From: Gloeobacter violaceus PCC 7421
GTDB taxonomy: Bacteria > Cyanobacteriota > Cyanobacteriia > Gloeobacterales > Gloeobacteraceae
Reading direction: 5' to 3'
Length of the DNA stretch: 64,000 nt
Assembly: GCF_000011385.1 (NCBI RefSeq)
Contig: NC_005125.1
Location: 2,728,001 to 2,792,000, forward strand
Shown here: positions 1 to 64,000 of the stretch, one piece after another
Layout of the letters: the number at the start of each line of letters is the position of its first letter
How positions within the stretch are numbered: the first letter of the stretch is position 1
Program-made: the position numbers and the translations under genes
The notes under the pieces: generated by a model
The model's input: the letters and a program-made list of their open reading frames with translations, nothing else
Database searches by the model: none
What the model was told of the DNA's origin: nothing

Positions 1-401
1 ATGGGGTTGTAAATCACGTAGTAAGGAATCTCCAACTGCTGGTAGAGCGCCAGTTTGCTGCCATATTCACCCCGATACGTCCGGGAGACGATTTCCAACA
101 CGAGTACCGGCAGAGCACCCTCCTCCCAGACGACATAGCTGGGGCGGCCGTACTCGCCCTTGTGGCGTTGCACTCCCAGACTCAGGAAGCCGTCTGGGAC
201 CACCGGCTCCTCATCAGGAGCATAGTAAAGGCCCAGGTTCGCACCGAAAAACCAGTCCGTGCGAGCGGCCCAGGCCAGCGAGAGAATCGCGGACAGCAAA
301 CTGGCCACTTCCACCTGAAGCTCATTGTCCAAGGGTTTTCCGTCCGAGTCAGGCAACTGCTCAGCGGTGGGTAACGGCTCGGCAGGGTTGGACTGAAACA
401 T
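1..401 (-). CDS. Uma2 family (DUF820) endonuclease-like protein, 3' part cut off by the window edge
   Basis: The reading frame starts with ATG at 399-401 (MFQSNPAEPLPTAEQL...) and runs off the left edge after about 133 residues, ending in ...IPYYVIYNP. It carries the Uma2 signature: a PDG motif, then LVLEIVS followed about ten residues later by a lysine in SKLALY, which fits the D-E-x-K layout of PD-(D/E)XK nuclease folds. The protein is clearly paralogous to the one at 42553-43308: both have an N-terminal LPDSD...P.DNELQ segment and a WFF...Y..P....VPDGFLS.GV block. Uma2 proteins are abundant in cyanobacteria and their role is not established. The C-terminus is outside the window. Confidence 0.85.
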   Translation of the reverse strand, partial: MFQSNPAEPLPTAEQLPDSDGKPLDNELQVEVASLLSAILSLAWAARTDWFFGANLGLYYAPDEEPVVPDGFLSLGVQRHKGEYGRPSYVVWEEGALPVLVLEIVSRTYRGEYGSKLALYQQLEIPYYVIYNP

Positions 402-450
402 AGTGGCCCTCGCTACCTGCCTCCAGTTTAGTTACTAGGTTTATTCGCGG

Positions 451-1314
451 TCACAATTGGCCTTCCTGAGTATCAGCTAATCCGGCTTCTTGAATAGCCC
501 GAGCCAGCATCTCTGAAAGGCCCAGGCTCTGTGACCAGCTGTCAAGATGCAATCGATCCAGTTTTTCAGCCTGAATTTTTAGAACTCCCAACACGTCGCG
601 CCACTGCTGGCTGGATGTCTGCTCTCCCAACCGGTACCAGAGCAGTTTTTGCAAGATGATGTCCTCTGCGGTATAGATCCACAGATATCCAGGTGGGTTC
701 TCGCGAACGGCGACCCGCTGTCGGCGCTCCATGGCTGCTCTTGTAAAGGGTTGCTCACCAAGAACGAAAACATCGAGCTTCTGGAGCGTCTCCAGCTCGA
801 TGGCGTTGAAGGATGGGAAGTCGGCCTGCGCGCCCAAGGCTGCGTAAATTGCACTCTCACTGATGTAATAACTGGATTGGAAGGCTTCGATGAGAGCAGC
901 AGCCTGCTGTCCCTGCAAATCCGCAACCACATCGAGGTCCATGGTCGCGCGCGGCTCTCCCAAAATGGAACTCGCCAGAGAGCCGCCGACCAGATAGGGA
1001 ATTTTTAATCTGTCTAGAATATCGGCTATTTCTAAAGCAAAAGTAATCGGATCTCCAACCATCCAACCGGTTCCAAGAGGTACTACTTTGATCGCCCAGT
1101 TCCCACCTAACCATCGTAGAGCGTAGTGCTGACGTCGCTCCAGCTTCTCTATGTCGGGGTACTGCTGACAGATACCGGCGTAACAGAGCCTTTGCAGTCC
1201 CACGGTGAGCCCTTGAACCCGTTTTGCCTTTTGATGCGCAGGCAAATCCCGCAGGGCGCAGATCAAGAAGCGCTCCATCTCAAGGCTGGTGTCTCTTGCT
1301 TGCAGACGATACAT
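451..1314 (-). CDS. Nucleotidyltransferase-fold protein with N-terminal helper-like domain
   Basis: The frame can start at ATG 1318-1320 or at ATG 1312-1314. An AAGG at about 1322-1325 is well spaced only for the inner one, so that start is chosen (about 287 residues). From about residue 88 the sequence reads DPITFALEIADILDRLKIPYLVGGSLASSILGEPR followed by TMDLDVVADL: the GGS...S and D-x-D signature of small nucleotidyltransferases related to the AbiEii/MNT toxins. The first 80 or so residues (LICALRDLPAHQKAKRVQGL...CQQYPDIEKLERR) resemble a small helical protein that in many cyanobacteria is encoded as a separate gene just upstream of such nucleotidyltransferases. Here both parts lie in one open frame. 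Function is not known; a toxin-antitoxin or housekeeping modifying role is possible. Confidence 0.75.
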   Translation of the reverse strand: MYRLQARDTSLEMERFLICALRDLPAHQKAKRVQGLTVGLQRLCYAGICQQYPDIEKLERRQHYALRWLGGNWAIKVVPLGTGWMVGDPITFALEIADILDRLKIPYLVGGSLASSILGEPRATMDLDVVADLQGQQAAALIEAFQSSYYISESAIYAALGAQADFPSFNAIELETLQKLDVFVLGEQPFTRAAMERRQRVAVRENPPGYLWIYTAEDIILQKLLWYRLGEQTSSQQWRDVLGVLKIQAEKLDRLHLDSWSQSLGLSEMLARAIQEAGLADTQEGQL

Positions 1315-1384
1315 GACCATACCTTAGCAAACGAGAAATGGCCGCAAATTGAATCATTTGCGGCCATCGAGATAAAACCGGAAG

Positions 1385-2644
1385 CTACACCGCCGCCGCG
1401 GTCTGGATCGCCTGCTTGAGGGTCGCCGCTTTGTCGGTGTGCTCCCAGGGCAAGTCGAGGTCGGGGCGACCGAGGTGGCCGTAGGCAGCCACGTCCTGGT
1501 AGAAGCGGCCACCGCGCTGGGCGGGCAGGCGGCACAGGTCGAAGTCGCGGAGGATGGCCGCCGGGCGCAAATCGAAGTGCTCGCGCACCAGAAGCATCAA
1601 AGCCTCGTCCGAGACGCGGCCGGTGCCGAAGGTCTCCACAAAGATGCTCACCGGTCGGGCAACCCCGATGGCATAAGCCACCTGCACTTCGCAGCGGTCG
1701 GCCAGTTCCGCCGCCACGATGTTTTTGGCGACGTAGCGCGCCGCGTAGGCGGCGGAGCGGTCCACCTTGGTGGGATCTTTGCCGGAGAAGGCGCCGCCGC
1801 CGTGGCGGGCATAGCCGCCGTAGGTATCCACGATGATCTTGCGGCCGGTGAGCCCCGAGTCTCCCTGCGGACCGCCGATTACAAACCGGCCGGAGGGATT
1901 GACCAACAAGCGGGTCTGGGCGTCGGGGCGGATGTCAAGATCCGCGAAGACCGGGCCGATCACGTGGGTTTGCAGGTCGGCTTTGATGCGCGCCTGCACC
2001 GCGTCGTTGTCGCTGAGATCGTCGATCACAGCGGCGTGCTGGGTCGAGATCAAGATCGTGTCGATGCGCCCGGGCCGATCGACACCGTCCTTGCGCTCGT
2101 ATTCGACGGTCACCTGGGCTTTGCCGTCCGGTTTCAAGTAGGCAAGGGTACCGTCCTTGCGCACCTGGGCGAGGCGGCGGGTGAGCCGGTGGGCGACGCT
2201 GATGGGCAGCGGCATCAACTCCGGCGTCTCGGTGCAGGCAAAGCCGAACATCAAGCCTTGATCCCCCGCCCCGATACGGTCGAGGGCATCCTCCTCGCTG
2301 GTGCGCACCTCCAGGGCACAGCTGACCCCCTGGGCAATCTCCGGCGACTGCTCGTCAAGGGCTAGAAACACCGCGCACGAATCGGCGCTAAAGCCGTTGT
2401 CGGCCTCCGTGTAGCCGATTTCACGGATTTTGTCGCGTACCAGTTTGGTGAAATTGACGTTGGCCGTGGTGGTGATTTCGCCGGTGACCACCACCATGCC
2501 GGTGTTGACGACCACCTCGGCCGCCACCCGCGAACGGGGATCTTGGGTCAACAGCGCATCGAGGATGGTATCGGAGATCTGATCGCAGATCTTGTCCGGA
2601 TGACCTTCAGTGACCGACTCTGAGGAAAACAAGTAGCGTGACAA
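1385..2644 (-). CDS. metK: S-adenosylmethionine synthase MetK
   Basis: MetK makes S-adenosylmethionine from methionine and ATP in the cytosol. The family signatures are plain: [19 protein letters not shown] near the N-terminus, [12 protein letters not shown] in the middle, and [20 protein letters not shown]-type P-loop residues (here [19 protein letters not shown]). Length from the chosen start is 419 residues, slightly above the usual 385-400. The open frame runs upstream to 2695, but homology begins with [13 protein letters not shown] at 2642-2644 preceded by GGGAGGGG (2649-2656) gives the best start. Transcription starts upstream of a SAM-I riboswitch, so the enzyme is probably repressed by its own product. 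Confidence 0.97.
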
Positions 2645-2710
2645 GAAACCCCTCCCGAATGAAATGGGTAGATGCGTCTCTTGGCTTGCAATCATTGCAG
2701 AATCAGGATG

Positions 2711-2830
2711 CCTGACTTATCTTCCGGTTCGTGAGGAACCGCAGGAATTGGCACCTTTTCCCGTTGCTAGTGGGCGGTTGCCGTGGCGTCACCGGGCCTG
2801 TTCCCTACGCCTGCTCTGGATAAGTCAAGA
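2711..2830 (-). ncRNA. SAM-I (S-box) riboswitch in the metK leader
   Basis: Read on the minus strand, the leader shows the S-box consensus in order. The P1 strand TGACTTATC (2819-2827) pairs perfectly with GATAAGTCA (2713-2721). Between them lie CCAGAG-AGGCGTAGGGA, then CAGGCCCGGTGACGCC, then CACGGCAACC, then GGTGCCAATTCCTGC, and AGATAAG at the end. These are the conserved joining regions and kink-turn of SAM-I riboswitches. No terminator hairpin with a U-tract is evident between the aptamer and the metK start at 2644, so control of translation initiation rather than attenuation is plausible; that part is inference. Confidence 0.93.
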
Positions 2831-2839
2831 GACCTGTTT

Positions 2840-2869
2840 AACGTATCACTGCCGCACAATCAGTGTCAA
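2840..2869 (-). promoter_or_regulatory. Probable sigma-70 type promoter of the riboswitch-metK transcript
   Basis: On the minus strand a perfect TTGACA (2864-2869) is followed after 18 bases by TACGTT (2840-2845). Transcription would start near 2832-2834, a few bases before the P1 stem of the SAM riboswitch, which is the arrangement expected for a riboswitch leader. The -10 element is imperfect. Confidence 0.6.
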
Positions 2870-2971
2870 TCCACGGAGCGTCTTCATCTGGAACTGGCTA
2901 TGCCTGTCGCACAATAACCCACGCAATCTTCCCGGCAAATTCACAACCGGCTTCGCAACCAAAATAGTAAT

Positions 2972-2999
2972 CCCCCCGCTCTGCCAGGAGAACGGGGGG
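2972..2999 (-). terminator. Intrinsic-terminator-like hairpin downstream of ftsH
   Basis: On the minus strand CCCCCCGTTCT, a 6-base loop, then AGAGCGGGGGG form an 11-bp stem with one G-U pair. It begins about 25 bases after the ftsH stop and is followed by ATTACTATTTT, a broken T-rich stretch. It separates ftsH from the metK leader. Confidence 0.75.
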
Positions 3000-3023
3000 A
3001 CGGAACGCTTGGGTTGTAACGGC

Positions 3024-4916
3024 TTACGAGCTGAGAACCGGCAGAGCCTGATCCTTCATCGGCACCGGCACCACCTCGCTGACGATGCGGCGCAACTCCT
3101 CGCCGTCGACGGTCTCTTTTTCAAGCAGCACATCGACGATGCGGTCCATCAGGGCGCGGTGCTCGGTGAGCATGCTGACGGCTTGCCGGTGGCACTGTTT
3201 GACAATGGCGCGCACTTGCTCGTCGACCATCGAAGCGACATCCTCGGACATGTCGGAGCGCTGCATCAGGTCGCGGCCCAGGAAAACCTCGCCGCCGCCG
3301 GTGAGCGAGAGCAGACCGAGTTCGGACATGCCGAAGCGGGTGACCATCTGGCGGGCCAGGTTGGAGACCTGCTGCAGGTCGGAGGAGGCGCCGGTGGTGA
3401 CTTCGTCTTCGCCGAAGACCACTTCCTCAGCCGCCCGGCCGCCCAGTGCACCGGTGATGCGCGCCAGAAGCTGGTTGCGGGTGATGAGCATCTGCTCTTC
3501 AGAAGGCGTGAACCAGGTGAGACCACCGGCCCGGCCGCGGGGGATAATCGTCACCTTCTGCACCGGGTCGTGCTCGGCAAGCAGCGTACCCACCAGGGCG
3601 TGGCCGACTTCGTGGTAGGCGATGAGCCGCTTCTTCTTGCTGTCTACCAGGGGCGGCTTCTCAAGGCCCGCGATCACCCGGTCGGTGGCATCGTCGATCT
3701 CGCGCATGGTGATCTCGGTCTGCCGACGGCGGGCGGCCAAAATCGCCGCTTCGTTAAGCAGGTTGGAGAGATCCGCACCGGCAAAACCGGGGGTGCGCCG
3801 GGCGATCACATCGAGGTCGATGTCGGGGGCGAGCTTCTTGTTGCGCGAATGGACTTTGAGGATCTCCAGGCGGCCCGCCATATCGGGGCGGTCGACGGTG
3901 ATCTGCCGGTCGAAGCGGCCCGGGCGCAGGATCGCCGCATCCAGCACATCGGGGCGGTTGGTGGCCGCGATGATGATGATGCCGGTGTTGCCCTCGAAGC
4001 CGTCCATCTCGACGAGCAGCTGGTTGAGGGTCTGCTCGCGCTCGTCGTTGCCGCCGCCGATACCGGCGCCGCGCTGGCGGCCGACCGCGTCGATTTCGTC
4101 GATGAACACGATGCAGGGGGCGTTCTCTTTGGCCTTCTTAAAGAGGTCGCGCACGCGGGAAGCCCCCACGCCCACGAACATCTCGACGAACTCCGAACCC
4201 GAGATCGAGAAGAAGGGCACACCCGCCTCACCGGCGATCGCCTTGGCAAGCAAGGTCTTGCCGGTGCCGGGAGGACCGACGAGCAACACGCCCTTGGGGA
4301 TCTTGGCGCCCACCGCGGTAAAGCGCTCGGGACGCTTCAAAAACTGGACGACTTCCTGCAGTTCTTCTTTGGCTTCGTCGATGCCGGCCACGTCATCGAA
4401 CTTGACGCCGGTTTTCGCTTCCATCTGGAAGCGCGCCTTCGACTTGCCGAAGTTCATCGCTTGGCCGGGGCCGTTGGAGTTGCTCGAGCGGCGCAGCAGC
4501 AAAAACAAGCCGCCCAGCAGCAAAATCGGGAAAAAGAGGTTGCCCAAAATCCCCAAAAACGCGCCGCTGTTGTTGGGCGGCAGGGAGGCAAAATCGACTT
4601 TCTTGTCGCGCATCAGCCCATAGAGCTCGTCGAGGTCGGAGGTGGGCAGGTTGACGCGAAAGCGCTGCGGAGCGGTATCGGGAATGCTCGGGTCGGGGAG
4701 CATGGCGATGGCGATACGGCCGCCTTCGAGAATATCGACCTTCTCCACCTTGCCCTGCCTGATGTAGCTCAAAAACTCGGTGTAGGAGAGGTTGGCGGTG
4801 GCCATGTTCGGGGAATCGCCCCGGGTCGCGCCGTTCGGCAAACTCTGCCAGAGCAAAACCCCGATCAAAATCAGGGGGATGGCACCCAGTAAGAGCGTTT
4901 TCCAGGAAAATTTCAT
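3024..4916 (-). CDS. ftsH: ATP-dependent zinc metalloprotease FtsH
   Basis: Membrane-bound AAA+ protease that degrades damaged or surplus membrane proteins; in cyanobacteria FtsH complexes act in photosystem II repair. From the ATG at 4914-4916 it is 630 residues. Two membrane segments lie at about 7-23 and 121-141, flanking the periplasmic FtsH-extracellular domain. The AAA module has Walker A GPPGTGKT at 214-221, Walker [10 protein letters not shown] around 269-277 and the second-region-of-homology stretch [20 protein letters not shown]. The zinc site HEVGH is at 435-439. A TTG at 4929-4931 would add five residues. The gene stands alone, with a terminator-like hairpin after it. Which cyanobacterial FtsH paralogue this is cannot be decided from sequence reading alone. 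Confidence 0.97.
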
Positions 4917-5070
4917 CTGCTGCTTACCCAAGGATTAGCTTCTTAATCTAACTTAACTCCTGGCTCCGGTTTCTACAACAAAGTGGCTTTGCAGGCGAGT
5001 TTGGGGCGGGTTGTATCCGGGTGTAGCTGAACGGATTCGGGCCTTGGGGTAGGCTGGGGATCGGTGGCGC

Positions 5071-5871
5071 ATGGCTGGCGTCGCCAGCTCTGGGGTTTTG
5101 CACATGAATGCAGCACTTTCGACGCCGACGACGGTTTTCTTGTGTGGCCACGGCAGTTCCGACCGGCGCTCCTGTCTTGCCTTTGGCGAGCTGGTCGAGC
5201 GCTTCCGGCGCTACTCCAATTTCCGGATCGTCTCGGGGACGCTCGAATTTTCCGAGCGGCTGCTCGATGAGCAGATTGCCCTGCAGGTTGCGCCGGGCCA
5301 CCGGTTTGTGCTGTTGCCGTTGTTTTTGGCCCCGGGGATGCACGTCGGGGAGGATCTGACCGAAGCGCTCCGCCGTGCCCGCCGCGCCCATCCGCAGGTG
5401 AACTTTTTGCACACCCCCTGCCTGGGCGAGCACGAATCGATGGAGGCAATCTTGAGCGAGCGGGTCCGCCGCTTGGCCGGACGCACCGACGAGCACACCG
5501 CCGTGGTGATCCTCGCCCACGGCAGCCGCCGCGAGGAGGCCAACCGCCTGGTGCAGGACATCGCCGACGGCGTCTGGGAGAACCTGGGCGGCCCTCTGGT
5601 GACCGCCGCCTTCTGGAAAATCCAGCCCGATTTGCGCCACACGCTGCGCGAACTGGTGCACCCTTCGATCCGGCGGGTGTTGATATTGCCCTATTTTTTG
5701 TTCGAAGGCGGCATGACCGACCGCATCACCTGGGAAGTCGACCGACTCGCAAACGAATTTCCCAAATTCGACCTGCAACTGGATACAGTGTTGGGACCGG
5801 ATAATCACCTGCTGCCGCTGATGCAGGATCTGGTGGAAAAGACACTGGAGTCCGCTTTTGCCATCGCCTAG
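5071..5871 (+). CDS. CbiX/SirB-type sirohydrochlorin chelatase-like protein
   Basis: The protein has the two-fold CbiX chelatase layout: an N-terminal half starting FLCGHGSSDRRS and a C-terminal half starting VILAHGSRREEANRL. Each half carries the GHGS/AHGS histidine that binds metal or porphyrin in this family. PYFLFEGGMTDRI near the C-terminus is typical of sirohydrochlorin chelatases. It would insert Fe2+ (or Co2+) into sirohydrochlorin for siroheme (or cobalamin). Its last 14 bases overlap the SUMT gene cobA, which makes the substrate precursor, so the pair forms a small siroheme operon. The start is uncertain: ATG 5071 or ATG 5104; neither has a strong ribosome site. Confidence 0.85.
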   Translation: MAGVASSGVLHMNAALSTPTTVFLCGHGSSDRRSCLAFGELVERFRRYSNFRIVSGTLEFSERLLDEQIALQVAPGHRFVLLPLFLAPGMHVGEDLTEALRRARRAHPQVNFLHTPCLGEHESMEAILSERVRRLAGRTDEHTAVVILAHGSRREEANRLVQDIADGVWENLGGPLVTAAFWKIQPDLRHTLRELVHPSIRRVLILPYFLFEGGMTDRITWEVDRLANEFPKFDLQLDTVLGPDNHLLPLMQDLVEKTLESAFAIA

Positions 5872-6598
5872 AGGAAAAGTCTACCTGGTGGGGGCCGGAC
5901 CGGGCGATCCCGGACTTTTGACTGTGCGCGGCAAGACCCTCATCGAGCACTGCGATGCGATTGTCTACGACGCGCTGGTCAGCCCTGAAATTCTGGCGCT
6001 CATCCCGGCGCGTACCGAGCGCCTCTACGCAGGAAAGCGCTCCGGGCGTCACTCGCTGACGCAAGACGAAATTACCGAGCGGCTCATCGCCCTGGTGGAG
6101 CGGCACGCGAGCGTGGTCCGCCTCAAAGGCGGCGATCCGTTCATCTTTGGCCGGGGGGGCGAGGAAGTCGCCGCCCTGCGCGCCGCCGGTGTCGCAGTAG
6201 AAGTGGTCCCCGGCATTACCGCCGGTATCGCCGCTCCGGCCTACGCGGGCATTCCGCTCACCCACCGCGACATGAGCGCCTCGGTGGCCTTTGTCACCGG
6301 CCACGAGGCCGTCGAGACCTACCGTCCGGAGATCCGTTGGGGAGAGTTGGCCCGGGGGGCTGAGACGCTGGTGATCTATATGGGCGTGCTGCAGATTGAA
6401 TCGATCGTCGAGCGGTTGTTGGCGGCGGGGCGCGCCCCCGAGACGCCCGTGGCGCTGATTCGCTGGGGAACGACTCCTCGTCAGGAGGTACTGACCGGTA
6501 CCCTCGCTACGATCGCCCCCCGGGTGCGCGCGGCCCACTTCGAGCCTCCGGCGGTGATCGTCGTGGGCGAGGTGGCGAGACTGGCTCACACCGGCTGA
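5858..6598 (+). CDS. cobA: Uroporphyrinogen-III C-methyltransferase (SUMT)
   Basis: SAM-dependent methylation of uroporphyrinogen III at C2 and C7 gives precorrin-2, the branch point to siroheme and B12. Signatures are VYLVGAGPGDPGLLT at the N-terminus, YDALVSPEIL, VRLKGGDPFIFGRGGEE, VEVVPGITAGIAAPAYAGIPLTHR and VIYMGV. At 246 residues it is a single-domain SUMT, without the CysG oxidase/chelatase part; the upstream CbiX-like gene may supply the chelatase. The start is TTG 5858-5860 with GGAG at 5847-5850, inside the end of the upstream gene, which suggests translational coupling. Its 3' end overlaps the convergent Uma2 gene by 13 bases. Confidence 0.95.
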   Translation: MPSPRGKVYLVGAGPGDPGLLTVRGKTLIEHCDAIVYDALVSPEILALIPARTERLYAGKRSGRHSLTQDEITERLIALVERHASVVRLKGGDPFIFGRGGEEVAALRAAGVAVEVVPGITAGIAAPAYAGIPLTHRDMSASVAFVTGHEAVETYRPEIRWGELARGAETLVIYMGVLQIESIVERLLAAGRAPETPVALIRWGTTPRQEVLTGTLATIAPRVRAAHFEPPAVIVVGEVARLAHTG

Positions 6599-7161
6599 TT
6601 GAAGATGACCTTTGAATAGATGGTCCGCAGGGGCAACTCCATGGCGATGGAATCGAGATGGAGAACTTCAGCCTCTTCGAACAGTTGCACCTGCCACAGA
6701 TTTATGCCCTGCCTGCGGTAGAGACTTGCCGCCACCACCTGGCTATCGAGCAGTAGGTATTCCTGCAAAGTCTCAATCTTGCCGTAGTCGCGAAACTTCA
6801 CCGAGCGATCGAACTCGGCCGTATTCTTCGAAAGGACTTCGACAATCAGGCACGGGTACTGGAGCATGTAGCCGGTCGGTTCTTCGCGATCGTCGCAGCT
6901 GACGGAAACTTCCGGGTAGTAAAAAGGACCGGCCGGGCTACAGGCCACTTTCTGATCCGAGTTGAAGACACGGCAGAGGCTGTCTATCAGGTGGCCGTGG
7001 ACGGCAGCGGTGACGTTGACGGCGATCAGGTTGTGCGACTTGCTGCCGCCTGCCATCGAGAAGATGCGGCCGTACCGGTACTCGTACTTCTGAGGTTGCT
7101 CGCGCTCCCATCGCAAGAATTGCTCGGGACTCATCGGGCCGGGATCTTTGCTGAGAGCCAC
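6586..7161 (-). CDS. Uma2 family (DUF820) endonuclease-like protein
   Basis: A compact 191-residue Uma2 protein, close to the family's usual length. The order of signatures is MSPEQFLRWE, YEYRYGRIFSMAGGS, YYPEVSVSCD, LIVEVLSKNTAEFDRSVKFRDY and LQEYLLLD. The E and K of the nuclease-like core are present (IVEVLS, RSVKF), but the usual PD motif is PEV, so the first acidic ligand is Glu. The start is GTG 7159-7161 with GAGG about eight bases upstream. It is convergent with cobA. Function unknown; no partner gene is evident. Confidence 0.85.
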   Translation of the reverse strand: MALSKDPGPMSPEQFLRWEREQPQKYEYRYGRIFSMAGGSKSHNLIAVNVTAAVHGHLIDSLCRVFNSDQKVACSPAGPFYYPEVSVSCDDREEPTGYMLQYPCLIVEVLSKNTAEFDRSVKFRDYGKIETLQEYLLLDSQVVAASLYRRQGINLWQVQLFEEAEVLHLDSIAMELPLRTIYSKVIFNQPV

Positions 7162-7201
7162 TCGTCTGCCTCAATCGGCGCACTCCATTTTAGAGGCGGT
7201 A

Positions 7202-8077
7202 CTACACTGGCACCTTCGGGGCTGCGACGGCATCTTGCATCAGCACGACCAACCCATCGAACAGTCGGCGGGTAAGCGCCCCCGGACAGTAGGGCAGTTC
7301 ATAATCATCGATGCGGCGCACCGGAGCGATCAGACGCACCGACGAACTCAAAAAGGCTTCTTCGACAGCGAACAAATCTGTCTTGGTAAGTGCAGTCTCG
7401 ATGCAAGGAATCTGCCAATCACCCAGCAACTTCAGCAAAAAATGCCGGGTGATGCCGTGCAGGATGCCCGCTTCGACAGCAGGGGTATAAACTGTGCCGC
7501 CTTTGGCCAACCAGAGATTGCTGGTGGTGGCCTCGGTCACCTCGCCGCGGCTGTTGAGCAGCAGGGCGTCGTCGGCCCCCAGGCGGCGCGCTTCGATGAG
7601 CGCCAAGATGTTGTTCAGATAATTGCCGGTCTTGGCGGCTGGAGAGAGCGCCCGCGCGTCGTTGCGCAAGCGGGGCAGCACTGCCAGGTGCACCCCCTGC
7701 TCGTTCAAAGCCAGTTGGGAAGAAATGGACCGCACGATGATCACCAGATCGGGGACAAGTTGCGGCCCGGGCAGCAGGCTGATTTCTTCTTCCGCGCCGC
7801 GGCTGACGACGATACGAATGTAAAAGTCGCCGCTGCCGGCGGCGGCCAGGGTGCGCTCGACTTCGGCGGCAATCTGCGCGTCGCTCCAGGGAATGTCGAG
7901 ATAGAGATAGTTCGCGGAGGCACGCAGCCGGTCGAGGTGCTCCTGCAAAGCGAAGGGTCTTCCCCCGATCGTGCGCACGACCTCGTAGACACCGTCGCCG
8001 TAGAGAAAACCGCGGTCGAGGACCGAAACTCTGGCTTCCGGCGCGATGGTGCCGTTGAAGTTCACCAGAAGACCCAT
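7202..8077 (-). CDS. Class IV (fold-type IV) PLP aminotransferase, branched-chain aminotransferase or aminodeoxychorismate lyase type
   Basis: PLP enzyme of the IlvE/PabC/DAT superfamily. Visible motifs are VSVLDRGFLYGDGVYEVVRT at the N-terminus, the catalytic lysine in AAKTGNYLNN, and GEVTEATTSNLWLAKGG with the conserved Glu and phosphate-binding residues, then GITRHFLLKL. Length from ATG 8075-8077 (GGGAG eight bases upstream) is about 291 residues. An earlier ATG at 8102-8104 has no comparable ribosome site. The family splits into branched-chain aminotransferase, D-amino acid aminotransferase and 4-amino-4-deoxychorismate lyase, and I cannot separate these with certainty by eye. Confidence 0.85.
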   Translation of the reverse strand: MGLLVNFNGTIAPEARVSVLDRGFLYGDGVYEVVRTIGGRPFALQEHLDRLRASANYLYLDIPWSDAQIAAEVERTLAAAGSGDFYIRIVVSRGAEEEISLLPGPQLVPDLVIIVRSISSQLALNEQGVHLAVLPRLRNDARALSPAAKTGNYLNNILALIEARRLGADDALLLNSRGEVTEATTSNLWLAKGGTVYTPAVEAGILHGITRHFLLKLLGDWQIPCIETALTKTDLFAVEEAFLSSSVRLIAPVRRIDDYELPYCPGALTRRLFDGLVVLMQDAVAAPKVPV

Positions 8078-8143
8078 AGCTTGCACTCCCACTGCGCTCA
8101 CCATAGTGTACCGGCAAGCGAACCGGGCTGTGGCACCACCAAG

Positions 8144-8566
8144 TCAGGGGTTAAAGGTGGTGCCGCACTGACTGCAGTACCACTTTTGCTGCCAATCGCC
8201 CAACAGCTTCGGCCACTGCTCGCGGTTCCACCGGTAAACAGTGAACAACCGCCAAACAATCAGTCCCAGGGCAAACACCTGCAAGAGCAACTGATTGCTG
8301 ATCAACCACGAGAAAACGATGAAGCCGATCACAAATTTTCCAAGCGGATTTCTGACGGGGATGATCATTCTTTTCTCAGGCGGAGCGACCTTGAGTGCTG
8401 CGAGAGATTGCTGGGTGCCAGACAAACTTCCGCCGCCGCCGAACAGGCCGCCGCGAGACAATCCACCGAACCCGACGTTGCCCACAATGCTCGCTGTGCC
8501 TTCTTCGTAGAGCATTGGATAGCGTTTCACCTGCACACCGGTGCAGCAGGGACAAACCACTGCCAT
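8144..8566 (-). CDS. Small membrane protein with split zinc ribbon
   Basis: From ATG 8564-8566, with AGGAG eight bases upstream, the product is 140 residues. A CPCC motif lies in the first ten residues and CSQC eight residues from the C-terminus (CSQCGTTFNP), so two CxxC knuckles bracket a glycine-rich stretch (GFGGLSRGGLFGGGG) and two hydrophobic segments (FVIGFIVFSWLISN and LLLQVFALGLIVWRLF). This looks like a zinc ribbon whose halves come together on one side of the membrane. The longer frame to 8665 adds 33 residues without similarity to anything I recognise. Function unknown. Confidence 0.7.
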   Translation of the reverse strand: MAVVCPCCTGVQVKRYPMLYEEGTASIVGNVGFGGLSRGGLFGGGGSLSGTQQSLAALKVAPPEKRMIIPVRNPLGKFVIGFIVFSWLISNQLLLQVFALGLIVWRLFTVYRWNREQWPKLLGDWQQKWYCSQCGTTFNP

Positions 8567-8762
8567 AGGGCTCGCTCCTCTCGAAAGGGTATAGCGGATT
8601 AAAGTTAGCATAGGTACATGCCCATTGCTTGCCAGTGGTGTAAATTTTCCATAAGTTCTGCGCAATCGAATGCGCCTGCACCCGTGTCGAGGGCTGCTGG
8701 CGAAGTGCAGAACTTATCATGTGGGTAGAACCGTTCGCCGATCGCAAAGTGGAGAAACCACC

Positions 8763-9422
8763 ATGGATATGCAGCCCGGGGGCCGCGACATCGTAAAGGT
8801 GATCCGCGAGGGCTACAGCGTCAAAATCGGCGACTATCTGAGCGACAGCTGGGCCATTTTCGCCAGGAACGCTGGGGCTTTTGCGGGCTATGCGTTCATC
8901 GTGCTGGTGGCGGGTGCCGGGCTCAACTGGGCACTCGATCTGCTCACCAAGCAGCAGTTGGTCATCAACTTCGTCACCGCCGCCATCGCCGCTCCGCTGA
9001 GCGCCGGTTTTTATATCGTGGCGCTCAAGCTCAAGCGCGGCCAACCTACCCAGTTCGCCGACTTTCTCAAAGGCTTCGATGATTTTGTGCCCCTGGCGCT
9101 GGCCGGGATGATCACCAGTCTGCTCGTGAGCGTGGGCACGATTTTGCTGGTCCTTCCAGGGATCTACCTGATGGTCGCCTACATGTTCACCAATCTGCTG
9201 ATCATCGACCGGGGACTGGAGCCCTGGGAGGCGATGGAAACCAGCCGCAAGATTGTGAGCAAGCGCTGGTTTTCTGTCTTTGGTTTCGGTTTGGTGCTCA
9301 GCCTGATTTTTCTGGTCGGGGCGATTCCCCTGGGGCTCGGGCTGCTGGTCGCGTTTCCGATTATCTACAGCGCCATCGCCGTGGCCTACGACGATATTGT
9401 CGGCTCGCAGCGCTCGTTTTAG
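8763..9422 (+). CDS. Polytopic membrane protein, glycerophosphodiesterase-membrane-domain-like
   Basis: A 219-residue protein from ATG 8763, with GGAG nine bases upstream. After about 30 soluble residues it has four to five hydrophobic helices (AGAFAGYAFIVLVAGAGL, FVTAAIAAPLSAGFYIVAL, LALAGMITSLLVSVGTILLVLPGIY, FGFGLVLSLIFLVGAIPLGLGLLVAFP). The stretch LPGIYLMVAYMFTNLLIIDRGLEPWEAMETSRKIV resembles the YesL/DUF975/glycerophosphodiesterase membrane-domain group. Its 3' end overlaps the convergent M16 gene by four bases. Function unknown. Confidence 0.75.
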   Translation: MDMQPGGRDIVKVIREGYSVKIGDYLSDSWAIFARNAGAFAGYAFIVLVAGAGLNWALDLLTKQQLVINFVTAAIAAPLSAGFYIVALKLKRGQPTQFADFLKGFDDFVPLALAGMITSLLVSVGTILLVLPGIYLMVAYMFTNLLIIDRGLEPWEAMETSRKIVSKRWFSVFGFGLVLSLIFLVGAIPLGLGLLVAFPIIYSAIAVAYDDIVGSQRSF

Positions 9423-10660
9423 AAGACCGTTGCAAGCACGTCCTCAGGCCCCACCAGCGAGACGATGGGTGCTTTGAAGGTGCGCTCGGCCACCGCCAGC
9501 AAGTCGGCACTCGTCAATTGCTCGACGGTGCGGGTGTACTCGCGGTCGAAGTCGGCACCGACGCCCAGAATCTCGTACCAGCCCAGCAGCTGAGCCACCT
9601 GGCTGTTGGTCTGCTTGCCGAGGGCGTACTGGCCCAGCAGCTTGTTTTTGGCCGTGCGCAGTTCGGAGTCGCCGAGCGGCGTGCTCGCCAGGCGCTCGAC
9701 TTCGGTGCGCAGGCCCGCTTCGCAGGTGCGGGCGTTCTCGGGGGCGGTACCGATGTAGGCGACGAAGTGGGAAGTGGAGGCCCGGGTCGGATAGAAGGCG
9801 GAGACTTCGTAGGCAAGGCCGCGCTTTTCGCGCAGTTCGGTGAACAGGCGACTGGAAAGCCCGCTGCCGAGGTAGGTGCCGATCAGTTTGAGGGCCGCAA
9901 AATCTTCCGAGTGGATTGGTGCTGCAGGATAGCCCACCAGGACTGTGCTCTGCTGGGTGGGTTGCACCGTGCGCAGGGTAGCGGTGGGAAAAGCATCGGT
10001 CGGCTTTAGGAGCGCCGTACGCAACAGTGGTGTCTCAGGTACACTCCAGCCGCCCAGATGCTCTTCGAGCAAGCGGACAACCGCCTCTGGCTCGAGCGGC
10101 CCGACGGCCACGAACACGGCGTTGTCCGGCCGAAAATGGGCGCGGTAAAAATTCAGCAGATCCTCGCGCCGCAGGGCCAACACACTCTCCTCGGTGCCCA
10201 ACTCCGGATAGGCGTAGGGGGAGTTGCCGTAGAGTGCCGCGCGAAACTGGTTGTAGGCGACGGTGAAGGGCCGCTCCTGCTGGGAACGGATCGCTTGCAG
10301 AGTCGCTTTTCGTTCGATTTCGATTTGCTCGGCAGGAAAGGTCGCCCGCTGCAACAGTTCGGCGGCAAGGGCAAGCAGGGTCGGAAAGTCTTCGCCCAGG
10401 CTTTTGAGGGCAATTTGCAGATAATCGGGGGTACTGTCGGCACCCAGCATCGCCCCGAGCGATTCGACAATCTGGGCTATAGCCATCGAATCGCGCGCCT
10501 CGGTACCCTTGGTCAGCACGGCACTGACCAGGTGGGCCAGCCCCGGCGGGGTATCTGTGCGGCTGTCGACCCGCAGGAAGAAGCGGGCGCTCACAATATC
10601 GACGGCCGGGTTGTTGAGCACAAGGACGCGAAGGCCGCTGGCAAGCGTGGTACGGAACAT
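9419..10660 (-). CDS. M16 family peptidase-like subunit lacking the zinc motif
   Basis: A 413-residue insulinase/M16-fold protein, the downstream member of a pair. Where active M16 enzymes have HxxEH, this one has GLAHLVSAVLTKGT, so the second His and the Glu are missing and it is probably not catalytic. It does keep the C-terminal substrate-binding Arg/Tyr region, seen as LSSRLFTELREKRGLAYEVSAFY. Two-subunit M16B enzymes combine exactly such a zinc-free Arg/Tyr subunit with a zinc-bearing one. The gene begins six bases after the stop of the upstream M16 gene, so the two are one operon. Confidence 0.9.
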   Translation of the reverse strand: MFRTTLASGLRVLVLNNPAVDIVSARFFLRVDSRTDTPPGLAHLVSAVLTKGTEARDSMAIAQIVESLGAMLGADSTPDYLQIALKSLGEDFPTLLALAAELLQRATFPAEQIEIERKATLQAIRSQQERPFTVAYNQFRAALYGNSPYAYPELGTEESVLALRREDLLNFYRAHFRPDNAVFVAVGPLEPEAVVRLLEEHLGGWSVPETPLLRTALLKPTDAFPTATLRTVQPTQQSTVLVGYPAAPIHSEDFAALKLIGTYLGSGLSSRLFTELREKRGLAYEVSAFYPTRASTSHFVAYIGTAPENARTCEAGLRTEVERLASTPLGDSELRTAKNKLLGQYALGKQTNSQVAQLLGWYEILGVGADFDREYTRTVEQLTSADLLAVAERTFKAPIVSLVGPEDVLATVF

Positions 10661-10666
10661 AGATCC

Positions 10667-11941
10667 TCAGGGGGTTTCGGGCACAAGCCGCAGGACCACC
10701 GCCCGATCAGGCTCGAGATAGCGGCGGGCGACGCGCTGCAGGTCGGCCGGTTGAACGCGCTGCAGCAACTCGGGATAGGCGAGGGCCAGCTCGAGTTTCG
10801 CCACGGTGCTGTAGTAACCGTAGAGACTCGCCAACTGGGCCGGGGCCTCGGTGCTGAAGATAAAGTCGTTGCGCAAGATGCGCAGGGCGCGGTTGAATTC
10901 GCCGTCCGGCACCGGTTCGTCAACCAGGGCGCGTACTTGAGCGCGCACTTCGGCCTCGATGGGTTCGAGCCATTCGGCGTCGGCCTGGGCAGAGACAATG
11001 AACAGGCCCGGGTGCTTTTGGGGCATAAAGTAGGCGTTCACCGAGCGCGCCCAGCCTTTTTCTTCGCGCAGCGAGCGCACCAGCCGGGAGGTGCGCCCCT
11101 CGCTGAGCACGGTGGCGAGCACGTCGAGGGCGATCGCATCTTCGATCTGCTCGATCGCAGCACCCAACCAGGCGAGCATCAGGCGCGGCTGCTCCAGGCG
11201 GGCCAGGGTGTGGGTGGATACCCCCGGCGTGGGGGCGGCCGGATGCGGCACCGTCGGCACTTCGCCTGTCGGCCCTTCGCCCAGGGGTGCAAACAATGCC
11301 TCGGCGGCGGCCAGCATCTGCTCCTCCGGTACGCCGCCCACGATCACAACAGTAGTGTTGGCGGGCCGGTAGCGCTCGCGGTGGTAGGTACGCATCTGAT
11401 CGGCCGTCATCGCGAGCAGGCTCTCGGCGGTGCCCAGGACCGGCCGGCTGTAGGGATGCTCGGGGTACATGGTGCGGGTGAGGATCTCGAAGGCCCGGCG
11501 GTCGGGACTGTCGTTGCTGCGGCGGATCTCTTCGAGCACCACCAGCCGCTCGCGCTCGTATTCCGCAGGCGGGATCGCCGCGGCGTTGACCAGTTCCGCC
11601 AGATAGGGAAGCGACGCTTCGTAGTGCTCGTTGGCGACGGTGATGAAGTAGTGGGTGTAATCCTGACTGGTGGCGGCGTTGGTCACCCCGCCGCGGCTTT
11701 CGATTTCGCTGTCGAAGACGCCGGGACCGACTTTCTCGGTGCCCTTGAAGATCATGTGTTCGAGAAAATGCGAGACGCCCGACAACTGGAGCGGTTCGGT
11801 ACGGGCCCCCGTGCGCACCCAGATATCGCAGGTGACGGCGGCGGCAGTCGGGATCTGCTGAACGATCAAAGTCAGCCCGTTGGGCAGGGTGCGGATACGG
11901 CCCGCGAAAGCTTCGGTACTTGCAGGTATGGTCGCTATCAT
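10667..11941 (-). CDS. M16 family zinc peptidase, catalytic subunit
   Basis: From ATG 11939-11941 the product is 424 residues and reads like processing peptidase beta / PqqL-type M16B enzymes: LPNGLTLIVQQIP at the N-terminus, then SHFLEHMIFKGTEKVG with the complete HxxEH motif, and further acidic residues in ERLVVLEEIRRSNDSPD. It is followed directly by the zinc-free M16 gene and the two probably form a heterodimer. The open frame continues far upstream to 12835, but that part is antisense to nadE and is not coding. A divergent 108-base gap separates it from nadE. Confidence 0.93.
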   Translation of the reverse strand: MIATIPASTEAFAGRIRTLPNGLTLIVQQIPTAAAVTCDIWVRTGARTEPLQLSGVSHFLEHMIFKGTEKVGPGVFDSEIESRGGVTNAATSQDYTHYFITVANEHYEASLPYLAELVNAAAIPPAEYERERLVVLEEIRRSNDSPDRRAFEILTRTMYPEHPYSRPVLGTAESLLAMTADQMRTYHRERYRPANTTVVIVGGVPEEQMLAAAEALFAPLGEGPTGEVPTVPHPAAPTPGVSTHTLARLEQPRLMLAWLGAAIEQIEDAIALDVLATVLSEGRTSRLVRSLREEKGWARSVNAYFMPQKHPGLFIVSAQADAEWLEPIEAEVRAQVRALVDEPVPDGEFNRALRILRNDFIFSTEAPAQLASLYGYYSTVAKLELALAYPELLQRVQPADLQRVARRYLEPDRAVVLRLVPETP

Positions 11942-12049
11942 TTCTTCATGATGGCATTCCTTGTCGCGGATCAGGGGAAGGTCGGGCTGCAAGCCGCTGT
12001 TACGCTTGGAAGAACATTGATCAATCGGGGACCAGCCGAGGGCGAACCC

Positions 12050-13672
12050 ATGCGAGTGGCGCTTTTGCAACTGAATTCGACCGTGGGGGATCTGGTCGGC
12101 AACGCCGGGCGCATCGAGCGGGCGGCGAGGGAAGCTGCCGCCGCCGGGGCGGATCTGGCGATCACCCACGAGTTGGCCCTGCCCGGTTATCCGCCCCGGG
12201 ATCTGCTGTTGGATCGGGCCTTTGTGGCCGATGTCCAGCAGACCGCGCAGCGGCTTGCCCATGCGCTTGCCGGGGTGGTGCCGGTGTTGGTGGGTACGGC
12301 GGTGCCGAGCGCGGTGGGGCGGCCCCTGGCCAACGCGGCTTTGCTGCTCGAAGGGGGAGAGTGCCGGGAAACGGTGCTCAAGGGTCTGCTTCCTACCTAC
12401 GACATCTTTGACGAGGACCGCTACTTCGAGGCGGGGCAGCGTGCCTATCCGATCGAGATTGCCGGGGTGGCGATGGGGGTGCACGTCTGCGAGGACATCT
12501 GGAACGATCGCGAATTTTGGCCAAGGCCGCGCTACCGCCGCGACCCGGTGGAGGAACTGGCCGGGCAGGGGGCGCGCTACTTGCTCAATCTTTCCAGTTC
12601 GCCTTTTTATGCGGGCAAGCAGCAGTTGCGCGAACGGCTTCTGGCCCATGCGGCCCGCCGCCACCGCCTGCCGGTACTCTACGTCAATCAGGTGGGGGGC
12701 AACGACGAATTGCTCTTCGACGGCCGCAGTTGCGTTTTCGACGGGGAGGGCCGCCTGACCGCGCGGGCGCGGGCGTTTGCCGAGGATATGCTGCTGGTGG
12801 ATTTGGATTCGCTCGCCGGGCGCATCGAGCCTCAACCCACAGGCGAAGCGGAAATCTGGGAAGCGTTAGTGATGGGTACAGCCGATTACGCCCGCAAGTG
12901 CGGCTTTCAGCAGGGGTTGGTGGCCCTTTCCGGGGGCATCGATTCGGCCCTCACCCTGGCGATTGTGGCCGCCGCCCTGGGGCCTGTGAACGTGCTCGCG
13001 GTGATGATGCCTTCGCCGTATTCCAGTGCCGGCAGCATCGACGACAGTCTGGCCCTCGCCGCCAATCTGGGGGTGGAGACGCTCAAATTGCCCATCGCTC
13101 CGGCAATGGCGGCTTTTGATCAGATTCTGGCTCCGGCCTTTGCGGATCTGGCCGCCGATGTCACCGAGGAGAATTTGCAGGCGCGCATCCGCGGCACCTT
13201 GATGATGGCGCTGTCCAATAAGTGGAACCGCCTGGTATTTATCACCGGCAACAAGTCCGAGACCGCCGTCGGTTTTAACACCCTCTACGGTTGCACCGCC
13301 GGGGCACTGGCCGTGATTGCCGACTTGTACAAAGGCGAAGTCTACCGCCTGGCGCACTGGCTCAACCGGGACGGCGCGGTGATTCCCGAGGGTATCCTCA
13401 CCAAGGCTCCTTCCGCCGAGTTGCGCCCGGACCAGCGCGACTCCGACATCCTGCCGCCCTACGACGTGCTCGACGGCATTCTACGCGCCCACCTCGAAGG
13501 TGGGCGCACCCCCGAGGAGATCGCCGGCGAAGGCTATCACCCAGAAGTGATCAAAAAAGTACTCGCCATGGTGCGCCGGGCCGAGTTCAAACGCAAGCAA
13601 CTGCCGCCGGGTCTGCGCGTCTCGCCGCGCGCCTTCGGCATCGGCTGGCGAATGCCCATCGCCCACGCCTGA
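12050..13672 (+). CDS. nadE: Glutamine-dependent NAD+ synthetase
   Basis: Last step of NAD synthesis: amidation of nicotinic acid adenine dinucleotide using ammonia from glutamine. The 540-residue protein has an N-terminal nitrilase-like glutaminase domain with the Glu-Lys-Cys triad visible in THELALPGYPPRDLL, VLKGLLPTYDIFDEDRYF and VHVCEDIWND. The C-terminal synthetase domain has the P-loop LSGGIDSALTLAI, NKSETAVGF and KAPSAELRPDQRDSDILPPYDVLD. The start is ATG 12050 (MRVALLQLNSTVGD). The frame is open for another 2 kb upstream, but that is antisense to the M16 pair. It is convergent with the Clp_N-Uma2 gene, three bases apart. Confidence 0.96.
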   Translation: MRVALLQLNSTVGDLVGNAGRIERAAREAAAAGADLAITHELALPGYPPRDLLLDRAFVADVQQTAQRLAHALAGVVPVLVGTAVPSAVGRPLANAALLLEGGECRETVLKGLLPTYDIFDEDRYFEAGQRAYPIEIAGVAMGVHVCEDIWNDREFWPRPRYRRDPVEELAGQGARYLLNLSSSPFYAGKQQLRERLLAHAARRHRLPVLYVNQVGGNDELLFDGRSCVFDGEGRLTARARAFAEDMLLVDLDSLAGRIEPQPTGEAEIWEALVMGTADYARKCGFQQGLVALSGGIDSALTLAIVAAALGPVNVLAVMMPSPYSSAGSIDDSLALAANLGVETLKLPIAPAMAAFDQILAPAFADLAADVTEENLQARIRGTLMMALSNKWNRLVFITGNKSETAVGFNTLYGCTAGALAVIADLYKGEVYRLAHWLNRDGAVIPEGILTKAPSAELRPDQRDSDILPPYDVLDGILRAHLEGGRTPEEIAGEGYHPEVIKKVLAMVRRAEFKRKQLPPGLRVSPRAFGIGWRMPIAHA

Positions 13673-13675
13673 CTC

Positions 13676-14740
13676 CTAATTGGACGGCCAGAGGCGGGCG
13701 ACGGGAACCTCCCAGCCCGCGAGCAACTCCGGCAGCCGCAACACATCGTCCTCTTTGAGGATCGCCGCTTTGTGCTTGCCGGGATAAAAAACGCTGATAC
13801 TGCGTCCGTGGGGATCGGCCATCCATCCCACCTGCACCCCCAACTCCAGCAATAGACGCATCTTCGCCGCCAGGACGCGCAACTGCCTCGTGTCATCGGG
13901 CCGTTCCACCACCAGCGCCGCCAGATCCGGGACGCGCGAATTGCCCGCGTACAAGCGCTCGCGCGAAAAATAGAGTACATCGGCCACCAGCACATCGCTG
14001 CCGGCCAGGATGGGGCTGGTGGTGGAGACGTGGCCAAGGCGGTGCGCTTCCACCCAGTCCAGCAGAGCCGCGCTCAGCCGCGTGCGCACTTCCCCCGCCG
14101 CGATCTGGGCCGGATAGATCTCCTGCACCAGAGCCGGGGCGGACAACGGATGCACCAACACCGGCGGGTGATTCTGGGCAGCGATCACGATGGGTTCGTT
14201 CCACTCGTCCTCATCGTCCGCTGCTACCCGGTTCAAAGTCTGGGTGGCGGCTGCACCGAAAGCGGCCACCAGGATGCCCGCCCGTTTTTCAAGTTCGCGC
14301 AGGTCGATGTTGAGATGACGAAAAACACTCGCCGCCCCGCCGCCGCGCTTGCCGGCAAAGAGGCATTCGCGCACCAGCCCAAAAAAGATATGGCAGGTAT
14401 CCATGTGGCTGTGGCGCAGTTGCTCGGACTGATCGAAGGCGATCTCCCAGGCGTAGCGGGCGCGCGGCGTGAAGGGCATCTCCTTGGGCACCAGCCCGGA
14501 GCCGCGGCCGATCAGCCGCTCGACGAGGCGACGGGTCGCATCGAGGTGCAGGCCCATTTCGGTGAGCACTTTTGCTTCTTCGCTGTGGCCTTCCGCGAGC
14601 AGTCCCAGCAGCAGATGCTCGGTACTCACAAACTGATAACCCAGCCGCTGCGCTTCGGTGCGGGCACAGTCGAGCACCCGGCGGGCGCTGTCGGTAAATT
14701 CGCCCGCAAGCGTTCCAAACATCGTCGAAGATTCAGGCAT
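13676..14740 (-). CDS. Clp N-terminal (R) domain fused to a Uma2 (DUF820) domain
   Basis: The frame from ATG 14738-14740 gives 354 residues. Residues about 7-150 are a double Clp_N repeat as found in ClpA/ClpC: FTDSARRVLDCARTEAQRLGYQFVSTEHLLLGLLAEG, then FTPRARYAWEIAFDQSEQLRHSHMDTCHIFFGLVREC. No AAA module follows. After a linker the C-terminal 190 residues are Uma2-like: VLVADVLYFSRERLYAG, then PDLAALVVERPDD, a lysine in AAKMRLLLELGVQVGWMADP, and SISVFYPGKHKAAIL. It is convergent with nadE and divergent from pcyA (103 bases). A Clp_N domain normally binds adaptors or substrates, so it may bring this nuclease-like domain to ClpC substrates or partners; that is inference. Confidence 0.85.
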   Translation of the reverse strand: MPESSTMFGTLAGEFTDSARRVLDCARTEAQRLGYQFVSTEHLLLGLLAEGHSEEAKVLTEMGLHLDATRRLVERLIGRGSGLVPKEMPFTPRARYAWEIAFDQSEQLRHSHMDTCHIFFGLVRECLFAGKRGGGAASVFRHLNIDLRELEKRAGILVAAFGAAATQTLNRVAADDEDEWNEPIVIAAQNHPPVLVHPLSAPALVQEIYPAQIAAGEVRTRLSAALLDWVEAHRLGHVSTTSPILAGSDVLVADVLYFSRERLYAGNSRVPDLAALVVERPDDTRQLRVLAAKMRLLLELGVQVGWMADPHGRSISVFYPGKHKAAILKEDDVLRLPELLAGWEVPVARLWPSN

Positions 14741-14843
14741 GGCTCGGCCACCCGAAAAGGCTCTTGCTTCTAGCGATGAAACGGCCCCGATTCTAGGCCC
14801 ACGGTACGTTACGATGCACGAAGGCAACCGGAGTCCACGACCG

Positions 14844-15575
14844 ATGCGCATGGAAGCGAAGACCGTCAAACCCAGGCACCCATTGGTGAGCCGCCTGGCC
14901 GAATTGCTGGTGAGCACCTGGGGAGAGTACCTGCAGCTGGAGCCGTATCACCTGCCGGCGGATCTGGGTTTTGTCGAAGGTCAGCTCGAAGGCGACAGGC
15001 TCACCATCGTCAACCGCTGCTACCAGAGCCGCGTCTTTCGCAAACTGCACCTGGAGCTCGCCACGATCGGGCCGAATTTGGACATTTTGCACTGCGTGAT
15101 GTACCCGCGCCCCCAGTTCGACCTGCCCATCTACGGCACCGACATTGTGGCGAGCACCCAAATGGTCAGTGCCGCCATCGTCGATCTCTCGCCCGTGCGC
15201 GGCGAGTTGCCGCCGGCCTACCTTGCAGGACTGGAGCCCAGCTTCGCGCGCTGCACCGATTTTGGTCAGTTGCGCAATCTGCCCCCCTGGGGAACGATCT
15301 TCTCGCCGCGCTGCGTGTTTGCCCGCGTCGTCACCCCCACCGAAGCCGACCTGTTCATGGAGATCAGCCGCGCCTATCTGCGCTTTCACTGCGAGCAGGC
15401 CGCCCGTGCCGAAGCGGTCGATACCGCCACCGAAGCGCAAATCCTGGCAGGCCAGCGGCACTACTGCGAGCAACAGCAACAAAACGATAAGACCCGCCGA
15501 ATCCTGGCGCAGGCCTTCGACGAAGCCTGGGCCGAGCGCTACATCCGCACGGTGCTGTTCGATTTGCCGCAATAG
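14844..15575 (+). CDS. pcyA: Phycocyanobilin:ferredoxin oxidoreductase PcyA
   Basis: Ferredoxin-dependent four-electron reduction of biliverdin IXalpha to phycocyanobilin, the chromophore of phycobilisomes and phytochromes. The 243-residue protein matches the family in length and sequence: YLQLEPYHLPADLG, FRKLHLELATIGP, LDILHCVMYPRPQFDLPIYGTDIV and IFSPRCVFARV. The catalytic Glu (LHLEL), His (LDILHCV) and Asp (GTDIV) are present. The start is ATG 14844 with GGAG upstream; an ATG at 14814 in frame would add ten residues. The ferredoxin-dependent bilin reductase family also includes PebA/PebB; the length and motifs favour PcyA. Confidence 0.94.
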   Translation: MRMEAKTVKPRHPLVSRLAELLVSTWGEYLQLEPYHLPADLGFVEGQLEGDRLTIVNRCYQSRVFRKLHLELATIGPNLDILHCVMYPRPQFDLPIYGTDIVASTQMVSAAIVDLSPVRGELPPAYLAGLEPSFARCTDFGQLRNLPPWGTIFSPRCVFARVVTPTEADLFMEISRAYLRFHCEQAARAEAVDTATEAQILAGQRHYCEQQQQNDKTRRILAQAFDEAWAERYIRTVLFDLPQ

Positions 15576-15685
15576 CGGCCGTTTTTGCGCTTCGCTTCTC
15601 TAAGACTTCACTTTTGACCGCTACCGTTCGAGGTGCTAATCTCGACGGACTGCTGGCAAACTTTCCGTTTGCGGAGGTGGTAGAC

Positions 15686-15982
15686 ATGCTTTCAAGTCAG
15701 GTGACGACCGATTCGGAGTGCTGGACGGTTCACCAAACGCACGACGAAGAACTGGAGCGCCTGGGCCGCTACGTCGAGGGGGAATTGTTGCAGGGGCTCA
15801 ACCTCGTACAGCAAAAGGAGCAGCGGTGTCTGTCGCACTACCGCGAGTGGTGCGCGGATCAGGCGAACAACGGCAAGCGGGCGCGCTTTGTGCTTGCCCT
15901 GTGCGAACTGTTGGAATTGTGGCCGAAGCTCGAACACCTGAGCAGCGATCTGGCCGATATGCGCGAAGACCTGGGTTTCTAG
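15686..15982 (+). CDS. Hypothetical protein, small and helical
   Basis: A 98-residue protein from ATG 15686, preceded by a strong ribosome site GGAGGTGG at about nine bases. The sequence is charged and helix-prone (EELERLGRYVEGELLQGLNLVQQKEQR, FVLALCELLELWPKLEHLSSDLADMREDLGF) with three to four Cys/Trp residues. A TTG start at 15614 would lengthen it by 24 residues but has no ribosome site. It lies 103 bases after pcyA in the same orientation and 36 bases before the radical SAM gene. I do not recognise the family. Confidence 0.65.
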   Translation: MLSSQVTTDSECWTVHQTHDEELERLGRYVEGELLQGLNLVQQKEQRCLSHYREWCADQANNGKRARFVLALCELLELWPKLEHLSSDLADMREDLGF

Positions 15983-16018
15983 GCGGGCCGCCTGCGGCCC
16001 TGGTGCTAGATTCGAGGA

Positions 16019-17632
16019 GTGTTTGCCGACGAAATTCGCTTATTTGATCTGCCTACTGGGGGCGCCGATGCGGTCCCGGTGGTTTTTGCCTTTCCAAATA
16101 CGTACGACATTGGCATCACCAGCCTCGGCTACCAGGTAGTCTGGCGGCTTTTGGCTTGCTGTCCCGGCGTGCGGGTCGCGCGGCTGTTCACCGATATCCA
16201 CGAGCCCTTGCCGGCCCGACCGGAGCTGTTGGGCTTCTCGTTTTCGTGGGAACTTGACTACGGCAATGTCTTAGATCTGATCGAGAAGCAGCGCCTGACG
16301 CTCTGGGCTTCTGAGCGCGGCGAAGACGAGCCGCTGGTGTTTGGCGGCGGTCCGGTCTTTACTGCCAATCCGGAGCCTTTTGCGCCGTTTTTTGATTTTT
16401 TCTTGATGGGCGACGGCGAAGAATTGATTCCCGAGGTGATGGCCACCTACCAGACGGTGCGCACCGCCGGGCGGAGCGAAAAATTGCGCCGGCTCGCCCG
16501 CATCCCGGGTGTCTACGTGCCCTCGCTCTACGAAGTGCACCACCGCGACGGTGACATTACCCTTGCGCCGGTGGAAACCGACATCCCGGCCGTTATCGAG
16601 CGGCGCACCTTTCGGGGCGAACAGCTGTCGCACTCGGCGGTCGTCACCGAGCGCTCCGCCTGGCCGGGCATCTTCATGGTCGAGGTGGCGCGCTCCTGCC
16701 CCGAGTTGTGCCGCTTTTGCCTGGCGAGTTACCTGACTTTGCCTTTTCGGACAGCCAGTTTGGAAGGATCGCTCCTGCCCGCCATCGAGAAGGGCCTCGC
16801 CGTCACCGACCGTCTGGGATTATTGGGCGCTTCGGTGACCCAGCATCCCGAGTTCGAGACGCTCATCGACTATCTGGCCCACCCCGCTCGCGCCGGGGTG
16901 CGCCTGAGCGTCTCCTCGGTGCGCACCAACACCCTCACGCCCAAATTTTGCGGAACCCTCGCCACGCGCGGCAGCCAGTCGGTGACCGTTGCGGTCGAAA
17001 GCGGCTCCGAGCGCCTGCGCCGCATCGTCAACAAAAAGCTCACCAACGACGAGATATTCGCCGCCGCCGAGACCGTCGCCGCCTCCGGCCTGCAGGGGCT
17101 CAAACTCTACGGCATGTGCGGCGTGCCGGGCGAACTGGAGAGCGATCTGGAGGCGACCGCCCGGATGCTCGCCGCCCTCAAGAAACAAAACCCGCGCCTC
17201 AGGCTCACTTTCGGCTGCAGCACCTTTGTACCCAAGGCCCATACCCCCTTTCAGCGCTACGGCGTCGATCCCTCCGCCGAAAAAAAGCTGCAAAAGCTGC
17301 AAAAGCAACTCAAACCCCAGGGCATCGATTTTCGCCCCGAAAGCTACAACTGGTCGGTCATCCAGGCTTTGATCTCCCGCGGCGACCGGCGGGTGGCGCG
17401 GGTGCTGGAACTGGCCCGCCACCACGGCAGCACCCTGGGCAGCTTCCGCCGCGCCTTCAAAGAACTCAAAGGCCGGCTGCCGCCTCTGGAACACTACGTC
17501 CACGCCCACTGGCCCGACGCCGGAGACTTGCCCTGGGCGCACCTGCGCTCGGGTCTAGGCGAGACCACCCTCGCGCGCCACACCGAGCACGCCCGCGACC
17601 TGATGACGCTGGGCGCGACTGCCGTATCTTAA
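16019..17632 (+). CDS. Radical SAM protein with N-terminal B12-binding-like region (COG1032 type)
   Basis: The 537-residue protein has a Rossmann-like N-terminal part (VVFAFPNTYDIGITSLGYQVVWRLL..., LLGFSFSWELDY) typical of B12-binding radical SAM enzymes. It is followed by a radical SAM core with the iron-sulfur motif CPELCRFCLASYLTLPFR (CxxxCxxC), then SVTVAVESGSERLRRIVNKKLT and GLKLYGMCGVPGE. It begins with GTG 16019, because an in-frame TAG lies just upstream at 16007-16009. The same type occurs widely as the TIGR03960-like group. Substrate unknown. The Fe-S protein acts in the cytosol. The next gene starts 40 bases downstream. Confidence 0.9.
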   Translation: MFADEIRLFDLPTGGADAVPVVFAFPNTYDIGITSLGYQVVWRLLACCPGVRVARLFTDIHEPLPARPELLGFSFSWELDYGNVLDLIEKQRLTLWASERGEDEPLVFGGGPVFTANPEPFAPFFDFFLMGDGEELIPEVMATYQTVRTAGRSEKLRRLARIPGVYVPSLYEVHHRDGDITLAPVETDIPAVIERRTFRGEQLSHSAVVTERSAWPGIFMVEVARSCPELCRFCLASYLTLPFRTASLEGSLLPAIEKGLAVTDRLGLLGASVTQHPEFETLIDYLAHPARAGVRLSVSSVRTNTLTPKFCGTLATRGSQSVTVAVESGSERLRRIVNKKLTNDEIFAAAETVAASGLQGLKLYGMCGVPGELESDLEATARMLAALKKQNPRLRLTFGCSTFVPKAHTPFQRYGVDPSAEKKLQKLQKQLKPQGIDFRPESYNWSVIQALISRGDRRVARVLELARHHGSTLGSFRRAFKELKGRLPPLEHYVHAHWPDAGDLPWAHLRSGLGETTLARHTEHARDLMTLGATAVS

Positions 17633-17671
17633 AAGACGTACTTTGAATGTACGTTTTCAATCGGCAATGAC

Positions 17672-18328
17672 ATGGCTTCGATAGAACAATCGCTCAGCAT
17701 CGGTCTGGCGTTCTGGCTTGGTTGCGCAACCGTAATCGCTTCACCGGCCCGGGCACTCCCGGAACTGCCGTCGGCCGATTTGACCGGCAGCGCCGTATCG
17801 ATCGAAAAATTGCGCGGCAAAGTGTCGATCGTGATTTTGGCCAACCAGGCGAGCGACCAGGAGGCCACCGACGTCAGCCGCGAGATCGTCATGGCGATGA
17901 ATCCGACCCCCGATCGCTACGCCTTTGCGCTGATTCTCGATTTGCAGGGCATCCCCGATTTTGCCCGCGGCCTGACGATGCCGATCATCGAAAACCGCCT
18001 GGAGCAATCCAACCGCGACATCATCGAGCGCCTTCAAAAGACCGGACAGACCTTCCAGCCGCCTTTGCGCCTGGGGCTTCCCGATTGGAGCGGCGAAGCG
18101 ACCCGCGCCTGGCTGCAGAGCATCCCGGACCCGGACTACGCCATCTTCCGGCAGCAATCGGCGGGCCTGAGCCGCTTCAATCGCGAAAAACTCCAGCGCG
18201 ACCAGCAGCGCCTCAAAAGCCAGGTGCAGGTGTTCGTCCTCGACCCGGCCCTCAACCTCAAGGCCCACTTCTCGGGACGGCTGGCCGGGGCACGGGCGAT
18301 CGAGGCGATGCGCACCCTGGCGGGCTGA
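17672..18328 (+). CDS. Secreted thioredoxin-fold-like protein, first of a tandem paralogous pair
   Basis: A 218-residue protein with a signal peptide (hydrophobic stretch SIGLAFWLGCATVIASPARA, cleavage near ARA-LPEL). The mature part begins LTGSAVSIEKLRGKVSIVILANQASDQEATDVSREIV, which resembles the start of a thioredoxin or AhpC-like fold (a GKV...N segment), but there is no CxxC. Its second half shares with the next gene the blocks GIPDFARG, PIIENRLEQSNRDI, LPDWSGEATRAWLQ.IPDPDYA.FR and QVFVLDPALNLKAHFSGR. The pair follows the radical SAM gene on the same strand. Function unknown. Confidence 0.8.
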   Translation: MASIEQSLSIGLAFWLGCATVIASPARALPELPSADLTGSAVSIEKLRGKVSIVILANQASDQEATDVSREIVMAMNPTPDRYAFALILDLQGIPDFARGLTMPIIENRLEQSNRDIIERLQKTGQTFQPPLRLGLPDWSGEATRAWLQSIPDPDYAIFRQQSAGLSRFNREKLQRDQQRLKSQVQVFVLDPALNLKAHFSGRLAGARAIEAMRTLAG

Positions 18329-18364
18329 TTCAGTACAATCGCGTTGCGGACGCGGGGTTGTACG

Positions 18365-19117
18365 GTGCAGAACAAACACGGTGTCTGGATTGTCCTTGGG
18401 TTAAGTGCGTGGCTGTGGTCAGGATCGCTCGCTTCGCTACCGGGCCAGGTTCCGCCGCCTCTGCAGACGCCGCCCGAGCAGCCGCCCCCGGCCCCGGTCC
18501 TCCCGGCTCCCCTGCCCGAGGCGGATTTACAGGACAACCCCGTCAGCCTGGAGCCCCTGAAGGGCAAAGTGACGGCGGTAGTCCTCTCCAGCCAGGACAA
18601 CGAGCAGGAAATCTCAGCAGTCAGCCGCGAACTGCTCGCGGCACTCAATAGTGATCGCGACCGCTACGTCTTTGTTTCGATTATGGACCTGGGCGTGGTC
18701 CCCGACTTTGCCCGGGAGGTGGCTGTCGGAATCATCGAAGGGCGGTTGGAGCAGGCCGATCGCGATCTGGCCGGCCGCCTGGAACTGTCCGGCCAGAAAC
18801 TGGCCCCCGGCGTCAAACTGCAATTGCCCGACTGGAGCGGCGAACGTACCCTCGCCTGGCTGCAGGCAAGCCCCGATCCCGAGTACGCGGTCTTCAGAGG
18901 TAACCCGCGCAGCCGCTTCGAGCGCGAGCGCACCGAGCGCGAACAACAGCGCCTCAGAAGCTACGCCCAGGTCTTTGTCCTGGACCGGGATCTCACCCTC
19001 CAGGCCCACTTCTCGGGCCGCTCCGCCGGGGCAAAAGCCGCCGCGCTGATGCGCACCCTCGCCCAGCCGGTACCCACGGCCCCCGACCCTTCAGGGAGTG
19101 TGCGGCTCGACAACTGA
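18365..19117 (+). CDS. Secreted thioredoxin-fold-like protein, second of the tandem pair
   Basis: A paralogue of the preceding gene, 250 residues from GTG 18365. An N-terminal signal peptide (VWIVLGLSAWLWSGSLAS) is followed by a proline-rich linker (PPPLQTPPEQPPPAPVLPAPLPEADL) that the first copy lacks. The conserved blocks are LKGKVTAVVLSSQDNEQEISAVSRELL, VVPDFAREVAVGIIEGRLEQADRDL, LPDWSGERTLAWLQASPDPEYAVFR and QVFVLDRDLTLQAHFSGRSAGAKA. No CxxC is present. A TTG at 18344 would also be in frame but would spoil the signal peptide start. The gene overlaps mazG by 27 bases, tail to tail. Confidence 0.8.
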   Translation: MQNKHGVWIVLGLSAWLWSGSLASLPGQVPPPLQTPPEQPPPAPVLPAPLPEADLQDNPVSLEPLKGKVTAVVLSSQDNEQEISAVSRELLAALNSDRDRYVFVSIMDLGVVPDFAREVAVGIIEGRLEQADRDLAGRLELSGQKLAPGVKLQLPDWSGERTLAWLQASPDPEYAVFRGNPRSRFERERTEREQQRLRSYAQVFVLDRDLTLQAHFSGRSAGAKAAALMRTLAQPVPTAPDPSGSVRLDN

Positions 19118-20590
19118 TGACGGCTGGTAGAGGCGGCGCTTGGCCTTTTGCCAGAGGGCTTCCAGTTCGTCGATCGAATAGCTGGCCAGATCCCGATCCG
19201 CCAGTTGCTCGACCAGGGCAAAGCGCGCCAGAAAGCGGCGGTTGGTTTCTCTGAGGGCCGCCTCGGCATCGATTTTTTGCCAGCGGGCGACGTTGATGAG
19301 CGTAAAGAGCACATCCCCCAATTCTTCCGCCTGACGCTCGGAGCTCTCATGGGCAATGGCGTGGCGCAATTCGGCCAGTTCCTCTTCGAGCTTCACCCAG
19401 ACGGCGGGGGCGTCGGGCCACTCAAAACCGATCTTGACGACTTTTTTGGATATCTCAGCGGCAGCGTCCAGCGCCGGCATCTGACGGGCAAGTTTTTCGA
19501 GTTTCGCGCTCAACGTGGCAGGCGCGGGCTTTTCCTGGGCCTTGATCGCCTCCCAGTTGACGCGCACGTCTTCAGCCGTGGGCGCCTGGGCGTCGCCAAA
19601 GACGTGGGGGTGGCGGCGGATGAGCTTGGACGTAATGCCGCCCGCCACCTCCGCGAGCGTAAATTCACCGCTTTCACTGAATATTTGCGCCTGGAGCACC
19701 ACCTGCAACAGCAGATCGCCCAGTTCCTCACAGATATCTTCCGCATCGTCCGATTCGATCGCGTCGACCGTCTCGTAGGCTTCCTCGATGATGTACCTGC
19801 ACAGGGTGCGGGGCGTCTGCTCCAGATCCCACGGACAACCTCCCACCGGGTCGCGCAGACGGCGGATCACCTCGACCAGGTCGCTCACCGCCCGGGTGAG
19901 CGCGTAGGACTCGGGGGGCAGGTCGCTCAGAGCAGGCACGAACAGGCTGCTCAGGTGATCAATCTTCGCCTGCCGGTCCAATTCCACCAGCGGCAACCGG
20001 GCAACCGCTTCCTCGCCGGTACCCAGGTGATGCAACAGCTGCACCGGATGATCTTCGGGATAGATCTCCAGCAGTTGCAGCTTCACCTCGCTGGCAACCT
20101 GTGGCGAATAGACCTGGCTTATCAGTAGCGGCTGGCGCGGGTTGAGGGAAGTGGGCAGCTTGAGCGCGTCGAGCAGTTGCAGCCCGCCGCTCGGATCGAG
20201 ACCCAGGGCGGTCATAGCCGCATCGATGTAGCTGAGCCCCGGCACCAGCACCACCCGGTAGCGCTCGCGCCCGGCAAGCAGTGCCTGGACAGTCGCCTCG
20301 GCCACCAGCGGATGCCCCGGCACGGCGTAGACTGCGGCGCGGTGCACCGCGAGCGCCTGGAGCAGCTCCGCAACGATGCCTTCGTACACCTGCTCGAAGC
20401 GTTCGCAGCGCTCGTAGAGGTGATCAAAACTCTCGAAGCGCACCCCCAGATCTGCAAGCGCCGGTACGACCGGATGGATGGCGGTGCGCAAAAAAACAGG
20501 GGCTTCCCCCCGCAGCGCCGCGAGCGCCTGGGGGGTGAGCTGGTCGGGCGAACCCGGACCGAGACCGACGATCGTGAGCACTGGCAGCAT
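19091..20590 (-). CDS. mazG: MazG-type nucleoside triphosphate pyrophosphohydrolase fused to a tetrapyrrole-methylase domain
   Basis: A 499-residue protein with the YabN-like order: an N-terminal SAM-dependent tetrapyrrole methylase fold (LTIVGLGPGSPDQLT, AAVYAVPGHPLVAEATVQALL, VVLVPGLSYIDAAM) and a C-terminal duplicated MazG. The first MazG repeat carries LRDPVGGCPWDLEQTPRTL and EEAYETVDAIESDDAEDICEELGDLLLQVVLQAQI (EExxE...ExxD metal site); the second carries KVGFEW-like sequence and EEELAELRHAI...EELGDVLFTLINVARW. MazG hydrolyses (d)NTPs to monophosphates, removing abnormal nucleotides. The fusion is common in Gram-positives and cyanobacteria; the methylase half has no known activity. Confidence 0.93.
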   Translation of the reverse strand: MLPVLTIVGLGPGSPDQLTPQALAALRGEAPVFLRTAIHPVVPALADLGVRFESFDHLYERCERFEQVYEGIVAELLQALAVHRAAVYAVPGHPLVAEATVQALLAGRERYRVVLVPGLSYIDAAMTALGLDPSGGLQLLDALKLPTSLNPRQPLLISQVYSPQVASEVKLQLLEIYPEDHPVQLLHHLGTGEEAVARLPLVELDRQAKIDHLSSLFVPALSDLPPESYALTRAVSDLVEVIRRLRDPVGGCPWDLEQTPRTLCRYIIEEAYETVDAIESDDAEDICEELGDLLLQVVLQAQIFSESGEFTLAEVAGGITSKLIRRHPHVFGDAQAPTAEDVRVNWEAIKAQEKPAPATLSAKLEKLARQMPALDAAAEISKKVVKIGFEWPDAPAVWVKLEEELAELRHAIAHESSERQAEELGDVLFTLINVARWQKIDAEAALRETNRRFLARFALVEQLADRDLASYSIDELEALWQKAKRRLYQPSSVVEPHTP

Positions 20591-20616
20591 GCCAAAAGTG
20601 TAGCGCGAGCCCGGGG

Positions 20617-23256
20617 TTAGACCGCTTCGCTGACCGGGAAGCGATCGAGCAACCGCTGGGACTCGGCGCAGGTTTGCCGCACGGTGTCGGTCAAATAGGG
20701 AACGTGGGGTACCTGCCTGAGCAGATCGGCCGTGCGGCGCAAAAGCCGCACCAGATCGCCCTCATCGAGGTTTGTGCTTCCACACAACGTCTGCCAGTCG
20801 ACACCTTTGGCCCACAGTTCGACCAGGCCCACCAACCGCTCCTCCAACCAGACCGAGATGAGCACCTGCTGGCGGCGCTGCAGGCGCACCAGGTTGCGGC
20901 GGGTCTGCTGCAGGGCGGCAATCGCTTCTTCCACCTGCGGCGAAGGAGTGACCGTCGCCCAAGTGTTGGGCCGCGGCGGTTCGCTCACGAGGGCGGCAGC
21001 CAGCCCCGCCATCTGCACGGCATTCAGCTTTTCGACTTCCGGATTGAGCAGGGCCAGGGCAAGCCACAGTTCGTTGTCTCCGCGGATGGCGGCGGCCACC
21101 GCCCCGAGGGCGTTGGGCTTGTGGTTGTCGAGAAATTCGACCTTCTCAAGTACGCGCACCAGGCGCAGAAATTCCTGCCAGTAGCGATCGGATTCGCCGC
21201 TCAGCTGCTCCGCCAGGCGCTGGTGGCGCTTCAGCAGTTTTTCGCGGTGGTGCTGGGCGCGCTGGTGGGCGGAGCGGCCGGACCAGCGGTGGGCCGGATG
21301 ATTCTCCTGGGCCAGGCGCAACTGCTCGACCTCGTTTTTTTGGGCCGTCACCGCCTCCGGCGGCTCGGGCACCGGCAGCGAGGGCAACCGGCAGCTGAGA
21401 TCCAGGCTCTCGGAGCCGCCCGCGATGTGACCGCCGGGGCGCAGCATCAGGTAGGTAGGAATGGACAGGCCCTCGGCTTCGTCGAAGCGCCCCGAGTGGG
21501 GTTGAAAGTCGAGCACCCCCCCGACGCCGGTCACCACCCAGCGGTTGTCGGCGGTGAGGCAAACGAGCATCAGCGGCGGTCCGGGCACCTTGCGCACCAG
21601 TACAGCCGTCTTGGCCACCCGGTCGAGCGGGTCGGTCAACACCACCAGCGACCCGACCAGGGCAAATTTGAGCTGACCTTCAAGCGCTTGCTCGCGCTCG
21701 CGGTCGGCCTGTTCTTTGAGGATCATCTGCAGCCGCCGCGCCTCGCGCAGTTGGCCGCGCAATTTCTCGTAGGCGGCGAGCTCCGCCTCGCTCACCGGGG
21801 CGTCGCCACCCGCGAGCGCCTCCAGTTCGGCACTCACCTCGGCATGCTCGCGGCGCACCGGCTCCAGGTGCAACGTCGCCAGGTACTGCCCGAAGCTGTT
21901 GCCCACCAGACGCTGGGCCGTCTCCAGCGAGTGGCGCTCCAGCAAATTGAGCACCATGCCGTAACTCGGGGTGAACTGGCTGACCAGCGGATCCGCCTGG
22001 GACAACGCCAGGGCGGCAGCTTCCGGCGCCGATTCAAAAGGACTTTGCAAGGTTACCACATGGCCGACCTCGTCCATACCGCGCCGTCCGGCCCGCCCGG
22101 CCATCTGCAAAAATTCCGACGCGTTTAAAGGCCGATGGCCGCTGTCGGTGCGCTTGGAGAGCATCGAGATGACCGTCGTGCGCGCCGGCATGTTGATGCC
22201 GGCGGCCAGCGTCTCGGTGGCAAAGACGACCTTGATGAGCCCCTGCTGAAACAGCTCCTCGATGAGCGCTTTCCAGGCGGGCAGGACGCCGGCGTGGTGG
22301 ACCGCCAGACCGTTGTAGATCTGAGAAAGCTGGTGGGTGCGCACCGCCTCGGGGTGTTCGCGCACAAAATCGTCCACCTGCCGGGCCAGTTGCTCCTGCT
22401 CGTGCGCGTCGAGCAGGCACAGATCGCCCAGTTCTTCGAGGGCCTGGTCGCAGCCGCGGCGGCTGAAGATGAAATAAATCGCCGGCAGCATGTCGCGGCG
22501 GGCCAGCTGACCGATGACGTACTTGTGGCTGGGGGCATCGGCCTGCAGATTGCGCTCGCCGCGCAAATGCTTTTTGATGTTCTTGAAATGGGGATTGATC
22601 CGCTGGTTGCCCCGATCGAGCAGTGGAAAAAGCCCCTTGGGCGAGCAAAAGTGAATTTCCAGCGGCACCGGTCGAAAGTCCGAGTAGATAAGCCGGGTCG
22701 GGCCGTGCACGCGGGTGATCCAGTCGGTGAGCTGCCCGGCGTTGGCGATCGTCGCCGAGAGCGCCACCAGCTGGATATTGGCGGGGCAATAGATAATCGA
22801 CTCCTCCCAGACGGTGCCGCGCTGGGAATCGTTCATGTAATGGCACTCGTCGAGGATCACCGCCTCCACCTGCGCCAAAGTCGTGCCCATCTCGCCCAGG
22901 GGCATGCCGTAGAGCATGTTGCGGAAGATCTCGGTGGTCATCACCACCACCGGCGCGTCGCGATTGAGCGAAATGTCGCCGGTGAGCAGGCCGACTTGCT
23001 CCGGTCCGAACTGGGAGCAAAAATCGCGGAATTTCTGGTTGGACAGCGCCTTGAGGGGCGTGGTGTAGAAGACCCGTTTTTCGCGTGCGAGGGCGCGGTA
23101 GACCATATATTCGGCAATCACCGTCTTGCCCGAACCGGTGGGGGCGCAGACCACCACCGATTCGTTTTCATCGAGAGCGGCAATCGCCTCGCGCTGGAAA
23201 TCGTCGAGGTCGAACGGAAATAATTGCAGTAGATCGAGTTGGGCGGAGGCGACCAC
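20617..23256 (-). CDS. Ski2/DOB1-like superfamily II RNA helicase
   Basis: The 879-residue protein begins at GTG 23256. Superfamily II motifs are all visible: APTGSGKTVIAEYMV (I), TTPLKALSNQKF (Ia), VILDECHYMND (II, DExH), ALSATIANAG (III), FATETLAAGINMPARTTV (V) and QMAGRAGRRGMDEVGHVV (VI). The C-terminal half carries the helical DSHCT-like domain (AGLAAALVSEPPRPN...). This is the Ski2/Mtr4-like group found in cyanobacteria, related to the cyanobacterial and chloroplast ISE2 helicases, and it probably acts on RNA. It lies 26 bases upstream of mazG on the same strand, so the two may be cotranscribed. Confidence 0.92.
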   Translation of the reverse strand: MVASAQLDLLQLFPFDLDDFQREAIAALDENESVVVCAPTGSGKTVIAEYMVYRALAREKRVFYTTPLKALSNQKFRDFCSQFGPEQVGLLTGDISLNRDAPVVVMTTEIFRNMLYGMPLGEMGTTLAQVEAVILDECHYMNDSQRGTVWEESIIYCPANIQLVALSATIANAGQLTDWITRVHGPTRLIYSDFRPVPLEIHFCSPKGLFPLLDRGNQRINPHFKNIKKHLRGERNLQADAPSHKYVIGQLARRDMLPAIYFIFSRRGCDQALEELGDLCLLDAHEQEQLARQVDDFVREHPEAVRTHQLSQIYNGLAVHHAGVLPAWKALIEELFQQGLIKVVFATETLAAGINMPARTTVISMLSKRTDSGHRPLNASEFLQMAGRAGRRGMDEVGHVVTLQSPFESAPEAAALALSQADPLVSQFTPSYGMVLNLLERHSLETAQRLVGNSFGQYLATLHLEPVRREHAEVSAELEALAGGDAPVSEAELAAYEKLRGQLREARRLQMILKEQADREREQALEGQLKFALVGSLVVLTDPLDRVAKTAVLVRKVPGPPLMLVCLTADNRWVVTGVGGVLDFQPHSGRFDEAEGLSIPTYLMLRPGGHIAGGSESLDLSCRLPSLPVPEPPEAVTAQKNEVEQLRLAQENHPAHRWSGRSAHQRAQHHREKLLKRHQRLAEQLSGESDRYWQEFLRLVRVLEKVEFLDNHKPNALGAVAAAIRGDNELWLALALLNPEVEKLNAVQMAGLAAALVSEPPRPNTWATVTPSPQVEEAIAALQQTRRNLVRLQRRQQVLISVWLEERLVGLVELWAKGVDWQTLCGSTNLDEGDLVRLLRRTADLLRQVPHVPYLTDTVRQTCAESQRLLDRFPVSEAV

Positions 23257-23352
23257 AGGTGCCTGTTCCGGTTTGTGCGTTTTTCCTAGCCTAACCCGAA
23301 AGCCCCGCTTGCGTGCATGGAGCGGCAGCGTTCATTGAGGCGCGCGATCGCC

Positions 23353-23661
23353 CTAGCGGCCGCCGGAGGCGCGGCGGATGCCTTCTTGATAGCCCTGGTC
23401 GTAGGCGGAGGAGTTGCGCGGGTTGTCGTAGCGCAGGTGTTTTAGGCCGTCGTTGACCCCCCGGCCGTACTCGGCTTCCGGCGGATAGTAGCCGCCGCGG
23501 GTCTGGTTGTTGGCACGGATGGTGTTGACGGCGGTGACCCCCGCGCCAATCCCGATCACCTCGCCCCAGGTAAGGGCCAGGGTCGATACGGGCAACAGCG
23601 CACCGAGGGCGACCGGGAGCAGCAGACCGAGGGCGAAACTTGTAGCCGGTTTGCACTTCAT
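23353..23661 (-). CDS. Small secreted hypothetical protein
   Basis: A 102-residue protein from ATG 23659-23661, with GGAGGA about 11 bases upstream. The N-terminus is a signal peptide (FALGLLLPVALGALLPVSTLALT). It is followed by a glycine-rich hydrophobic segment WGEVIGIGAGVTAVNTI and a Tyr/Arg/Asn-rich tail (RGGYYPPEAEYGRG, YDNPRNSSAYDQGYQEGIRRASGGR). Expected in the periplasm or outer membrane. I do not recognise the family. Confidence 0.65.
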   Translation of the reverse strand: MKCKPATSFALGLLLPVALGALLPVSTLALTWGEVIGIGAGVTAVNTIRANNQTRGGYYPPEAEYGRGVNDGLKHLRYDNPRNSSAYDQGYQEGIRRASGGR

Positions 23662-23808
23662 CGCAATAGATTCCTCCAAACCACCGGACGGTCGGGGCCG
23701 GTATGAAATTATTTTTGCACCCTGTCGGTCGATTGGGACGCAAGTTTGCGGCGGCAGATGGGCGGGATAATCTTGTGCTTATAACGATGGCTGGAGAGCT
23801 AGTGCACG

Positions 23809-24504
23809 ATGCCTGAAATTCATTGCCGCGTCCTGGCCGGATGCCTGGCGGTTGCCGTTGGGACAGCGTTGTCGATGCCGCTCGCCGCTTCGGCCCAGGA
23901 GCAATCGGCCGCAGCGGCCGCCGCCGCAGTGCGCAAAGCTCCCTTCAGCAAAGTCTTCACGGTCGGCAAAGCCGCTTTTGTCAAAGACAAAGACTACAAC
24001 CCCAGCGAGCCGAACATCCAGTTTTTTAGCCTCTGGATCGACGCCCCGGCGCAAAAAGCCTTCGAAGTCGCCGTGCGCTACTGCGTGCCCGAACAGGACG
24101 TCTCCGGCGACCAGGCGTTCCTGGCCGAGATGGTTCTTCTGGATGGCAGCCGGCCCCTGGTGCGCATCTCCAGGGTGCTTGACACCCAGCGCGCCCGCGA
24201 AAAACAGGCCCGCCCGGCCCGCTACAATCCGCCGGTGGTGGTGGGCGGCCTCTACGGCGGCTTCTACGGCGGGTACGTCGTCGATCCCGGCTCGTATTTT
24301 CCCGAAATCAAGTGCAGCGCCGGCAGTACCCGCTTCGATCTGGCGGCTCTCAAAAAGCAAATCGCCGGGTTGCCCAATCGCACCTTGAAGGTGCAGTTGC
24401 TATTCAGCAACGGTGTCGAGCAGGGCTGGCAGTTGGGGGGTGCCACGGTACAGGCGCTTAAGCAACTGCCCGGCATCAAAAAGTTCGCCGCCCCCCCGGC
24501 TTGA
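23809..24504 (+). CDS. Secreted hypothetical protein
   Basis: A 231-residue protein with a signal peptide (VLAGCLAVAVGTALSMPLAASAQEQ) and a short alanine run (SAAAAAAAVRK). The mature domain has no motif I know. It has two Cys (RYCVPEQDV, EIKCSAGSTRFD) that could form a disulfide in the periplasm and a Gly/Tyr-rich loop VVVGGLYGGFYGGYVVDPGSYFPE. Its last 29 bases overlap, tail to tail, the glycerate kinase gene. Confidence 0.7.
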   Translation: MPEIHCRVLAGCLAVAVGTALSMPLAASAQEQSAAAAAAAVRKAPFSKVFTVGKAAFVKDKDYNPSEPNIQFFSLWIDAPAQKAFEVAVRYCVPEQDVSGDQAFLAEMVLLDGSRPLVRISRVLDTQRAREKQARPARYNPPVVVGGLYGGFYGGYVVDPGSYFPEIKCSAGSTRFDLAALKKQIAGLPNRTLKVQLLFSNGVEQGWQLGGATVQALKQLPGIKKFAAPPA

Positions 24505-25735
24505 TGCAGGGTGACCCGCCGGATTCGTCAGGCCGCCATATCCGCCCCGGCCGGTGCGCTGCGTCGATCTCGACCACCAGATTGCAGCAACCGGCGGCAA
24601 TCAGCGGTTCGACGAATACGGCCCACGGCAGCGAGCGCTGGAAATACTCGACAAATTCAGCAATCTCCGCAGCGGTCATCCCACCCTGAGCGCACCCGAC
24701 GCGCTCCTGCTCAGCGGTCCATCGCCATTGCCTGCTCCAGTCCAAGTCCCCGGGCTTCAGCACCAGCAGCCGGTCCAGAAACTCCCAGAGCGCTTCGTAG
24801 GCGGGCAATTCCCGATTGGATTGCCCAGCTAGGTCATCTTTGAGTAAGTCCTGCGCCACCGGTCGAACCCCCACGCACCAGCCTTCGAAGATCACTGCGT
24901 CGGGCCGGGCGCTCAAGACCTGCCATCCGACCGGCAGCCTGTCCACCGCAACCGAGTAGACGAGCCCCGCCAGGTGTAGCCGCGCTTCACCCGCCTCGCA
25001 CGACCACACAGCCCATCCGTCCTCCGGTGCCTCTAAAAAATTCAGGGGCACGGGGCTGCCCATGTTCTCGGGAAGCGGCAGGTCAAGCCCCTGTACCCGG
25101 CAACGCTCCAGAAAGAAACAGCCTTCGCGCACCGGTCCGGCCAGCGTCATTTCTGCGCCCAATTTCACCCAGGCATAGCGGTCTCCCTCGCCGCCCCCGG
25201 CGGCTTTGTCGAAGCGGGGCAGCCAAAAAGGCGCCGGCCCGCTTCGGAGGGCCTCCAATGTCCGTACCCCGAGCGCCAGATCGTGGGTGCCGGGTGGGCC
25301 GCGCCAACGCAAGGCGGGCCGCTCGGTGCGCAGCCTGCGCCGCTCGGGGGCCGTGAGATACAGATCGTCGATCGACAGGTCCACCGCCCGCCGCCCCAGA
25401 TGGGCGAGCAAGACCGTGAGCGCCCCCGCGAGGGTGGATTTGCCGCTGCCTTGGGGACCAAGAATCCCCTGGCAAAACAACGTGCCGCTTCGACAGCGCC
25501 GATCGATATCGAGAGCCAGCGGCACCCACAACCGCCAGGCCGCCTCCAAGGCCGAGGGCGGTGCGTTCAACCGCGGCCAGCCGGCCGTCAAAAGCTCCAC
25601 CCGGCTTTCGATTGGCGTTGCCTCGGCCTGCCAAATATCAGAGCGCGTCGCCTCGCCGAGCCATTCCCACGCCTCCGGCCCCGGATCCCGGCCGCCAATC
25701 GCCACCTGCAAGCATTCTTGCAAACGCGGGTCCAT
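24476..25735 (-). CDS. D-glycerate 3-kinase (plant/cyanobacterial GLYK type) with an unusual insertion
   Basis: GLYK phosphorylates D-glycerate to 3-phosphoglycerate, the last step of photorespiration. The 419-residue protein shows the P-loop GILGPQGSGKSTLAGAL, SIDDLYLT, RGPPGTHDLALG, LPRFDKAAGGGEGDR and AVIFEGWCVGVRPV, and a C-terminal QERVGCAQGGMTAAEIAEFVEYFQRSLPW. In most family members the RFDK..GG.GDR and FEGW blocks lie close together. Here about 90 residues separate them, containing PVREGCFFLERCRVQGLDLPLPENMG and RLHLAGLVYSVAVDRLPVGW. The frame is intact across this stretch. The start is ATG 25733-25735. Confidence 0.88.
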   Translation of the reverse strand: MDPRLQECLQVAIGGRDPGPEAWEWLGEATRSDIWQAEATPIESRVELLTAGWPRLNAPPSALEAAWRLWVPLALDIDRRCRSGTLFCQGILGPQGSGKSTLAGALTVLLAHLGRRAVDLSIDDLYLTAPERRRLRTERPALRWRGPPGTHDLALGVRTLEALRSGPAPFWLPRFDKAAGGGEGDRYAWVKLGAEMTLAGPVREGCFFLERCRVQGLDLPLPENMGSPVPLNFLEAPEDGWAVWSCEAGEARLHLAGLVYSVAVDRLPVGWQVLSARPDAVIFEGWCVGVRPVAQDLLKDDLAGQSNRELPAYEALWEFLDRLLVLKPGDLDWSRQWRWTAEQERVGCAQGGMTAAEIAEFVEYFQRSLPWAVFVEPLIAAGCCNLVVEIDAAHRPGRIWRPDESGGSPCIKPGGRRTF

Positions 25736-25768
25736 GAGAATCTCCTTAGCCTAGGCATTTTTTACTAG

Positions 25769-25790
25769 ACTCCGTCCGAGCCAACGGAGT
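25769..25790. other. Short inverted repeat upstream of ndhF
   Basis: ACTCCGT and ACGGAGT form a 7-bp stem around an 8-base loop. It lies in the divergent gap between the glycerate kinase gene and ndhF. It has no T-run on either strand. It could be an operator or a leader hairpin; there is no further evidence. Confidence 0.35.
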
Positions 25791-25898
25791 AAAGTAAAGA
25801 AAGGTGAAGAATGTGCGGAATGCCTTCAAAGAAGTTGTTTACGGGGCTTCTGGGCACATACAATTTCCCCCTTGGCGGGAAGGACGGTTGCGCGACGT

Positions 25899-27716
25899 AT
25901 GGAAAGCCTTGTGCAGTTCGGTTGGCTGATCCCACTTTATTGTTTGGCGGGCGCCCTGTTTTCCCTACCCTGGGCGCTCACCCAGTCGAAAGGCCAGCGA
26001 ATTGCAGCTTTCGGCGGACTGTTCTTTACCGGGTTGGCGCTGCTGCACGCGAGCTTGATGTTGCCCGAGGTCCTGGCTGGAGCGGGCGGCACCTTTCGCT
26101 TTCCATGGATCGATTTTGGAACGCTGAATATCGAGGTGAGCGGCCTGATCAACCCGCTCACCGCCGGCACACTGGTGCTGGTGGCGGGGGTGAGCCTGCT
26201 GGTGCAACTGTACTCGCTGGGCTACATGGACCACGAGCCGCGGCTGGCCCGCTACTACGGCCTGCTCAGCTTTTTTACCATGGCCATGCTCGGGCTGGTG
26301 CTCTCCGACAACCTGCTCGCCATGTACGGCTTCTGGGAGTTGATGGGCCTGTCGAGCTATCTGCTGGTCGGCTTCTGGTGGTCAAAGCCCGCCGCCGCCG
26401 CCGCCGCCAAAAAAGCCTTTCTCACCACCCGCGTCGGCGACTTTTTGCTGCTGATTGGCATTCTGCTGCTCTACGTCAACGCCGGAACGCTTGAAATTAC
26501 GGCCCTGGGCGAATGGGCGGAAACGGCCACGATCGCCGCTCCCCTCGCCACGCTGATCGTGCTATTGCTGTTCGCGGGTCCGGTGGGCAAGTCGGCCCAG
26601 TTCCCGCTGCACGTCTGGTTGCCGGACGCGATGGAAGGTCCGACCCCGGCTTCGGCCCTCATCCACGCCGCCACGATGGTCGCCGCCGGGGTGTTCATGG
26701 TGGCGCGCCTCGAACCGGTCTTTGCCCTCTCGAGCACGGCCCTCATGGTCGTCGCCTACACCGGCGCCATCACCGCCCTGGGTTCGGCCCTGATGGCCAC
26801 GGCCCAAAACGACATCAAGCGGGTGCTCGCCTACTCGACCATCTCCCAGTTGGGCTACATGTTCATGGCTCTGGGCGTCGGAAACACCGAGGCGGCGATG
26901 TTCCACTTGTTCACCCACGCTTTTTTCAAGGCGATGCTGTTTCTCGGGGCCGGTTCGGTCATCCACGGCGCCCACACCCAGGACATGCGCGAGATGGGCG
27001 GTCTGATGGGCAGAATGCCGGTGACGGCCTTCACCTACGGCATCGGTGTGCTGGCGCTTGCCGGTGTCTTTCCTTTCGCCGGTTTCTGGTCAAAGGACGC
27101 TATCCTGCACGCCCTCGAAAAGGCCGAACTGTATCCGGTCTTTGCGATGGGGCTGTTGACCGCCGGTCTGACCGCCTTCTACATGGCCCGCCAGTACATC
27201 CTGGTCTTTTTGGGCAAGCCTTCTGAAAAATCGAGCCGCGCCCACGAGTCGACCTGGACGATGTCCCTGCCCTTGGTGATCCTGGCGGTTCCTTCGGCGG
27301 CGGCGGGCTGGCTGGGTAACGAGTGGTTCCTCAAAGAAGAACTGGACACGACGCTTCTTGTCCTCTCCTCGGGGGTGGTCACCGTCGGCTTCGCCGTCGC
27401 CCTCGCCGTTTACGTCTTCAATCTGGTGCCCAAGTCCGTGGTGCAGGCGCTCGTACCCGTGCGCGCCGCCCTCGAGAACCGTCTCTACATCGACGACTTT
27501 TACAGCCGAACCTTCGGCAACGGCTTGGCGGGCATCGCCGTGGTTGTCGCCTGGCTCGACCGCAACGTGGTTGACGGCATCGTCAACCTGGTGAGTGCCG
27601 TGACGCTCTTGAGCGGCGAGAGCCTCAAGTACCTGGAGACCGGTAAGGCGCAGCTCTATCTGCTGGTGATTTTCGTCTCGGTGATCGCCCTGGGCGTAAT
27701 GGTCGGAATGCGCTGA
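25899..27716 (+). CDS. ndhF: NAD(P)H-quinone oxidoreductase (NDH-1) subunit NdhF
   Basis: Proton-pumping antiporter-like membrane subunit of NDH-1 (complex I, NuoL/ND5 family). It has about 14-16 hydrophobic helices. Signatures include YSLGYMDHEPRLARYYGLLSFFTMAMLGLVLSDN, FWELMGLSSYLLVGFWW, AGPVGKSAQFPLHVWLPDAMEGPTPASALIHAATMV with the conserved lysine, QNDIKRVLAYSTISQLGYM, and HLFTHAFFKAMLFLGAGSVIH. At 605 residues it is short for NdhF1 (about 650-700) and near the length of the NdhF3/NdhF4 subunits used in CO2-uptake NDH-1 complexes, so that role is possible. No ndhD lies next to it. A TTG at 25872 would add nine residues. Confidence 0.93.
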   Translation: MESLVQFGWLIPLYCLAGALFSLPWALTQSKGQRIAAFGGLFFTGLALLHASLMLPEVLAGAGGTFRFPWIDFGTLNIEVSGLINPLTAGTLVLVAGVSLLVQLYSLGYMDHEPRLARYYGLLSFFTMAMLGLVLSDNLLAMYGFWELMGLSSYLLVGFWWSKPAAAAAAKKAFLTTRVGDFLLLIGILLLYVNAGTLEITALGEWAETATIAAPLATLIVLLLFAGPVGKSAQFPLHVWLPDAMEGPTPASALIHAATMVAAGVFMVARLEPVFALSSTALMVVAYTGAITALGSALMATAQNDIKRVLAYSTISQLGYMFMALGVGNTEAAMFHLFTHAFFKAMLFLGAGSVIHGAHTQDMREMGGLMGRMPVTAFTYGIGVLALAGVFPFAGFWSKDAILHALEKAELYPVFAMGLLTAGLTAFYMARQYILVFLGKPSEKSSRAHESTWTMSLPLVILAVPSAAAGWLGNEWFLKEELDTTLLVLSSGVVTVGFAVALAVYVFNLVPKSVVQALVPVRAALENRLYIDDFYSRTFGNGLAGIAVVVAWLDRNVVDGIVNLVSAVTLLSGESLKYLETGKAQLYLLVIFVSVIALGVMVGMR

Positions 27717-28048
27717 GCGGGACCGTCCTGCAAATTGGCCGATTAAAGTCTTTTAAAAGTGTGGCTTTGCTGCTGTTTCGCGGTGAGCAGGTAGTAGTAG
27801 CCCTTGCCATTGAGGTTGATGGACCGCCGCTTCAGCGGCAAGGCAGTACTGCAGGTTGCAGCGCGTTAGTGTCCTGTGAGCAAAAAGGCCAGGTTGGTCT
27901 CAGCCTCCAGCACGAGCTGACACGCAGCTGCCATGGGCGCCCTTAAGCCGGCTCCGATCGCCGTCGCTTCGATCCCACCGCCCACGGTTGTGTGTCAAGC
28001 TGGGAAAACGGCCAATTTGTGCCAATCGTTATCTGGAGAACTTTCGCC
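27717..28048. other. 332-base intergenic region between ndhF and the aspartate aminotransferase gene
   Basis: No convincing gene. A 61-codon open frame at 27761-27946 has no ribosome site and no recognisable features. The stretch contains competing inverted repeats: GCCGC-TTCA-GCGGC at 27826-27839, and CCTTGCC (27802-27808) against GGCAAGG (27837-27843). These overlap and exclude each other. I see no tRNA and no known riboswitch. Confidence 0.5.
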
Positions 28049-29236
28049 ATGTCCCGCCTGGCCACCCGCGTCGCTTCGCTGACTCCATCGCTCACGCTTG
28101 CCATTGCCGCCAAAGCCAAGGCGCTGGCGGCGGGCGGCGTCGATGTGTGCGGCCTGAGCGCCGGGGAACCCGATTTCGATACTCCTGCTCCCATCAAGGC
28201 GGCGGCCAAGGCGGCCCTCGACCGCGGTGAGACCAAGTACGGACCGGTGGCCGGGCAGCCGCGCCTGCGCGAACGGATTGCCCGAAAGTTGGAGCGCGAA
28301 AACGGCCTACCCTACACCCCCGAGCAGATTCTGGTCACCAACGGCGGCAAGCAGGGCCTTTACAACGCGATCATGGCCCTCATCGAACCCGGCGATGCGG
28401 TGCTCATCCCGAGCCCCTACTGGCTGAGCTACCCGGAGATGGTTTCGCTCGCGGGCGGTACCTCGGTGCTCTTGCCCACCACCGAGGCGACCGGCTTCAA
28501 GATCACGCCTGAGCAACTGGAGGCCGCCATCACCCCCCGCACCCGGTTGCTCATCCTCAATTCCCCCTCCAACCCGACGGGCATGGTCTACAGCCGCCCC
28601 GAACTGGAGGCGATTACCGAGGTGGTTCTGCGCCACGACCTGATGGTTCTCTCCGACGAAATCTACGAAAAACTCGTCTACGACGGCGCGCGGCACCACA
28701 GCATCGGCGGCCTGGGGCGCGAAATGTTTGCGCGCACGATCACCAGCGGCGGCTTCAGCAAGGCTTTTGCGATGACCGGCTGGCGGCTCGGGTACCTGGC
28801 CGGTCCCACGGACCTGATTGGGGCCGCCGGCGCCATTCAGAGCCACAGCACCTCCAACGTCGCCGCCTACTCCCAAGCCGGGGCGTTGGCGGCCCTCGAA
28901 GATCCGCAGGTGGCGCTCGAAGTGGAGCGGATGGTGCGCGTCTTCGCCGAGCGGCGCACCGCCATGTACGATGCGGTGGCGGCGATCCCGGGTCTGCGCT
29001 GTGCCCGTGCCCAGGGGGCTTTCTATCTGCTGCCGGATATTTCCGCCACGGGCCTCAATTCCACGGCCTTCTGCGAACAACTGCTCGACCAATTCCACGT
29101 CGCTGCGGTGCCCGGCATCGCCTTCGGCTCGGACAGCCACGTCCGCCTTTCTTACGCCACCGACCTCGACACCATCTACAAAGGCGTTGAACGTCTCGGC
29201 CAGTTTGTGCGCCAGTGCCTGGCCGTGCGCGCCTGA
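28049..29236 (+). CDS. Aspartate aminotransferase (class I, subgroup Ib)
   Basis: PLP-dependent transfer of the amino group between aspartate and 2-oxoglutarate. The 395-residue protein shows LSAGEPDFDTPAPIKAAAKAAL, YGPVAGQPRLRERIA, LVTNGGKQGLYNA, LNSPSNPTGMVYS (PLP-binding Asn), LSDEIYEKLVYDG (Asp and Tyr), SGGFSKAFAMTGWRLGYLAG with the Schiff-base lysine, and VRLSYATD with the carboxylate-binding arginine. The start is ATG 28049 with GGAG at 28034-28037. The subgroup Ib enzymes in some cyanobacteria also accept prephenate; I cannot decide this here. The convergent class V gene ends seven bases downstream. Confidence 0.93.
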   Translation: MSRLATRVASLTPSLTLAIAAKAKALAAGGVDVCGLSAGEPDFDTPAPIKAAAKAALDRGETKYGPVAGQPRLRERIARKLERENGLPYTPEQILVTNGGKQGLYNAIMALIEPGDAVLIPSPYWLSYPEMVSLAGGTSVLLPTTEATGFKITPEQLEAAITPRTRLLILNSPSNPTGMVYSRPELEAITEVVLRHDLMVLSDEIYEKLVYDGARHHSIGGLGREMFARTITSGGFSKAFAMTGWRLGYLAGPTDLIGAAGAIQSHSTSNVAAYSQAGALAALEDPQVALEVERMVRVFAERRTAMYDAVAAIPGLRCARAQGAFYLLPDISATGLNSTAFCEQLLDQFHVAAVPGIAFGSDSHVRLSYATDLDTIYKGVERLGQFVRQCLAVRA

Positions 29237-29242
29237 AGCACT

Positions 29243-30481
29243 CTACAAGATGCTCTCCAGCCCCACGATGAGCCGGTCGATCTCTGCAGGCGTGTTGTAG
29301 TGGACCATCGAGACGCGCACGATCCCCCCGGCAGGGGTGAGACCGAGGCTGTCGATGAGGCGGCGGGCGTAAAAGTCGCCCCAGCGGATGCCAATCTTGA
29401 GCGGATCGATCCGGGTCGGGATCTCCGAGGCGTGACGGCCCGGAATCCAGAAGCTCACCGTCGGAACGCGCCGCTCGCGGTCCGCCCCGCGCAGACCCAG
29501 GATGCGCACGTTTGGCTTACTGGTTAAATAGGCAAGCAGCCGGGCGCCCAGGTACTCCTCGTGGCGGGCAATCGGTTCAAAAGCCTGCTCCACCCGGCCG
29601 TGGACGGTGTCGGCCGGTATCTGGGCGTGCAGCGCGGCCAGCTCTTCGCAATAATCGACCAGGCCGCTCATCCCCCAGGCCAGTTCGAAGTTGGCGTTGC
29701 CGGGCTGCAACTTGTAGGGAATGTCGTCTTTGCCGATGAAGTAGTGGTTGAGACTCGCCAGCTCCAACAGCCAGTCGCGCTTGCCGTAGAGCACCGCCGC
29801 GTGGGGACCGTAGGTCTTGTAGGTGCTGAAGGTCAGAAAATCGACACCGGTGGCGCGCACGTCGATGGCGCGGTGGGGGGCGTAGGCGACCGCGTCGATG
29901 CAGACGCGCGCTCCGTAGCGGTGGGCCAGCCGAACGATCTGGGCTACAGGCTGGATGGTGCCCACGACGTTGGAAGCGTAGGTGAAGCACACCAGCCGGG
30001 TGCGCTCACCCAGCAACATCTCCAGATCTTCCGGTTCCAGCGTCCAGGTCTCGGGGTTGATCTTCCAGATCTTGAGGGCGAGCCCCCGTTGGTGGGCCAG
30101 GCGCACCCAGGGTCCGATATTCGATTCGTGGTCACAGTCGGTGACGACGATCTCATCGCCGGGCTGCAGGCTGGGAGCCATCGCCGCTGCCAGGTTGGAA
30201 AGCAATTGGGTGGTGGAGGAGCCGTGGACGATCTCTTCGGGATATTCGGCGTTCAAGTAGGCGGCCATTCGGGCGCGGGCCAGGTCGAGCCGGGCGGTGG
30301 CCGCCTCGGAGATCGCATAGGAGGCACCGATCTGCACGTTGGTGGTCAGCAAAAAATCGGCAATCCGCTCGACCACCCGGCCAAGAATCTGCGAACCGCC
30401 CGCGTTGTCTAAAAAAGTCCACTCACCCATCAGCGCCGGAAACTGCCGCCGCACAAAATCGAGATCGAGCACATTATTCAT
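29243..30481 (-). CDS. Class V PLP enzyme, cysteine-desulfurase-like but without the catalytic cysteine
   Basis: From ATG 30479-30481 the protein has 412 residues. It has the fold-type I class V pattern: FLDNAGGSQILG, VHGSSTTQLLSNLAAAM, VTDCDHESNIGPWVRLA, VCIDAVAYAPHRAIDV, LTFSTYKTYGPHAAVLYG with the PLP lysine, and SFWIPGRHASEI. In SufS/CsdA the C-terminal loop R..G..C carries the sulfur-accepting cysteine; here the equivalent stretch is IRWGDFYARRLIDSLG, with Tyr. This pattern fits the VC1184-like subfamily, whose substrate is unknown. It diverges from the 2OG dioxygenase gene across 142 bases. Confidence 0.88.
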   Translation of the reverse strand: MNNVLDLDFVRRQFPALMGEWTFLDNAGGSQILGRVVERIADFLLTTNVQIGASYAISEAATARLDLARARMAAYLNAEYPEEIVHGSSTTQLLSNLAAAMAPSLQPGDEIVVTDCDHESNIGPWVRLAHQRGLALKIWKINPETWTLEPEDLEMLLGERTRLVCFTYASNVVGTIQPVAQIVRLAHRYGARVCIDAVAYAPHRAIDVRATGVDFLTFSTYKTYGPHAAVLYGKRDWLLELASLNHYFIGKDDIPYKLQPGNANFELAWGMSGLVDYCEELAALHAQIPADTVHGRVEQAFEPIARHEEYLGARLLAYLTSKPNVRILGLRGADRERRVPTVSFWIPGRHASEIPTRIDPLKIGIRWGDFYARRLIDSLGLTPAGGIVRVSMVHYNTPAEIDRLIVGLESIL

Positions 30482-30588
30482 ATTGCGTTTGCTGAGCGCC
30501 TTTCCCAATCTATCCCGGATGGCAGTGTCGCAGGCCCTGGCCTCTGTAAAAAATGTTTATTACGCTACATTTTAATTGGGGAGCGATT

Positions 30589-30594
30589 TATAAT
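30589..30594 (+). promoter_or_regulatory. Perfect TATAAT -10 element upstream of the 2OG dioxygenase gene
   Basis: TATAAT at 30589-30594 lies 30 bases before the start codon of the dioxygenase gene in an AT-rich divergent gap, giving a leader of about 23 bases. The matching -35 at 17 bases (TACATT, 30566-30571) is poor. Transcription would begin near 30601. Confidence 0.5.
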
Positions 30595-30623
30595 GGGTCT
30601 GGACGCAGCAGAGGAAAGCGCGC

Positions 30624-31277
30624 ATGGAACAGTTGTTTACCCTGCAGCGGCTGGATTTTGATGTCTCTGAAATTCGTACCTATTTTGCATCGCTTCCGGC
30701 CGATCAGTACACGCCCGGCGGTTATCGCACGCGCCGGTTCGATTGCTTCAAACTGTCGACTGCGGGGCTGATTAAACTACCCCATCAAGATTTTTACCAG
30801 AGCAGCGATTACAATCCCAAGCTGGGAGGGATTGTGCGCTCCTATCAACCTCTGGCAGATGAGTTGACCGGACTGGCGAGTTTCGCTCAACTGTTGCAAA
30901 CGTTCGCCCGCCTGTCGGCATTGCGCGGCGAGGCCGTCGAAATCGGCGTGCACCAGCTGGAGATCAGCTGCAGCGAGGGTCATTTGGGCTATCCCGCTCC
31001 CGAGGGCATCCACCAGGACGGCTTCCAGGTGATCGGCATCTACGTGGTGGGTGTGGACAACCTGCAGGGGGGCGAGACGCTTCTGTACCGCGAGAAGCAC
31101 GGCAGGCCGATTTTGCGCTGGACGCTCAATCCCGGCGAACTGCTGGTCATCAACGACCGCGAGCTGTTTCACTACACCTCGCCTATCCGGGTGCAGCAGC
31201 CGGGCCGGGGAGTGCGCGACGCCTTCGTCTTCACGGCGAACGCACTGGCGGGCGGGCAGTACAGCACTGCCGCCTGA
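30624..31277 (+). CDS. 2-oxoglutarate/Fe(II) dioxygenase family protein (PF10014-like, amino acid hydroxylase type)
   Basis: A 217-residue protein. The order of blocks matches the family of L-isoleucine and related amino acid dioxygenases: FKLSTAGLIKLPHQDFYQS, YNPKLGGIVRSYQPL, VEIGVHQLEIS, PAPEGIHQDGFQVIGIYVVG (the HxD iron ligands), GGETLLYREK, NPGELLVINDRELFHYTSPI (distal His) and RDAFVFT (2OG-binding Arg). Expected activity is hydroxylation of a free amino acid or a small related compound. A start at ATG 30624 has AGGAAA eight bases upstream. It sits next to two PLP enzymes; whether they share a pathway is not shown by the sequence. Confidence 0.87.
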   Translation: MEQLFTLQRLDFDVSEIRTYFASLPADQYTPGGYRTRRFDCFKLSTAGLIKLPHQDFYQSSDYNPKLGGIVRSYQPLADELTGLASFAQLLQTFARLSALRGEAVEIGVHQLEISCSEGHLGYPAPEGIHQDGFQVIGIYVVGVDNLQGGETLLYREKHGRPILRWTLNPGELLVINDRELFHYTSPIRVQQPGRGVRDAFVFTANALAGGQYSTAA

Positions 31278-31281
31278 GCGC

Positions 31282-32520
31282 TTAGCGGCCGGTGTACGCC
31301 ACGCGCCAGACGGTATTGCCCGCGTCGTCGGCCACCAACAGCGATCCGTCCGCGAGGGTGGTCACCCCCACCGGCCGCCCGTAAACTTCGGAGCGGGCCT
31401 CATCGGCGATAAAACCAGTCAAAAAGTCCTGGGCAGGACCGGTGGGCTGACCGTTGCGAAACGGCACAAAAAGCACCTTGTAGCCTGCGAAGCGCGAACG
31501 GTTCCAGGAGCCGCGCTGACCGATAAAGGCGCCGCCGTGGTAGGTGGCCGGAAAAGTGCGCGCCCGGTAGAAGGCGAGCCCCAACGAGGCGGTGTGGGCA
31601 CCCAGGCCAAAATCCGGCTCGACGGCCTTGGCCACCAGGTCGGGGCGCTTGCCCTTCTGGCGCGGATCTTCGTTCTGGCCGAAGTAGGCGTAGGGCCAGC
31701 CGTAGAAGGCACCCTCGCGCACGCGGGTGAGATAATCGGGCACCAGGTCGTCCCCCAGGTGATCGCGCTCGTTGACGACTGTCCAGAGGCTGTTGCTGTC
31801 GGGCAGCCAGTCCATGCCCACCGGGTTGCGCAGGCCGCCGGCAAACACGCGCAGGCCGCTGCCGTCGGGGTTGACCTCCAGAATCGCCGCCCGCCTCGGA
31901 TCTTTGGCGTCGATATTTTCTTCATCGACGTTGGTGGCCGATCCCACGGAGATATAGATTTTTTTGCCGTCGGGGCCGGCCGTCAGATTGCGCGTCCAGT
32001 GGTTGTTGTAGCCGGTGCCGGGCAGATCGACGATCTTGGTTCCTGGCGCGGCGATGCGCAGTTGGCCGCTTTTGTAGGGGTAGCGCAGCAGGCCGTCGGT
32101 GTTGGCCACGTAGAAACTGTCGCCCAACACCAGCATGCCGAAGGGCAGGTTGAGGCCGCTTAGAAACACCGAGCGCACCTCGGGGGTGCCGTCGCCATTG
32201 CCGTCGCGCAGCAGGGTGATACGGTTGGCGGAGGGACCGTACCTTGGGGTGCGCGACTCAGCCGCCAGCACATCGCCGTTAGGTAACACGTACAGCCAGC
32301 GCGGATTGTCGAGTTCCCCGGCAAAGCGGCTTACCCGAAAACCCGCCGGGGCGACAGGGGTGCGACCCTCCGGCCAGCCGATTGCTTCGGCGCGCTTGGT
32401 GGCGGAGGGGGTGGCAAAGGGCTGGGGCAGCATCTCTTTGGCAGTGGCGAAGGACAATGCCGAAGCGCCGACCGCCAGGGCCAGGGCTGAAGCTGTTGCA
32501 GTGCGGACGACCCAATTCAT
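31282..32520 (-). CDS. Secreted sorbosone dehydrogenase-like (PQQ-type beta-propeller) protein
   Basis: A 412-residue protein with a signal peptide (ATASALALAVGASALSFATA). The repeated blade pattern and motifs match the PQQ-dependent glucose/sorbosone dehydrogenase family: LDNPRWLYVLPNGDVLAAES, GLNLPFGMLVLGDSFYVANTDGLLRYPY, NNHWTRNLTAGPDGKKIYISVGSATNV, RNPVGMDWLPDSNSLWTVVNERD, YGWPYAYFGQ, FIGQRGSWNRS and RPVGVTTLADGSLLVADDAGNTVWRV. It is expected in the periplasm, where it would oxidise a sugar or aldose with PQQ as cofactor. No PQQ biosynthesis gene is in the window. It is convergent with the dioxygenase gene, four bases apart. Confidence 0.88.
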   Translation of the reverse strand: MNWVVRTATASALALAVGASALSFATAKEMLPQPFATPSATKRAEAIGWPEGRTPVAPAGFRVSRFAGELDNPRWLYVLPNGDVLAAESRTPRYGPSANRITLLRDGNGDGTPEVRSVFLSGLNLPFGMLVLGDSFYVANTDGLLRYPYKSGQLRIAAPGTKIVDLPGTGYNNHWTRNLTAGPDGKKIYISVGSATNVDEENIDAKDPRRAAILEVNPDGSGLRVFAGGLRNPVGMDWLPDSNSLWTVVNERDHLGDDLVPDYLTRVREGAFYGWPYAYFGQNEDPRQKGKRPDLVAKAVEPDFGLGAHTASLGLAFYRARTFPATYHGGAFIGQRGSWNRSRFAGYKVLFVPFRNGQPTGPAQDFLTGFIADEARSEVYGRPVGVTTLADGSLLVADDAGNTVWRVAYTGR

Positions 32521-32615
32521 CGCCGATCCTTAGCTTGCAGTTGTGCAACCGATCGTAACCCGCGTCTTCACAGTTTGCGGCAGCCGCAAACCACTGCCTC
32601 AGGGTTCGCGAGACG

Positions 32616-33005
32616 CTACGCGGTGCTATCGTCCTCTTCGCCGCAGGGCATCTGTGCGTATCTTTCCGACGCGCCGCAGGAATCTTCTGAGTAGACCGCT
32701 TCCTCGTGCGAGTCGAAGATTTCGTTGGCGGCCAATCCGCCGATCAAGCCGTAGGCTGCGGCGGCCGGGGCGGCGCCGATGCCTCCCGTAGCCAGCACAA
32801 AAGCGCCGACACCGACGCCGATGCCGATTGCTCCCCAGGTTTCGCCGTCCAAACCCCAAAAACTGCCGTCGCCCGTATCGAGATCCAGGCCCAGAATGTT
32901 GCCGTCGCTTCCCTCGGGCACCTCCTCCAGAAACATCTGCGCGAGAGTGGCTTCCTGGTCTTCGTTGAGATTTTCCTGTTCGTTCGCTTCCTCGGGTCCG
33001 GCCAT
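32616..33005 (-). CDS. Small acidic protein with glycine-rich hydrophobic core
   Basis: A 129-residue protein from ATG 33003-33005, with GGAGGG immediately upstream. The first 60 residues are strongly acidic (EEANEQENLNEDQEATLAQMFLEEVPEGSD). The middle is a glycine-rich membrane-like segment (WGAIGIGVGVGAFVLATGGIGAAPAAAAYGLIGGL). The C-terminus is acidic again with two cysteines (SEDSCGASERYAQMPCGEEDD). The acidic-leader plus GxxxG-rich core resembles bacteriocin-like or glycine-zipper proteins, but there is no clear double-glycine cleavage site and no transporter or maturation gene nearby. Function unknown. Confidence 0.6.
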   Translation of the reverse strand: MAGPEEANEQENLNEDQEATLAQMFLEEVPEGSDGNILGLDLDTGDGSFWGLDGETWGAIGIGVGVGAFVLATGGIGAAPAAAAYGLIGGLAANEIFDSHEEAVYSEDSCGASERYAQMPCGEEDDSTA

Positions 33006-33130
33006 ACTTCCCTCCAATCACAGCCCTGACCGGCCCAGATACCCTTGGTCGCCCGCTCCTGGGGAGTGCCGACAGATCAGGCAGGTCGCTCCACGCTAGG
33101 GAATCCCGGCAAGAAGTAAAGAGGCAATCC

Positions 33131-33760
33131 TCAGCCGCCGCCGCTGAAGGTGGCGATGCGCGCCTTGAATTCGGCGGTGTCGTTGGCGTGGGGAAATGGT
33201 GCCTCCGGCACGGCCACACCCAAAAACCGGCAGAGCGGTTCCCAACCTTCCTTGACTTCGAAGACCAGCAGCCGCTCAGCGGGAACCGCGGCTTTGACCG
33301 CCTCGATGTGGCGGTTGAACACCGCCACGGCGTGCTCGCGGTCTTCGAAACGACCACCAAAGGTGCCCTCCCAGATGATCCTATCCACCATGCGGCTGAA
33401 CTGGGTCCGCTCAGAAATCGGGGGCTTACCGGAACTGTAGATGGTCTCGAAGGCGCTCTGGTACCACTTGTAGGGGTCGCGCACGCTCAGCAGCACCTTC
33501 GCCGCCGGGAAGACCTGGATCAATTCTCGGTAGAACGCGCAGGTCGGCCAGTCCACCGAGGAGCGGAAATTCTGGTACAGCGCTTTCCAAGCGACCGGTT
33601 TGCCCTGGGAGGCGTCCTCCCACGTCTGTAGGTGGCCGGGATTTTTCTGCCCGTCCAGCACCTCCACCATGTGGTAGCAAGGCCCAAACCCAAGCATCTC
33701 CAGGGCAATCTTGAGCGACAGGGTACCCGTTCTGCCAAAACCCGCGCCGATTATTTCCAT
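33131..33760 (-). CDS. Sulfotransferase family protein
   Basis: A 209-residue protein from ATG 33758-33760. The N-terminal IIGAGFGRTGTLSLKIALEMLGFGPCYHM is the 5'-phosphosulfate-binding loop of the PAPS sulfotransferase subfamily that is common in bacteria and fungi. KVLLSVRDPYKWYQSAFETIY supplies the 3'-phosphate-binding Arg and Ser, and LLVFEVKEGWEPLCRFLGVAVPEAPFPHANDT closes the fold. It would transfer sulfate from PAPS to an unknown acceptor. It is a stand-alone gene. Confidence 0.88.
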   Translation of the reverse strand: MEIIGAGFGRTGTLSLKIALEMLGFGPCYHMVEVLDGQKNPGHLQTWEDASQGKPVAWKALYQNFRSSVDWPTCAFYRELIQVFPAAKVLLSVRDPYKWYQSAFETIYSSGKPPISERTQFSRMVDRIIWEGTFGGRFEDREHAVAVFNRHIEAVKAAVPAERLLVFEVKEGWEPLCRFLGVAVPEAPFPHANDTAEFKARIATFSGGG

Positions 33761-33883
33761 ACACACACCTTCACGCAGTTCACAGTCCGATCGTAAGGCC
33801 CCGCAAAGCGCCTGCGGCTCGCCTTTGATCGAAAACCGGAGCGCTCCCGGGCACACCAGTCGAGCACGGCCGGTCCGCTGCGA

Positions 33884-34969
33884 TCAAGGATTGGTTCCGT
33901 CGTTGCCCGCCCTGGGGGTGCGCACCACGTCGCCGCGCACGCGGATGCGGCGAGCGGAGGCGCTGCTGTCCACCAGCAGCAAATGGGCCAGCTCGACATC
34001 GTCGTAGTTGACCAGGCCGAAGCGCCGACGCAAGTCCTCCAACTCATCGCCCGCCGCCCCCGGCAGCCGCAGCGGGTGGGTCTCCAGGCGCAGGCGGTTC
34101 TCGCCGCGGCGCAGCAGGGCGGCGGGAAGCCTGACGGCAATGTTGTCGCCGTTGAGATAAATCTTCTGCAGCGGCCGGTCGTTGAGATAGATGCGCAAGC
34201 CGTCCGGGCGGCTGCCGGCAAACTGGCTGAGGGCCGATTGGCCGGCGGCGACGGAGTGGGCCGTATCGAGGCCGATCAGCGAACCGATGCGCAGCGTCAA
34301 ATCCTCAGGTTCGCCGTCGATCTCGAAGGCGCGCTCCAGGCGCGGCCCCTGGGCCTGGAGACGAAATTCGCTGTAGTTGGCCGAACCATAGCCGTACTTG
34401 TCATCCCCCAGGTGGTGCACCCGGTCGTCGAGCACCACCAGACGCGGCGAGAGCCGCTCTAATTCCAGGCGGAACCCCCGGCGCTTGCCGCCCGCTGCGG
34501 CCGAAGGCGCGTAGTTGTCGGCCTTGGCGGTGAGGATCTTGCCAGCGCTCGATTTAGGTAGCTTGAAGCGGCCCTCACTGTCGGTGCGCACGCTCACCCC
34601 TTCATCCGGCAGCGACACTTCCACCCCCGCGAGCGGTTTGCCCGTGGCCCGATCGACCACCACACCGCTGTCGGCGCTCTCGGCCTGGATTTCACCCGGC
34701 CCCTGGCCGCGGGTCATCCCCATCAACCGCCCGGCCAACTTCTCGCGATCCGCACCGGTAATGCGGCCGTCGCCATCGCCGTCGGCCGCCCGGATCTGCT
34801 CGTCCTGCAACAGTGCCGTCCCCGCCAGGTAAGCGTCGATGGTCTCGATATCTTTTCCATCGAAGCGGCCGTCGCCATTGGCATCGCCGCTCTGGGCCAC
34901 CGCCGGGACAGCCAGCACAACTAGAACTGCTGCAATCGCGCTGAGCAAGGCATAGACGGCCACGGCCAC
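33884..34969 (-). CDS. Secreted protein with dockerin-like EF-hand pair and carboxypeptidase-regulatory-like domain
   Basis: A 361-residue protein from GTG 34967-34969 with a signal peptide (LLSAIAAVLVVLAVPAVAQ). Residues about 27-90 are two dockerin-type calcium loops: GDANGDGRFDGKDIETIDAYLAG and ADGDGDGRITGADREKLAGRLMG. Next is a carboxypeptidase-regulatory-like beta-sandwich (GVVVDRATGKPLAGVEVSLPDEGVSVRTDSEGRFKLP). The rest is a beta-rich region, with LRIYLNDRPLQKIYLNGDNIAVRLPAALLRRGENRLRLET resembling a sugar-binding or surface domain. It is expected outside the cytoplasm. No cohesin-like gene is visible in the window. Confidence 0.8.
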   Translation of the reverse strand: MAVAVYALLSAIAAVLVVLAVPAVAQSGDANGDGRFDGKDIETIDAYLAGTALLQDEQIRAADGDGDGRITGADREKLAGRLMGMTRGQGPGEIQAESADSGVVVDRATGKPLAGVEVSLPDEGVSVRTDSEGRFKLPKSSAGKILTAKADNYAPSAAAGGKRRGFRLELERLSPRLVVLDDRVHHLGDDKYGYGSANYSEFRLQAQGPRLERAFEIDGEPEDLTLRIGSLIGLDTAHSVAAGQSALSQFAGSRPDGLRIYLNDRPLQKIYLNGDNIAVRLPAALLRRGENRLRLETHPLRLPGAAGDELEDLRRRFGLVNYDDVELAHLLLVDSSASARRIRVRGDVVRTPRAGNDGTNP

Positions 34970-35074
34970 AATCCGAAGCGACCGCCTTCAATCTAATCGA
35001 TGGGGCAACGAACGGCAGGTGGGATCGAGCCCCCGCAAGCGCAGTAGGATGGAAATACACTATGAAGTTTTGTA

Positions 35075-35383
35075 ATGTCTAGCAACTGGTTCCGCAATCT
35101 GTTGATGTTTGACGGATTCCTCGCGCCCGAGCGCGAAGTGCACAGTGAAGCCCCCCGCACGCAACCAAAGGCGGCGGCTCGCGCGGCGCTGGCGGTGGCT
35201 CCCGAGCAACCCAAAAAGCCTTCCCCCCAAATCGGGCCGGCTATAGTGCCGGAGGAGCGCGAAGCTTCGGTCGTTGCCGCCGTTGTCGAAACCGAGCTTG
35301 AAAAGCCGCAGGCTGAGCCACCGCTGGAAGCGCAACCGGTGGCCGACTGGCAGCGCATCTTGGGCTGGACCGGCCGGGATTGA
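35075..35383 (+). CDS. Hypothetical protein, proline/alanine-rich
   Basis: A 102-residue frame from ATG 35075. The sequence is low-complexity: APRTQPKAAARAALAVAPEQPKKPSPQIGPAIVPEEREASVVAAVVETELEKPQAEPP. Both ends carry a short tryptophan-containing segment (NWFRNLLMFDGFL and ADWQRILGW). No strong ribosome site is present. It is likely to be a disordered linker protein or a regulator; I do not recognise a family. Its status as a gene is moderately supported by its third-position GC and lack of an overlapping alternative. Confidence 0.5.
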   Translation: MSSNWFRNLLMFDGFLAPEREVHSEAPRTQPKAAARAALAVAPEQPKKPSPQIGPAIVPEEREASVVAAVVETELEKPQAEPPLEAQPVADWQRILGWTGRD

Positions 35384-35530
35384 AACTAAAGCAATTGCAA
35401 AATGCTTTAGACTGGCCCCATGGGCGAGTATCCGGTCGATTCGAAGGACATCGAAAGTTCGCAGCAAAGCTTGCACTCCGCGGGCCGAAGGGTTCCCGGC
35501 GACCGGACAAAGACCCGCCACGGAGTTTCT

Positions 35531-35839
35531 ATGAGTGCTGCGGGTTGGGTGGGATTAGAGTCTGTGGCTGGAAAACTCGGTTTATCGATTTCGGAATTAT
35601 TGGAGCAGATAGGACGCGCTCGGCTCGTCGTACTAGATAGCCGGTCTGTGTGCGGTGAGCAGTCGGTTGGGGACATCGTCACAGAAAATCGAATGCTGCA
35701 CCGGGCCATTGCAGGCATAGATCCCTGGCCCGGTATAGATCAAGCCTGGCAGCGGGGACAAAATTTTGAGCCGCATGCCGTCGAAGACGATGTTGCCGAG
35801 GCTTTGCGCGAAGTGCGCGAGGAGCGGGCTTCTTCGTAA
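35531..35839 (+). CDS. Putative antitoxin of a PIN-domain toxin
   Basis: A 102-residue protein from ATG 35531 with GGAG six bases upstream. The N-terminal region GLESVAGKLGLSISELLEQIGRARLVVLDS reads like a helix-turn-helix; the C-terminal acidic helix (EDDVAEALREVREERASS) could be the toxin-binding part. Its stop codon TAA is directly followed by the GTG start of a PIN-domain gene, with no gap, as in VapBC-type operons. The longer frame from 35420 has no ribosome site. Antitoxin function is inferred from position only. Confidence 0.7.
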   Translation: MSAAGWVGLESVAGKLGLSISELLEQIGRARLVVLDSRSVCGEQSVGDIVTENRMLHRAIAGIDPWPGIDQAWQRGQNFEPHAVEDDVAEALREVREERASS

Positions 35840-36274
35840 GTGCGCGTCTTTCTGGACACGAACATTGTTGTCAGTGGGGTAATCACTCCCAACGGATCGC
35901 CGGGGCGGATCTTGCACGCCCTACGCGAGCGACGCTTTGAGTTGGTTAGTTGTGTTGAGCTGGCCGAAGAAATCGTCTCAGTCTTTGGACGCCCGAAGAT
36001 CCGGCAGCGCTATCCCCACGCAGTCGAGGCGTTGGAGCAAATATTGGCTTTGCTACTGAGCGAAACGTCTATGGTCGTTTGTCAAGCAGGACCGTTGCCG
36101 ACCATCTCCGATCCGGCAGATGCGGTTTTACTGGCAAGAGCAGCGGCTGGTGGCGCCGACTATTTTGTGAGCGGCGACAAGTCGGACCTTTTGGCTTTGG
36201 ACATGTATCAGAACATCAAGATAGTCAGTGCCGTCCAGTTTCTCGAAATTCTCGGCGAAAACCCTGTTTCGTGA
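35840..36274 (+). CDS. PIN domain toxin (COG1569/VapC-like ribonuclease)
   Basis: A 144-residue PIN protein from GTG 35840. It has the acidic catalytic residues in order: VFLDTNIVVSGVI (Asp), VELAEEIVSVFGRPKI (Glu), SDPADAVLLARAA (Asp) and ADYFVSGDKSDLLAL (Asp). The last motif is the typical 'D..V.GD..L' PIN ending. PIN toxins are Mg2+-dependent ribonucleases that cut tRNA or mRNA. It is coupled to the upstream putative antitoxin gene and ends 40 bases before the convergent cyclophilin gene. Confidence 0.88.
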   Translation: MRVFLDTNIVVSGVITPNGSPGRILHALRERRFELVSCVELAEEIVSVFGRPKIRQRYPHAVEALEQILALLLSETSMVVCQAGPLPTISDPADAVLLARAAAGGADYFVSGDKSDLLALDMYQNIKIVSAVQFLEILGENPVS

Positions 36275-36313
36275 ATTAGGAGCCTACCTCCTGCGCCACT
36301 GCGGTTCGCCTGG

Positions 36314-36997
36314 CTAGGGAGTCTTGGGGACGGCTCCGGCGGGTGGTGCGGAGGTCTCTGCGGCCTTGAGAATCTTGTCGCCCGCCCGGATAGCGGCCAC
36401 TACCTCCATGCCGCTCACCACCCGCCCGAAGACCGCGTAGCGGCCATCCAGGGCGCGGATCGAGGGGTTGTCGGAAAGGGCGATATAGAACTGGGAGCTG
36501 GCGGAATTGGGGTTATTGTCCCGTGCCCAGGCAAGCGCACCTTTGCTGTGGGTGAGCACCGGCGGGGTGGTCGTTTCGACGATGCGGCCGTAGACGGGCT
36601 CCTTGGCACCGGTGGGTTTGATTTCCAGCGGAATCGTGCGCTCGCGGCCGGTGGCCGGGTCGATAAAGCCGCCGGTGCCGTTGCCTTTGGGATCGCCGCC
36701 CTGGATGACAAAATCGGGCACCACCCGGTGGAAGACCAGGCCATCATAAAATTTGCGCTTCACCAGATCCAAAAAATTACCGGCGGAGACCGGGGCGTTC
36801 GGACCGTCCAGTTCGAGCACAATCGCTCCTTTAGTCGTGTCGAGCTTGACGTAGGCCTTGGAAGTAAGCTGGGGCAGAGTTTTGATCCGATCGGGCGAAG
36901 CGGCGGCCGGGATCGGCCCGGAAGGCGGGTCCGCCGCCAGAGCAAGACCGGGAATCACCAGAAGTAAGGCGAGGGCTGAAGCGCACAGTCGAAGCAT
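36314..36997 (-). CDS. Secreted cyclophilin-type peptidyl-prolyl cis-trans isomerase
   Basis: A 227-residue protein from ATG 36995-36997 with a signal peptide (ASALALLLVIPGLALAADP). The cyclophilin core is YVKLDTTKGAIVLELDGPNAPVSAGNFLDL, FYDGLVFHRVVPDFVIQGGDPKGNGTGG with the active-site Arg, ALAWARDNNPNSASSQFYIALSD and VFGRVVSGMEVV. It speeds proline isomerisation during folding of exported proteins, in the periplasm or lumen-equivalent space. Confidence 0.93.
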   Translation of the reverse strand: MLRLCASALALLLVIPGLALAADPPSGPIPAAASPDRIKTLPQLTSKAYVKLDTTKGAIVLELDGPNAPVSAGNFLDLVKRKFYDGLVFHRVVPDFVIQGGDPKGNGTGGFIDPATGRERTIPLEIKPTGAKEPVYGRIVETTTPPVLTHSKGALAWARDNNPNSASSQFYIALSDNPSIRALDGRYAVFGRVVSGMEVVAAIRAGDKILKAAETSAPPAGAVPKTP

Positions 36998-37110
36998 GCA
37001 GACACGTCCAAAACCACCGCAACGATGGTAAAGCAATGCCCCGCCCGCCGCCACGGCGATCCCCTGGCGAAGCTAACTTAGAGAAATCAGCAAAGCAACG
37101 GAGTCAAGGC

Positions 37111-38625
37111 ATGGAATTTGAAGCGGTCCGGATCTCTCCGGGGAAATATCGGGGGGACGCCCTGCTGGTGGGCCTGTTCCAGGACGGGCCGGAACCGGCC
37201 CTGGCCCTGGCCGCCCTCGATGCGGCGGTGGCGGCGGTGGTGCTCGAAGTCATTTCCGAAGAAGAATTTAAACCGAAAAGCCGCCAGAAGCTCACGGTGC
37301 GCGTGGGCGGCGATACCGGCCTGCGCAAGGTGGTGCTGGTGGGTCTGGGCGAGCAGGCCAAGTACAAACCCGAGTCGCTGCGCCAGTGCATCGGCGAGGG
37401 TGCCCGCACCCTCAAGGCGATCAAGGCGACCACCGCCGGGGTGTGGGTACCGCCCCTGGGCGAGGGCGGCGAAGAGGCGACCGTCGAAGCGCTCGTCGAG
37501 GCGATCCGCTTGGCCCTGCACGAGGACAGGCGCTTTCGCTCCAAAAAATCGGACAGCGAAGAAAACGGCAACAGCAACAACGGCGGCGAGAACAAATTGA
37601 CCAAAGTGAGCCTGGTGGTGGCGGGCGAAGGCGACTACGCCGCGGCCGTCCGCCGGGGCAATATCCTGGCCGAAGGGACGATCTTTGCGCGCGAACTGGT
37701 CTCCGCCCCCGCCAACTACGTCACCTCCGTCACCCTGGCTGAGCAGGCGACAGCGATCGCCGAGGCGAACGGCCTGGAGTGCGAGATTCTCGAAAAAGAA
37801 GATTGCGAACGGCTGGGCATGGGTGCGTACCTGGGAGTGGCCCAGGGCACCGATTTGCCGCCCAAATTCATCCACCTCACCTACAAACCCGCCCACAGCG
37901 CCCCGCGCAAGCGCATCGCCATCATCGGCAAGGGCATCACCTTCGACTCGGGTGGACTGTCCATCAAACCCGCCAAGGGCATGGAATTGATGAAAGTCGA
38001 CATGGGCGGGGCCGCCGCCGCCCTGGGAGCCGCCAAGGTCCTGGGGCAGCTCAAACCCGACATCGAAGTGCACTTTATCGTGGCGGCCACCGAGAACATG
38101 GTCTCGGGCCACGCCATCCACCCCGGCGACATCCTCACCGCCTCCAACGGCAAGACCATCGAAGTCGACAACACCGACGCCGAGGGACGGCTCACCCTGG
38201 CGGACGCACTGGTCTTCTCCGAGAAACTGGGCGTCGATGCGATTGTCGATCTGGCCACCCTTACCGGCGCCTGCGTCGTCGCCCTGGGTAACGACATCGC
38301 GGGGCTGCTCACCGAAAACGAAGAACTGGCCCGGCAGATCCGCGCGGCGGGTGAGGCGAGCGGCGAGAAGTTCTGGCAACTCCCCATGGAAGAGAGCTAC
38401 TTCGAAGGGATGAAGTCGGTGGTGGCCGACATGCGCAACACCGGCTCGCGCGAAGGCGGCACGATCACCGCGGCGCTCTTTCTCAAGCAGTTCGTCGAGA
38501 AGACCCCCTGGGTGCACCTCGACATCGCCGGTCCGGTGTGGACCGAAAAGCAGAAAGGCTACACCAACCGGGGCGGTACCGGCTTCGGCGTGCGCACGCT
38601 GGTACGCTTCGTGCTGGCGCAGTAG
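37111..38625 (+). CDS. pepA: Leucyl aminopeptidase PepA (M17)
   Basis: Two-metal cytosolic aminopeptidase of 504 residues. The start is ATG 37111 with GGAG seven bases upstream. The C-terminal catalytic half shows GKGITFDSGGLSIKPAKGMELMKVDMGGAAAALGA and the M17 signature NTDAEGRLTLADAL, with the metal-binding Lys, Asp and Glu. The linker between the domains contains a low-complexity charged stretch (SKKSDSEENGNSNNGGEN) that is longer than usual. PepA may also bind DNA in some bacteria. Confidence 0.96.
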   Translation: MEFEAVRISPGKYRGDALLVGLFQDGPEPALALAALDAAVAAVVLEVISEEEFKPKSRQKLTVRVGGDTGLRKVVLVGLGEQAKYKPESLRQCIGEGARTLKAIKATTAGVWVPPLGEGGEEATVEALVEAIRLALHEDRRFRSKKSDSEENGNSNNGGENKLTKVSLVVAGEGDYAAAVRRGNILAEGTIFARELVSAPANYVTSVTLAEQATAIAEANGLECEILEKEDCERLGMGAYLGVAQGTDLPPKFIHLTYKPAHSAPRKRIAIIGKGITFDSGGLSIKPAKGMELMKVDMGGAAAALGAAKVLGQLKPDIEVHFIVAATENMVSGHAIHPGDILTASNGKTIEVDNTDAEGRLTLADALVFSEKLGVDAIVDLATLTGACVVALGNDIAGLLTENEELARQIRAAGEASGEKFWQLPMEESYFEGMKSVVADMRNTGSREGGTITAALFLKQFVEKTPWVHLDIAGPVWTEKQKGYTNRGGTGFGVRTLVRFVLAQ

Positions 38626-38739
38626 CGGCGGACGGTCTATTGGGCTGGGTGGATTAAGAAGAGAGCCCAGAAATTCCCCCCTGGACAATCGGACATATCC
38701 CGACTGAGCTCTGTCGTGTTTCCCTCTGCCCCGAGAATA

Positions 38740-38761
38740 CACGGCGGGGCTTTTCGCCGTG
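38740..38761. terminator. Hairpin between convergent pepA and trpA
   Basis: CACGGCG and CGCCGTG form a 7-bp stem around GGGCTTTT. It lies between the stop codons of pepA and trpA and may serve both, but no T-run follows on either strand. Confidence 0.35.
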
Positions 38762-38778
38762 AGCCCGCTTAATGTTCC

Positions 38779-39609
38779 TTAACTTTTTACAGGAAGAGTT
38801 TGACTGGCCTTTTTCAATTGGCGACAGAACTCAGCGAGCTGCCCGAGGCGCTCTTCCGGGGCAGCGGTGGCCAGCAGTTGCACGCAGGCGGAACCGACAA
38901 TGACGCCGTCGGCGCCCAGGGAAGCCACTTCGTGGGCTTGCTCAGGAGTGGAGATGCCAAAACCCACGGCCACCGGACGGGTGGTGAGGGCGCGCAACTG
39001 GGCGAGGGACGTGCGCACCGAGGAGGCGACCTGGGTGCGCGCGCCGGTCACCCCGGTGGTGCTCACCAGATAGACAAAGCCGGTGGTGCGCTCGGCGATC
39101 CGTCTGAGCCGCTCGGGGGGGCTGGTCGGTGCCACCAGCCAGATGACGTCGAGCCCCTGGACGTTCGCGGCCGTCTGGAGCGCATCGCCTTCTTCGACGG
39201 GCAGATCCGGCACCAGCAGGCCGCTGGCGCCACTGGCGGCGAGCCGCTCGACAAATGCTTCGATTCCCACCGCCAGGATCAAGTTGAAGTAGGTGAAGAC
39301 AATCAGCGGTGCGCGCAACTCGGGGGTGAGGCGGGCCACCAGATCCAACACGGCGCCGGGGGTGGTGCCCCGGGCGAGGGCGCGGGTGGCCGCCGCCTGG
39401 ATGGTCGGTCCGTCGGCGAGCGGATCGGAGTAAGGCAGGCCCAATTCCAGCAGATCGGCACCGTTGCGGTCGAGGGTGAGCAGCGCCTCGGCGGTGGTCT
39501 CCAGATCCGGGTCTCCCGCGGTGATAAACGGGATAAAGGCGACTTCCCGCCGCGCGTGCAAGGCGGCAAAAACGCGGGCGATGCGGCCGGGGGAAGCGAG
39601 ACTGGACAT
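38779..39609 (-). CDS. trpA: Tryptophan synthase alpha chain
   Basis: Cleaves indole-3-glycerol phosphate to indole, which passes to the TrpB subunit. The 276-residue protein has VAFIPFITAGDPDLETT, ADLLELGLPYSDPLADGPTIQAAATRAL with the catalytic Glu and Asp, and GFVYLVSTTGVTGAR and VAVGFGISTPEQAHE, the phosphate-binding loops. The start is ATG 39607-39609 with AAGGAGA seven bases upstream. trpB is not in the window, so the trp genes are scattered, as is usual in cyanobacteria. Confidence 0.96.
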   Translation of the reverse strand: MSSLASPGRIARVFAALHARREVAFIPFITAGDPDLETTAEALLTLDRNGADLLELGLPYSDPLADGPTIQAAATRALARGTTPGAVLDLVARLTPELRAPLIVFTYFNLILAVGIEAFVERLAASGASGLLVPDLPVEEGDALQTAANVQGLDVIWLVAPTSPPERLRRIAERTTGFVYLVSTTGVTGARTQVASSVRTSLAQLRALTTRPVAVGFGISTPEQAHEVASLGADGVIVGSACVQLLATAAPEERLGQLAEFCRQLKKASQTLPVKS

Positions 39610-39711
39610 GGGCGTTCTCCTTGGGTGGCGCGGGGGTTCCCGGCGGCGGGATCGGTGTTAACGTTGATTGTGAAATATGAAGCGGCGATGCCGTTACCGT
39701 CCGGTGACAGT

Positions 39712-40131
39712 ATGCAGGAAAGCGAGTCCAATCGGCCATCCTACGGCGATCCTCCCTGGTTGACCAGCGACGACGACACCGTGGCCAAAGCCCGCGCCCA
39801 ACTGGTGGGCGACTACAACATGTGGGTGCAGCTGAGCGGCGGCGACCGGGAATTGGCCAAACAAATTCTGATCAAAGATTTCCCGCGCGGGCCGTTTGAG
39901 GGGGGGTCCGACGAGAATCTGCGCGCCCACCTGGCGGGCCGTTTTCCGTGGCTGTGGGCCTACACCGCCTTTCAGTACCGCGCCGGTATTTTTAATACGA
40001 TCACCTTCATCATCATGTTGGCGGGGCTCATCTACATCGCCCTTGTCTACGTCCCCCGCGATCAGCGCGCCAAGACCACCGGTTCGCTCGACACCGCCCC
40101 CGCCCTCCTCGCCGTCTCCCGCCCGGGATGA
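39712..40131 (+). CDS. Small single-pass membrane protein
   Basis: A 139-residue protein from ATG 39712 (an in-frame ATG at 39688 is an alternative). About 90 soluble residues (SDDDTVAKARAQLVGDYNMWVQLSGGDRELAKQILIKDFPRG) precede one membrane helix, FNTITFIIMLAGLIYIALVYV, then a short tail. Its stop overlaps the start of nanE as ATGA, indicating translational coupling. The longer frame running upstream from 38800 is antisense to trpA. Function unknown. Confidence 0.75.
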   Translation: MQESESNRPSYGDPPWLTSDDDTVAKARAQLVGDYNMWVQLSGGDRELAKQILIKDFPRGPFEGGSDENLRAHLAGRFPWLWAYTAFQYRAGIFNTITFIIMLAGLIYIALVYVPRDQRAKTTGSLDTAPALLAVSRPG

Positions 40132-40859
40132 ACGCCGTGATCGCCCTGCGGGGGCTGATTGTCTCCTGCCAGGCTCCGGAGGGTTCTCCCCTGCGCGACC
40201 CGACGATCATCGCCGCCATGGCCGCGAGCGCTTGTTTGAACGGGGCTGTCGCCGTGCGCATCGAATCGCCCGAACACATCCGGGCGGTGCGCGCCCGCGT
40301 GGATGTGCCGATCGTGGGTCTCTGGAAGCGCCCCTACGCGGATAGCGCCGTCTACATCACCCCGACTTTTGGCGATGCGGCGGCGGTGGCCCAAAGTGGC
40401 GCCGATATTGTCGCCATCGACGCCACCGGCAGACCCCGGCCGGGGGGCGAGTCACTGGCGGAGCTCATTGGGCGCATCCACTGCGAACTGGACAGGCCCG
40501 TGCTCGCGGATGTGGCCACCGTGGCCGAGGGCGAAACGGCCGCCCGCCTCGGTGCCGATATTGTGGTCACGACCCTGTGCGGCTATACCGAGGCGACCCT
40601 CGGCACACCGCTTCCAGCTTTGGACCTGGTGGGAGCGCTGGCCGGACGGCTTACCGTACCGGTCTGGTGCGAAGGGGGGGTGCAAAGCCCCGAGCAAGTT
40701 GCCCTTGCCTTCGCCCGCGGCGCCCGGGCGGTGGTGGTGGGCACCGCTCTGACGGGCCTCGACGCGCGCGTGCGCGCCTTTGCCGAGCGGGCCGTGTCGC
40801 CCGCGGTGCGGACAGATCCGGGTACGGCTTTTCACAATCGGGCCAACCAGTCGCTATGA
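40128..40859 (+). CDS. nanE: N-acetylmannosamine-6-phosphate 2-epimerase
   Basis: A (beta/alpha)8 protein of 243 residues that interconverts ManNAc-6-P and GlcNAc-6-P in sialic acid or amino sugar use. Motifs are GLIVSCQAPEGSPL, VPIVGLWKRPYADSAVYITPTF, ADIVAIDATGRPRPGGESL with the catalytic residues, LADVATVAEGETAARLGADIV, TTLCGYTEATLG and VWCEGGVQSPEQVALAFARGARAVVVGTAL. No other nan gene is in the window. It is coupled by ATGA overlap to the upstream membrane protein and followed 33 bases later by guaA. Confidence 0.93.
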   Translation: MNAVIALRGLIVSCQAPEGSPLRDPTIIAAMAASACLNGAVAVRIESPEHIRAVRARVDVPIVGLWKRPYADSAVYITPTFGDAAAVAQSGADIVAIDATGRPRPGGESLAELIGRIHCELDRPVLADVATVAEGETAARLGADIVVTTLCGYTEATLGTPLPALDLVGALAGRLTVPVWCEGGVQSPEQVALAFARGARAVVVGTALTGLDARVRAFAERAVSPAVRTDPGTAFHNRANQSL

Positions 40860-40892
40860 TGTGCTGAATAATCTTTCGGTGAGCGCACTACC

Positions 40893-42548
40893 ATGACCTC
40901 CAGCCCGACCGCCGCTGCACGGACCGAAGGGGAAGCCGCCCCCACCGTGCCGACCCAGGTCGAAAGCGGAACCGCCCAGCGCCCTGGGCTCGCCCGCGAG
41001 ATGGTCGCGATCCTCGATTTCGGTTCGCAGTACTCGGAGTTGATCGCCCGCCGCATCCGCGAGACCAAAGTCTACTCCGAGGTGCTGAGCTACCAGACGC
41101 CAATCGCCGAAATCCGGCGCCTGGCCCCCAAGGGGATCATCCTCTCCGGCGGTCCCAATTCGGTCTACGAGGCCTACGCGCCCCAGTGCGATCCGGCCCT
41201 GTGGGAGCTGGGCATTCCGATCTTGGGCGTCTGCTACGGGATGCAACTGATGGTCCAGCAATTGGGCGGGGCGGTCGAGCGGGCTGAGCGGGCCGAGTAC
41301 GGCAAAGCTTCGCTGTTTATCAACGATCCGACGGACCTGTTCACCAACGTCGAAGACGGCACCACCATGTGGATGAGCCACGCCGACTCGGTCCTGCGGA
41401 TGCCCGAGGGTTTTGAGCTGTTGGCCCACACCGAGAACACCCCCTGCGCCGCCATCGCCCACCACAGCCGCCACCTCTACGGTGTGCAGTTCCACCCGGA
41501 GGTGGTCCACTCGCGCGGCGGCATGGCCCTGTTGCGCAACTTCGTCTACCACATCTGCGGCTGCGAACCCGAGTGGACGACCGCCGCCTTTATCGAGGAG
41601 GCGATCCGCGAGGTGCGCGCCCGGGTGGGCGACAAACGGGTGTTACTCGCCCTTTCCGGCGGGGTCGATTCTTCGACGCTCGCCTTTTTGCTGCACCGGG
41701 CGATCGGCGACAACTTGACGTGTATGTTCATCGACCAGGGCTTCATGCGCAAGAACGAGCCCGAGCGGTTGGTCAAGCTTTTCAAAGAACAGTTCCACAT
41801 CCCGGTGGCCTACGTCGATGCGGCCGAGCGCTTTATTGTCCGGCTGGAGGGGGTGAGCGACCCAGAGCAAAAGCGCAAGATTATCGGCGCCGAATTTATC
41901 CGGGTATTCGAGTCGGAGTCCCAGCGGCTCGGGCCTTTTGACTATCTGGCCCAGGGCACGCTCTATCCCGACATCATCGAGTCGGCGGGCGAAAATATCG
42001 ACCCGAAGACCGGCGAGCGGGTGGCCGTCAAGATCAAATCCCACCACAACGTCGGCGGCTTGCCCGAAAATTTGCGCTTCAAGCTGGTCGAACCGCTCAA
42101 GCGACTCTTCAAAGACGAAGTGCGCCAGGTGGGCCGCGCCCTGGGGCTGCCGGAGGAAATCGTCCAGCGCCAGCCTTTTCCAGGACCGGGTCTTGCCATC
42201 CGTGTGCTGGGAGAACTCACCAAGGACAAAGTCGACATCCTGCGCGAGGCCGACTTCATCTTGCGCCAGGAAGTGAACCGCTCCGGCCGCTACAACGACT
42301 ACTGGCAGTCGTTTGCGGTGCTGCTGCCGGTCAAGACCGTGGGGGTGATGGGCGACCGGCGCACCTACGCCTACGCCCTCGCCCTGCGCTTTGTGACCAG
42401 CGAAGACGGCATGACCGCCGACTGGGCGCGGGTTCCCTACGACCTGCTGGAGCAAATCGCCAACCGCATCGTCAACGAGGTGCCGGGCATCAACCGGGTG
42501 GTGCTGGACATCACCTCCAAGCCGCCCGGCACGATCGAGTGGGAGTAA
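40893..42548 (+). CDS. guaA: GMP synthase (glutamine-hydrolysing)
   Basis: Amidates XMP to GMP. The 551-residue protein starts at ATG 40893 and has a Ser/Thr/Ala-rich N-terminal extension of about 35 residues before the class I glutamine amidotransferase domain ([29 protein letters not shown] with the nucleophile Cys, and the catalytic HPE in [11 protein letters not shown]). The ATP-pyrophosphatase domain has the P-loop [17 protein letters not shown]. The C-terminal dimerisation domain ends [12 protein letters not shown], the usual GuaA terminus. The extension is longer than in E. coli GuaA. Confidence 0.97.
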
Positions 42549-42552
42549 GGTT

Positions 42553-43308
42553 TCAACCCAGGGCATCGGGATCGATGCCCCGAGAGCGCAGGTAGTCGGC
42601 GAGCCGTTCGGCCCGTTGGCGCTCCTGTTCGGCGCGTTGCCGTTCTTGATCGGCGCGCTGCTGCTCCTGGGCGATACGCTCCTCGGCCTGTCTGTACCGC
42701 TCCCAGGCCGGCAGCAGCCGCTGTCCCTGCGCGTCGTACCAGTAGAGCCACTCGCGCTGCCAGCCTTCAAATTCGCCCTCAGCGCGGCCGAGACCCAACT
42801 GCAATTCAGGCAGCCACACCGGTTCGCCGGGCTGCAACACGTAGCCGGTGTCGGTGAGTTTGTAGACTTCGAGCGGCTGGGGTTTGGGTTTGCGCCGTCC
42901 GGGCTTCGGATTGTAAATCGCGTAGTACAGCACGCCCAATTGACGGTACAGCTCCATCTTGCGGTCGTACTCGCTGCGGTAAGTCTGGGAGACTACTTCG
43001 AGCACAAAAATCGGGACGGTGCCGTTTTCTTCCCACAGCACGTAGCTGAGCCGACCGGTCGGCTCGACGCGCCGCTCCACTCCGACGCTCAAAAAACCGT
43101 CCGGGACGACGGGCGGCTGCAGCGGGTCGAAGTAAATGCCCATGTCGATGGCAAAAAACCAGTCGTTGCGCTCAGCCCACAGCAACACCAGGATCGAGCG
43201 CAGCAGGGCGGGGACCAGATCTTGCAGTTCGTTGTCCACAGGCGTTTCGTCGGAATCAGGCAGTTCCGCCGAAGAGGGCAGGCACCGCAGCGGGTCGTAC
43301 TGAAACAT
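42553..43308 (-). CDS. Uma2 family protein with C-terminal coiled coil
   Basis: A 251-residue Uma2 protein from ATG 43306-43308, paralogous to the gene at the left edge. The core has VPDGFLSVGVERR, VPIFVLEVVSQTYRSEYDRKMELYRQLGVLYYAIYNP, with Asp, Glu and Lys of the nuclease-like site, then LQLGLGRAEGEFEGWQREWLYWYDAQGQRLL. The C-terminal 50 residues are a Glu/Gln/Arg-rich coiled coil with heptad-like EQERQRAEQ repeats ending in YLRSRGIDPD. This coiled-coil tail is common in cyanobacterial Uma2 proteins. Convergent with guaA, four bases apart. Confidence 0.88.
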   Translation of the reverse strand: MFQYDPLRCLPSSAELPDSDETPVDNELQDLVPALLRSILVLLWAERNDWFFAIDMGIYFDPLQPPVVPDGFLSVGVERRVEPTGRLSYVLWEENGTVPIFVLEVVSQTYRSEYDRKMELYRQLGVLYYAIYNPKPGRRKPKPQPLEVYKLTDTGYVLQPGEPVWLPELQLGLGRAEGEFEGWQREWLYWYDAQGQRLLPAWERYRQAEERIAQEQQRADQERQRAEQERQRAERLADYLRSRGIDPDALG

Positions 43309-43370
43309 AGTTGCCGGGAACACGGACAACGTTATTCTAGCAAGCCTGGTCAAATGTTCATGCCCTGGAT

Positions 43371-43823
43371 TCAACCGTGGAACAGTTCCGGCTGATTGCC
43401 GGTGTAGTCGGCCAGCAGTTGCTGGAGCTTCTCAGGAGCGATGCGCATCGCCCGGGCCAGAGCCACCATGTAATCGCGCTCCTCCGGGGAGACCTCCCGG
43501 TCGGCCAGGGCGGTCCGGACCGCCAGCTCGAAGGCGGGCTCCATCTCGTCCGGGGCGAGCGCCCGCACCGCTCCGTTGAATAGCGCCCCCGCCCCTTCTT
43601 CCTGGTAGATGCGATTGACCTTGGTACTGGCGGCCTGCATGGCGGCGGCATCGAATTCGGCGTCGAGCAGATGGTCTGCCATTACCCCCAGTTCTTCGGT
43701 CTGGACAACGCCGTCGCTAAACATCGCCAGTGCGCCGATGGCCAGCTTCGCCTCCTTGGCGCTCAACGGTTCGGTGCTCACCGCGGTGCTGTTGAACACA
43801 CTGTCGTACTCCCCGACAACCAT
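43371..43823 (-). CDS. TerB-like (tellurite-resistance TerB fold) protein
   Basis: A 150-residue all-helical protein from ATG 43821-43823, preceded by AGGAGG six bases away. LSAKEAKLAIGALAMFSDGVVQTEELGVMADHLL and FELAVRTALADREVSPEERDYMVALARAMRIAPEKLQQLLADY show the duplicated TerB pattern (acidic residues in a G.V...E turn). TerB proteins are thought to bind metal and are linked to stress responses. The gene stands alone next to Uma2 genes. Confidence 0.75.
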   Translation of the reverse strand: MVVGEYDSVFNSTAVSTEPLSAKEAKLAIGALAMFSDGVVQTEELGVMADHLLDAEFDAAAMQAASTKVNRIYQEEGAGALFNGAVRALAPDEMEPAFELAVRTALADREVSPEERDYMVALARAMRIAPEKLQQLLADYTGNQPELFHG

Positions 43824-44058
43824 TCTGGTCCTCCTGCGCAGACTACGGGAATAGCTACGTATCGGCATTTACGCCAAAACTTCCCGCGAAGATTTTACCA
43901 AATGCCACTTGAGCCGCGCATTTGCCGGTAGCGCAATAAGCATTCTTAACGTACTGTCGGCACCGACCCGCCGGGACGGTTTTGCCGGCAGTCGTCCCAC
44001 CCGGGCCGATGCGACAATGGCGGCAGGCGTGCGGCCCGAGGCCAAGAAGCCAAGTGCT

Positions 44059-44742
44059 ATGTTCCTACCTTCGGATCAAAAAATTCTCCCTCTAGAAAAC
44101 GGCGACCATTTGAACCGTGTGGAATTTGAGCGACGCTACGCAGCGATGCCTCACCTCAAGAAGGCGGAATTGATCGAAGGAGTAGTCCACTTGTCCTCAG
44201 CCGTCCGGTTTGCGTCCCATGCCGAACCCCATGCCTTGCTCATCACCTGGTTGGGGGTGTACCGGGCCGCCACGCCGGGTGTCCGGCTCGGAGACAACGC
44301 GACGGTCCGGCTTGACGGTGACAATGAGCCCCAGCCCGATGCCCTGCTGCGGCTCGACCCGGCCGTGGGAGGCCGCTCACGGCTGAGCGGCGACGGCTAT
44401 GTGGAAGGGGCGCCGGAACTGGTGGTGGAAATTGCGGCCAGCTCCGCTTCTTACGAGCGCAATCTAAAACTGTGCGCCTACCGGAGCAATGGGGTGCAGG
44501 AGTATCTGCTCTGGTTGGTCGAGGAGCAACGCCTCGAATGGTTCTATCTGGAGCAAGGGGAGTACGCACTTCTCAGCCCTGATGAGCAGGGCACCCTGTG
44601 CAGCCGGATTTTTCCGGGACTGTGTCTGGCCGTCTCTGCGCTGCTGGCGGGCGATCTGGCCCAGGTGCTCGGTACGGTGCAGCAACGCCTTGATACCCCT
44701 GAATACCGGGCTTTCAGCAACAGGATGCGTAGCGAGCTCTGA
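44059..44742 (+). CDS. Uma2 family (DUF820) protein
   Basis: A 227-residue protein from ATG 44059 (an in-frame ATG at 44017 is the alternative). Core blocks are FERRYAAMPHLKKAELIEGVV, PDALLRLDP, LVVEIAASSASYERNLKLCAYRSNGVQEYLLW and GLCLAVSALLAGDLAQVLGTVQQ, so the Asp, Glu and Lys of the PD-(D/E)XK-like site are all present. It belongs to a different Uma2 subgroup from the genes at 1-401 and 42553-43308. It precedes the small antitoxin-like ORF on the same strand. Confidence 0.85.
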   Translation: MFLPSDQKILPLENGDHLNRVEFERRYAAMPHLKKAELIEGVVHLSSAVRFASHAEPHALLITWLGVYRAATPGVRLGDNATVRLDGDNEPQPDALLRLDPAVGGRSRLSGDGYVEGAPELVVEIAASSASYERNLKLCAYRSNGVQEYLLWLVEEQRLEWFYLEQGEYALLSPDEQGTLCSRIFPGLCLAVSALLAGDLAQVLGTVQQRLDTPEYRAFSNRMRSEL

Positions 44743-44850
44743 CGCGCGGCAAACCGCCCCCGAAAATCCGCTGTTTCTCCGCGGTCGGTATTTCAAGTAC
44801 AAGTCATTTTGCCGCTATCCTACATAAAGACCAAACCCAGCAGTCACCCG

Positions 44851-45054
44851 ATGGAAAACCTAGGTATTCCCTTTGAATCCACCCGCTTTCAGTTGCCTGA
44901 GACGGCTCAACAACGTCTGCAGACTTTATTGTCCCGCCAGGAGGCGGGTGAGGAGTTGACGGCCCGCGAACGCAAAGAAGCAGAGGGTCTGCTCGGATTT
45001 TCAGAACTTTTGTCTTTACTTCATCTACATGCGAGGCATGCACCTCTTAACTAG
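44851..45054 (+). CDS. Small antitoxin-like protein
   Basis: A 67-residue protein from ATG 44851. The region LPETAQQRLQTLLSRQEAGEELTARERKEAEGLLGFSELLSLLHLHARH matches a small helical protein family often found in cyanobacteria just upstream of PIN- or HNH-nuclease toxins (pattern: L..LL..Q..G..LT..E..EAEGL..L..LLSLL.LRA). No toxin gene follows: an inverted repeat, then the transposase remnant, occupy that place. It could be an orphan left when the partner was lost. Function is inferred. Confidence 0.6.
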   Translation: MENLGIPFESTRFQLPETAQQRLQTLLSRQEAGEELTARERKEAEGLLGFSELLSLLHLHARHAPLN

Positions 45055-45069
45055 TGAAGCTTGAAGCTG

Positions 45070-45113
45070 GCGGTTTTCGGTCGCTGTGCCGTTCACTTCC
45101 GACTGAAAACCGC
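45070..45113. terminator. Long inverted repeat between the small ORF and the transposase remnant
   Basis: A 14-base arm, GCGGTTTTCGGTCG (45070-45083), and its near-complement CGACTGAAAACCGC (45100-45113) pair at 13 of 14 positions around a 16-base loop. It may end transcription of the small ORF, or of the pentapeptide gene whose tail lies at 45135-45221. There is no U-tract beyond the TTTT inside the arm. Confidence 0.5.
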
Positions 45114-45134
45114 ACCAACTGAAACCGCCCCTGC

Positions 45135-45782
45135 TCACGAGTGCACCGCTCCATCCGGCATGACGGCCCCGCGCAAATCGGCCCCCCGCAGCCCATCCTT
45201 GTCGATGGAAGCCCCCAACAGCTCCCCATCGCCGCTGGTAATCATCGACAACAAGAATTGCTTGAGGTCGGGGCGATGATCCCGGCTGTAGCCGTGGGTG
45301 ATGACAATCGGCTGAGGTTCGTCTTCTGCTTGGGGGACCACCCGTCCACCCGCAGTGTACTCGCCGTCACCATGGAACGAGGTCGAGTCGAGGTGCACCC
45401 TGCCGGTCTTGACGCCAAACTGCCGGGCCGCCTTGAGGGCCAGATGGACGAAGACTTTGGTGGTGCCCTCGTCGTAAAGCTTAGCGAGCACCCGGCCCAA
45501 CCGGTCATCATTAAAATGCTCGGGCAGCACGCCTGGACCAATCAGGTGCTCAGTGGCTTTACCGACAAAGAACTGCTCGAACAGGTACAGCGGTGCCGAA
45601 ACGCAGCCGAGACCGTTGAGAATGAGGCCCTTGAGTACCTGTCCGCAGCTCACATGCTCCTGCGGATGGGTGCCCAGCAGCCGGTCAACTTCCTCAACCA
45701 GGCCGATAGAGTCGATGATTCCAGCGACGATGCCGAGGTGGTCGAGATTGTGGACCTGGATTTCAGCAGGAGGCTGGCTCAT
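45135..45782 (-). pseudogene. Truncated transposase joined in frame to the tail of a pentapeptide-repeat protein
   Basis: The 215-codon frame starts like IS1634-family (DUF4277-type) transposases: EIQVHNLDHLGIVAGIIDSIGLVEEVDRLLG, then VHLDSTSFHGDGEY and THGYSRDHRPDLKQFLLSMITSGDG. A complete transposase would be about 500-550 residues. After about residue 187 the sequence changes to LLGASIDKDGLRGADLRGAVMPDGAVHS, which is the normal C-terminus of a pentapeptide-repeat protein (ADLRGA...PDG..H). So this is a deletion or insertion product in which an IS fragment is fused to the end of an unrelated gene. It cannot be an active transposase. Confidence 0.85.
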
Positions 45783-45829
45783 CCAACCAAAATACTTCAG
45801 CCGCTCTATCTACCTGCGGAATCCCGGAT
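45222..45829 (-). mobile_element. IS1634-like insertion sequence remnant (5' end only), copy 1
   Basis: The IS-derived segment runs from about 45222 (junction with the pentapeptide tail; the exact base is not certain) to 45829, where identity with copy 2 ends. It holds a 47-base leader and the first 187 codons or so of the transposase. The outer tip reads, on the minus strand, ATCCGGGATTCCGCAGG. The other end of the element and the rest of the transposase are absent. It cuts into a DUF5615 gene at its right border. Confidence 0.75.
45645..45829 (-). repeat. 185-bp direct repeat, copy 1 (partner at 52992-53176)
   Basis: The sequence from GCAGCTCACATG to ATCCCGGAT is, as far as I can read, identical to 52992-53176 in the same orientation. 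It contains the 5' end of the same IS transposase. The copies lie 7.35 kb apart and bracket the DUF433 gene, chlH and desA. Confidence 0.9.
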
Positions 45830-46004
45830 TAAATGAATAAAGAGCGCAACCTAACTCCGTTGCACGCAGCAAGTGTTCCTCATCGCTATGCTGGATCATT
45901 CCCACGTCAATATAGGTGACTACGTCGGCCCCCCTCTCTCGCAAGGCACGAACCACAGCTTTATCTCCGGCGTCTTCATCTACATACAAGCACAGCCAGC
46001 TCAC
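45830..46004 (-). pseudogene. DUF5615 PIN-like toxin gene, 3' end replaced by the IS remnant
   Basis: From GTG 46002-46004 the frame reads LCLYVDEDAGDKAVVRALRERGADVVTYIDVGMIQHSDEEHLLRATELGCALYSFN. This matches DUF5615 PIN-like proteins: the N-terminal acidic D-D, then VVT..D.G....DEE.L..A...G..L.SFN. The family continues with V.DF and a final strand, but here the frame enters the IS tip and ends within five codons (PGFRR stop). About half of the usual 110-120 residues is left. The gene follows the DUF433 remnant directly, as DUF433/DUF5615 pairs usually do. Confidence 0.8.
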
Positions 46005-46006
46005 AA

Positions 46007-46147
46007 CTACTTTGTCTTTCTATACTGCTCTTCTAACCGATTGTACTCCTCTGCTTCCAACTCTATTTCCTCATCGAGTTGGAAACGGTTGAGCTGGTAG
46101 TAAGTTAAGGCAGCGAAAACCTGAGCCAGGGACAAATTCTCATGCCT
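46007..46147 (-). pseudogene. C-terminal half of the DUF433 antitoxin, out of frame with its N-terminal half
   Basis: In the frame ending at TAG 46007-46009 the sequence is RHENLSLAQVFAALTYYQLNRFQLDEEIELEAEEYNRLEEQYRKTK. This is the end of a DUF433 protein (consensus: YPHLSLAQV.AAL.YY..H.DEID). The first half sits at the end of the adjoining gene in a different frame. Removing one base (the T at 46148, in AGATAGGC) joins EIVR directly to RHENLSLAQV. The break is therefore a single-base frameshift. Confidence 0.8.
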
Positions 46148-46892
46148 ATCTCACGATTTCCTGTGGATCCAAACCCAGTTTGTAGTAACTGACGATCTTT
46201 TTCACGGTCACGCCAGTTTCAGCAATACGGGCGCTACCATTTTTGATGTCAGCAGATTTAACAATCAGGCTACCTGAATCAGCTGCCGATAATAGAACGT
46301 CTTCCCCAGAAGTACTGGCCACATCCACGGGATGCGTCGCGATCCCTAGCTCCTTTATTTCTTTCCGGAGACTTGCAACACTCGGCGAGTAGTTTCGAAT
46401 TTGTCTAATAGTTGTAAGTGCGTTCAGCCCCCTGTGCATTCCAAAAACAAATATCCCGATGTAAACACAGGCCTGAAGAAAATGCCAGATGGTGTTGGAG
46501 CCATTTTTTGGTACTAAAGACAATTGAATTAAGAAAAAAGAAGCTATTCCTGTAAAAATAAGAAACATGAGTATTGATTCAGAAATAAAAAGTGCAAACT
46601 CCTTTGTTGAGCTTGCATAAAGCTTGAGTTGCTTCAGCTGAAACTGCAGTTTTTGTAGTTTTCTTGCTCTAGTGGAATATTGCCACTTAGCTACTCCACT
46701 CAACAGCCACTCAAGTAATACACTGGTTACGACCCCAGCAGCAGCCCAGATCAACCAGTTGACTTGTGAGAGCGAACCAGTAACAAACAGTGCCAGCGCA
46801 ACCACCAGTACTGCAGAAACGAAAGCCACTACCACAGCTGAGACTGTAAACGTTCGTCTTATGATTTGCTGGTCTTGTTCAAGTAGAGCCAT
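46146..46892 (-). pseudogene. Membrane-domain/DUF433 fusion protein, ended early by a frameshift
   Basis: From ATG 46890-46892 the product is 248 residues (a GTG at 46938-46940 would add 16). The N-terminal part has four hydrophobic helices in two pairs (TVSAVVVAFVSAVLVVALALFV, WLIWAAAGVVTSVLLEWLL; LFISESILMFLIFTGIASFFLI, ACVYIGIFVFGMHRGL), with a coiled coil between the pairs (RARKLQKLQFQLKQLKLY). The C-terminal 45 residues (SLIVKSADIKNGSARIAETGVTVKKIVSYYKLGLDPQEIVR) are the first half of a DUF433 domain, which breaks off at the frameshift. This region is clearly AT-richer than its surroundings, suggesting transfer. The truncated protein might still be made. Confidence 0.78.
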
Positions 46893-47024
46893 GGTTTTTG
46901 AATCGCTGGTGCAAGTCCTTCTACGTTTGTTGTAACTCACAACTCTTACTTGAAGATAGGCTTACCAAAAAGGTTGTGTATTTGCTTGTCGAAAGTAGTT
47001 TAGCAAACTCGGGTAAATGGTAGA

Positions 47025-47063
47025 CAATGCAGGCCCAGAACTTTTGGTGCAGGGCCTGCATTG
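47025..47063 (-). terminator. Perfect 12-bp inverted repeat downstream of chlH
   Basis: CAATGCAGGCCC (47025-47036) and GGGCCTGCATTG (47052-47063) pair without mismatch around a 15-base loop, 11 bases past the chlH stop codon. No T-run follows, so it may act as an mRNA 3' end stabiliser or as a non-classical terminator. Confidence 0.65.
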
Positions 47064-47073
47064 ACAGAGCAAT

Positions 47074-50000
47074 CTACAGCAGCGGCGGACGCTGCAGGGG
47101 CGGCAGATTGACCCCCTCGATGTCGTCTTCGAGATCCTGGTACAATTCCTGCAGCCGGTCCAGTTGCTCCGGTGTGGTCTGCCAGTAGCCGCGGCCGTTC
47201 GCTTCGAGCAACACGCCCACCATCTTGCGGTAGGCATGGGGGTTGAGCTTTTTGAGCCGCTCGGCCATCTGCTCGTCGTTCATGTAGATGTCGGCAGTCT
47301 CGTCGTAAACCCAGTCGTCGACGGCGTGGGCGGTGGCCGACCAGCCGAAGGTGTGGGTGAGGCGGAACTGGATTTCGCGCACGCCCTCGAAGCCGTGCTT
47401 GAGCATGCCCTCGTACCACTTGGGGTTGAGCATCTTGGTGCGCGAATCGAGGCGGACCATCTCCTCGATGCTGCGGATGCGCGCCTGGGCGGCGGTGGTG
47501 TCGGCCATATAGACCGAGGGCCGCTTGCCGCGCATCTTCTCGACCACGCCGGTCACCGCCCCGAGATAATCGAAGTAGTGATCGACGTCGGTAATGCTCG
47601 TCTCGTTGGAATCGAGGTTCTGGAAGGCAGTGTCGACCGTCTTGAGGGCCGCCTCGTAAATTTCGCGCTGCTGCTCGTTGTTGACCTCGGAGCCGAAGGC
47701 GTAGGACTTACGGCTCAGGTACATCTCGTGCAGCTGCTCTTCGGTTTCCCAGGCGCCGGTCTCGACCGCGAAGTTGACGTTGGCCGCGTAGGATCCCGAG
47801 GCATTGGAGAAGACGCGGGTGGCCGCCTTGCGGGGGCTAATCCCAAGGGCCGCCGCCTGATCGAGGGCGTGCTTGCGCACGAAGTTCAGGTGGAGAGGCT
47901 CGTCAAGTTCGGCGACCGTTTTGACCGCCATGTCGATTAGTTCCATCTGGTTGGGGAACAGATCGCGGAATATTCCGGAGCAGGTGACCACCACGTCGAT
48001 GCGGGGCCGGCCGAGTTCCTCCAGCGGGATCACCTTGAAGCAATTCATGCGGCCGATCGAATCGGGGGCCGGCAGCACGCCAATCATCGAGAGGATCTGC
48101 GCAAGCGCCTCGCCGTAGGTCTTGATGTTGTCGGTGCCCCACAAGACCGTTGCGATCGTCTCGGGCCAGGCGCCGTTATTTTCGGCGCGGTGGCGGGCCA
48201 GCATGCGGTCCACGACGATCTGGGCGGATTTGACCGCCGCCGCCGTCGGGATCGATTGCGGGTCGAGGGCATGGATATTGCGGCCGGTGGGCAGCACGAT
48301 CGGGTTGCGCACGGTGTCGCCGCCCGGTCCGGGGAGCGTGAATTCGCCTTCGAGCGCCTTGACTAGGGCACCCAGTTCGTTGTCGGCCACGATGCGCTCC
48401 AGCACTTCTTCTAGAAAGGCAAACAGCGGCTTGAGGGCTTTGGCATCGAGCATGAAGCCATGGCCCTTGAGCGCCTCCACCCACGGTTCGGTGGTGCCCA
48501 TGTTGAAGAAATTGAGCAGCGACACGCGCGAGACGCGCCCGCCCGCGTCGGTCTGGGCGTCCACCAGCGAGCGCACGGCGGCCTTGGCGGCGGCCTTGAT
48601 TGCCCGCAGCCGGTCGAGCGATTCGATCCCGCCGGTCTCAGCATCGCGCTGGAGCGCTTCGATATCCCAGCCGCGGGCAGTGGCGAGCATCCGGTCGAGA
48701 CCTTCCATCTCTTTTTCGGGCCGGTCGAAGCTTGCTACCCCCACCAGCGTGTCGATAGCCTCAGTGGCGGTGGGGGGAGTGCCCACGACATGCAGGTCGC
48801 AGGGCACCAGCCGGTCTTCGATCTCCATCAAGAAGCGGTAGATCAGGCCCACGAAAGCGTCGCGCGCATCCAGGCTATCCAGTGCGGAAATGGCTACGTC
48901 CTTATCGAGGTTGACCTGGCGCACCTTCTCGGCGATGGTCTCGCAGATGGTCTCGCCGCGCTCGCTCTCGCGCAGTTGCTTGTAGGAGGCCACCAGTTCC
49001 TGCAGCTCCTTGAGGCCCTTGTAGAGGCCGGCGTTCTCGGCGGGCGGGGTGAGGTAGCTGATGATCGACGCGTAGGATCGGCGCTTGGCGATCGTCGCTT
49101 CGCTCGGGTTGTTGACCGAGTAGTAGTACAGATTGGGCAGCGTGCCGATGAGCCGGTCGGGGTAGCAGTTGCCGGACATGCCCATCTGCTTGCCGGGCAT
49201 AAATTCCAGCGCCCCGTGGGTGCCGAAGTGGAGTACCGCGTCCGCTCCCCAGACTTTTTCGATGTAGGTGTAGTAGGCGGCGAAGCCGTGGTGGGGCGAG
49301 CAGGACTTGGAGAACATCAGGCGCATCGGGTCGCCTTCGTAGCCAAAAGAAGGCTGCACGCCGATGAACAAATTGCCGTAGTGCTTGCCGTAGACCACCA
49401 AGTTGGTGCCGTCGTTGTTGAACGGCCCCGGTGCCGGTCCCCAGTTGGCCTCCAGCCGGTCACTAAACGGAGTGAGCGCTTCGTACTCCTGGACTGTCAA
49501 CTTGGCTGCGACGTTGATTTCGCTGGAGCGGATCTGGGCGTTGACGTCGTGGAGCACTTCCATAAGCAGCGCCTGCGGGTCGGCAGGCAGTCCCTCGACG
49601 TCGTAACCGTTGTCGCCCAACAGGCGCATGACGTTGTAGATCGAAGCGAACACGTCCAGGTAGGCGGCGGTGCCGACGTTGCCCTTATCCGGCGGAAAGG
49701 AGAAGACCGTGATCGCCACTTTTTTGGCCAAACGGGGCTTCTTGCGCAGGTTCGCCCACTTGAGGGCGCGGGCCGCCACCAATTCGATGCGGTCGGCCAT
49801 CGGCATCGCCTTACCCGTAGCCCCGTCGCGGCCGGAGAGGATAATCGGCTCGATGGCTCCGTCCAACTCCGGCAGGGCCACCTGCAGGGCCACCTGCACC
49901 GGGTGCAGACCCAGATCGGAGCTTTCCCACTGCTCGGTCGTCTGGAAGACCAGGGGCAGCGAGACCATATAGGGGCGGTTGAGCTTCTTCATCGCGGCGA

Positions 50001-51057
50001 TCGCCGCTTCGGGGTCGTTCTTAGCCGGGCCGCCCACCAGCGAGAAACCGGTCAGCGACACGACCGCGTCCACCAGGGGCTGGTTGTTGATGGGGTTGTA
50101 GAAGTACTTCTCGACCGGCTTGGAGCAGTCGAGCCCACCGGCAAAAATCGGGATGATCCGCGCCCCGCGCGATTCGAGTTCTTCGACCATCGCCACATAG
50201 TGGCCGTCGTCGCCGGTCACCAGGTGGGTGCGCTGCAAAATCAGGCCGACGGTGGGTGCCAGCGGATCGCGCAACTCCTCGCTCACCTCGCGGCGGTTGT
50301 TGTACCAGGTCAAATATTCGCGGATGTCCTCGAACATCTTGGGAGCAAGTGGGTGCCAGATGCCCAAATCGGGATACTCGATGGGCGGCTTGAATTCGAG
50401 CTTGCGCAGGTTCGGGAAGTAATGATGCGAGAGCATCAGCAGCAAGTTGGCCATGTTGTCGGCGGAGCCCCCCAGCCAGTACTGGTAGCTGAGCATGAAG
50501 TTGCGGGCGTCCTGGGCCTTCTCCATGGGCAGGTACTTGAGGATCTTGGGCAACGTCTGGACCATCTTGAGCATGCCTTCTTGGAAGCTGCCGCCTTTGT
50601 TGTTCTCCTTGCGCTTGCGCATAAAGGAGGCGATGGCGCTCTTAGACTGGCCCATATTGGCCATCGAAAATGAACCCACCTTCGAAAGGCGCATCACCTG
50701 GGGCATGCACGGGAAGATCACCGAGGCTTTGAGCCTGTCGATGTGTGGGCGCACCCCCGCCACAATCTTGTTCGCTAGATCCTCGATGAAGATCATCGAG
50801 GCAAAGAAAACGTCCGCCTGAGCGACATCGGCGCAAAATTCGGCGTAGCGCTCCGCTTCGCGCAGATCCTCGATGAGGTAACCTTTGACCTCGACCGCGA
50901 GCACCGGGTTGGTCTGGTTGATGAGCTCGGCTCCCGCCGCCACCGCGCTCTGGTATTGGGGTTCAAGCACCACGTAGACAAGCTTCAGAAGTGTGCGACC
51001 GTTCAAGCTCTGAGGAACAATGCGGGCGAGTGATGGCGTGGGAAGATGGGCGAGCAT
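47074..51057 (-). CDS. chlH: Magnesium chelatase subunit H
   Basis: ChlH binds protoporphyrin IX and with ChlI and ChlD inserts Mg2+, the first committed step of chlorophyll synthesis. The 1327-residue length and sequence fit ChlH/BchH: [74 protein letters not shown] (with T in place of V), [43 protein letters not shown] and [29 protein letters not shown]. The start is ATG 51055-51057; GTG at 51064-51066 or 51076-51078 are alternatives, the latter two near AAAGGAT. chlI and chlD are not in the window. The gene lies between the two IS remnants. Confidence 0.97.
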   Translation of the reverse strand: [1327 protein letters not shown]

Positions 51058-51579
51058 AGGCTGCACGTATCCTTTCACGAGATTGTGATGACTTGCCAGT
51101 CAATAGCGCATCCTACACCCATACGGGATGGAGAGCGAGATGCACCGCACCCAGTCGGGCGGCTGGGTACATAAATCATGCAGGATCGTCCTTCTCCAGA
51201 CGGGAAAAGCCCGGCATTGTGTAAAGATTCTTCATCAAGTTTGATGCCAGACACTCATGGGCACGCCAACAGCCCCCAGAAAGCTCCGGGGCGTGTCGAG
51301 CAAAGTGTAGGTACTTGTGCCAAGTCAGGCCGTGCGGCTTCGGCCCGCAGCCCCCGGGCAAGAAATGTTTAGAATGAACACTTTTGCCTGCGAGCAGGCG
51401 CGGCGGCGGTACTGGAGAAAAGCAGCGGGCGGGGCCGAAACCGTCAAATTCTGTTACATTACATTGCAGTACTCGCGCGGGCGGTCCTTAGCGAGCGATC
51501 CCGGGAGGCACTCTCCAGACGTGGGCTTGGGGCTTCCCGGATCCGCCTTGCGAGGGGTGAACATTCAGTAGGAGCCCGC
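51058..51579. other. 522-base divergent region between chlH and desA
   Basis: No convincing gene. Open frames at 51178-51372 and 51317-51571 lack ribosome sites and recognisable content. The region must hold the promoters of both chlH (leftward) and the desaturase gene (rightward). TAGAAT at 51369-51374 is a possible rightward -10 without a clear -35; TTGACT lies on the minus strand close to the chlH start without a matching -10. The long leader of the desaturase gene may carry a cold or post-transcriptional signal, but I see no known motif. Confidence 0.5.
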
Positions 51580-52638
51580 ATGGTACAGCGACAGAGCTTC
51601 GAGGGGACAGGCCGCGACCTGGACCGTCAACGGATTGCCGCCCTGGAAAAACAGGCTTCCCTCGGCGATGTCATCCAGACCATACCCAAAGACTGTTTTC
51701 GGATCAGCCCGGCAAAAGCCTGGGCAAGATTGGTTGTCAATGTGCTGCTGGTTGTCTTAGGCTACGCGGCTCTTGCTCTCAACCCCTGGTGGTGGCTGTT
51801 GCCGGCTCTATGGATTTTCACCGGCACGGCACTGACGGGCTTTTTCGTCATCGCCCACGACTGCGGCCACCGCAGCTTCTCGACGCGGCGGCGCATCAAC
51901 GACATCGTCGGGCATGTGATGCTCTTGCCGTTGCTCTATCCGTTCCATGGCTGGCGGATCAAGCACAACCAGCACCACACCTTCACCAATCAGATCGAGA
52001 TGGACAATGCCTGGCGGCCGATGTCGGTGGCGGAGTACCGCGCGCTTTCGCCGGGGGTGCGGGCAGGCTATCGCTTTGCCCGCGGCATCGGTTGGTGGTT
52101 CGCCTCGGCGGTGCACCAGCTCAACCTGCACTTCAAGCCGTCGCTATTCAAGCCCAAGGACCGAGCCGATATCCGGCTCTCATCCACGGCAGTGATTGCC
52201 TTTGCCTGCGTGTTGTTTCCGGCCCTACTGTGGATGGGCGGCCCCTGGGCGGTCATCCAGTTCTGGCTGATGCCCTGGCTGGTCTATCACTTCTGGATGA
52301 GCACCTTTACGCTCGTCCACCACACCCACCCGGACATTCCTTTTTATCCCGCCGCCACCTGGACGCCGGTGACCGGTCAGCTGTTTTCGACTATCCACTG
52401 CGTCTACCCGGCCTGGGTCGAATTTCTCTGCCACGATATCAACGTCCACATTCCCCACCATGTCTCGACGGCGATCCCGAGCTACAACCTCAGAAAAGCG
52501 CACACCGCCCTCAAGGCGCACTGGTCGGACTACATGCACGAGACCGAATTTTCCTGGTCGCTGATGCGTTCGATCACCCGCGAGTGCCACCTGCGCGATG
52601 AAACGGGCTACTACCTGCCCTGCCGAGAAGTAGATTAA
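51580..52638 (+). CDS. desA: Membrane fatty-acid (acyl-lipid) desaturase, DesA-like
   Basis: The 352-residue protein starts at ATG 51580 with AGGAG seven bases upstream. It has the three histidine boxes of acyl-lipid delta-12/omega-3 desaturases: HDCGHRSF, HNQHHTF and HIPHH, and two hydrophobic helical pairs (LVVNVLLVVLGYAALAL, WWLLPALWIFTGTALTGFFVIA; STAVIAFACVLFPALL, VIQFWLMPWLVYHFW). It would introduce a double bond into membrane-lipid acyl chains using ferredoxin and O2. A delta-12 (DesA) role is likely, but omega-3 (DesB) members look very similar, so the position is not certain. Confidence 0.9.
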   Translation: MVQRQSFEGTGRDLDRQRIAALEKQASLGDVIQTIPKDCFRISPAKAWARLVVNVLLVVLGYAALALNPWWWLLPALWIFTGTALTGFFVIAHDCGHRSFSTRRRINDIVGHVMLLPLLYPFHGWRIKHNQHHTFTNQIEMDNAWRPMSVAEYRALSPGVRAGYRFARGIGWWFASAVHQLNLHFKPSLFKPKDRADIRLSSTAVIAFACVLFPALLWMGGPWAVIQFWLMPWLVYHFWMSTFTLVHHTHPDIPFYPAATWTPVTGQLFSTIHCVYPAWVEFLCHDINVHIPHHVSTAIPSYNLRKAHTALKAHWSDYMHETEFSWSLMRSITRECHLRDETGYYLPCREVD

Positions 52639-52659
52639 GCTCTCCTACGATCCAGCACC

Positions 52660-52991
52660 TTAATCTGATAGTTGATCGGGCGATCTGGATGTGGACTTCA
52701 GAGACTTTTGCTTAGATTGACTTCCTCGCAGCATGCTGATAGCGTAAATGCCTCCACCAACAGCAGCTGTAATAAGTGCAGTAGCCGGTAAAGCCACTCT
52801 CCAAGCTTGATTTCATAGCCGAAAGCACGATGCCTCCACCTTGCAAGATCTTGAAAACTCTTGGCCGAGAAAAGCTTTGGTAGTTCACTCCATGTTGCCG
52901 GCTTTGTTACCAAATCAAGAAGATCTCCAGCTTTCAGGGAGTAGAGCGCCCACAAAGGTATCTTCACACTACATTGTGTGAATCCTTTTTT
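52660..52991 (-). pseudogene. Probable remnant of an unidentified gene, frameshifted and cut by the IS remnant
   Basis: Reading leftward from the IS junction, one frame gives KIPLWALYSLKAGDLLDLVTKPATWSELPKLFSAKSFQDLARWRHRAFGYEI. The continuation in that frame looks unnatural, whereas the next frame, open after a TGA at about 52820, reads RVALPATALITAAVGGGIYAISMLRGSQSKQKS and ends at TAA 52660-52662. That second part is a plausible membrane anchor. This suggests one gene broken by a frameshift near 52820, but I cannot name the family. The region also has a hairpin TTCACAC/GTGTGAA (52963-52982) followed by TCCTTTTTT, a rho-independent terminator pattern on the plus strand. It is AT-richer than the flanks. 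Confidence 0.45.
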
Positions 52992-53176
52992 GCAGCTCAC
53001 ATGCTCCTGCGGATGGGTGCCCAGCAGCCGGTCAACTTCCTCAACCAGGCCGATAGAGTCGATGATTCCAGCGACGATGCCGAGGTGGTCGAGATTGTGG
53101 ACCTGGATTTCAGCAGGAGGCTGGCTCATCCAACCAAAATACTTCAGCCGCTCTATCTACCTGCGGAATCCCGGAT
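52992..53176 (-). mobile_element. IS1634-like insertion sequence remnant, copy 2 (185-bp direct repeat)
   Basis: This is the second copy of the 185-bp repeat at 45645-45829, in the same orientation. It has the 5' leader and the first 46 codons of the transposase (start ATG 53127-53129), after which an unrelated sequence follows in frame (...EHVSC then KKGFTQ...). Only the 5' tip of the IS survives. The open frame at 52698-53129 is therefore a chimera and not a gene. No target duplication can be recognised. Confidence 0.85.
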
Positions 53177-53415
53177 CCATGAAAAGACAAGCCCCTTTAT
53201 CAATATAAAGAGTAAAAGTTGCAGTCCCGTTCTGTAAGACTTACAGGCCAATAGCTTCTAACACTGTGGTTTATGCAATGAGGTTACTAATCTTTGCTGA
53301 CAAGTCCAGCAACGAGTCGCGAGGAGGCCCTACTACTAGCAATGACATATTTTGTAAACCGGCAGTAGAAACGGGATACTGGTGAGACATTGTTCGACGA
53401 GCGCAGGGGGGAGTC

Positions 53416-54699
53416 ATGATTACAAAGCCGCTGGCCGTGTTCGTTCCATGGCTGCATATGCACCAGCCGCCCATCTGGGTGGGAGAAGGCGAAGAAGGAC
53501 GGCTCATCGGCAATCTCGAAAAGATGCTCCACGGTCCGGAAAATTCCGAGGAGCGCTGGAACGCCGGTTGGTACGCCAGAGCCTACCTCAACCCGGCCCA
53601 CTACGTGCAACGGCTGAGCGCACAGGGCTACGCGCCCCGGCTGATGCTCGATTACTCGGGGGTGCTGCTCGAAGAACTCGACAAACTCTCCCACGACGGC
53701 ACCTTTGCCAACTACCACGTGCAGGGCGAACCCTTGGGCAACGTCATTGCCCAACTGCGCAAGATGCTTGCCGAGTATCCCGAGGCGGTCGAATTTGCCG
53801 GGACGGCCTACAGCCACTGTTATTTCCCGGCGACACCCGAGCGCGACCACGAGGCCCAGATTATGGAGTGGCGGGCGGTCTTTGCCGAATTGTTCGGCGA
53901 AAAAGCCCTCGCGCGCGTGCGCGGCTTCTGGCTGCCGGAGATGGGCATGCTCGGGGACGGCATCGAGGCATTGCGTCTGGTGCGTCTGATTAAAAAGTGC
54001 GGCTACGAGTGGGTGATCTTGCCCGCCTCCGCCCTGGAGCGACCCGCCGATTGGTCGACGGTGCAACTTGAAAATCAAGTGCACCGGTTGGTGATCGCAG
54101 CCGAGGGCGAGGGCGAGGAGATCCTCTGCGTCGTGCGCGACACCGAGATGGGCATCCGCCAGCAGAGCGGCCAGAACGCCGACGGCTGCATCGGCACCGC
54201 CCGCCAGCGCGGTGCAGCGCTCAAACAGACGAACACGCAGACTCCCGCCCTGGTGGTGCCCACCTCCGACGGCGAAAATGGCAATGTGATGATGTTCGAG
54301 TTCTTCCCGAACGGGTTTGCGCCGCTATTCGAAAACCAGGCCCACTGGCCGGAGGTCGAATTTCTGACCGTGAGCCAGTACCTCGACAAATACCTGCCGG
54401 ACGGCCCGACCTCGCAGGTACGACTTGCGGCCGGGGGCGGCTCCTGGATTGGCGGCCACCACAGTTGGAAAGCGGGAGAACGCCGGGTGCAGGTACTCGA
54501 AGCGGTCGAGCAACTTAGCCGCGACGTCGCCCAGGCGCGCCTGGGCGCGTCCCCCCGCGACGAATGGGCGCTGGAGCAGGCCGCCCACGCCCTGCTGGTC
54601 TGCGAGACGAGTTGTTATGTCTACTGGGATAGCGAGTTCTGGACCGAGCAAGCCTATCGCTGTCTCGGGTGGGCGCGGACGCTGCTGCCGACACCTTGA
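53416..54699 (+). CDS. Glycoside hydrolase family 57-like protein
   Basis: A 427-residue protein from ATG 53416 with GGGGGAG just upstream. It shows the GH57 motif order: FVPWLHMHQPP, RLMLDYSGVLLEEL, EFAGTAYSHCYFPATPERDH (A-Y-S-H for the usual motif), VRGFWLPEMGM with the Glu in the WLPE-type nucleophile motif, GYEWVILPAS and TSDGENGN. GH57 enzymes act on alpha-glucans (amylase, branching enzyme, 4-alpha-glucanotransferase types). A role in glycogen metabolism is likely, but the exact activity cannot be read off. The pentapeptide gene follows after 62 bases. Confidence 0.87.
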   Translation: MITKPLAVFVPWLHMHQPPIWVGEGEEGRLIGNLEKMLHGPENSEERWNAGWYARAYLNPAHYVQRLSAQGYAPRLMLDYSGVLLEELDKLSHDGTFANYHVQGEPLGNVIAQLRKMLAEYPEAVEFAGTAYSHCYFPATPERDHEAQIMEWRAVFAELFGEKALARVRGFWLPEMGMLGDGIEALRLVRLIKKCGYEWVILPASALERPADWSTVQLENQVHRLVIAAEGEGEEILCVVRDTEMGIRQQSGQNADGCIGTARQRGAALKQTNTQTPALVVPTSDGENGNVMMFEFFPNGFAPLFENQAHWPEVEFLTVSQYLDKYLPDGPTSQVRLAAGGGSWIGGHHSWKAGERRVQVLEAVEQLSRDVAQARLGASPRDEWALEQAAHALLVCETSCYVYWDSEFWTEQAYRCLGWARTLLPTP

Positions 54700-54761
54700 A
54701 GGACCGAAGGAGACCAAAATCGTACAATGGACAGCGGTTATCCCCATTTTGGAGCAAACCC

Positions 54762-55427
54762 GTGGGTCATCCATCGGCAAAAACGGCCTTGATCGAGCGG
54801 ATCCGCTCCGGCGAGGCACCTTTAATCGACTTGTCCGAGGCGGACCTGCTGCGGGCAGACCTGCAGGGTGTCAATCTGGTGGGGTCAAACCTGGAGCGGG
54901 CTGCTCTGGTGCTCGCCAACCTGCGCGGAGCGAGGCTTACAGGAGCGGATCTGCACAGAGCCAGCCTGGTCGGGGCGGTGCTCGAGGAGACGGATTTGGG
55001 AGCTGCCTGCCTGCGCGACGCGGACCTGACTGCTGTCAGCGGCGGCCGGGCGGTGCTCGAAAAGGCGGACCTTTCGCGGGCGAACCTGCGCGGGGCGGAC
55101 CTGGGCGGGGCGAATCTGCGCGAGGCGGACCTTTCGCGCGCGGACCTGCGCGGTGCAAACTTGCGCGGCGCGGACCTGCGCGGCGCCAATCTGCGCGACA
55201 GCAGCCTGGAGGAAGCCTGCCTGAGTGCCGCCAACCTGGCGGGGGCGGATTTTAGCCGCAGTTGCCTGCGGGGCGCGGCCTTCGACGAGACCGGCGAGGC
55301 GGTGGGGGCCGATTTTTACGAATGCCGCGAACTCGATCCGGCCTGGGCCTCGGGGCTCATCGAACTGGGAGCGCTCAATGTCGAACCGCCTTCCGACCGC
55401 GAACGCCGGCTAATCTCCCCGCAATAG
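54762..55427 (+). CDS. Pentapeptide-repeat protein
   Basis: The start is GTG 54762 with GGAG seven bases upstream (221 residues). From about residue 25 to 180 the sequence follows the A(D/N)Lxx pattern: LSEADLLRADLQGVNLVGSNLERAALVLANLRGARLTGADL through ADLSRANLRGADLGGANLREADLSRADLRGANLRGADLRGANL. This builds a right-handed quadrilateral beta-helix. The C-terminus adds a non-repeat region with CRELDPAWASGLIELGALN. Pentapeptide proteins are abundant in cyanobacteria and their functions are mostly unknown. TACAAT at 54723-54728 could be its own -10. It is convergent with the histidine kinase gene, overlapping by 18 bases. Confidence 0.92.
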   Translation: MGHPSAKTALIERIRSGEAPLIDLSEADLLRADLQGVNLVGSNLERAALVLANLRGARLTGADLHRASLVGAVLEETDLGAACLRDADLTAVSGGRAVLEKADLSRANLRGADLGGANLREADLSRADLRGANLRGADLRGANLRDSSLEEACLSAANLAGADFSRSCLRGAAFDETGEAVGADFYECRELDPAWASGLIELGALNVEPPSDRERRLISPQ

Positions 55428-57284
55428 GCAACTCGGGGCCGTGCTCGATTCGCCCGGCATGCGGGTGATCACCTGCCTGCCGACCAACCGCGCCACCTCC
55501 GAGGCGAGGTCCTCCGGCTCGACGGGCCGGGGAGGTTGGATAGCGAAGCTTGCAAGCATCATCCGGCGCTCCTGTGCTTCGATTTCCGCCGCGGGGTAAG
55601 GCTCCTCCTGCTCGCCGAGCTTGCGCACCAGAGAGCAGCAGAGCCCCTCGCGGTTGTAGGTGGGAGCGGCAGTGATGAGCACATCCGGGCGGTAACCCTC
55701 GAACTGCTCCAGGGCCGCTTCGACGCGATCGACAGTCAGCACCCGCGCTCCTTGAGCGGCAAGCGCGGCGTGGAGTGTGCGGCGCAGTTCGGCATCCTCC
55801 ACCAGCAACAGCAGACGCAAACCCCTCAGGGTTGCAGCAGCTGCCCCATCCTCGGCGGCTTCCGCCTCGGCGCTGCGCCTGGCGTCAAGGGGAAGGCGGA
55901 GCGTAAAGCTGCTGCCCCAGTTTTTGCCGTCGCTTTGCACTTCGATCGTGCCGCTGTGCAGGTGCACCAGATGCTGCACCAAACTCAACCCCAACCCCAA
56001 GCCGCCGTGGCGACGGGTGGAGGTGCCGTCGGCTTGACGAAACACTTCAAAAACGTGCGGCAGAAATTCGGCGTCGATTCCCACGCCCGTGTCCCGCACC
56101 GTCAGCTGCAGCTGACCTGCCGTCGCCTCCAGCTGTACGCTTATCATTCCCCCGGGGGGCGTGAATTTGATGGCGTTGGCAACCAGGTTGGCGACAATTT
56201 GCTTGAGGCGGCGCGGATCTCCCCAGAACGGTTCGAGGTTCTGGGCGACGCGGGTTCTGAGGACCAGGCCCTTCTCGCGGATTAGCGCCCGCATGGAAGT
56301 GAGCACGTTTTCGACCACCGCCCGCAGATCGACGCGGCAGCAGTGCAACTGCAACTGGCCGCGCAGCATGTAGGACGCATCGAGCAGGTCGTCCACCAGT
56401 TGGGCCTGCAGGCGGCCGTTGCGCTCGATCGCCTCGGCGGCCTGCTCGATGGCGGCGGGGTTCATCCGGCCGCGCCGCAGCAACTGGCTGAAGCCGATGA
56501 TCGAGTTGAGGGGAGTGCGCAGTTCGTGACTGAGGGTGGCCAGAAACTCGTCCTTGGCGCGGTTGGCCGCCTCGGCTTCGGCGCGTGCGTGGCTCTCGGC
56601 CTGGTGCAACCGGGCATTTTCGATCGCCTGGGCGGCGCGATTGGCCAGTTCCTGCGCCAACGCCAGATCGTCACCGCCGTAGGGCCGCGAAGTGCTGCCG
56701 CTGACAAAAGTGAGCGCTCCCAGGATTCGCTCCCCTGTCACCAGGGGTACGCACATGCAGGAACCCAATTCAAGACACCGGAGCAGCTCCGGGTGCTCGC
56801 AGCCGATACCGTGGGCGGCGGCAAACCGGTCTTCGACCACCGGTACGATCTCCGGTAGGCCGGTGCTTACCACCCGGGCCGGGCCGTACAGAGCGCCGGA
56901 AATAAACGGATAGCGCCGCTCGACTTCCCAGGCGAGTCCTGTGCGCCGCAGTGCGGCGTTGGCGGTAATCAGCCGCCGGATGGTCAGATCGTCTCCGAGC
57001 AAATCGATGATGCAGATGTCGGCCAACCGTGCCACCACGAGCTGGGCGACCGTGGCCAGCGTGGTGGCGTAGTCGAGGGAAGAGGTGAGGATGGCCACGG
57101 CATTGGCCAAAAAATGAGCACGCTCGGCGGCGATTTTTTGCTGAGCTTTGAGCCGGTCGCACTCTTCGACTGCCTCGCGGTGCGATTGGGCGCTGAAGCG
57201 CAACGCTTCAACCTCTTGCCGCAGCTGGACAAGCTGCGCCGTCAACTCTGCTTTGGAAACGTTTTCGTTTTCGGGTGTTTTCAC
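55410..57284 (-). CDS. GAF-domain sensor histidine kinase with degenerate C-terminal receiver
   Basis: The start is GTG 57282-57284 with GGAG seven bases upstream (624 residues). A short coiled coil (KAELTAQLVQLRQEVEALRF) precedes a GAF domain (about 70-240: LDYATTLATVAQLVVARLADICIIDL, LGSCMCVPLVTGERILGALTFVSG). The HisKA box is DEFLATLSHELRTPLNSIIGFSQLL (phospho-His). The HATPase domain has VANAIKFTPPG, DTGVGIDAEFLPHVFEVFRQADGTSTRRHGGLGLGLSLV. A receiver-like domain follows (LRLLLLVEDAELRRTLHAALAAQGARV), but its phosphorylation site reads VLITAAPTYNREG where an Asp is expected. There is no membrane segment, so it senses a cytosolic signal. No response-regulator gene is next to it. Confidence 0.9.
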   Translation of the reverse strand: MKTPENENVSKAELTAQLVQLRQEVEALRFSAQSHREAVEECDRLKAQQKIAAERAHFLANAVAILTSSLDYATTLATVAQLVVARLADICIIDLLGDDLTIRRLITANAALRRTGLAWEVERRYPFISGALYGPARVVSTGLPEIVPVVEDRFAAAHGIGCEHPELLRCLELGSCMCVPLVTGERILGALTFVSGSTSRPYGGDDLALAQELANRAAQAIENARLHQAESHARAEAEAANRAKDEFLATLSHELRTPLNSIIGFSQLLRRGRMNPAAIEQAAEAIERNGRLQAQLVDDLLDASYMLRGQLQLHCCRVDLRAVVENVLTSMRALIREKGLVLRTRVAQNLEPFWGDPRRLKQIVANLVANAIKFTPPGGMISVQLEATAGQLQLTVRDTGVGIDAEFLPHVFEVFRQADGTSTRRHGGLGLGLSLVQHLVHLHSGTIEVQSDGKNWGSSFTLRLPLDARRSAEAEAAEDGAAAATLRGLRLLLLVEDAELRRTLHAALAAQGARVLTVDRVEAALEQFEGYRPDVLITAAPTYNREGLCCSLVRKLGEQEEPYPAAEIEAQERRMMLASFAIQPPRPVEPEDLASEVARLVGRQVITRMPGESSTAPSCLLRGD

Positions 57285-57445
57285 AGAAGCGCTCCACGGA
57301 TAGGCACCATGGAAAGATGCATTGTTTTATGTGGGACAACACACCGCAAATCGCCGATTTGTTGGATGTTTCCCAAGTCCATTCACCCCGATGTGCGGGC
57401 CCGACGCCTCCCGCCCCGGTAAGAACTCGGGCTCCCTCTGTCGTC

Positions 57446-57483
57446 GGTCGGTCCTGCCTCCTTCGGGCGAAGCGGGACTGACC
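57446..57483 (-). terminator. Stem-loop after the S46 peptidase gene
   Basis: GGTCGGTCCTGC (57446-57457) pairs with GCGGGACTGACC (57472-57483) in a 12-bp stem including two G-U pairs, 34 bases past the peptidase stop. No T-run follows. It could end transcription of the peptidase gene. Confidence 0.45.
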
Positions 57484-57516
57484 GCAGGGCAGAAAGTCGG
57501 TTGGTCAGTGTCTCGA

Positions 57517-59637
57517 CTACAGGGTGAAGGCGGAGCGGCCCTTGGGCTGCAGTTCGTCCACCAGCGCGCCCGCTCCGTAGACGGCGCGCAGCGCTTCGAT
57601 GAGCGCGCGGCTGTCGACGGCCACCGCCCGGTTGAGGGCGGCGTCGAAGCCAAAGGCGCCGCCGAGGGAGTGGATGTTGCCGTCGAAGATGAGACCCACC
57701 GCCTGGGCGCGGCTGTCGATGACGGGGCTGCCGGAGTTGCCGCCGATGATGTCGTTGGTGGTGACGAAGTTGAAGGGTGTGGCGAGGTTCAGACGGTCTT
57801 TGGCTGCAAGCCAACTCGGCGGCAGGGCGTAGGGGTCTTTGCCGGTGGCCCGCTCGAAGGCACCGGCCATGTCGGTAAACGGCTCGACGCGCCGGCCGTT
57901 GTGCTCGTACCCTTCAACCGCACCGTAGGAGAGCCGTGGCGAAAAGGTCGCATCCGGGTAGACGCTGGTGCCCGTCTGGGCAAACAGCGCCTGGGCAATC
58001 AGTTCGCTATTCTGGTTCACCGGCCCCTCGATTTCGCGCTCGTAGCGCAACCGCAGGGCGCGGGCGGCCGGATCCACGGCCACAGCAAAGCGGATCATCG
58101 GATCGCTGCTCGCCGCGACGGCCGCCGCGCCCCCTTCCCAGAGCAACTTGCGCAGGGCGACGTTGGTCAGTTTGGTGCCCTGTACCAGTCGGCGGGCGAC
58201 TTCTTCGGGCGACTCTTTGCCGAGCACCTGGCGCACGAGCGGATCGTCGGTTCCCAGGTATTCGCGCAGCTTGGTGAGCGAGAAGGTCAAAGTCACCTCG
58301 TCGAGGTCGCCATAGATGGGCGCTTCGGAGAAGAGGCTCTGGGTGAGGGAGGGCAAAGCCGAATCGCGAAATTCGCGCAGGCGCTTTTCGTTGGGTTTGG
58401 GCCGCTCCTGGGCGGCGCGCACCAGCGTGCGGGCGATGTCGAACAGCTTCGAGTTGAAGGCCGCCCCGCGCTCGACGAGCAAATAGGGCCGGTAGAACGT
58501 CTCGTAGCGCTTCTCAATCAGGGCGATTTCGTCCCAGGCTTTACCGTACTTGCGCTCCAGGGCCGGATCGCGGGCGACTGCGGCGCGCAGTTTTTGCTCC
58601 GCCGCCACCTTGCGCCCAAAAAATTCGCGATCGAGCAACGCTTGCTGTTGGCCGTTGATTGCCTTGAAGCTGTTTTCGACGCCAAAGAGCGTTTCCTGGC
58701 TGATGCGGCGCTGCTCCGGTCCCTGGCGGGCAAACTGGGTGAGCACGCCGCGCAACTCCGCGCGCCGCTTGAGGCTTTCAGGGAAAACGACATCGCGCAG
58801 AAATTCGAGCTGTGCCACTGTGAAGAGTCGCGAGGTGGAGCCGGGACTGCCCGAGACGAAGACGAGTTCCCCCGCCTTGGGGCCGGTGGGACTGAGGGGC
58901 AGGTAGTGCTCGGTTTTGACCGGCTGGCTCTTGTCGTAGGCGCGCAGGAAAGTCACATCCAGGTCGTAGCGCGGAAAGTTGAAATTATCCGGGTCGCCGC
59001 CAAAAAAAGCGATCCGAAATTCCGGCGCGAAGACCAGCCGCACATCTTGATAGCGCTTGTACTTGTACAGGTTGTAGAGGCCGCCCTGGTAGAGGTTCAC
59101 CACATCGCAGCGCAGGCCGGTTGCATCGGCGCAGGCTTTCTCGATGCGGGCAAATTCGGCTTTCTGGGCGTCGCTGAACTGCTGGCCGCTCAAGTTCGCG
59201 GTCGCCTTTTTAACCCGCTCGGTGACGTCTTCGATGGCTGTCAACTGGTTGAGTTCGACATCCGGGCATTTGAGTTCCGCTTCGGGGCGGCGGGCTAGAA
59301 AGCCGCTTTCGATATAGTTCTGCTGGGCGGTGGACAGTTCCTCGATGCAGGTGGCAGCGCAGTGGTGGTTGGTCATCACCAGCCCGTTGGGCGAGACGAA
59401 CGAGCCCGAGCAGCCGCCCGCCAGCCTGAGCGAGGCGAGCCGCACCCGTTCAAGCCAGGCCGCATCCGGCTTGAAACCGTACTTTTTGGCCACCTGCTCG
59501 GACGGAAAATTGTCGTAGGTCCACATGCCCTCCTCGGCGCGTCCCCCCGACGGCACCACGGCCCCGATCGCCAGACACCATCCCACCATCCGCAAGATGC
59601 GCCGTGCTTTGCCCGCTGCGCGCCTAAACCTGGTCAT
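57517..59637 (-). CDS. S46 family peptidase (dipeptidyl-peptidase 7/11 type)
   Basis: A 706-residue exported serine peptidase. The N-terminus has a signal or anchor segment (RILRMVGWCLAIGAVVPSGGRA) followed by EGMWTYDNFPSE, the start of the mature S46 domain. Catalytic motifs are VSPNGLVMTNHHCA (His), FFGGDPDNFNFPRYDLDVTFLRAYD (Asp) and TTNDIIGGNSGSPVID with the active Ser, then GLIFDGNIHSLGG. S46 enzymes release dipeptides from peptide N-termini in the periplasm. The start is ATG 59635-59637. The enzyme is best known from Bacteroidetes and Proteobacteria. Confidence 0.95.
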   Translation of the reverse strand: MTRFRRAAGKARRILRMVGWCLAIGAVVPSGGRAEEGMWTYDNFPSEQVAKKYGFKPDAAWLERVRLASLRLAGGCSGSFVSPNGLVMTNHHCAATCIEELSTAQQNYIESGFLARRPEAELKCPDVELNQLTAIEDVTERVKKATANLSGQQFSDAQKAEFARIEKACADATGLRCDVVNLYQGGLYNLYKYKRYQDVRLVFAPEFRIAFFGGDPDNFNFPRYDLDVTFLRAYDKSQPVKTEHYLPLSPTGPKAGELVFVSGSPGSTSRLFTVAQLEFLRDVVFPESLKRRAELRGVLTQFARQGPEQRRISQETLFGVENSFKAINGQQQALLDREFFGRKVAAEQKLRAAVARDPALERKYGKAWDEIALIEKRYETFYRPYLLVERGAAFNSKLFDIARTLVRAAQERPKPNEKRLREFRDSALPSLTQSLFSEAPIYGDLDEVTLTFSLTKLREYLGTDDPLVRQVLGKESPEEVARRLVQGTKLTNVALRKLLWEGGAAAVAASSDPMIRFAVAVDPAARALRLRYEREIEGPVNQNSELIAQALFAQTGTSVYPDATFSPRLSYGAVEGYEHNGRRVEPFTDMAGAFERATGKDPYALPPSWLAAKDRLNLATPFNFVTTNDIIGGNSGSPVIDSRAQAVGLIFDGNIHSLGGAFGFDAALNRAVAVDSRALIEALRAVYGAGALVDELQPKGRSAFTL

Positions 59638-59758
59638 CGGCCTTTGTCCTTTTTATGAGAAATCCGCGGCCCATTGTAGGCGCGCGATGGGCAAAGCGAC
59701 CACCGGACAAAGATTTCGAAACGGACGTCGCCTGGAGCGAAGCCGGCGACCCAAGCGA

Positions 59759-61999
59759 TCAAAAATCGCCGTGCCCGCCCAGCAGCTGCGCCCGCACCAG
59801 ACGAATTTCGCCGTAGGAGTACTCGTCGCCGAGTTGCTCTTTGACCGGTTTGAGCACGGCGGTTCCGAGTTTGAGCAGGACGGCTTCGATGGTACGTCTG
59901 CGGTCCGGCCCGACGAGGCGTTCGATGGCGATGTCCTCACCCGATTCGACCAGTTCGGCCAGGTGCCCTTCGATGGTTTCGATTCTGAGGCTGCGCCGTT
60001 CGGCAATCTGCTCGACAGTCAGGCCCTGCCGCCACAGATCCAAAGTCAGGGCGCAGGTAGAAGGGATCACTTCGGCGGGCTGCGGGCTGCGGGCTCGCCG
60101 CGGCGGCTCCGGTGGTGAAATTTCCCCGTGCGCCGGTTCTGGGGCGAGAGCGAGCGCTTCGCAGTAGGTGCGGATTTCGGCGGTAAAAGGGGTGAAGTAG
60201 GCTTCCGCTTTGCGGGTACCCACCCCCGGGATGGCCAGAAACTGGGCCATCGTCTGGGGGCGCCGTTGGGCCATCGCTTTGAGGGCGGCGTCGGCGAAGA
60301 CGACGTAGGGCGGCACGTTCTGCTCGTCGGCCAGGCGCTTGCGCAACCGGCGCAGGTGCTCAAACAGTCCCTGCGCAGCGTCGTCCGCCGCCGCATCGGC
60401 GGGCTGGGGCGAGGTCGGGCGGGCGGGAAGCCGGGCCGCCGTCACCGTCCGCTGCCTTCGCAGCACCTCCCAGGACAGGGCGTTGAGTTTGAGTACCGGA
60501 TAGCCGTCGGTGGTCTCGATCAAAAGCCCCTGGTGCACCAGGGTGCGGCCAAGATGCAGCCATTCGGCCTGGCTAAGGTCGGCGCCGATGCCGTAGGTTG
60601 AAAGCCGGTCGTGCCCCTGGGTACGGATTTTCTGGGTGTTCGCCCCGCGCAGCACCTGGGCGATGTGCCGAAGCCCGAAGCGCTCCTGGCAGCGGGCCAC
60701 GCAGGAAAGCAATTTCTGAGCGTCCACGGTCCGGTCCTGGGTGGCTACCGGACTGCGGCAGTTGTCGCAGCCGCCGCAGTCCGCTTCGGCAAGCGCCTCG
60801 CCAAAGTAGCCCAGCAGAATGCGCCGTCGGCAGACGGTGCTCTCGGCGTAGGCCAACATCTGGGCAAGCTGCGAGCGGGCGAGGCGCTGTTCGTGCGGGT
60901 CGGACTTCTGGGCGACCAGATACTCGATTTTGGCCCGATCGCCCGGACTGAAAAACAGCACGCAATCGGCCGGTTGGCCGTCGCGCCCGGCCCGGCCCGA
61001 CTCCTGGTAGTACCCTTCGAGGTTGCGGGGCAGTTCGTAATGAAACACCGCGCGCACATCGGGTTTGGCGATCCCCATACCGAAGGCCACCGTCGCCACC
61101 AGCACCGGCGCGTCGTCGCGCAAAAATTGCGTCTGGTGGCGAGAACGCATCTCCGCCGCCATCCCGGCATGGTACGGCAACGCGTTCAGACCGTCCGCCA
61201 CCAGCCGTTCGGCCAGGGCTTCGACCGCCCGGCGGCTCTGGCAGTAGACGATGGCACTCGCCCCATCCAGCCGCCGCAAGCGTCCCAACAGTTCGGCGTA
61301 GGCCCCTTTGTCCTTGGCGAGCACTGCGTAGTGCAGGTTCGGCCGGTCGAAACTGGCGATGTGAATGTGCGGATCGCGCAGCTTCAGCTGCACCAGAATG
61401 TCCTGGCGGACGCGCTCGGTGGCCGTGGCGGTGAGCGCCAGCGTCGGCAGGGCCGCAAAGCGCTCGCGCACCGCCGCCAGCTGGCGGTACTCGGGCCGAA
61501 AGTCGTGCCCCCATTCGCTCACGCAGTGCGCCTCATCCACCGCCAGAAGCGATAGACCCCCCTGGCGCTGCACGTACTCCAAAAATGCGAGACACTCCTC
61601 GCTCAAGAGCCGCTCCGGCGAGAGGTACAAAAGCTTCATGCGGCCCTGGGCAATTGCCTGTTCGCGCCGTGTCCGCTCACCGGCGGCAAGCGTGCTGTTA
61701 AGGAAGGTGGCCGCGATGCCGTTCTCGCGCAGGCGGTCGACCTGGTCGTGCATCAGGGCGATCAGCGGCGAGACGACCACCGTCAATCCCGGCAGCAGCA
61801 GGGCAGGCAGCTGGTAGGTAAGCGATTTGCCGCCCCCGGTGGGCATCAAGATGAGCTGGTCGTGCCCGGCGATGGCCAGCTCGACGATCCGGCGCTGGCC
61901 GGGCCGAAAGCGCTCGTGGCCAAAATGCCGCTTGAGGGCCTCACCCAGTTTCTGGTCGTCCACCGTCCACTCCGCATCGCCTGCCCCAAAATCTGGCAC
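59759..61999 (-). CDS. recQ: ATP-dependent DNA helicase RecQ
   Basis: A 746-residue 3'-5' helicase that acts in recombination and replication-fork repair. The start is GTG 61997-61999. Motifs are FRPGQRRIVELAIAGHDQLILMPTGGGKSLTYQLPAL (Walker A), LLAVDEAHCVSEWGHDFRPEY (DEAH and aromatic loop), LALTATATERVR, VLVATVAFGMGIAKPDVRAVFHYELPRNLEGYYQESGRAGRDGQ. The zinc-binding cysteines follow in CRRRILLGYFGEA and CGGCDNC. The RQC winged helix and an HRDC domain (PPYVVFADAALKAMAQRRPQTMAQFLAIPGVG) come next. A C-terminal helix-turn-helix-like tail (LTLDLWRQGLTVEQIAERRSLRIETIEGHLAELVESGEDI) is as in some cyanobacterial RecQ proteins. Confidence 0.96.
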   Translation of the reverse strand: MPDFGAGDAEWTVDDQKLGEALKRHFGHERFRPGQRRIVELAIAGHDQLILMPTGGGKSLTYQLPALLLPGLTVVVSPLIALMHDQVDRLRENGIAATFLNSTLAAGERTRREQAIAQGRMKLLYLSPERLLSEECLAFLEYVQRQGGLSLLAVDEAHCVSEWGHDFRPEYRQLAAVRERFAALPTLALTATATERVRQDILVQLKLRDPHIHIASFDRPNLHYAVLAKDKGAYAELLGRLRRLDGASAIVYCQSRRAVEALAERLVADGLNALPYHAGMAAEMRSRHQTQFLRDDAPVLVATVAFGMGIAKPDVRAVFHYELPRNLEGYYQESGRAGRDGQPADCVLFFSPGDRAKIEYLVAQKSDPHEQRLARSQLAQMLAYAESTVCRRRILLGYFGEALAEADCGGCDNCRSPVATQDRTVDAQKLLSCVARCQERFGLRHIAQVLRGANTQKIRTQGHDRLSTYGIGADLSQAEWLHLGRTLVHQGLLIETTDGYPVLKLNALSWEVLRRQRTVTAARLPARPTSPQPADAAADDAAQGLFEHLRRLRKRLADEQNVPPYVVFADAALKAMAQRRPQTMAQFLAIPGVGTRKAEAYFTPFTAEIRTYCEALALAPEPAHGEISPPEPPRRARSPQPAEVIPSTCALTLDLWRQGLTVEQIAERRSLRIETIEGHLAELVESGEDIAIERLVGPDRRRTIEAVLLKLGTAVLKPVKEQLGDEYSYGEIRLVRAQLLGGHGDF

Positions 62000-62112
62000 A
62001 AGTGGCGGTCGCAGTCCAAATAAAACCCACTTCCCAGTCCGGTGCCAGCCACCTTGGTCTTGACCTGCAACAATGAATATTCAACTTTTTTGAGATTTAC
62101 CCGTATTTGGGA

Positions 62113-63375
62113 TTAAGGTTGCGGTTCCCACTCGGCAATGCGGGTGGTGAGAATACGGGCGGCCCACCCATCGAAGTGGGCGCGGCGCCCGGCCGCCTCG
62201 TCGGGGGCCAGACCCAACACGGCGGCGTTTGTGACACAGAACATCGCCTTTTGAAAACTCTTGCCGATCGCCACCACCAGAGCGGCCGCGTCGCCGGCCT
62301 GTCCCTCGTAGTGGCTTAGCAAGGGAGCGCCCAGGTGGCGGTGCAAATCGCGAATCAGCAGCGTCGGAGCGACACCGGCCACACCCAGGGTCATCGGGTT
62401 GGCATAGAGCACGCCGAAACAAAAATCCGCCAGTTCGCCGGGCAGACCGGCGCTCGCGTCGTAGGAGAACACCCCCTTTGGGGGGGCGGCCCGGAAAAAG
62501 ACGATTTCCGCGTAAGGCACAGCCGCGTCCGCCAGCCAGTGCAGTCCCGCCCGGGCGGGGAGCAGTTCATACTCCTCGTCCCCAAACTGTACCGAGTAGG
62601 TGAGCGGTAGGTTCGCCGCCGCTCCCAACCCGGCCGCGATGTGCCGGACGATATCGGGGATCGAACGGATCTCACCGTGGGCGTAGCGCTCGGCGAGGGT
62701 ACTGAAGATGCGGCTCATCACCCGCCAGAACTGACCCAGCACATGGTAGTAGCACGTCCGGCGCACGAGTTCCTCTAGAAAAGCCGGGCAGAGCTTGTGG
62801 GCGAACAGCGCGGCGCGGTTGCCCTGCAGGCGGGCGTGGACGGCCCGCTCGGCCAGGACTTTGAATTCACTGCCTTGCAAGTAATCGTGCAGTTTGGGAA
62901 TGCCGTGCCAGTACATGGTTTTGGCGCAGTACTCGGCGTATTCGTAGTTGAGGCGATCCTGCGACCAGTGGGCCAGCAGTTTGCGCGGATGGATTTCGCC
63001 GTTGAGGTACTTGAACAGAGGAAATGCATGCAAAAACTGCCGCTCGGCCATGAACAGCAAGTTGCGCGAATAGGCCTCGAGCACAAAGCTGTAGCTGTGC
63101 AGCACACCGACCACCTCAAGCACATTGTCCCGGCTTTCGGGCAGCAAGGCCGCCGCCGCCAACCGCCTTGCCACTTCCTTGCGCGCCCCTGAGGCCGACA
63201 AACTGTGCAGGGGTTGAATATCGGGCAGCGCCGTCTCGGGATACTCCTGCGCCGGGGTGACCGCCGGAAAGCTCGGTGCGAGGCCCTTCTCGGGATGTCC
63301 GACAAAAACGCGCCCTGGAGAAGCTCCGGACGCCTGGGATGCATCTGCGGATCGACCGATAAATTCAGACAGCAT
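62113..63375 (-). CDS. CO2 hydration protein of the CupA/CupB (ChpY/ChpX) family
   Basis: A 420-residue protein from ATG 63373-63375 (a GTG at 63400-63402 would add nine). It matches CO2-hydration proteins of the NDH-1MS complexes: LLPESRDNVLEVVGVLHSYSFVLEAYSRNLLFMAERQFL, FPLFKYLNGEIHPRKLLAHWSQDRLNYEYAEYCAKTMYWHG, YYHVLGQFWRVMSRIFSTLAERYAHGEIRSIPDIV, AAVPYAEIVFFRAAPPKG, GVAPTLLIRDL and GKSFQKAMFCVTNAAVLGLAP. These subunits convert CO2 to bicarbonate at the NDH-1 complex using a histidine-bound zinc. Which of CupA (inducible) or CupB (constitutive) it is cannot be told. The partner ndhD and ndhF genes that often lie next to cup genes are not adjacent; an ndhF of matching length lies at 25.9 kb. 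Confidence 0.88.
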   Translation of the reverse strand: MLSEFIGRSADASQASGASPGRVFVGHPEKGLAPSFPAVTPAQEYPETALPDIQPLHSLSASGARKEVARRLAAAALLPESRDNVLEVVGVLHSYSFVLEAYSRNLLFMAERQFLHAFPLFKYLNGEIHPRKLLAHWSQDRLNYEYAEYCAKTMYWHGIPKLHDYLQGSEFKVLAERAVHARLQGNRAALFAHKLCPAFLEELVRRTCYYHVLGQFWRVMSRIFSTLAERYAHGEIRSIPDIVRHIAAGLGAAANLPLTYSVQFGDEEYELLPARAGLHWLADAAVPYAEIVFFRAAPPKGVFSYDASAGLPGELADFCFGVLYANPMTLGVAGVAPTLLIRDLHRHLGAPLLSHYEGQAGDAAALVVAIGKSFQKAMFCVTNAAVLGLAPDEAAGRRAHFDGWAARILTTRIAEWEPQP

Positions 63376-63514
63376 GAAAGCGGAGCCCTGTAGAGACAGC
63401 ACGGCTTTTCAAGGATTATGCCCGACACCGTAGGCGGGAGTTGCAACTATTTATATAAGTTAATGCGCTCCATTGTAATTTATAGATGGTTGGTGACAGG
63501 CGTTACAAGCACTG

Positions 63515-63906
63515 CTACGGATTGCTCGCACGGATATAAGCAATCTTTGGGATCTGGGCCGGATCGAAAGCTGCGACACCCTCGGGTCCGAGGGCCTGGA
63601 GCGTCTCCAGGCAGGCAGTGCTCTGTTCGAGTAATGTCTCTATGTCTACCCCGAGGTACTCCGGGGCGAAGTAATCGAGCCGCTCGATGCCGGTGGACAG
63701 CAAGATCACGCAACCCTGCCAGTTGCGGTTGCCCAGATGATAGTAGGCCACCGCCAGCTGCAAGATGCCCTGGTAAAAAAGCCGCAACGGATGCAGCGCA
63801 TCCATCCAGAGCGCCTCCAGCGTATCGTGGCAGGCGTAGAACTGGCCCGAATTGAATTGTTCGAGCCCCCGCCAGAATTCCTCCGGCAGTTCAAAATCAA
63901 CCAGCG
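63515..63906 (-). CDS. DUF309 family protein without a standard start codon
   Basis: The frame ends at 63515. The family core is FNSGQFYACHDTLEALWMDALHPLRLFYQGILQLAVAYYHLGNRNWQGCVILLSTGIERLD, the usual FYACHD...LEALW.....R.FYQG.LQ.AV..YHL.N.N..GA..LL..G. pattern. Its first part (VDFELPEEFWRGLEQFNSG) lies upstream of the first ATG (63803-63805). In that stretch, up to the end of the preceding rplI-like gene, the frame has no ATG, GTG or TTG. The first plausible codon is CTG at 63904-63906, overlapping the upstream stop region. The true start is therefore uncertain. Function unknown. Confidence 0.7.
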
Positions 63907-64000
63907 GCGTTGACCTGCAGGCGGAGGGTGGCCACCACGTCCTGGAAGATGCGCGCCTTGACGGTGTAGACGCCCGTGCGCTTGATCGGCTCCTCGATGG
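63897..64000 (-). CDS. rplI: Probable 50S ribosomal protein L9, C-terminal end (partial)
   Basis: Only the last 33 codons are in the window: IEEPIKRTGVYTVKARIFQDVVATLRLQVNAAG, ending at TGA 63897-63899. The pattern (I..PIK..G.Y.V......VVA.L...V) is the C-terminal RNA-binding domain of L9. It overlaps the DUF309 frame by about ten bases. The identification rests on this short tail only. Confidence 0.55.
   Translation of the reverse strand, partial: IEEPIKRTGVYTVKARIFQDVVATLRLQVNAAG

Follow-up and report, generated by a model that had tools for sequence, protein, structure and literature searches.

A ClpC-type double Clp_N domain fused to a Uma2 core beside pcyA in Gloeobacter: a possible ClpC2-like sensor-effector

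Uma2 (DUF820, COG4636; PF05685) is a very abundant, uncharacterised cyanobacterial family, and little is understood of Clp_N domains (PF02861) that are not part of the unfoldase, ClpC2 and ClpT excepted. In ClpC, the ClpP-docking loops sit in the AAA modules, and the pocket Thr/Glu of the repeats in the Bacillus subtilis protein bind phospho-arginine. Mycobacterial ClpC2, a partial homologue of ClpC1, binds cyclomarin A and serves as an antibiotic sponge; it also represses its own promoter, a repression that ligand binding lifts (PMC10030653). Reports of ClpT, which associates with the ClpP ring, are limited to algae and plants (PMC7966870). COG4636 groups PD-(D/E)XK proteins in which the Lys has migrated (PD-EXX-K); Feder and Bujnicki predicted them to be nucleases and described the 95 genes of the family in Gloeobacter violaceus as possible selfish elements (PMC551604); the family has also been considered a likely solo toxin (PMC2701414). 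Our literature search did not find Uma2 and Clp_N mentioned together.

The two domains are joined in a gene of G. violaceus PCC 7421 (genome G000; single contig of 4,659,019 bp), within the 64,000-nucleotide stretch analysed here (positions 2728001–2792000; hereafter the window). The features of this gene, referred to as fusion A, and of related loci are collected in Table 1. We tentatively regard the protein as most likely a ClpC2-like sensor-effector, in which Clp_N would be the receptor and Uma2 the nucleic-acid arm, the promoter region of its own gene and pcyA being the likeliest target.

Table 1 Features of the fusion A locus and loci of related proteins (window positions unless a genome or locus label is given).
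Feature	Position	Strand	Basis or remark
Clp_N-Uma2 fusion gene (family A)	13676..14740	(-)	354 aa, ATG at 14740
Double Clp_N domain, residues 14-160	14261..14701	(-)	Pfam, ClpC N-domain matches, orthologue alignment
Acidic linker, residues 161-212, pI 4.2	14105..14260	(-)	low model confidence; least constrained part
Uma2 PD-(D/E)XK core, residues 213-354	13679..14104	(-)	Pfam; 1wdj, 6okh, 9y1l, 3ot2 by sequence and fold
D254, counterpart of the conserved Asp of COG4636	13979..13981	(-)	invariant in A orthologues; alignment to solo Uma2
E279, counterpart of the conserved Glu of COG4636	13904..13906	(-)	invariant in A orthologues; E-to-K spacing
K293, counterpart of the migrated Lys of COG4636	13862..13864	(-)	invariant in A orthologues; PD-EXX-K motif (PMC551604)
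27-bp element CTAGCGA-N7-GCCCC-N-ATTCTAG	14770..14796	.	between fusion gene and pcyA
pcyA (ferredoxin-dependent bilin reductase)	14814..15575	(+)	Pfam Fe_bilin_red, E 3.5e-77
Fusion B	G000, about 2220655-2221647		genome coordinates; the B loci of G000 and G003 are the two listed next
Fusion B	L031:6156-7148	(-)	
Fusion B	L032:4987-5988	(-)	
Fusion C	L044:1258-2505	(+)	
Fusion C	L084:1495-2700	(-)	
Fusion C	L085:1495-2661	(-)	
ArsR-type HTH with two Clp_N repeats	L006:1477-2334	(-)	
ArsR-type HTH with two Clp_N repeats	L008:1480-2343	(-)	

Architecture of the fusion and its relation to ClpC, ClpC2, ClpT and Uma2

Pfam analysis of the 354-aa protein revealed Clp_N in two stretches (E 1.9e-16; 60.4 bits against a gathering score of 20.7) and Uma2 at residues 210–348 (E 3.2e-13; 50 bits against 27), with neither an AAA module nor any third domain; no recognised helix-turn-helix (HTH) was found in the fusion A gene. 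A phmmer search of the PDB with the fusion returned ClpC N-domains (best E 4.5e-30), ClpC2 (9p2p, E 5.5e-12) and the Uma2 structure 1wdj (TT1808, E 4.7e-5), and a profile built from the fused Uma2 halves matched 1wdj (8e-17), 6okh (1e-13), 3ot2 (9e-8) and 9y1l (2e-6). In the AlphaFold2 model of the whole protein, the Clp_N double domain was confident, with much of it above 90 pLDDT, the linker (165–213) was of low confidence and the C-terminal part was weaker (mean pLDDT 67). Foldseek matched the Clp_N half of the model to ClpC N-domain structures (E ~1e-12), and this half also matched the plant ClpT1/ClpT2 structures (4y0b, 4y0c; E ~6e-8). Folded alone with AlphaFold2 from a five-row alignment, the C-terminal half reached a pTM of 0.68, and its first seven PDB fold matches were all Uma2/DUF820 (1wdj, 9y1l, 6okh, 3ot2); because this model is shallow, with an rmsd of 5–6 Å to the Uma2 structures, active-site details are not claimed from it. 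The initial annotation had read the gene as a Clp_N pair without AAA modules, joined in one frame to Uma2, and both halves of that reading, including the Uma2 fold of the C-terminal part, are borne out by Pfam, the PDB sequence search and the predicted folds.

The profile match and the two helical repeats with ClpC N-domain fold place the protein in Clp_N, and the profile and PD-(D/E)XK fold place it in Uma2/COG4636; the AAA+ modules, Walker motifs and ClpP-docking loop of the ClpC/ClpA Hsp100 unfoldases are missing. Compared with the N-terminal domain of ClpC, the fusion keeps the fold, the two repeats and most of the pocket Thr/Glu positions (Thr and Glu in the first repeat, Thr in the second), but in all Gloeobacter copies of family A a Cys replaces the Glu of the second repeat, and the orthologue alignment revealed an A-specific insertion in repeat 2 around CLFAGKRGGG. 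Like ClpC2 and ClpT1/ClpT2, it carries a Clp_N double domain without AAA modules; unlike the fusion, none of these has a Uma2 domain, ClpT further differs in its ClpP-ring association and its reported distribution, and the ligand and DNA operator of ClpC2 have been measured, those of the fusion being hypothetical. Solo Uma2 proteins share with the fusion the profile, the fold, the D-E-K positions and the E-to-K spacing, but the fused domain sits behind Clp_N, has E-R-P at the EXK/EXR position and lacks the N-terminal Uma2 subdomain (the Pfam match begins at profile position 27), whose place is taken by Clp_N and the linker. The architecture is new and its parts are known, ClpC2 being an analogue for half of the fusion.

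These features bear on a role as a Clp adaptor, decoy or modulator, the idea of the initial annotation. In such a role Clp_N would either draw clients or adaptors away from ClpC or attach to the Clp core in the manner of ClpT, and Uma2 would bring nucleic-acid-bound cargo or itself be a client. The good ClpC N-domain fold with its ClpT1/ClpT2 matches and the retained pocket residues are consistent with such a role, as is the existence of stand-alone Clp_N proteins, mentioned in the initial annotation and exemplified in the same genome by a 148-aa double Clp_N protein (G000:143605-144051 = L041:606-1052, (-)). The earlier suggestion that the protein mimics Clp is also plausible in one sense, since the domain copies the client/adaptor receptor of ClpC with the pocket Thr/Glu largely kept. 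However, the modules that hold the ClpP-docking loops of ClpC are absent, the pocket of repeat 2 has lost its Glu in Gloeobacter, gene order gave no link between fusion A and clp genes, and ClpT is confined in reports to algae and plants. We therefore consider an adaptor or decoy role rather unlikely, and a sensor-effector is a better reading than a part docking on ClpP.

Conservation of fusion A and its comparison with fusions B and C

Fusion A was intact in all four Gloeobacter genomes examined (G000–G003) and in a second genus (Gloeobacterales ES-bin-313, G004), and was not found in the remaining four Gloeobacterales genomes searched. Identity to the window protein was 96–97% in Aphanocapsa lilacina HA4352-LM1 (G001) and G003, 60% in G002 and 44–45% in ES-bin-313, and the start MP... 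was common to all five orthologues in the alignment; a scan of genome contigs with family A returned only A. lilacina HA4352-LM1 and ES-bin-313, and the Uma2 halves of A, B and C taken together gave no conserved stretch in such a scan. Whole-gene dN/dS of close relatives against the window copy was 0.14–0.18, with purifying selection on both halves and the linker as the loosest of the three parts. A sequencing artefact, the alternative raised in the initial annotation, is excluded because the frame is conserved across five genomes, including the second genus, with dN/dS well below 1.

The putative catalytic residues D254, E279 and K293 give fusion A the Asp, Glu and migrated Lys of PD-EXX-K proteins. 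About 30% of the Uma2 positions are invariant in the A alignment, so that invariance of all three residues by chance is estimated at ~3%. By inspection of the sequences, E279 and K293 are 14 residues apart, which is also the spacing in solo Uma2, and the E-to-K loop varies between 11 and 15 residues among the A orthologues.

Class-wide searches of 390 genomes from 160 genera revealed full Clp_N-Uma2 fusions in at least eight genomes (A in at least five, B in at least two of those and C in at least three), counts that are lower bounds because scoring was limited to the few top candidates of each genome. Inspection of other cyanobacteria, as the initial annotation had proposed, thus placed the Clp_N-Uma2 architecture in a second genus and an Xre-Clp_N-Uma2 architecture in three other families. 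Fusion B has a Clp_N part ~80% identical to ClpC, and its Uma2 part has N/H, C/S and R at the D, E and K positions, so that all three residues are lost; its dN/dS is ~0.23. In both genomes B adjoins a 484-aa gene, and this neighbour is 98% identical between them whereas B is just 63% identical, with a dS of ~1.3 for B versus 0.22 for the neighbour gene, a pattern that we read as replacement by a paralogue, or transfer, at this one site. The B gene of G000 lies 2.7 kb from clpC. A. lilacina HA4352-LM1 contains a B-type Uma2 with no recognisable Clp_N part (L120:160-993, (-)), a remnant or recombined copy. Fusion C (G122, G192 and G282) consists of an Xre-type HTH_3, two Clp_N repeats and Uma2. 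Like A, it has the order Clp_N-Clp_N-Uma2, and its Uma2 is truncated at nearly the same place. It differs from A in its N-terminal HTH_3 and in the replacement of the nuclease-motif Asp by Arg or Lys; the three C loci have almost no neighbouring genes in common, and no pcyA-like conserved neighbour was seen at them. The pocket Thr/Glu are kept in B and C apart from one Thr-to-Ser change.

The distribution of the catalytic residues is relevant to a stress-gated nuclease or solo toxin, an active PD-(D/E)XK Uma2 that would be kept unstable or inactive by Clp_N and released once damaged protein overloads ClpC or a toxin blocks it. Fusion A, alone among the three fusion families, keeps the complete D-E-K set, and the published predictions for COG4636, as a PD-EXX-K nuclease (PMC551604) and as a likely solo toxin (PMC2701414), point the same way. 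However, B and C persist despite their lost catalytic residues, B under the constraint given above, and the E279 motif of A is remodelled in both its E-R-P sequence and its loop length. The flanks of fusion A, a NAD synthetase-like frame and pcyA, include no antitoxin-like neighbour, so the locus lacks the adjoining cognate antitoxin gene of a toxin-antitoxin module, and the only PADLOC match was marginal (E 0.0095). Such an activity is accordingly improbable, and a defence-system reading of the same marginal match was rejected.

In the Uma2 tree, A, B and C each formed one clade. In the Clp_N tree, A formed one clade on a long separate branch, and B and C were not single clades. For a common origin of the fusions (A with the HTH-bearing family), p-AU was 0.117 for Uma2 and 0.058 for Clp_N, so that a single fusion event was neither established nor rejected. 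In plasmid records, no fusion reached 80% coverage of the query, and the matches listed were separate Clp_N or Uma2 ones; scans of viral contigs found no Uma2 and yielded 23 loci with ClpC N-domains, which were used for structure alignment. It is very improbable that fusion A arose as a side effect of Uma2 proliferation, when a mobile-like Uma2 gene landed behind a copied clpC N-domain to give a hybrid without a dedicated role: Clp_N and Uma2 are each frequent in these genomes and the 95 COG4636 genes of G. violaceus may be selfish (PMC551604), but both halves are under purifying selection with dN/dS values that already argue against it, the gene is old enough for two genera with 44–60% identity in its more distant copies, and its position beside pcyA is constant.

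Other Uma2 loci were noted during these searches. L110:92-841 (+) and L118:257-916 (-) encode a strongly basic Uma2 (pI ~10) with the catalytic E changed to R and K to Q; they were rejected as a third fusion, Pfam finding no Clp_N in L110, of which L118 is a near-copy. A 500-aa open frame at 964 kb of G000 was likewise set aside, as it looks like a solo Uma2 gene within a long open frame. The window contains three more solo Uma2 genes (6589-7170 (-), 42556-43431 (-) and 43855-44739 (+)).

The pcyA neighbourhood and loose Clp_N domains on DNA-binding regulators

In all five genomes with family A, pcyA is divergent from the fusion gene. The 17 kb around the pair in ES-bin-313 have only the fusion gene and pcyA in common with the 64-kb window; G002 has one further gene nearby. 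The other flank of fusion A is a convergent nadE-like frame, named from its sequence only, with a 3-bp gap. The gap of ~73 bp between the fusion gene and pcyA (14741–14813) contains the 27-bp element, whose fixed positions are identical in G000, G002 and G003, and no second site within 3 mismatches was found elsewhere in these three genomes. The conserved 30-bp block around the element beat 5000 shuffles; note that it lies in an open frame extending upstream of the pcyA ATG, so the block could be pcyA coding sequence or an ordinary promoter, and that shared ancestry may by itself explain why five related genomes keep the gene pair. Because NblA adapts ClpC to phycobilisomes, it was sought as a possible partner; NblA (PF04485) was absent in all nine Gloeobacterales genomes (G000–G008), and the control in Synechococcus elongatus was positive.

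Clp_N also occurs on other regulators. Proteins with an ArsR-type HTH, a class read from the sequence, and two Clp_N repeats were found in 5 of 291 cyanobacterial genomes, and MerR proteins with a C-terminal Clp_N in two genomes (L035:4820-6157 (-), L037:1629-2912 (+)), one of these proteins carrying a TipAS antibiotic-recognition domain. Since Xre, ArsR and MerR proteins all carry it, loose Clp_N recurs on DNA-binding regulators, as in ClpC2. Together with the divergent pcyA, the HTH-bearing fusions and the ArsR and MerR proteins suggest a sensor or regulator role for fusion A.

In the sensor-effector that we favour, a ClpC-type double Clp_N receptor, uncoupled from the unfoldase, would be joined to a nucleic-acid-acting Uma2 core. 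Clp_N would bind the partners of the ClpC N-domain, be they client peptides, an adaptor or a ClpC-directed small molecule, and occupancy of Clp_N would alter the engagement of DNA by Uma2, most likely at the promoter region common to the fusion gene and pcyA. We infer three steps, namely that Clp_N binds a ligand, that Uma2 binds DNA and that the protein controls pcyA, and we count in favour of this reading both folds, the selection, the invariance of D254, E279 and K293, the HTH relatives, the divergence of pcyA and the element in the gap. Among the properties of a ClpC2-like regulator, Clp_N without AAA modules is present in the fusion, and specific DNA binding with ligand-relieved autorepression is hinted at circumstantially by the divergent pcyA and the 27-bp element. 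Against this sensor-effector, fusion A has no recognised HTH of its own, no Uma2 protein was found reported in the literature to bind a specific operator, and the near-neutral Uma2 core (pI 7.1) of a net acidic protein does not favour tight DNA binding.

The conserved fusion and its HTH relatives suggest one testable hypothesis for both families, in which Clp_N is the receptor and Uma2 the arm that acts on nucleic acid. Should it hold, the principle of ClpC2, in which a copy of the receptor detects whatever strikes ClpC, would extend from mycobacteria to cyanobacteria, and proteostasis may be linked to the synthesis of light-harvesting pigment. A wider and more doubtful proposal is that loose ClpC receptor domains form a general sensory module of cyanobacteria on Xre, ArsR, MerR and Uma2 proteins, by which Clp load or poisoning would be read out on DNA, with Uma2 as the DNA-engaging output and the Gloeobacter member controlling phycobilin synthesis through pcyA. 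Separately, a 285-aa protein of G005 (L036:2625-3479, (-)) consists solely of four Clp_N repeats.
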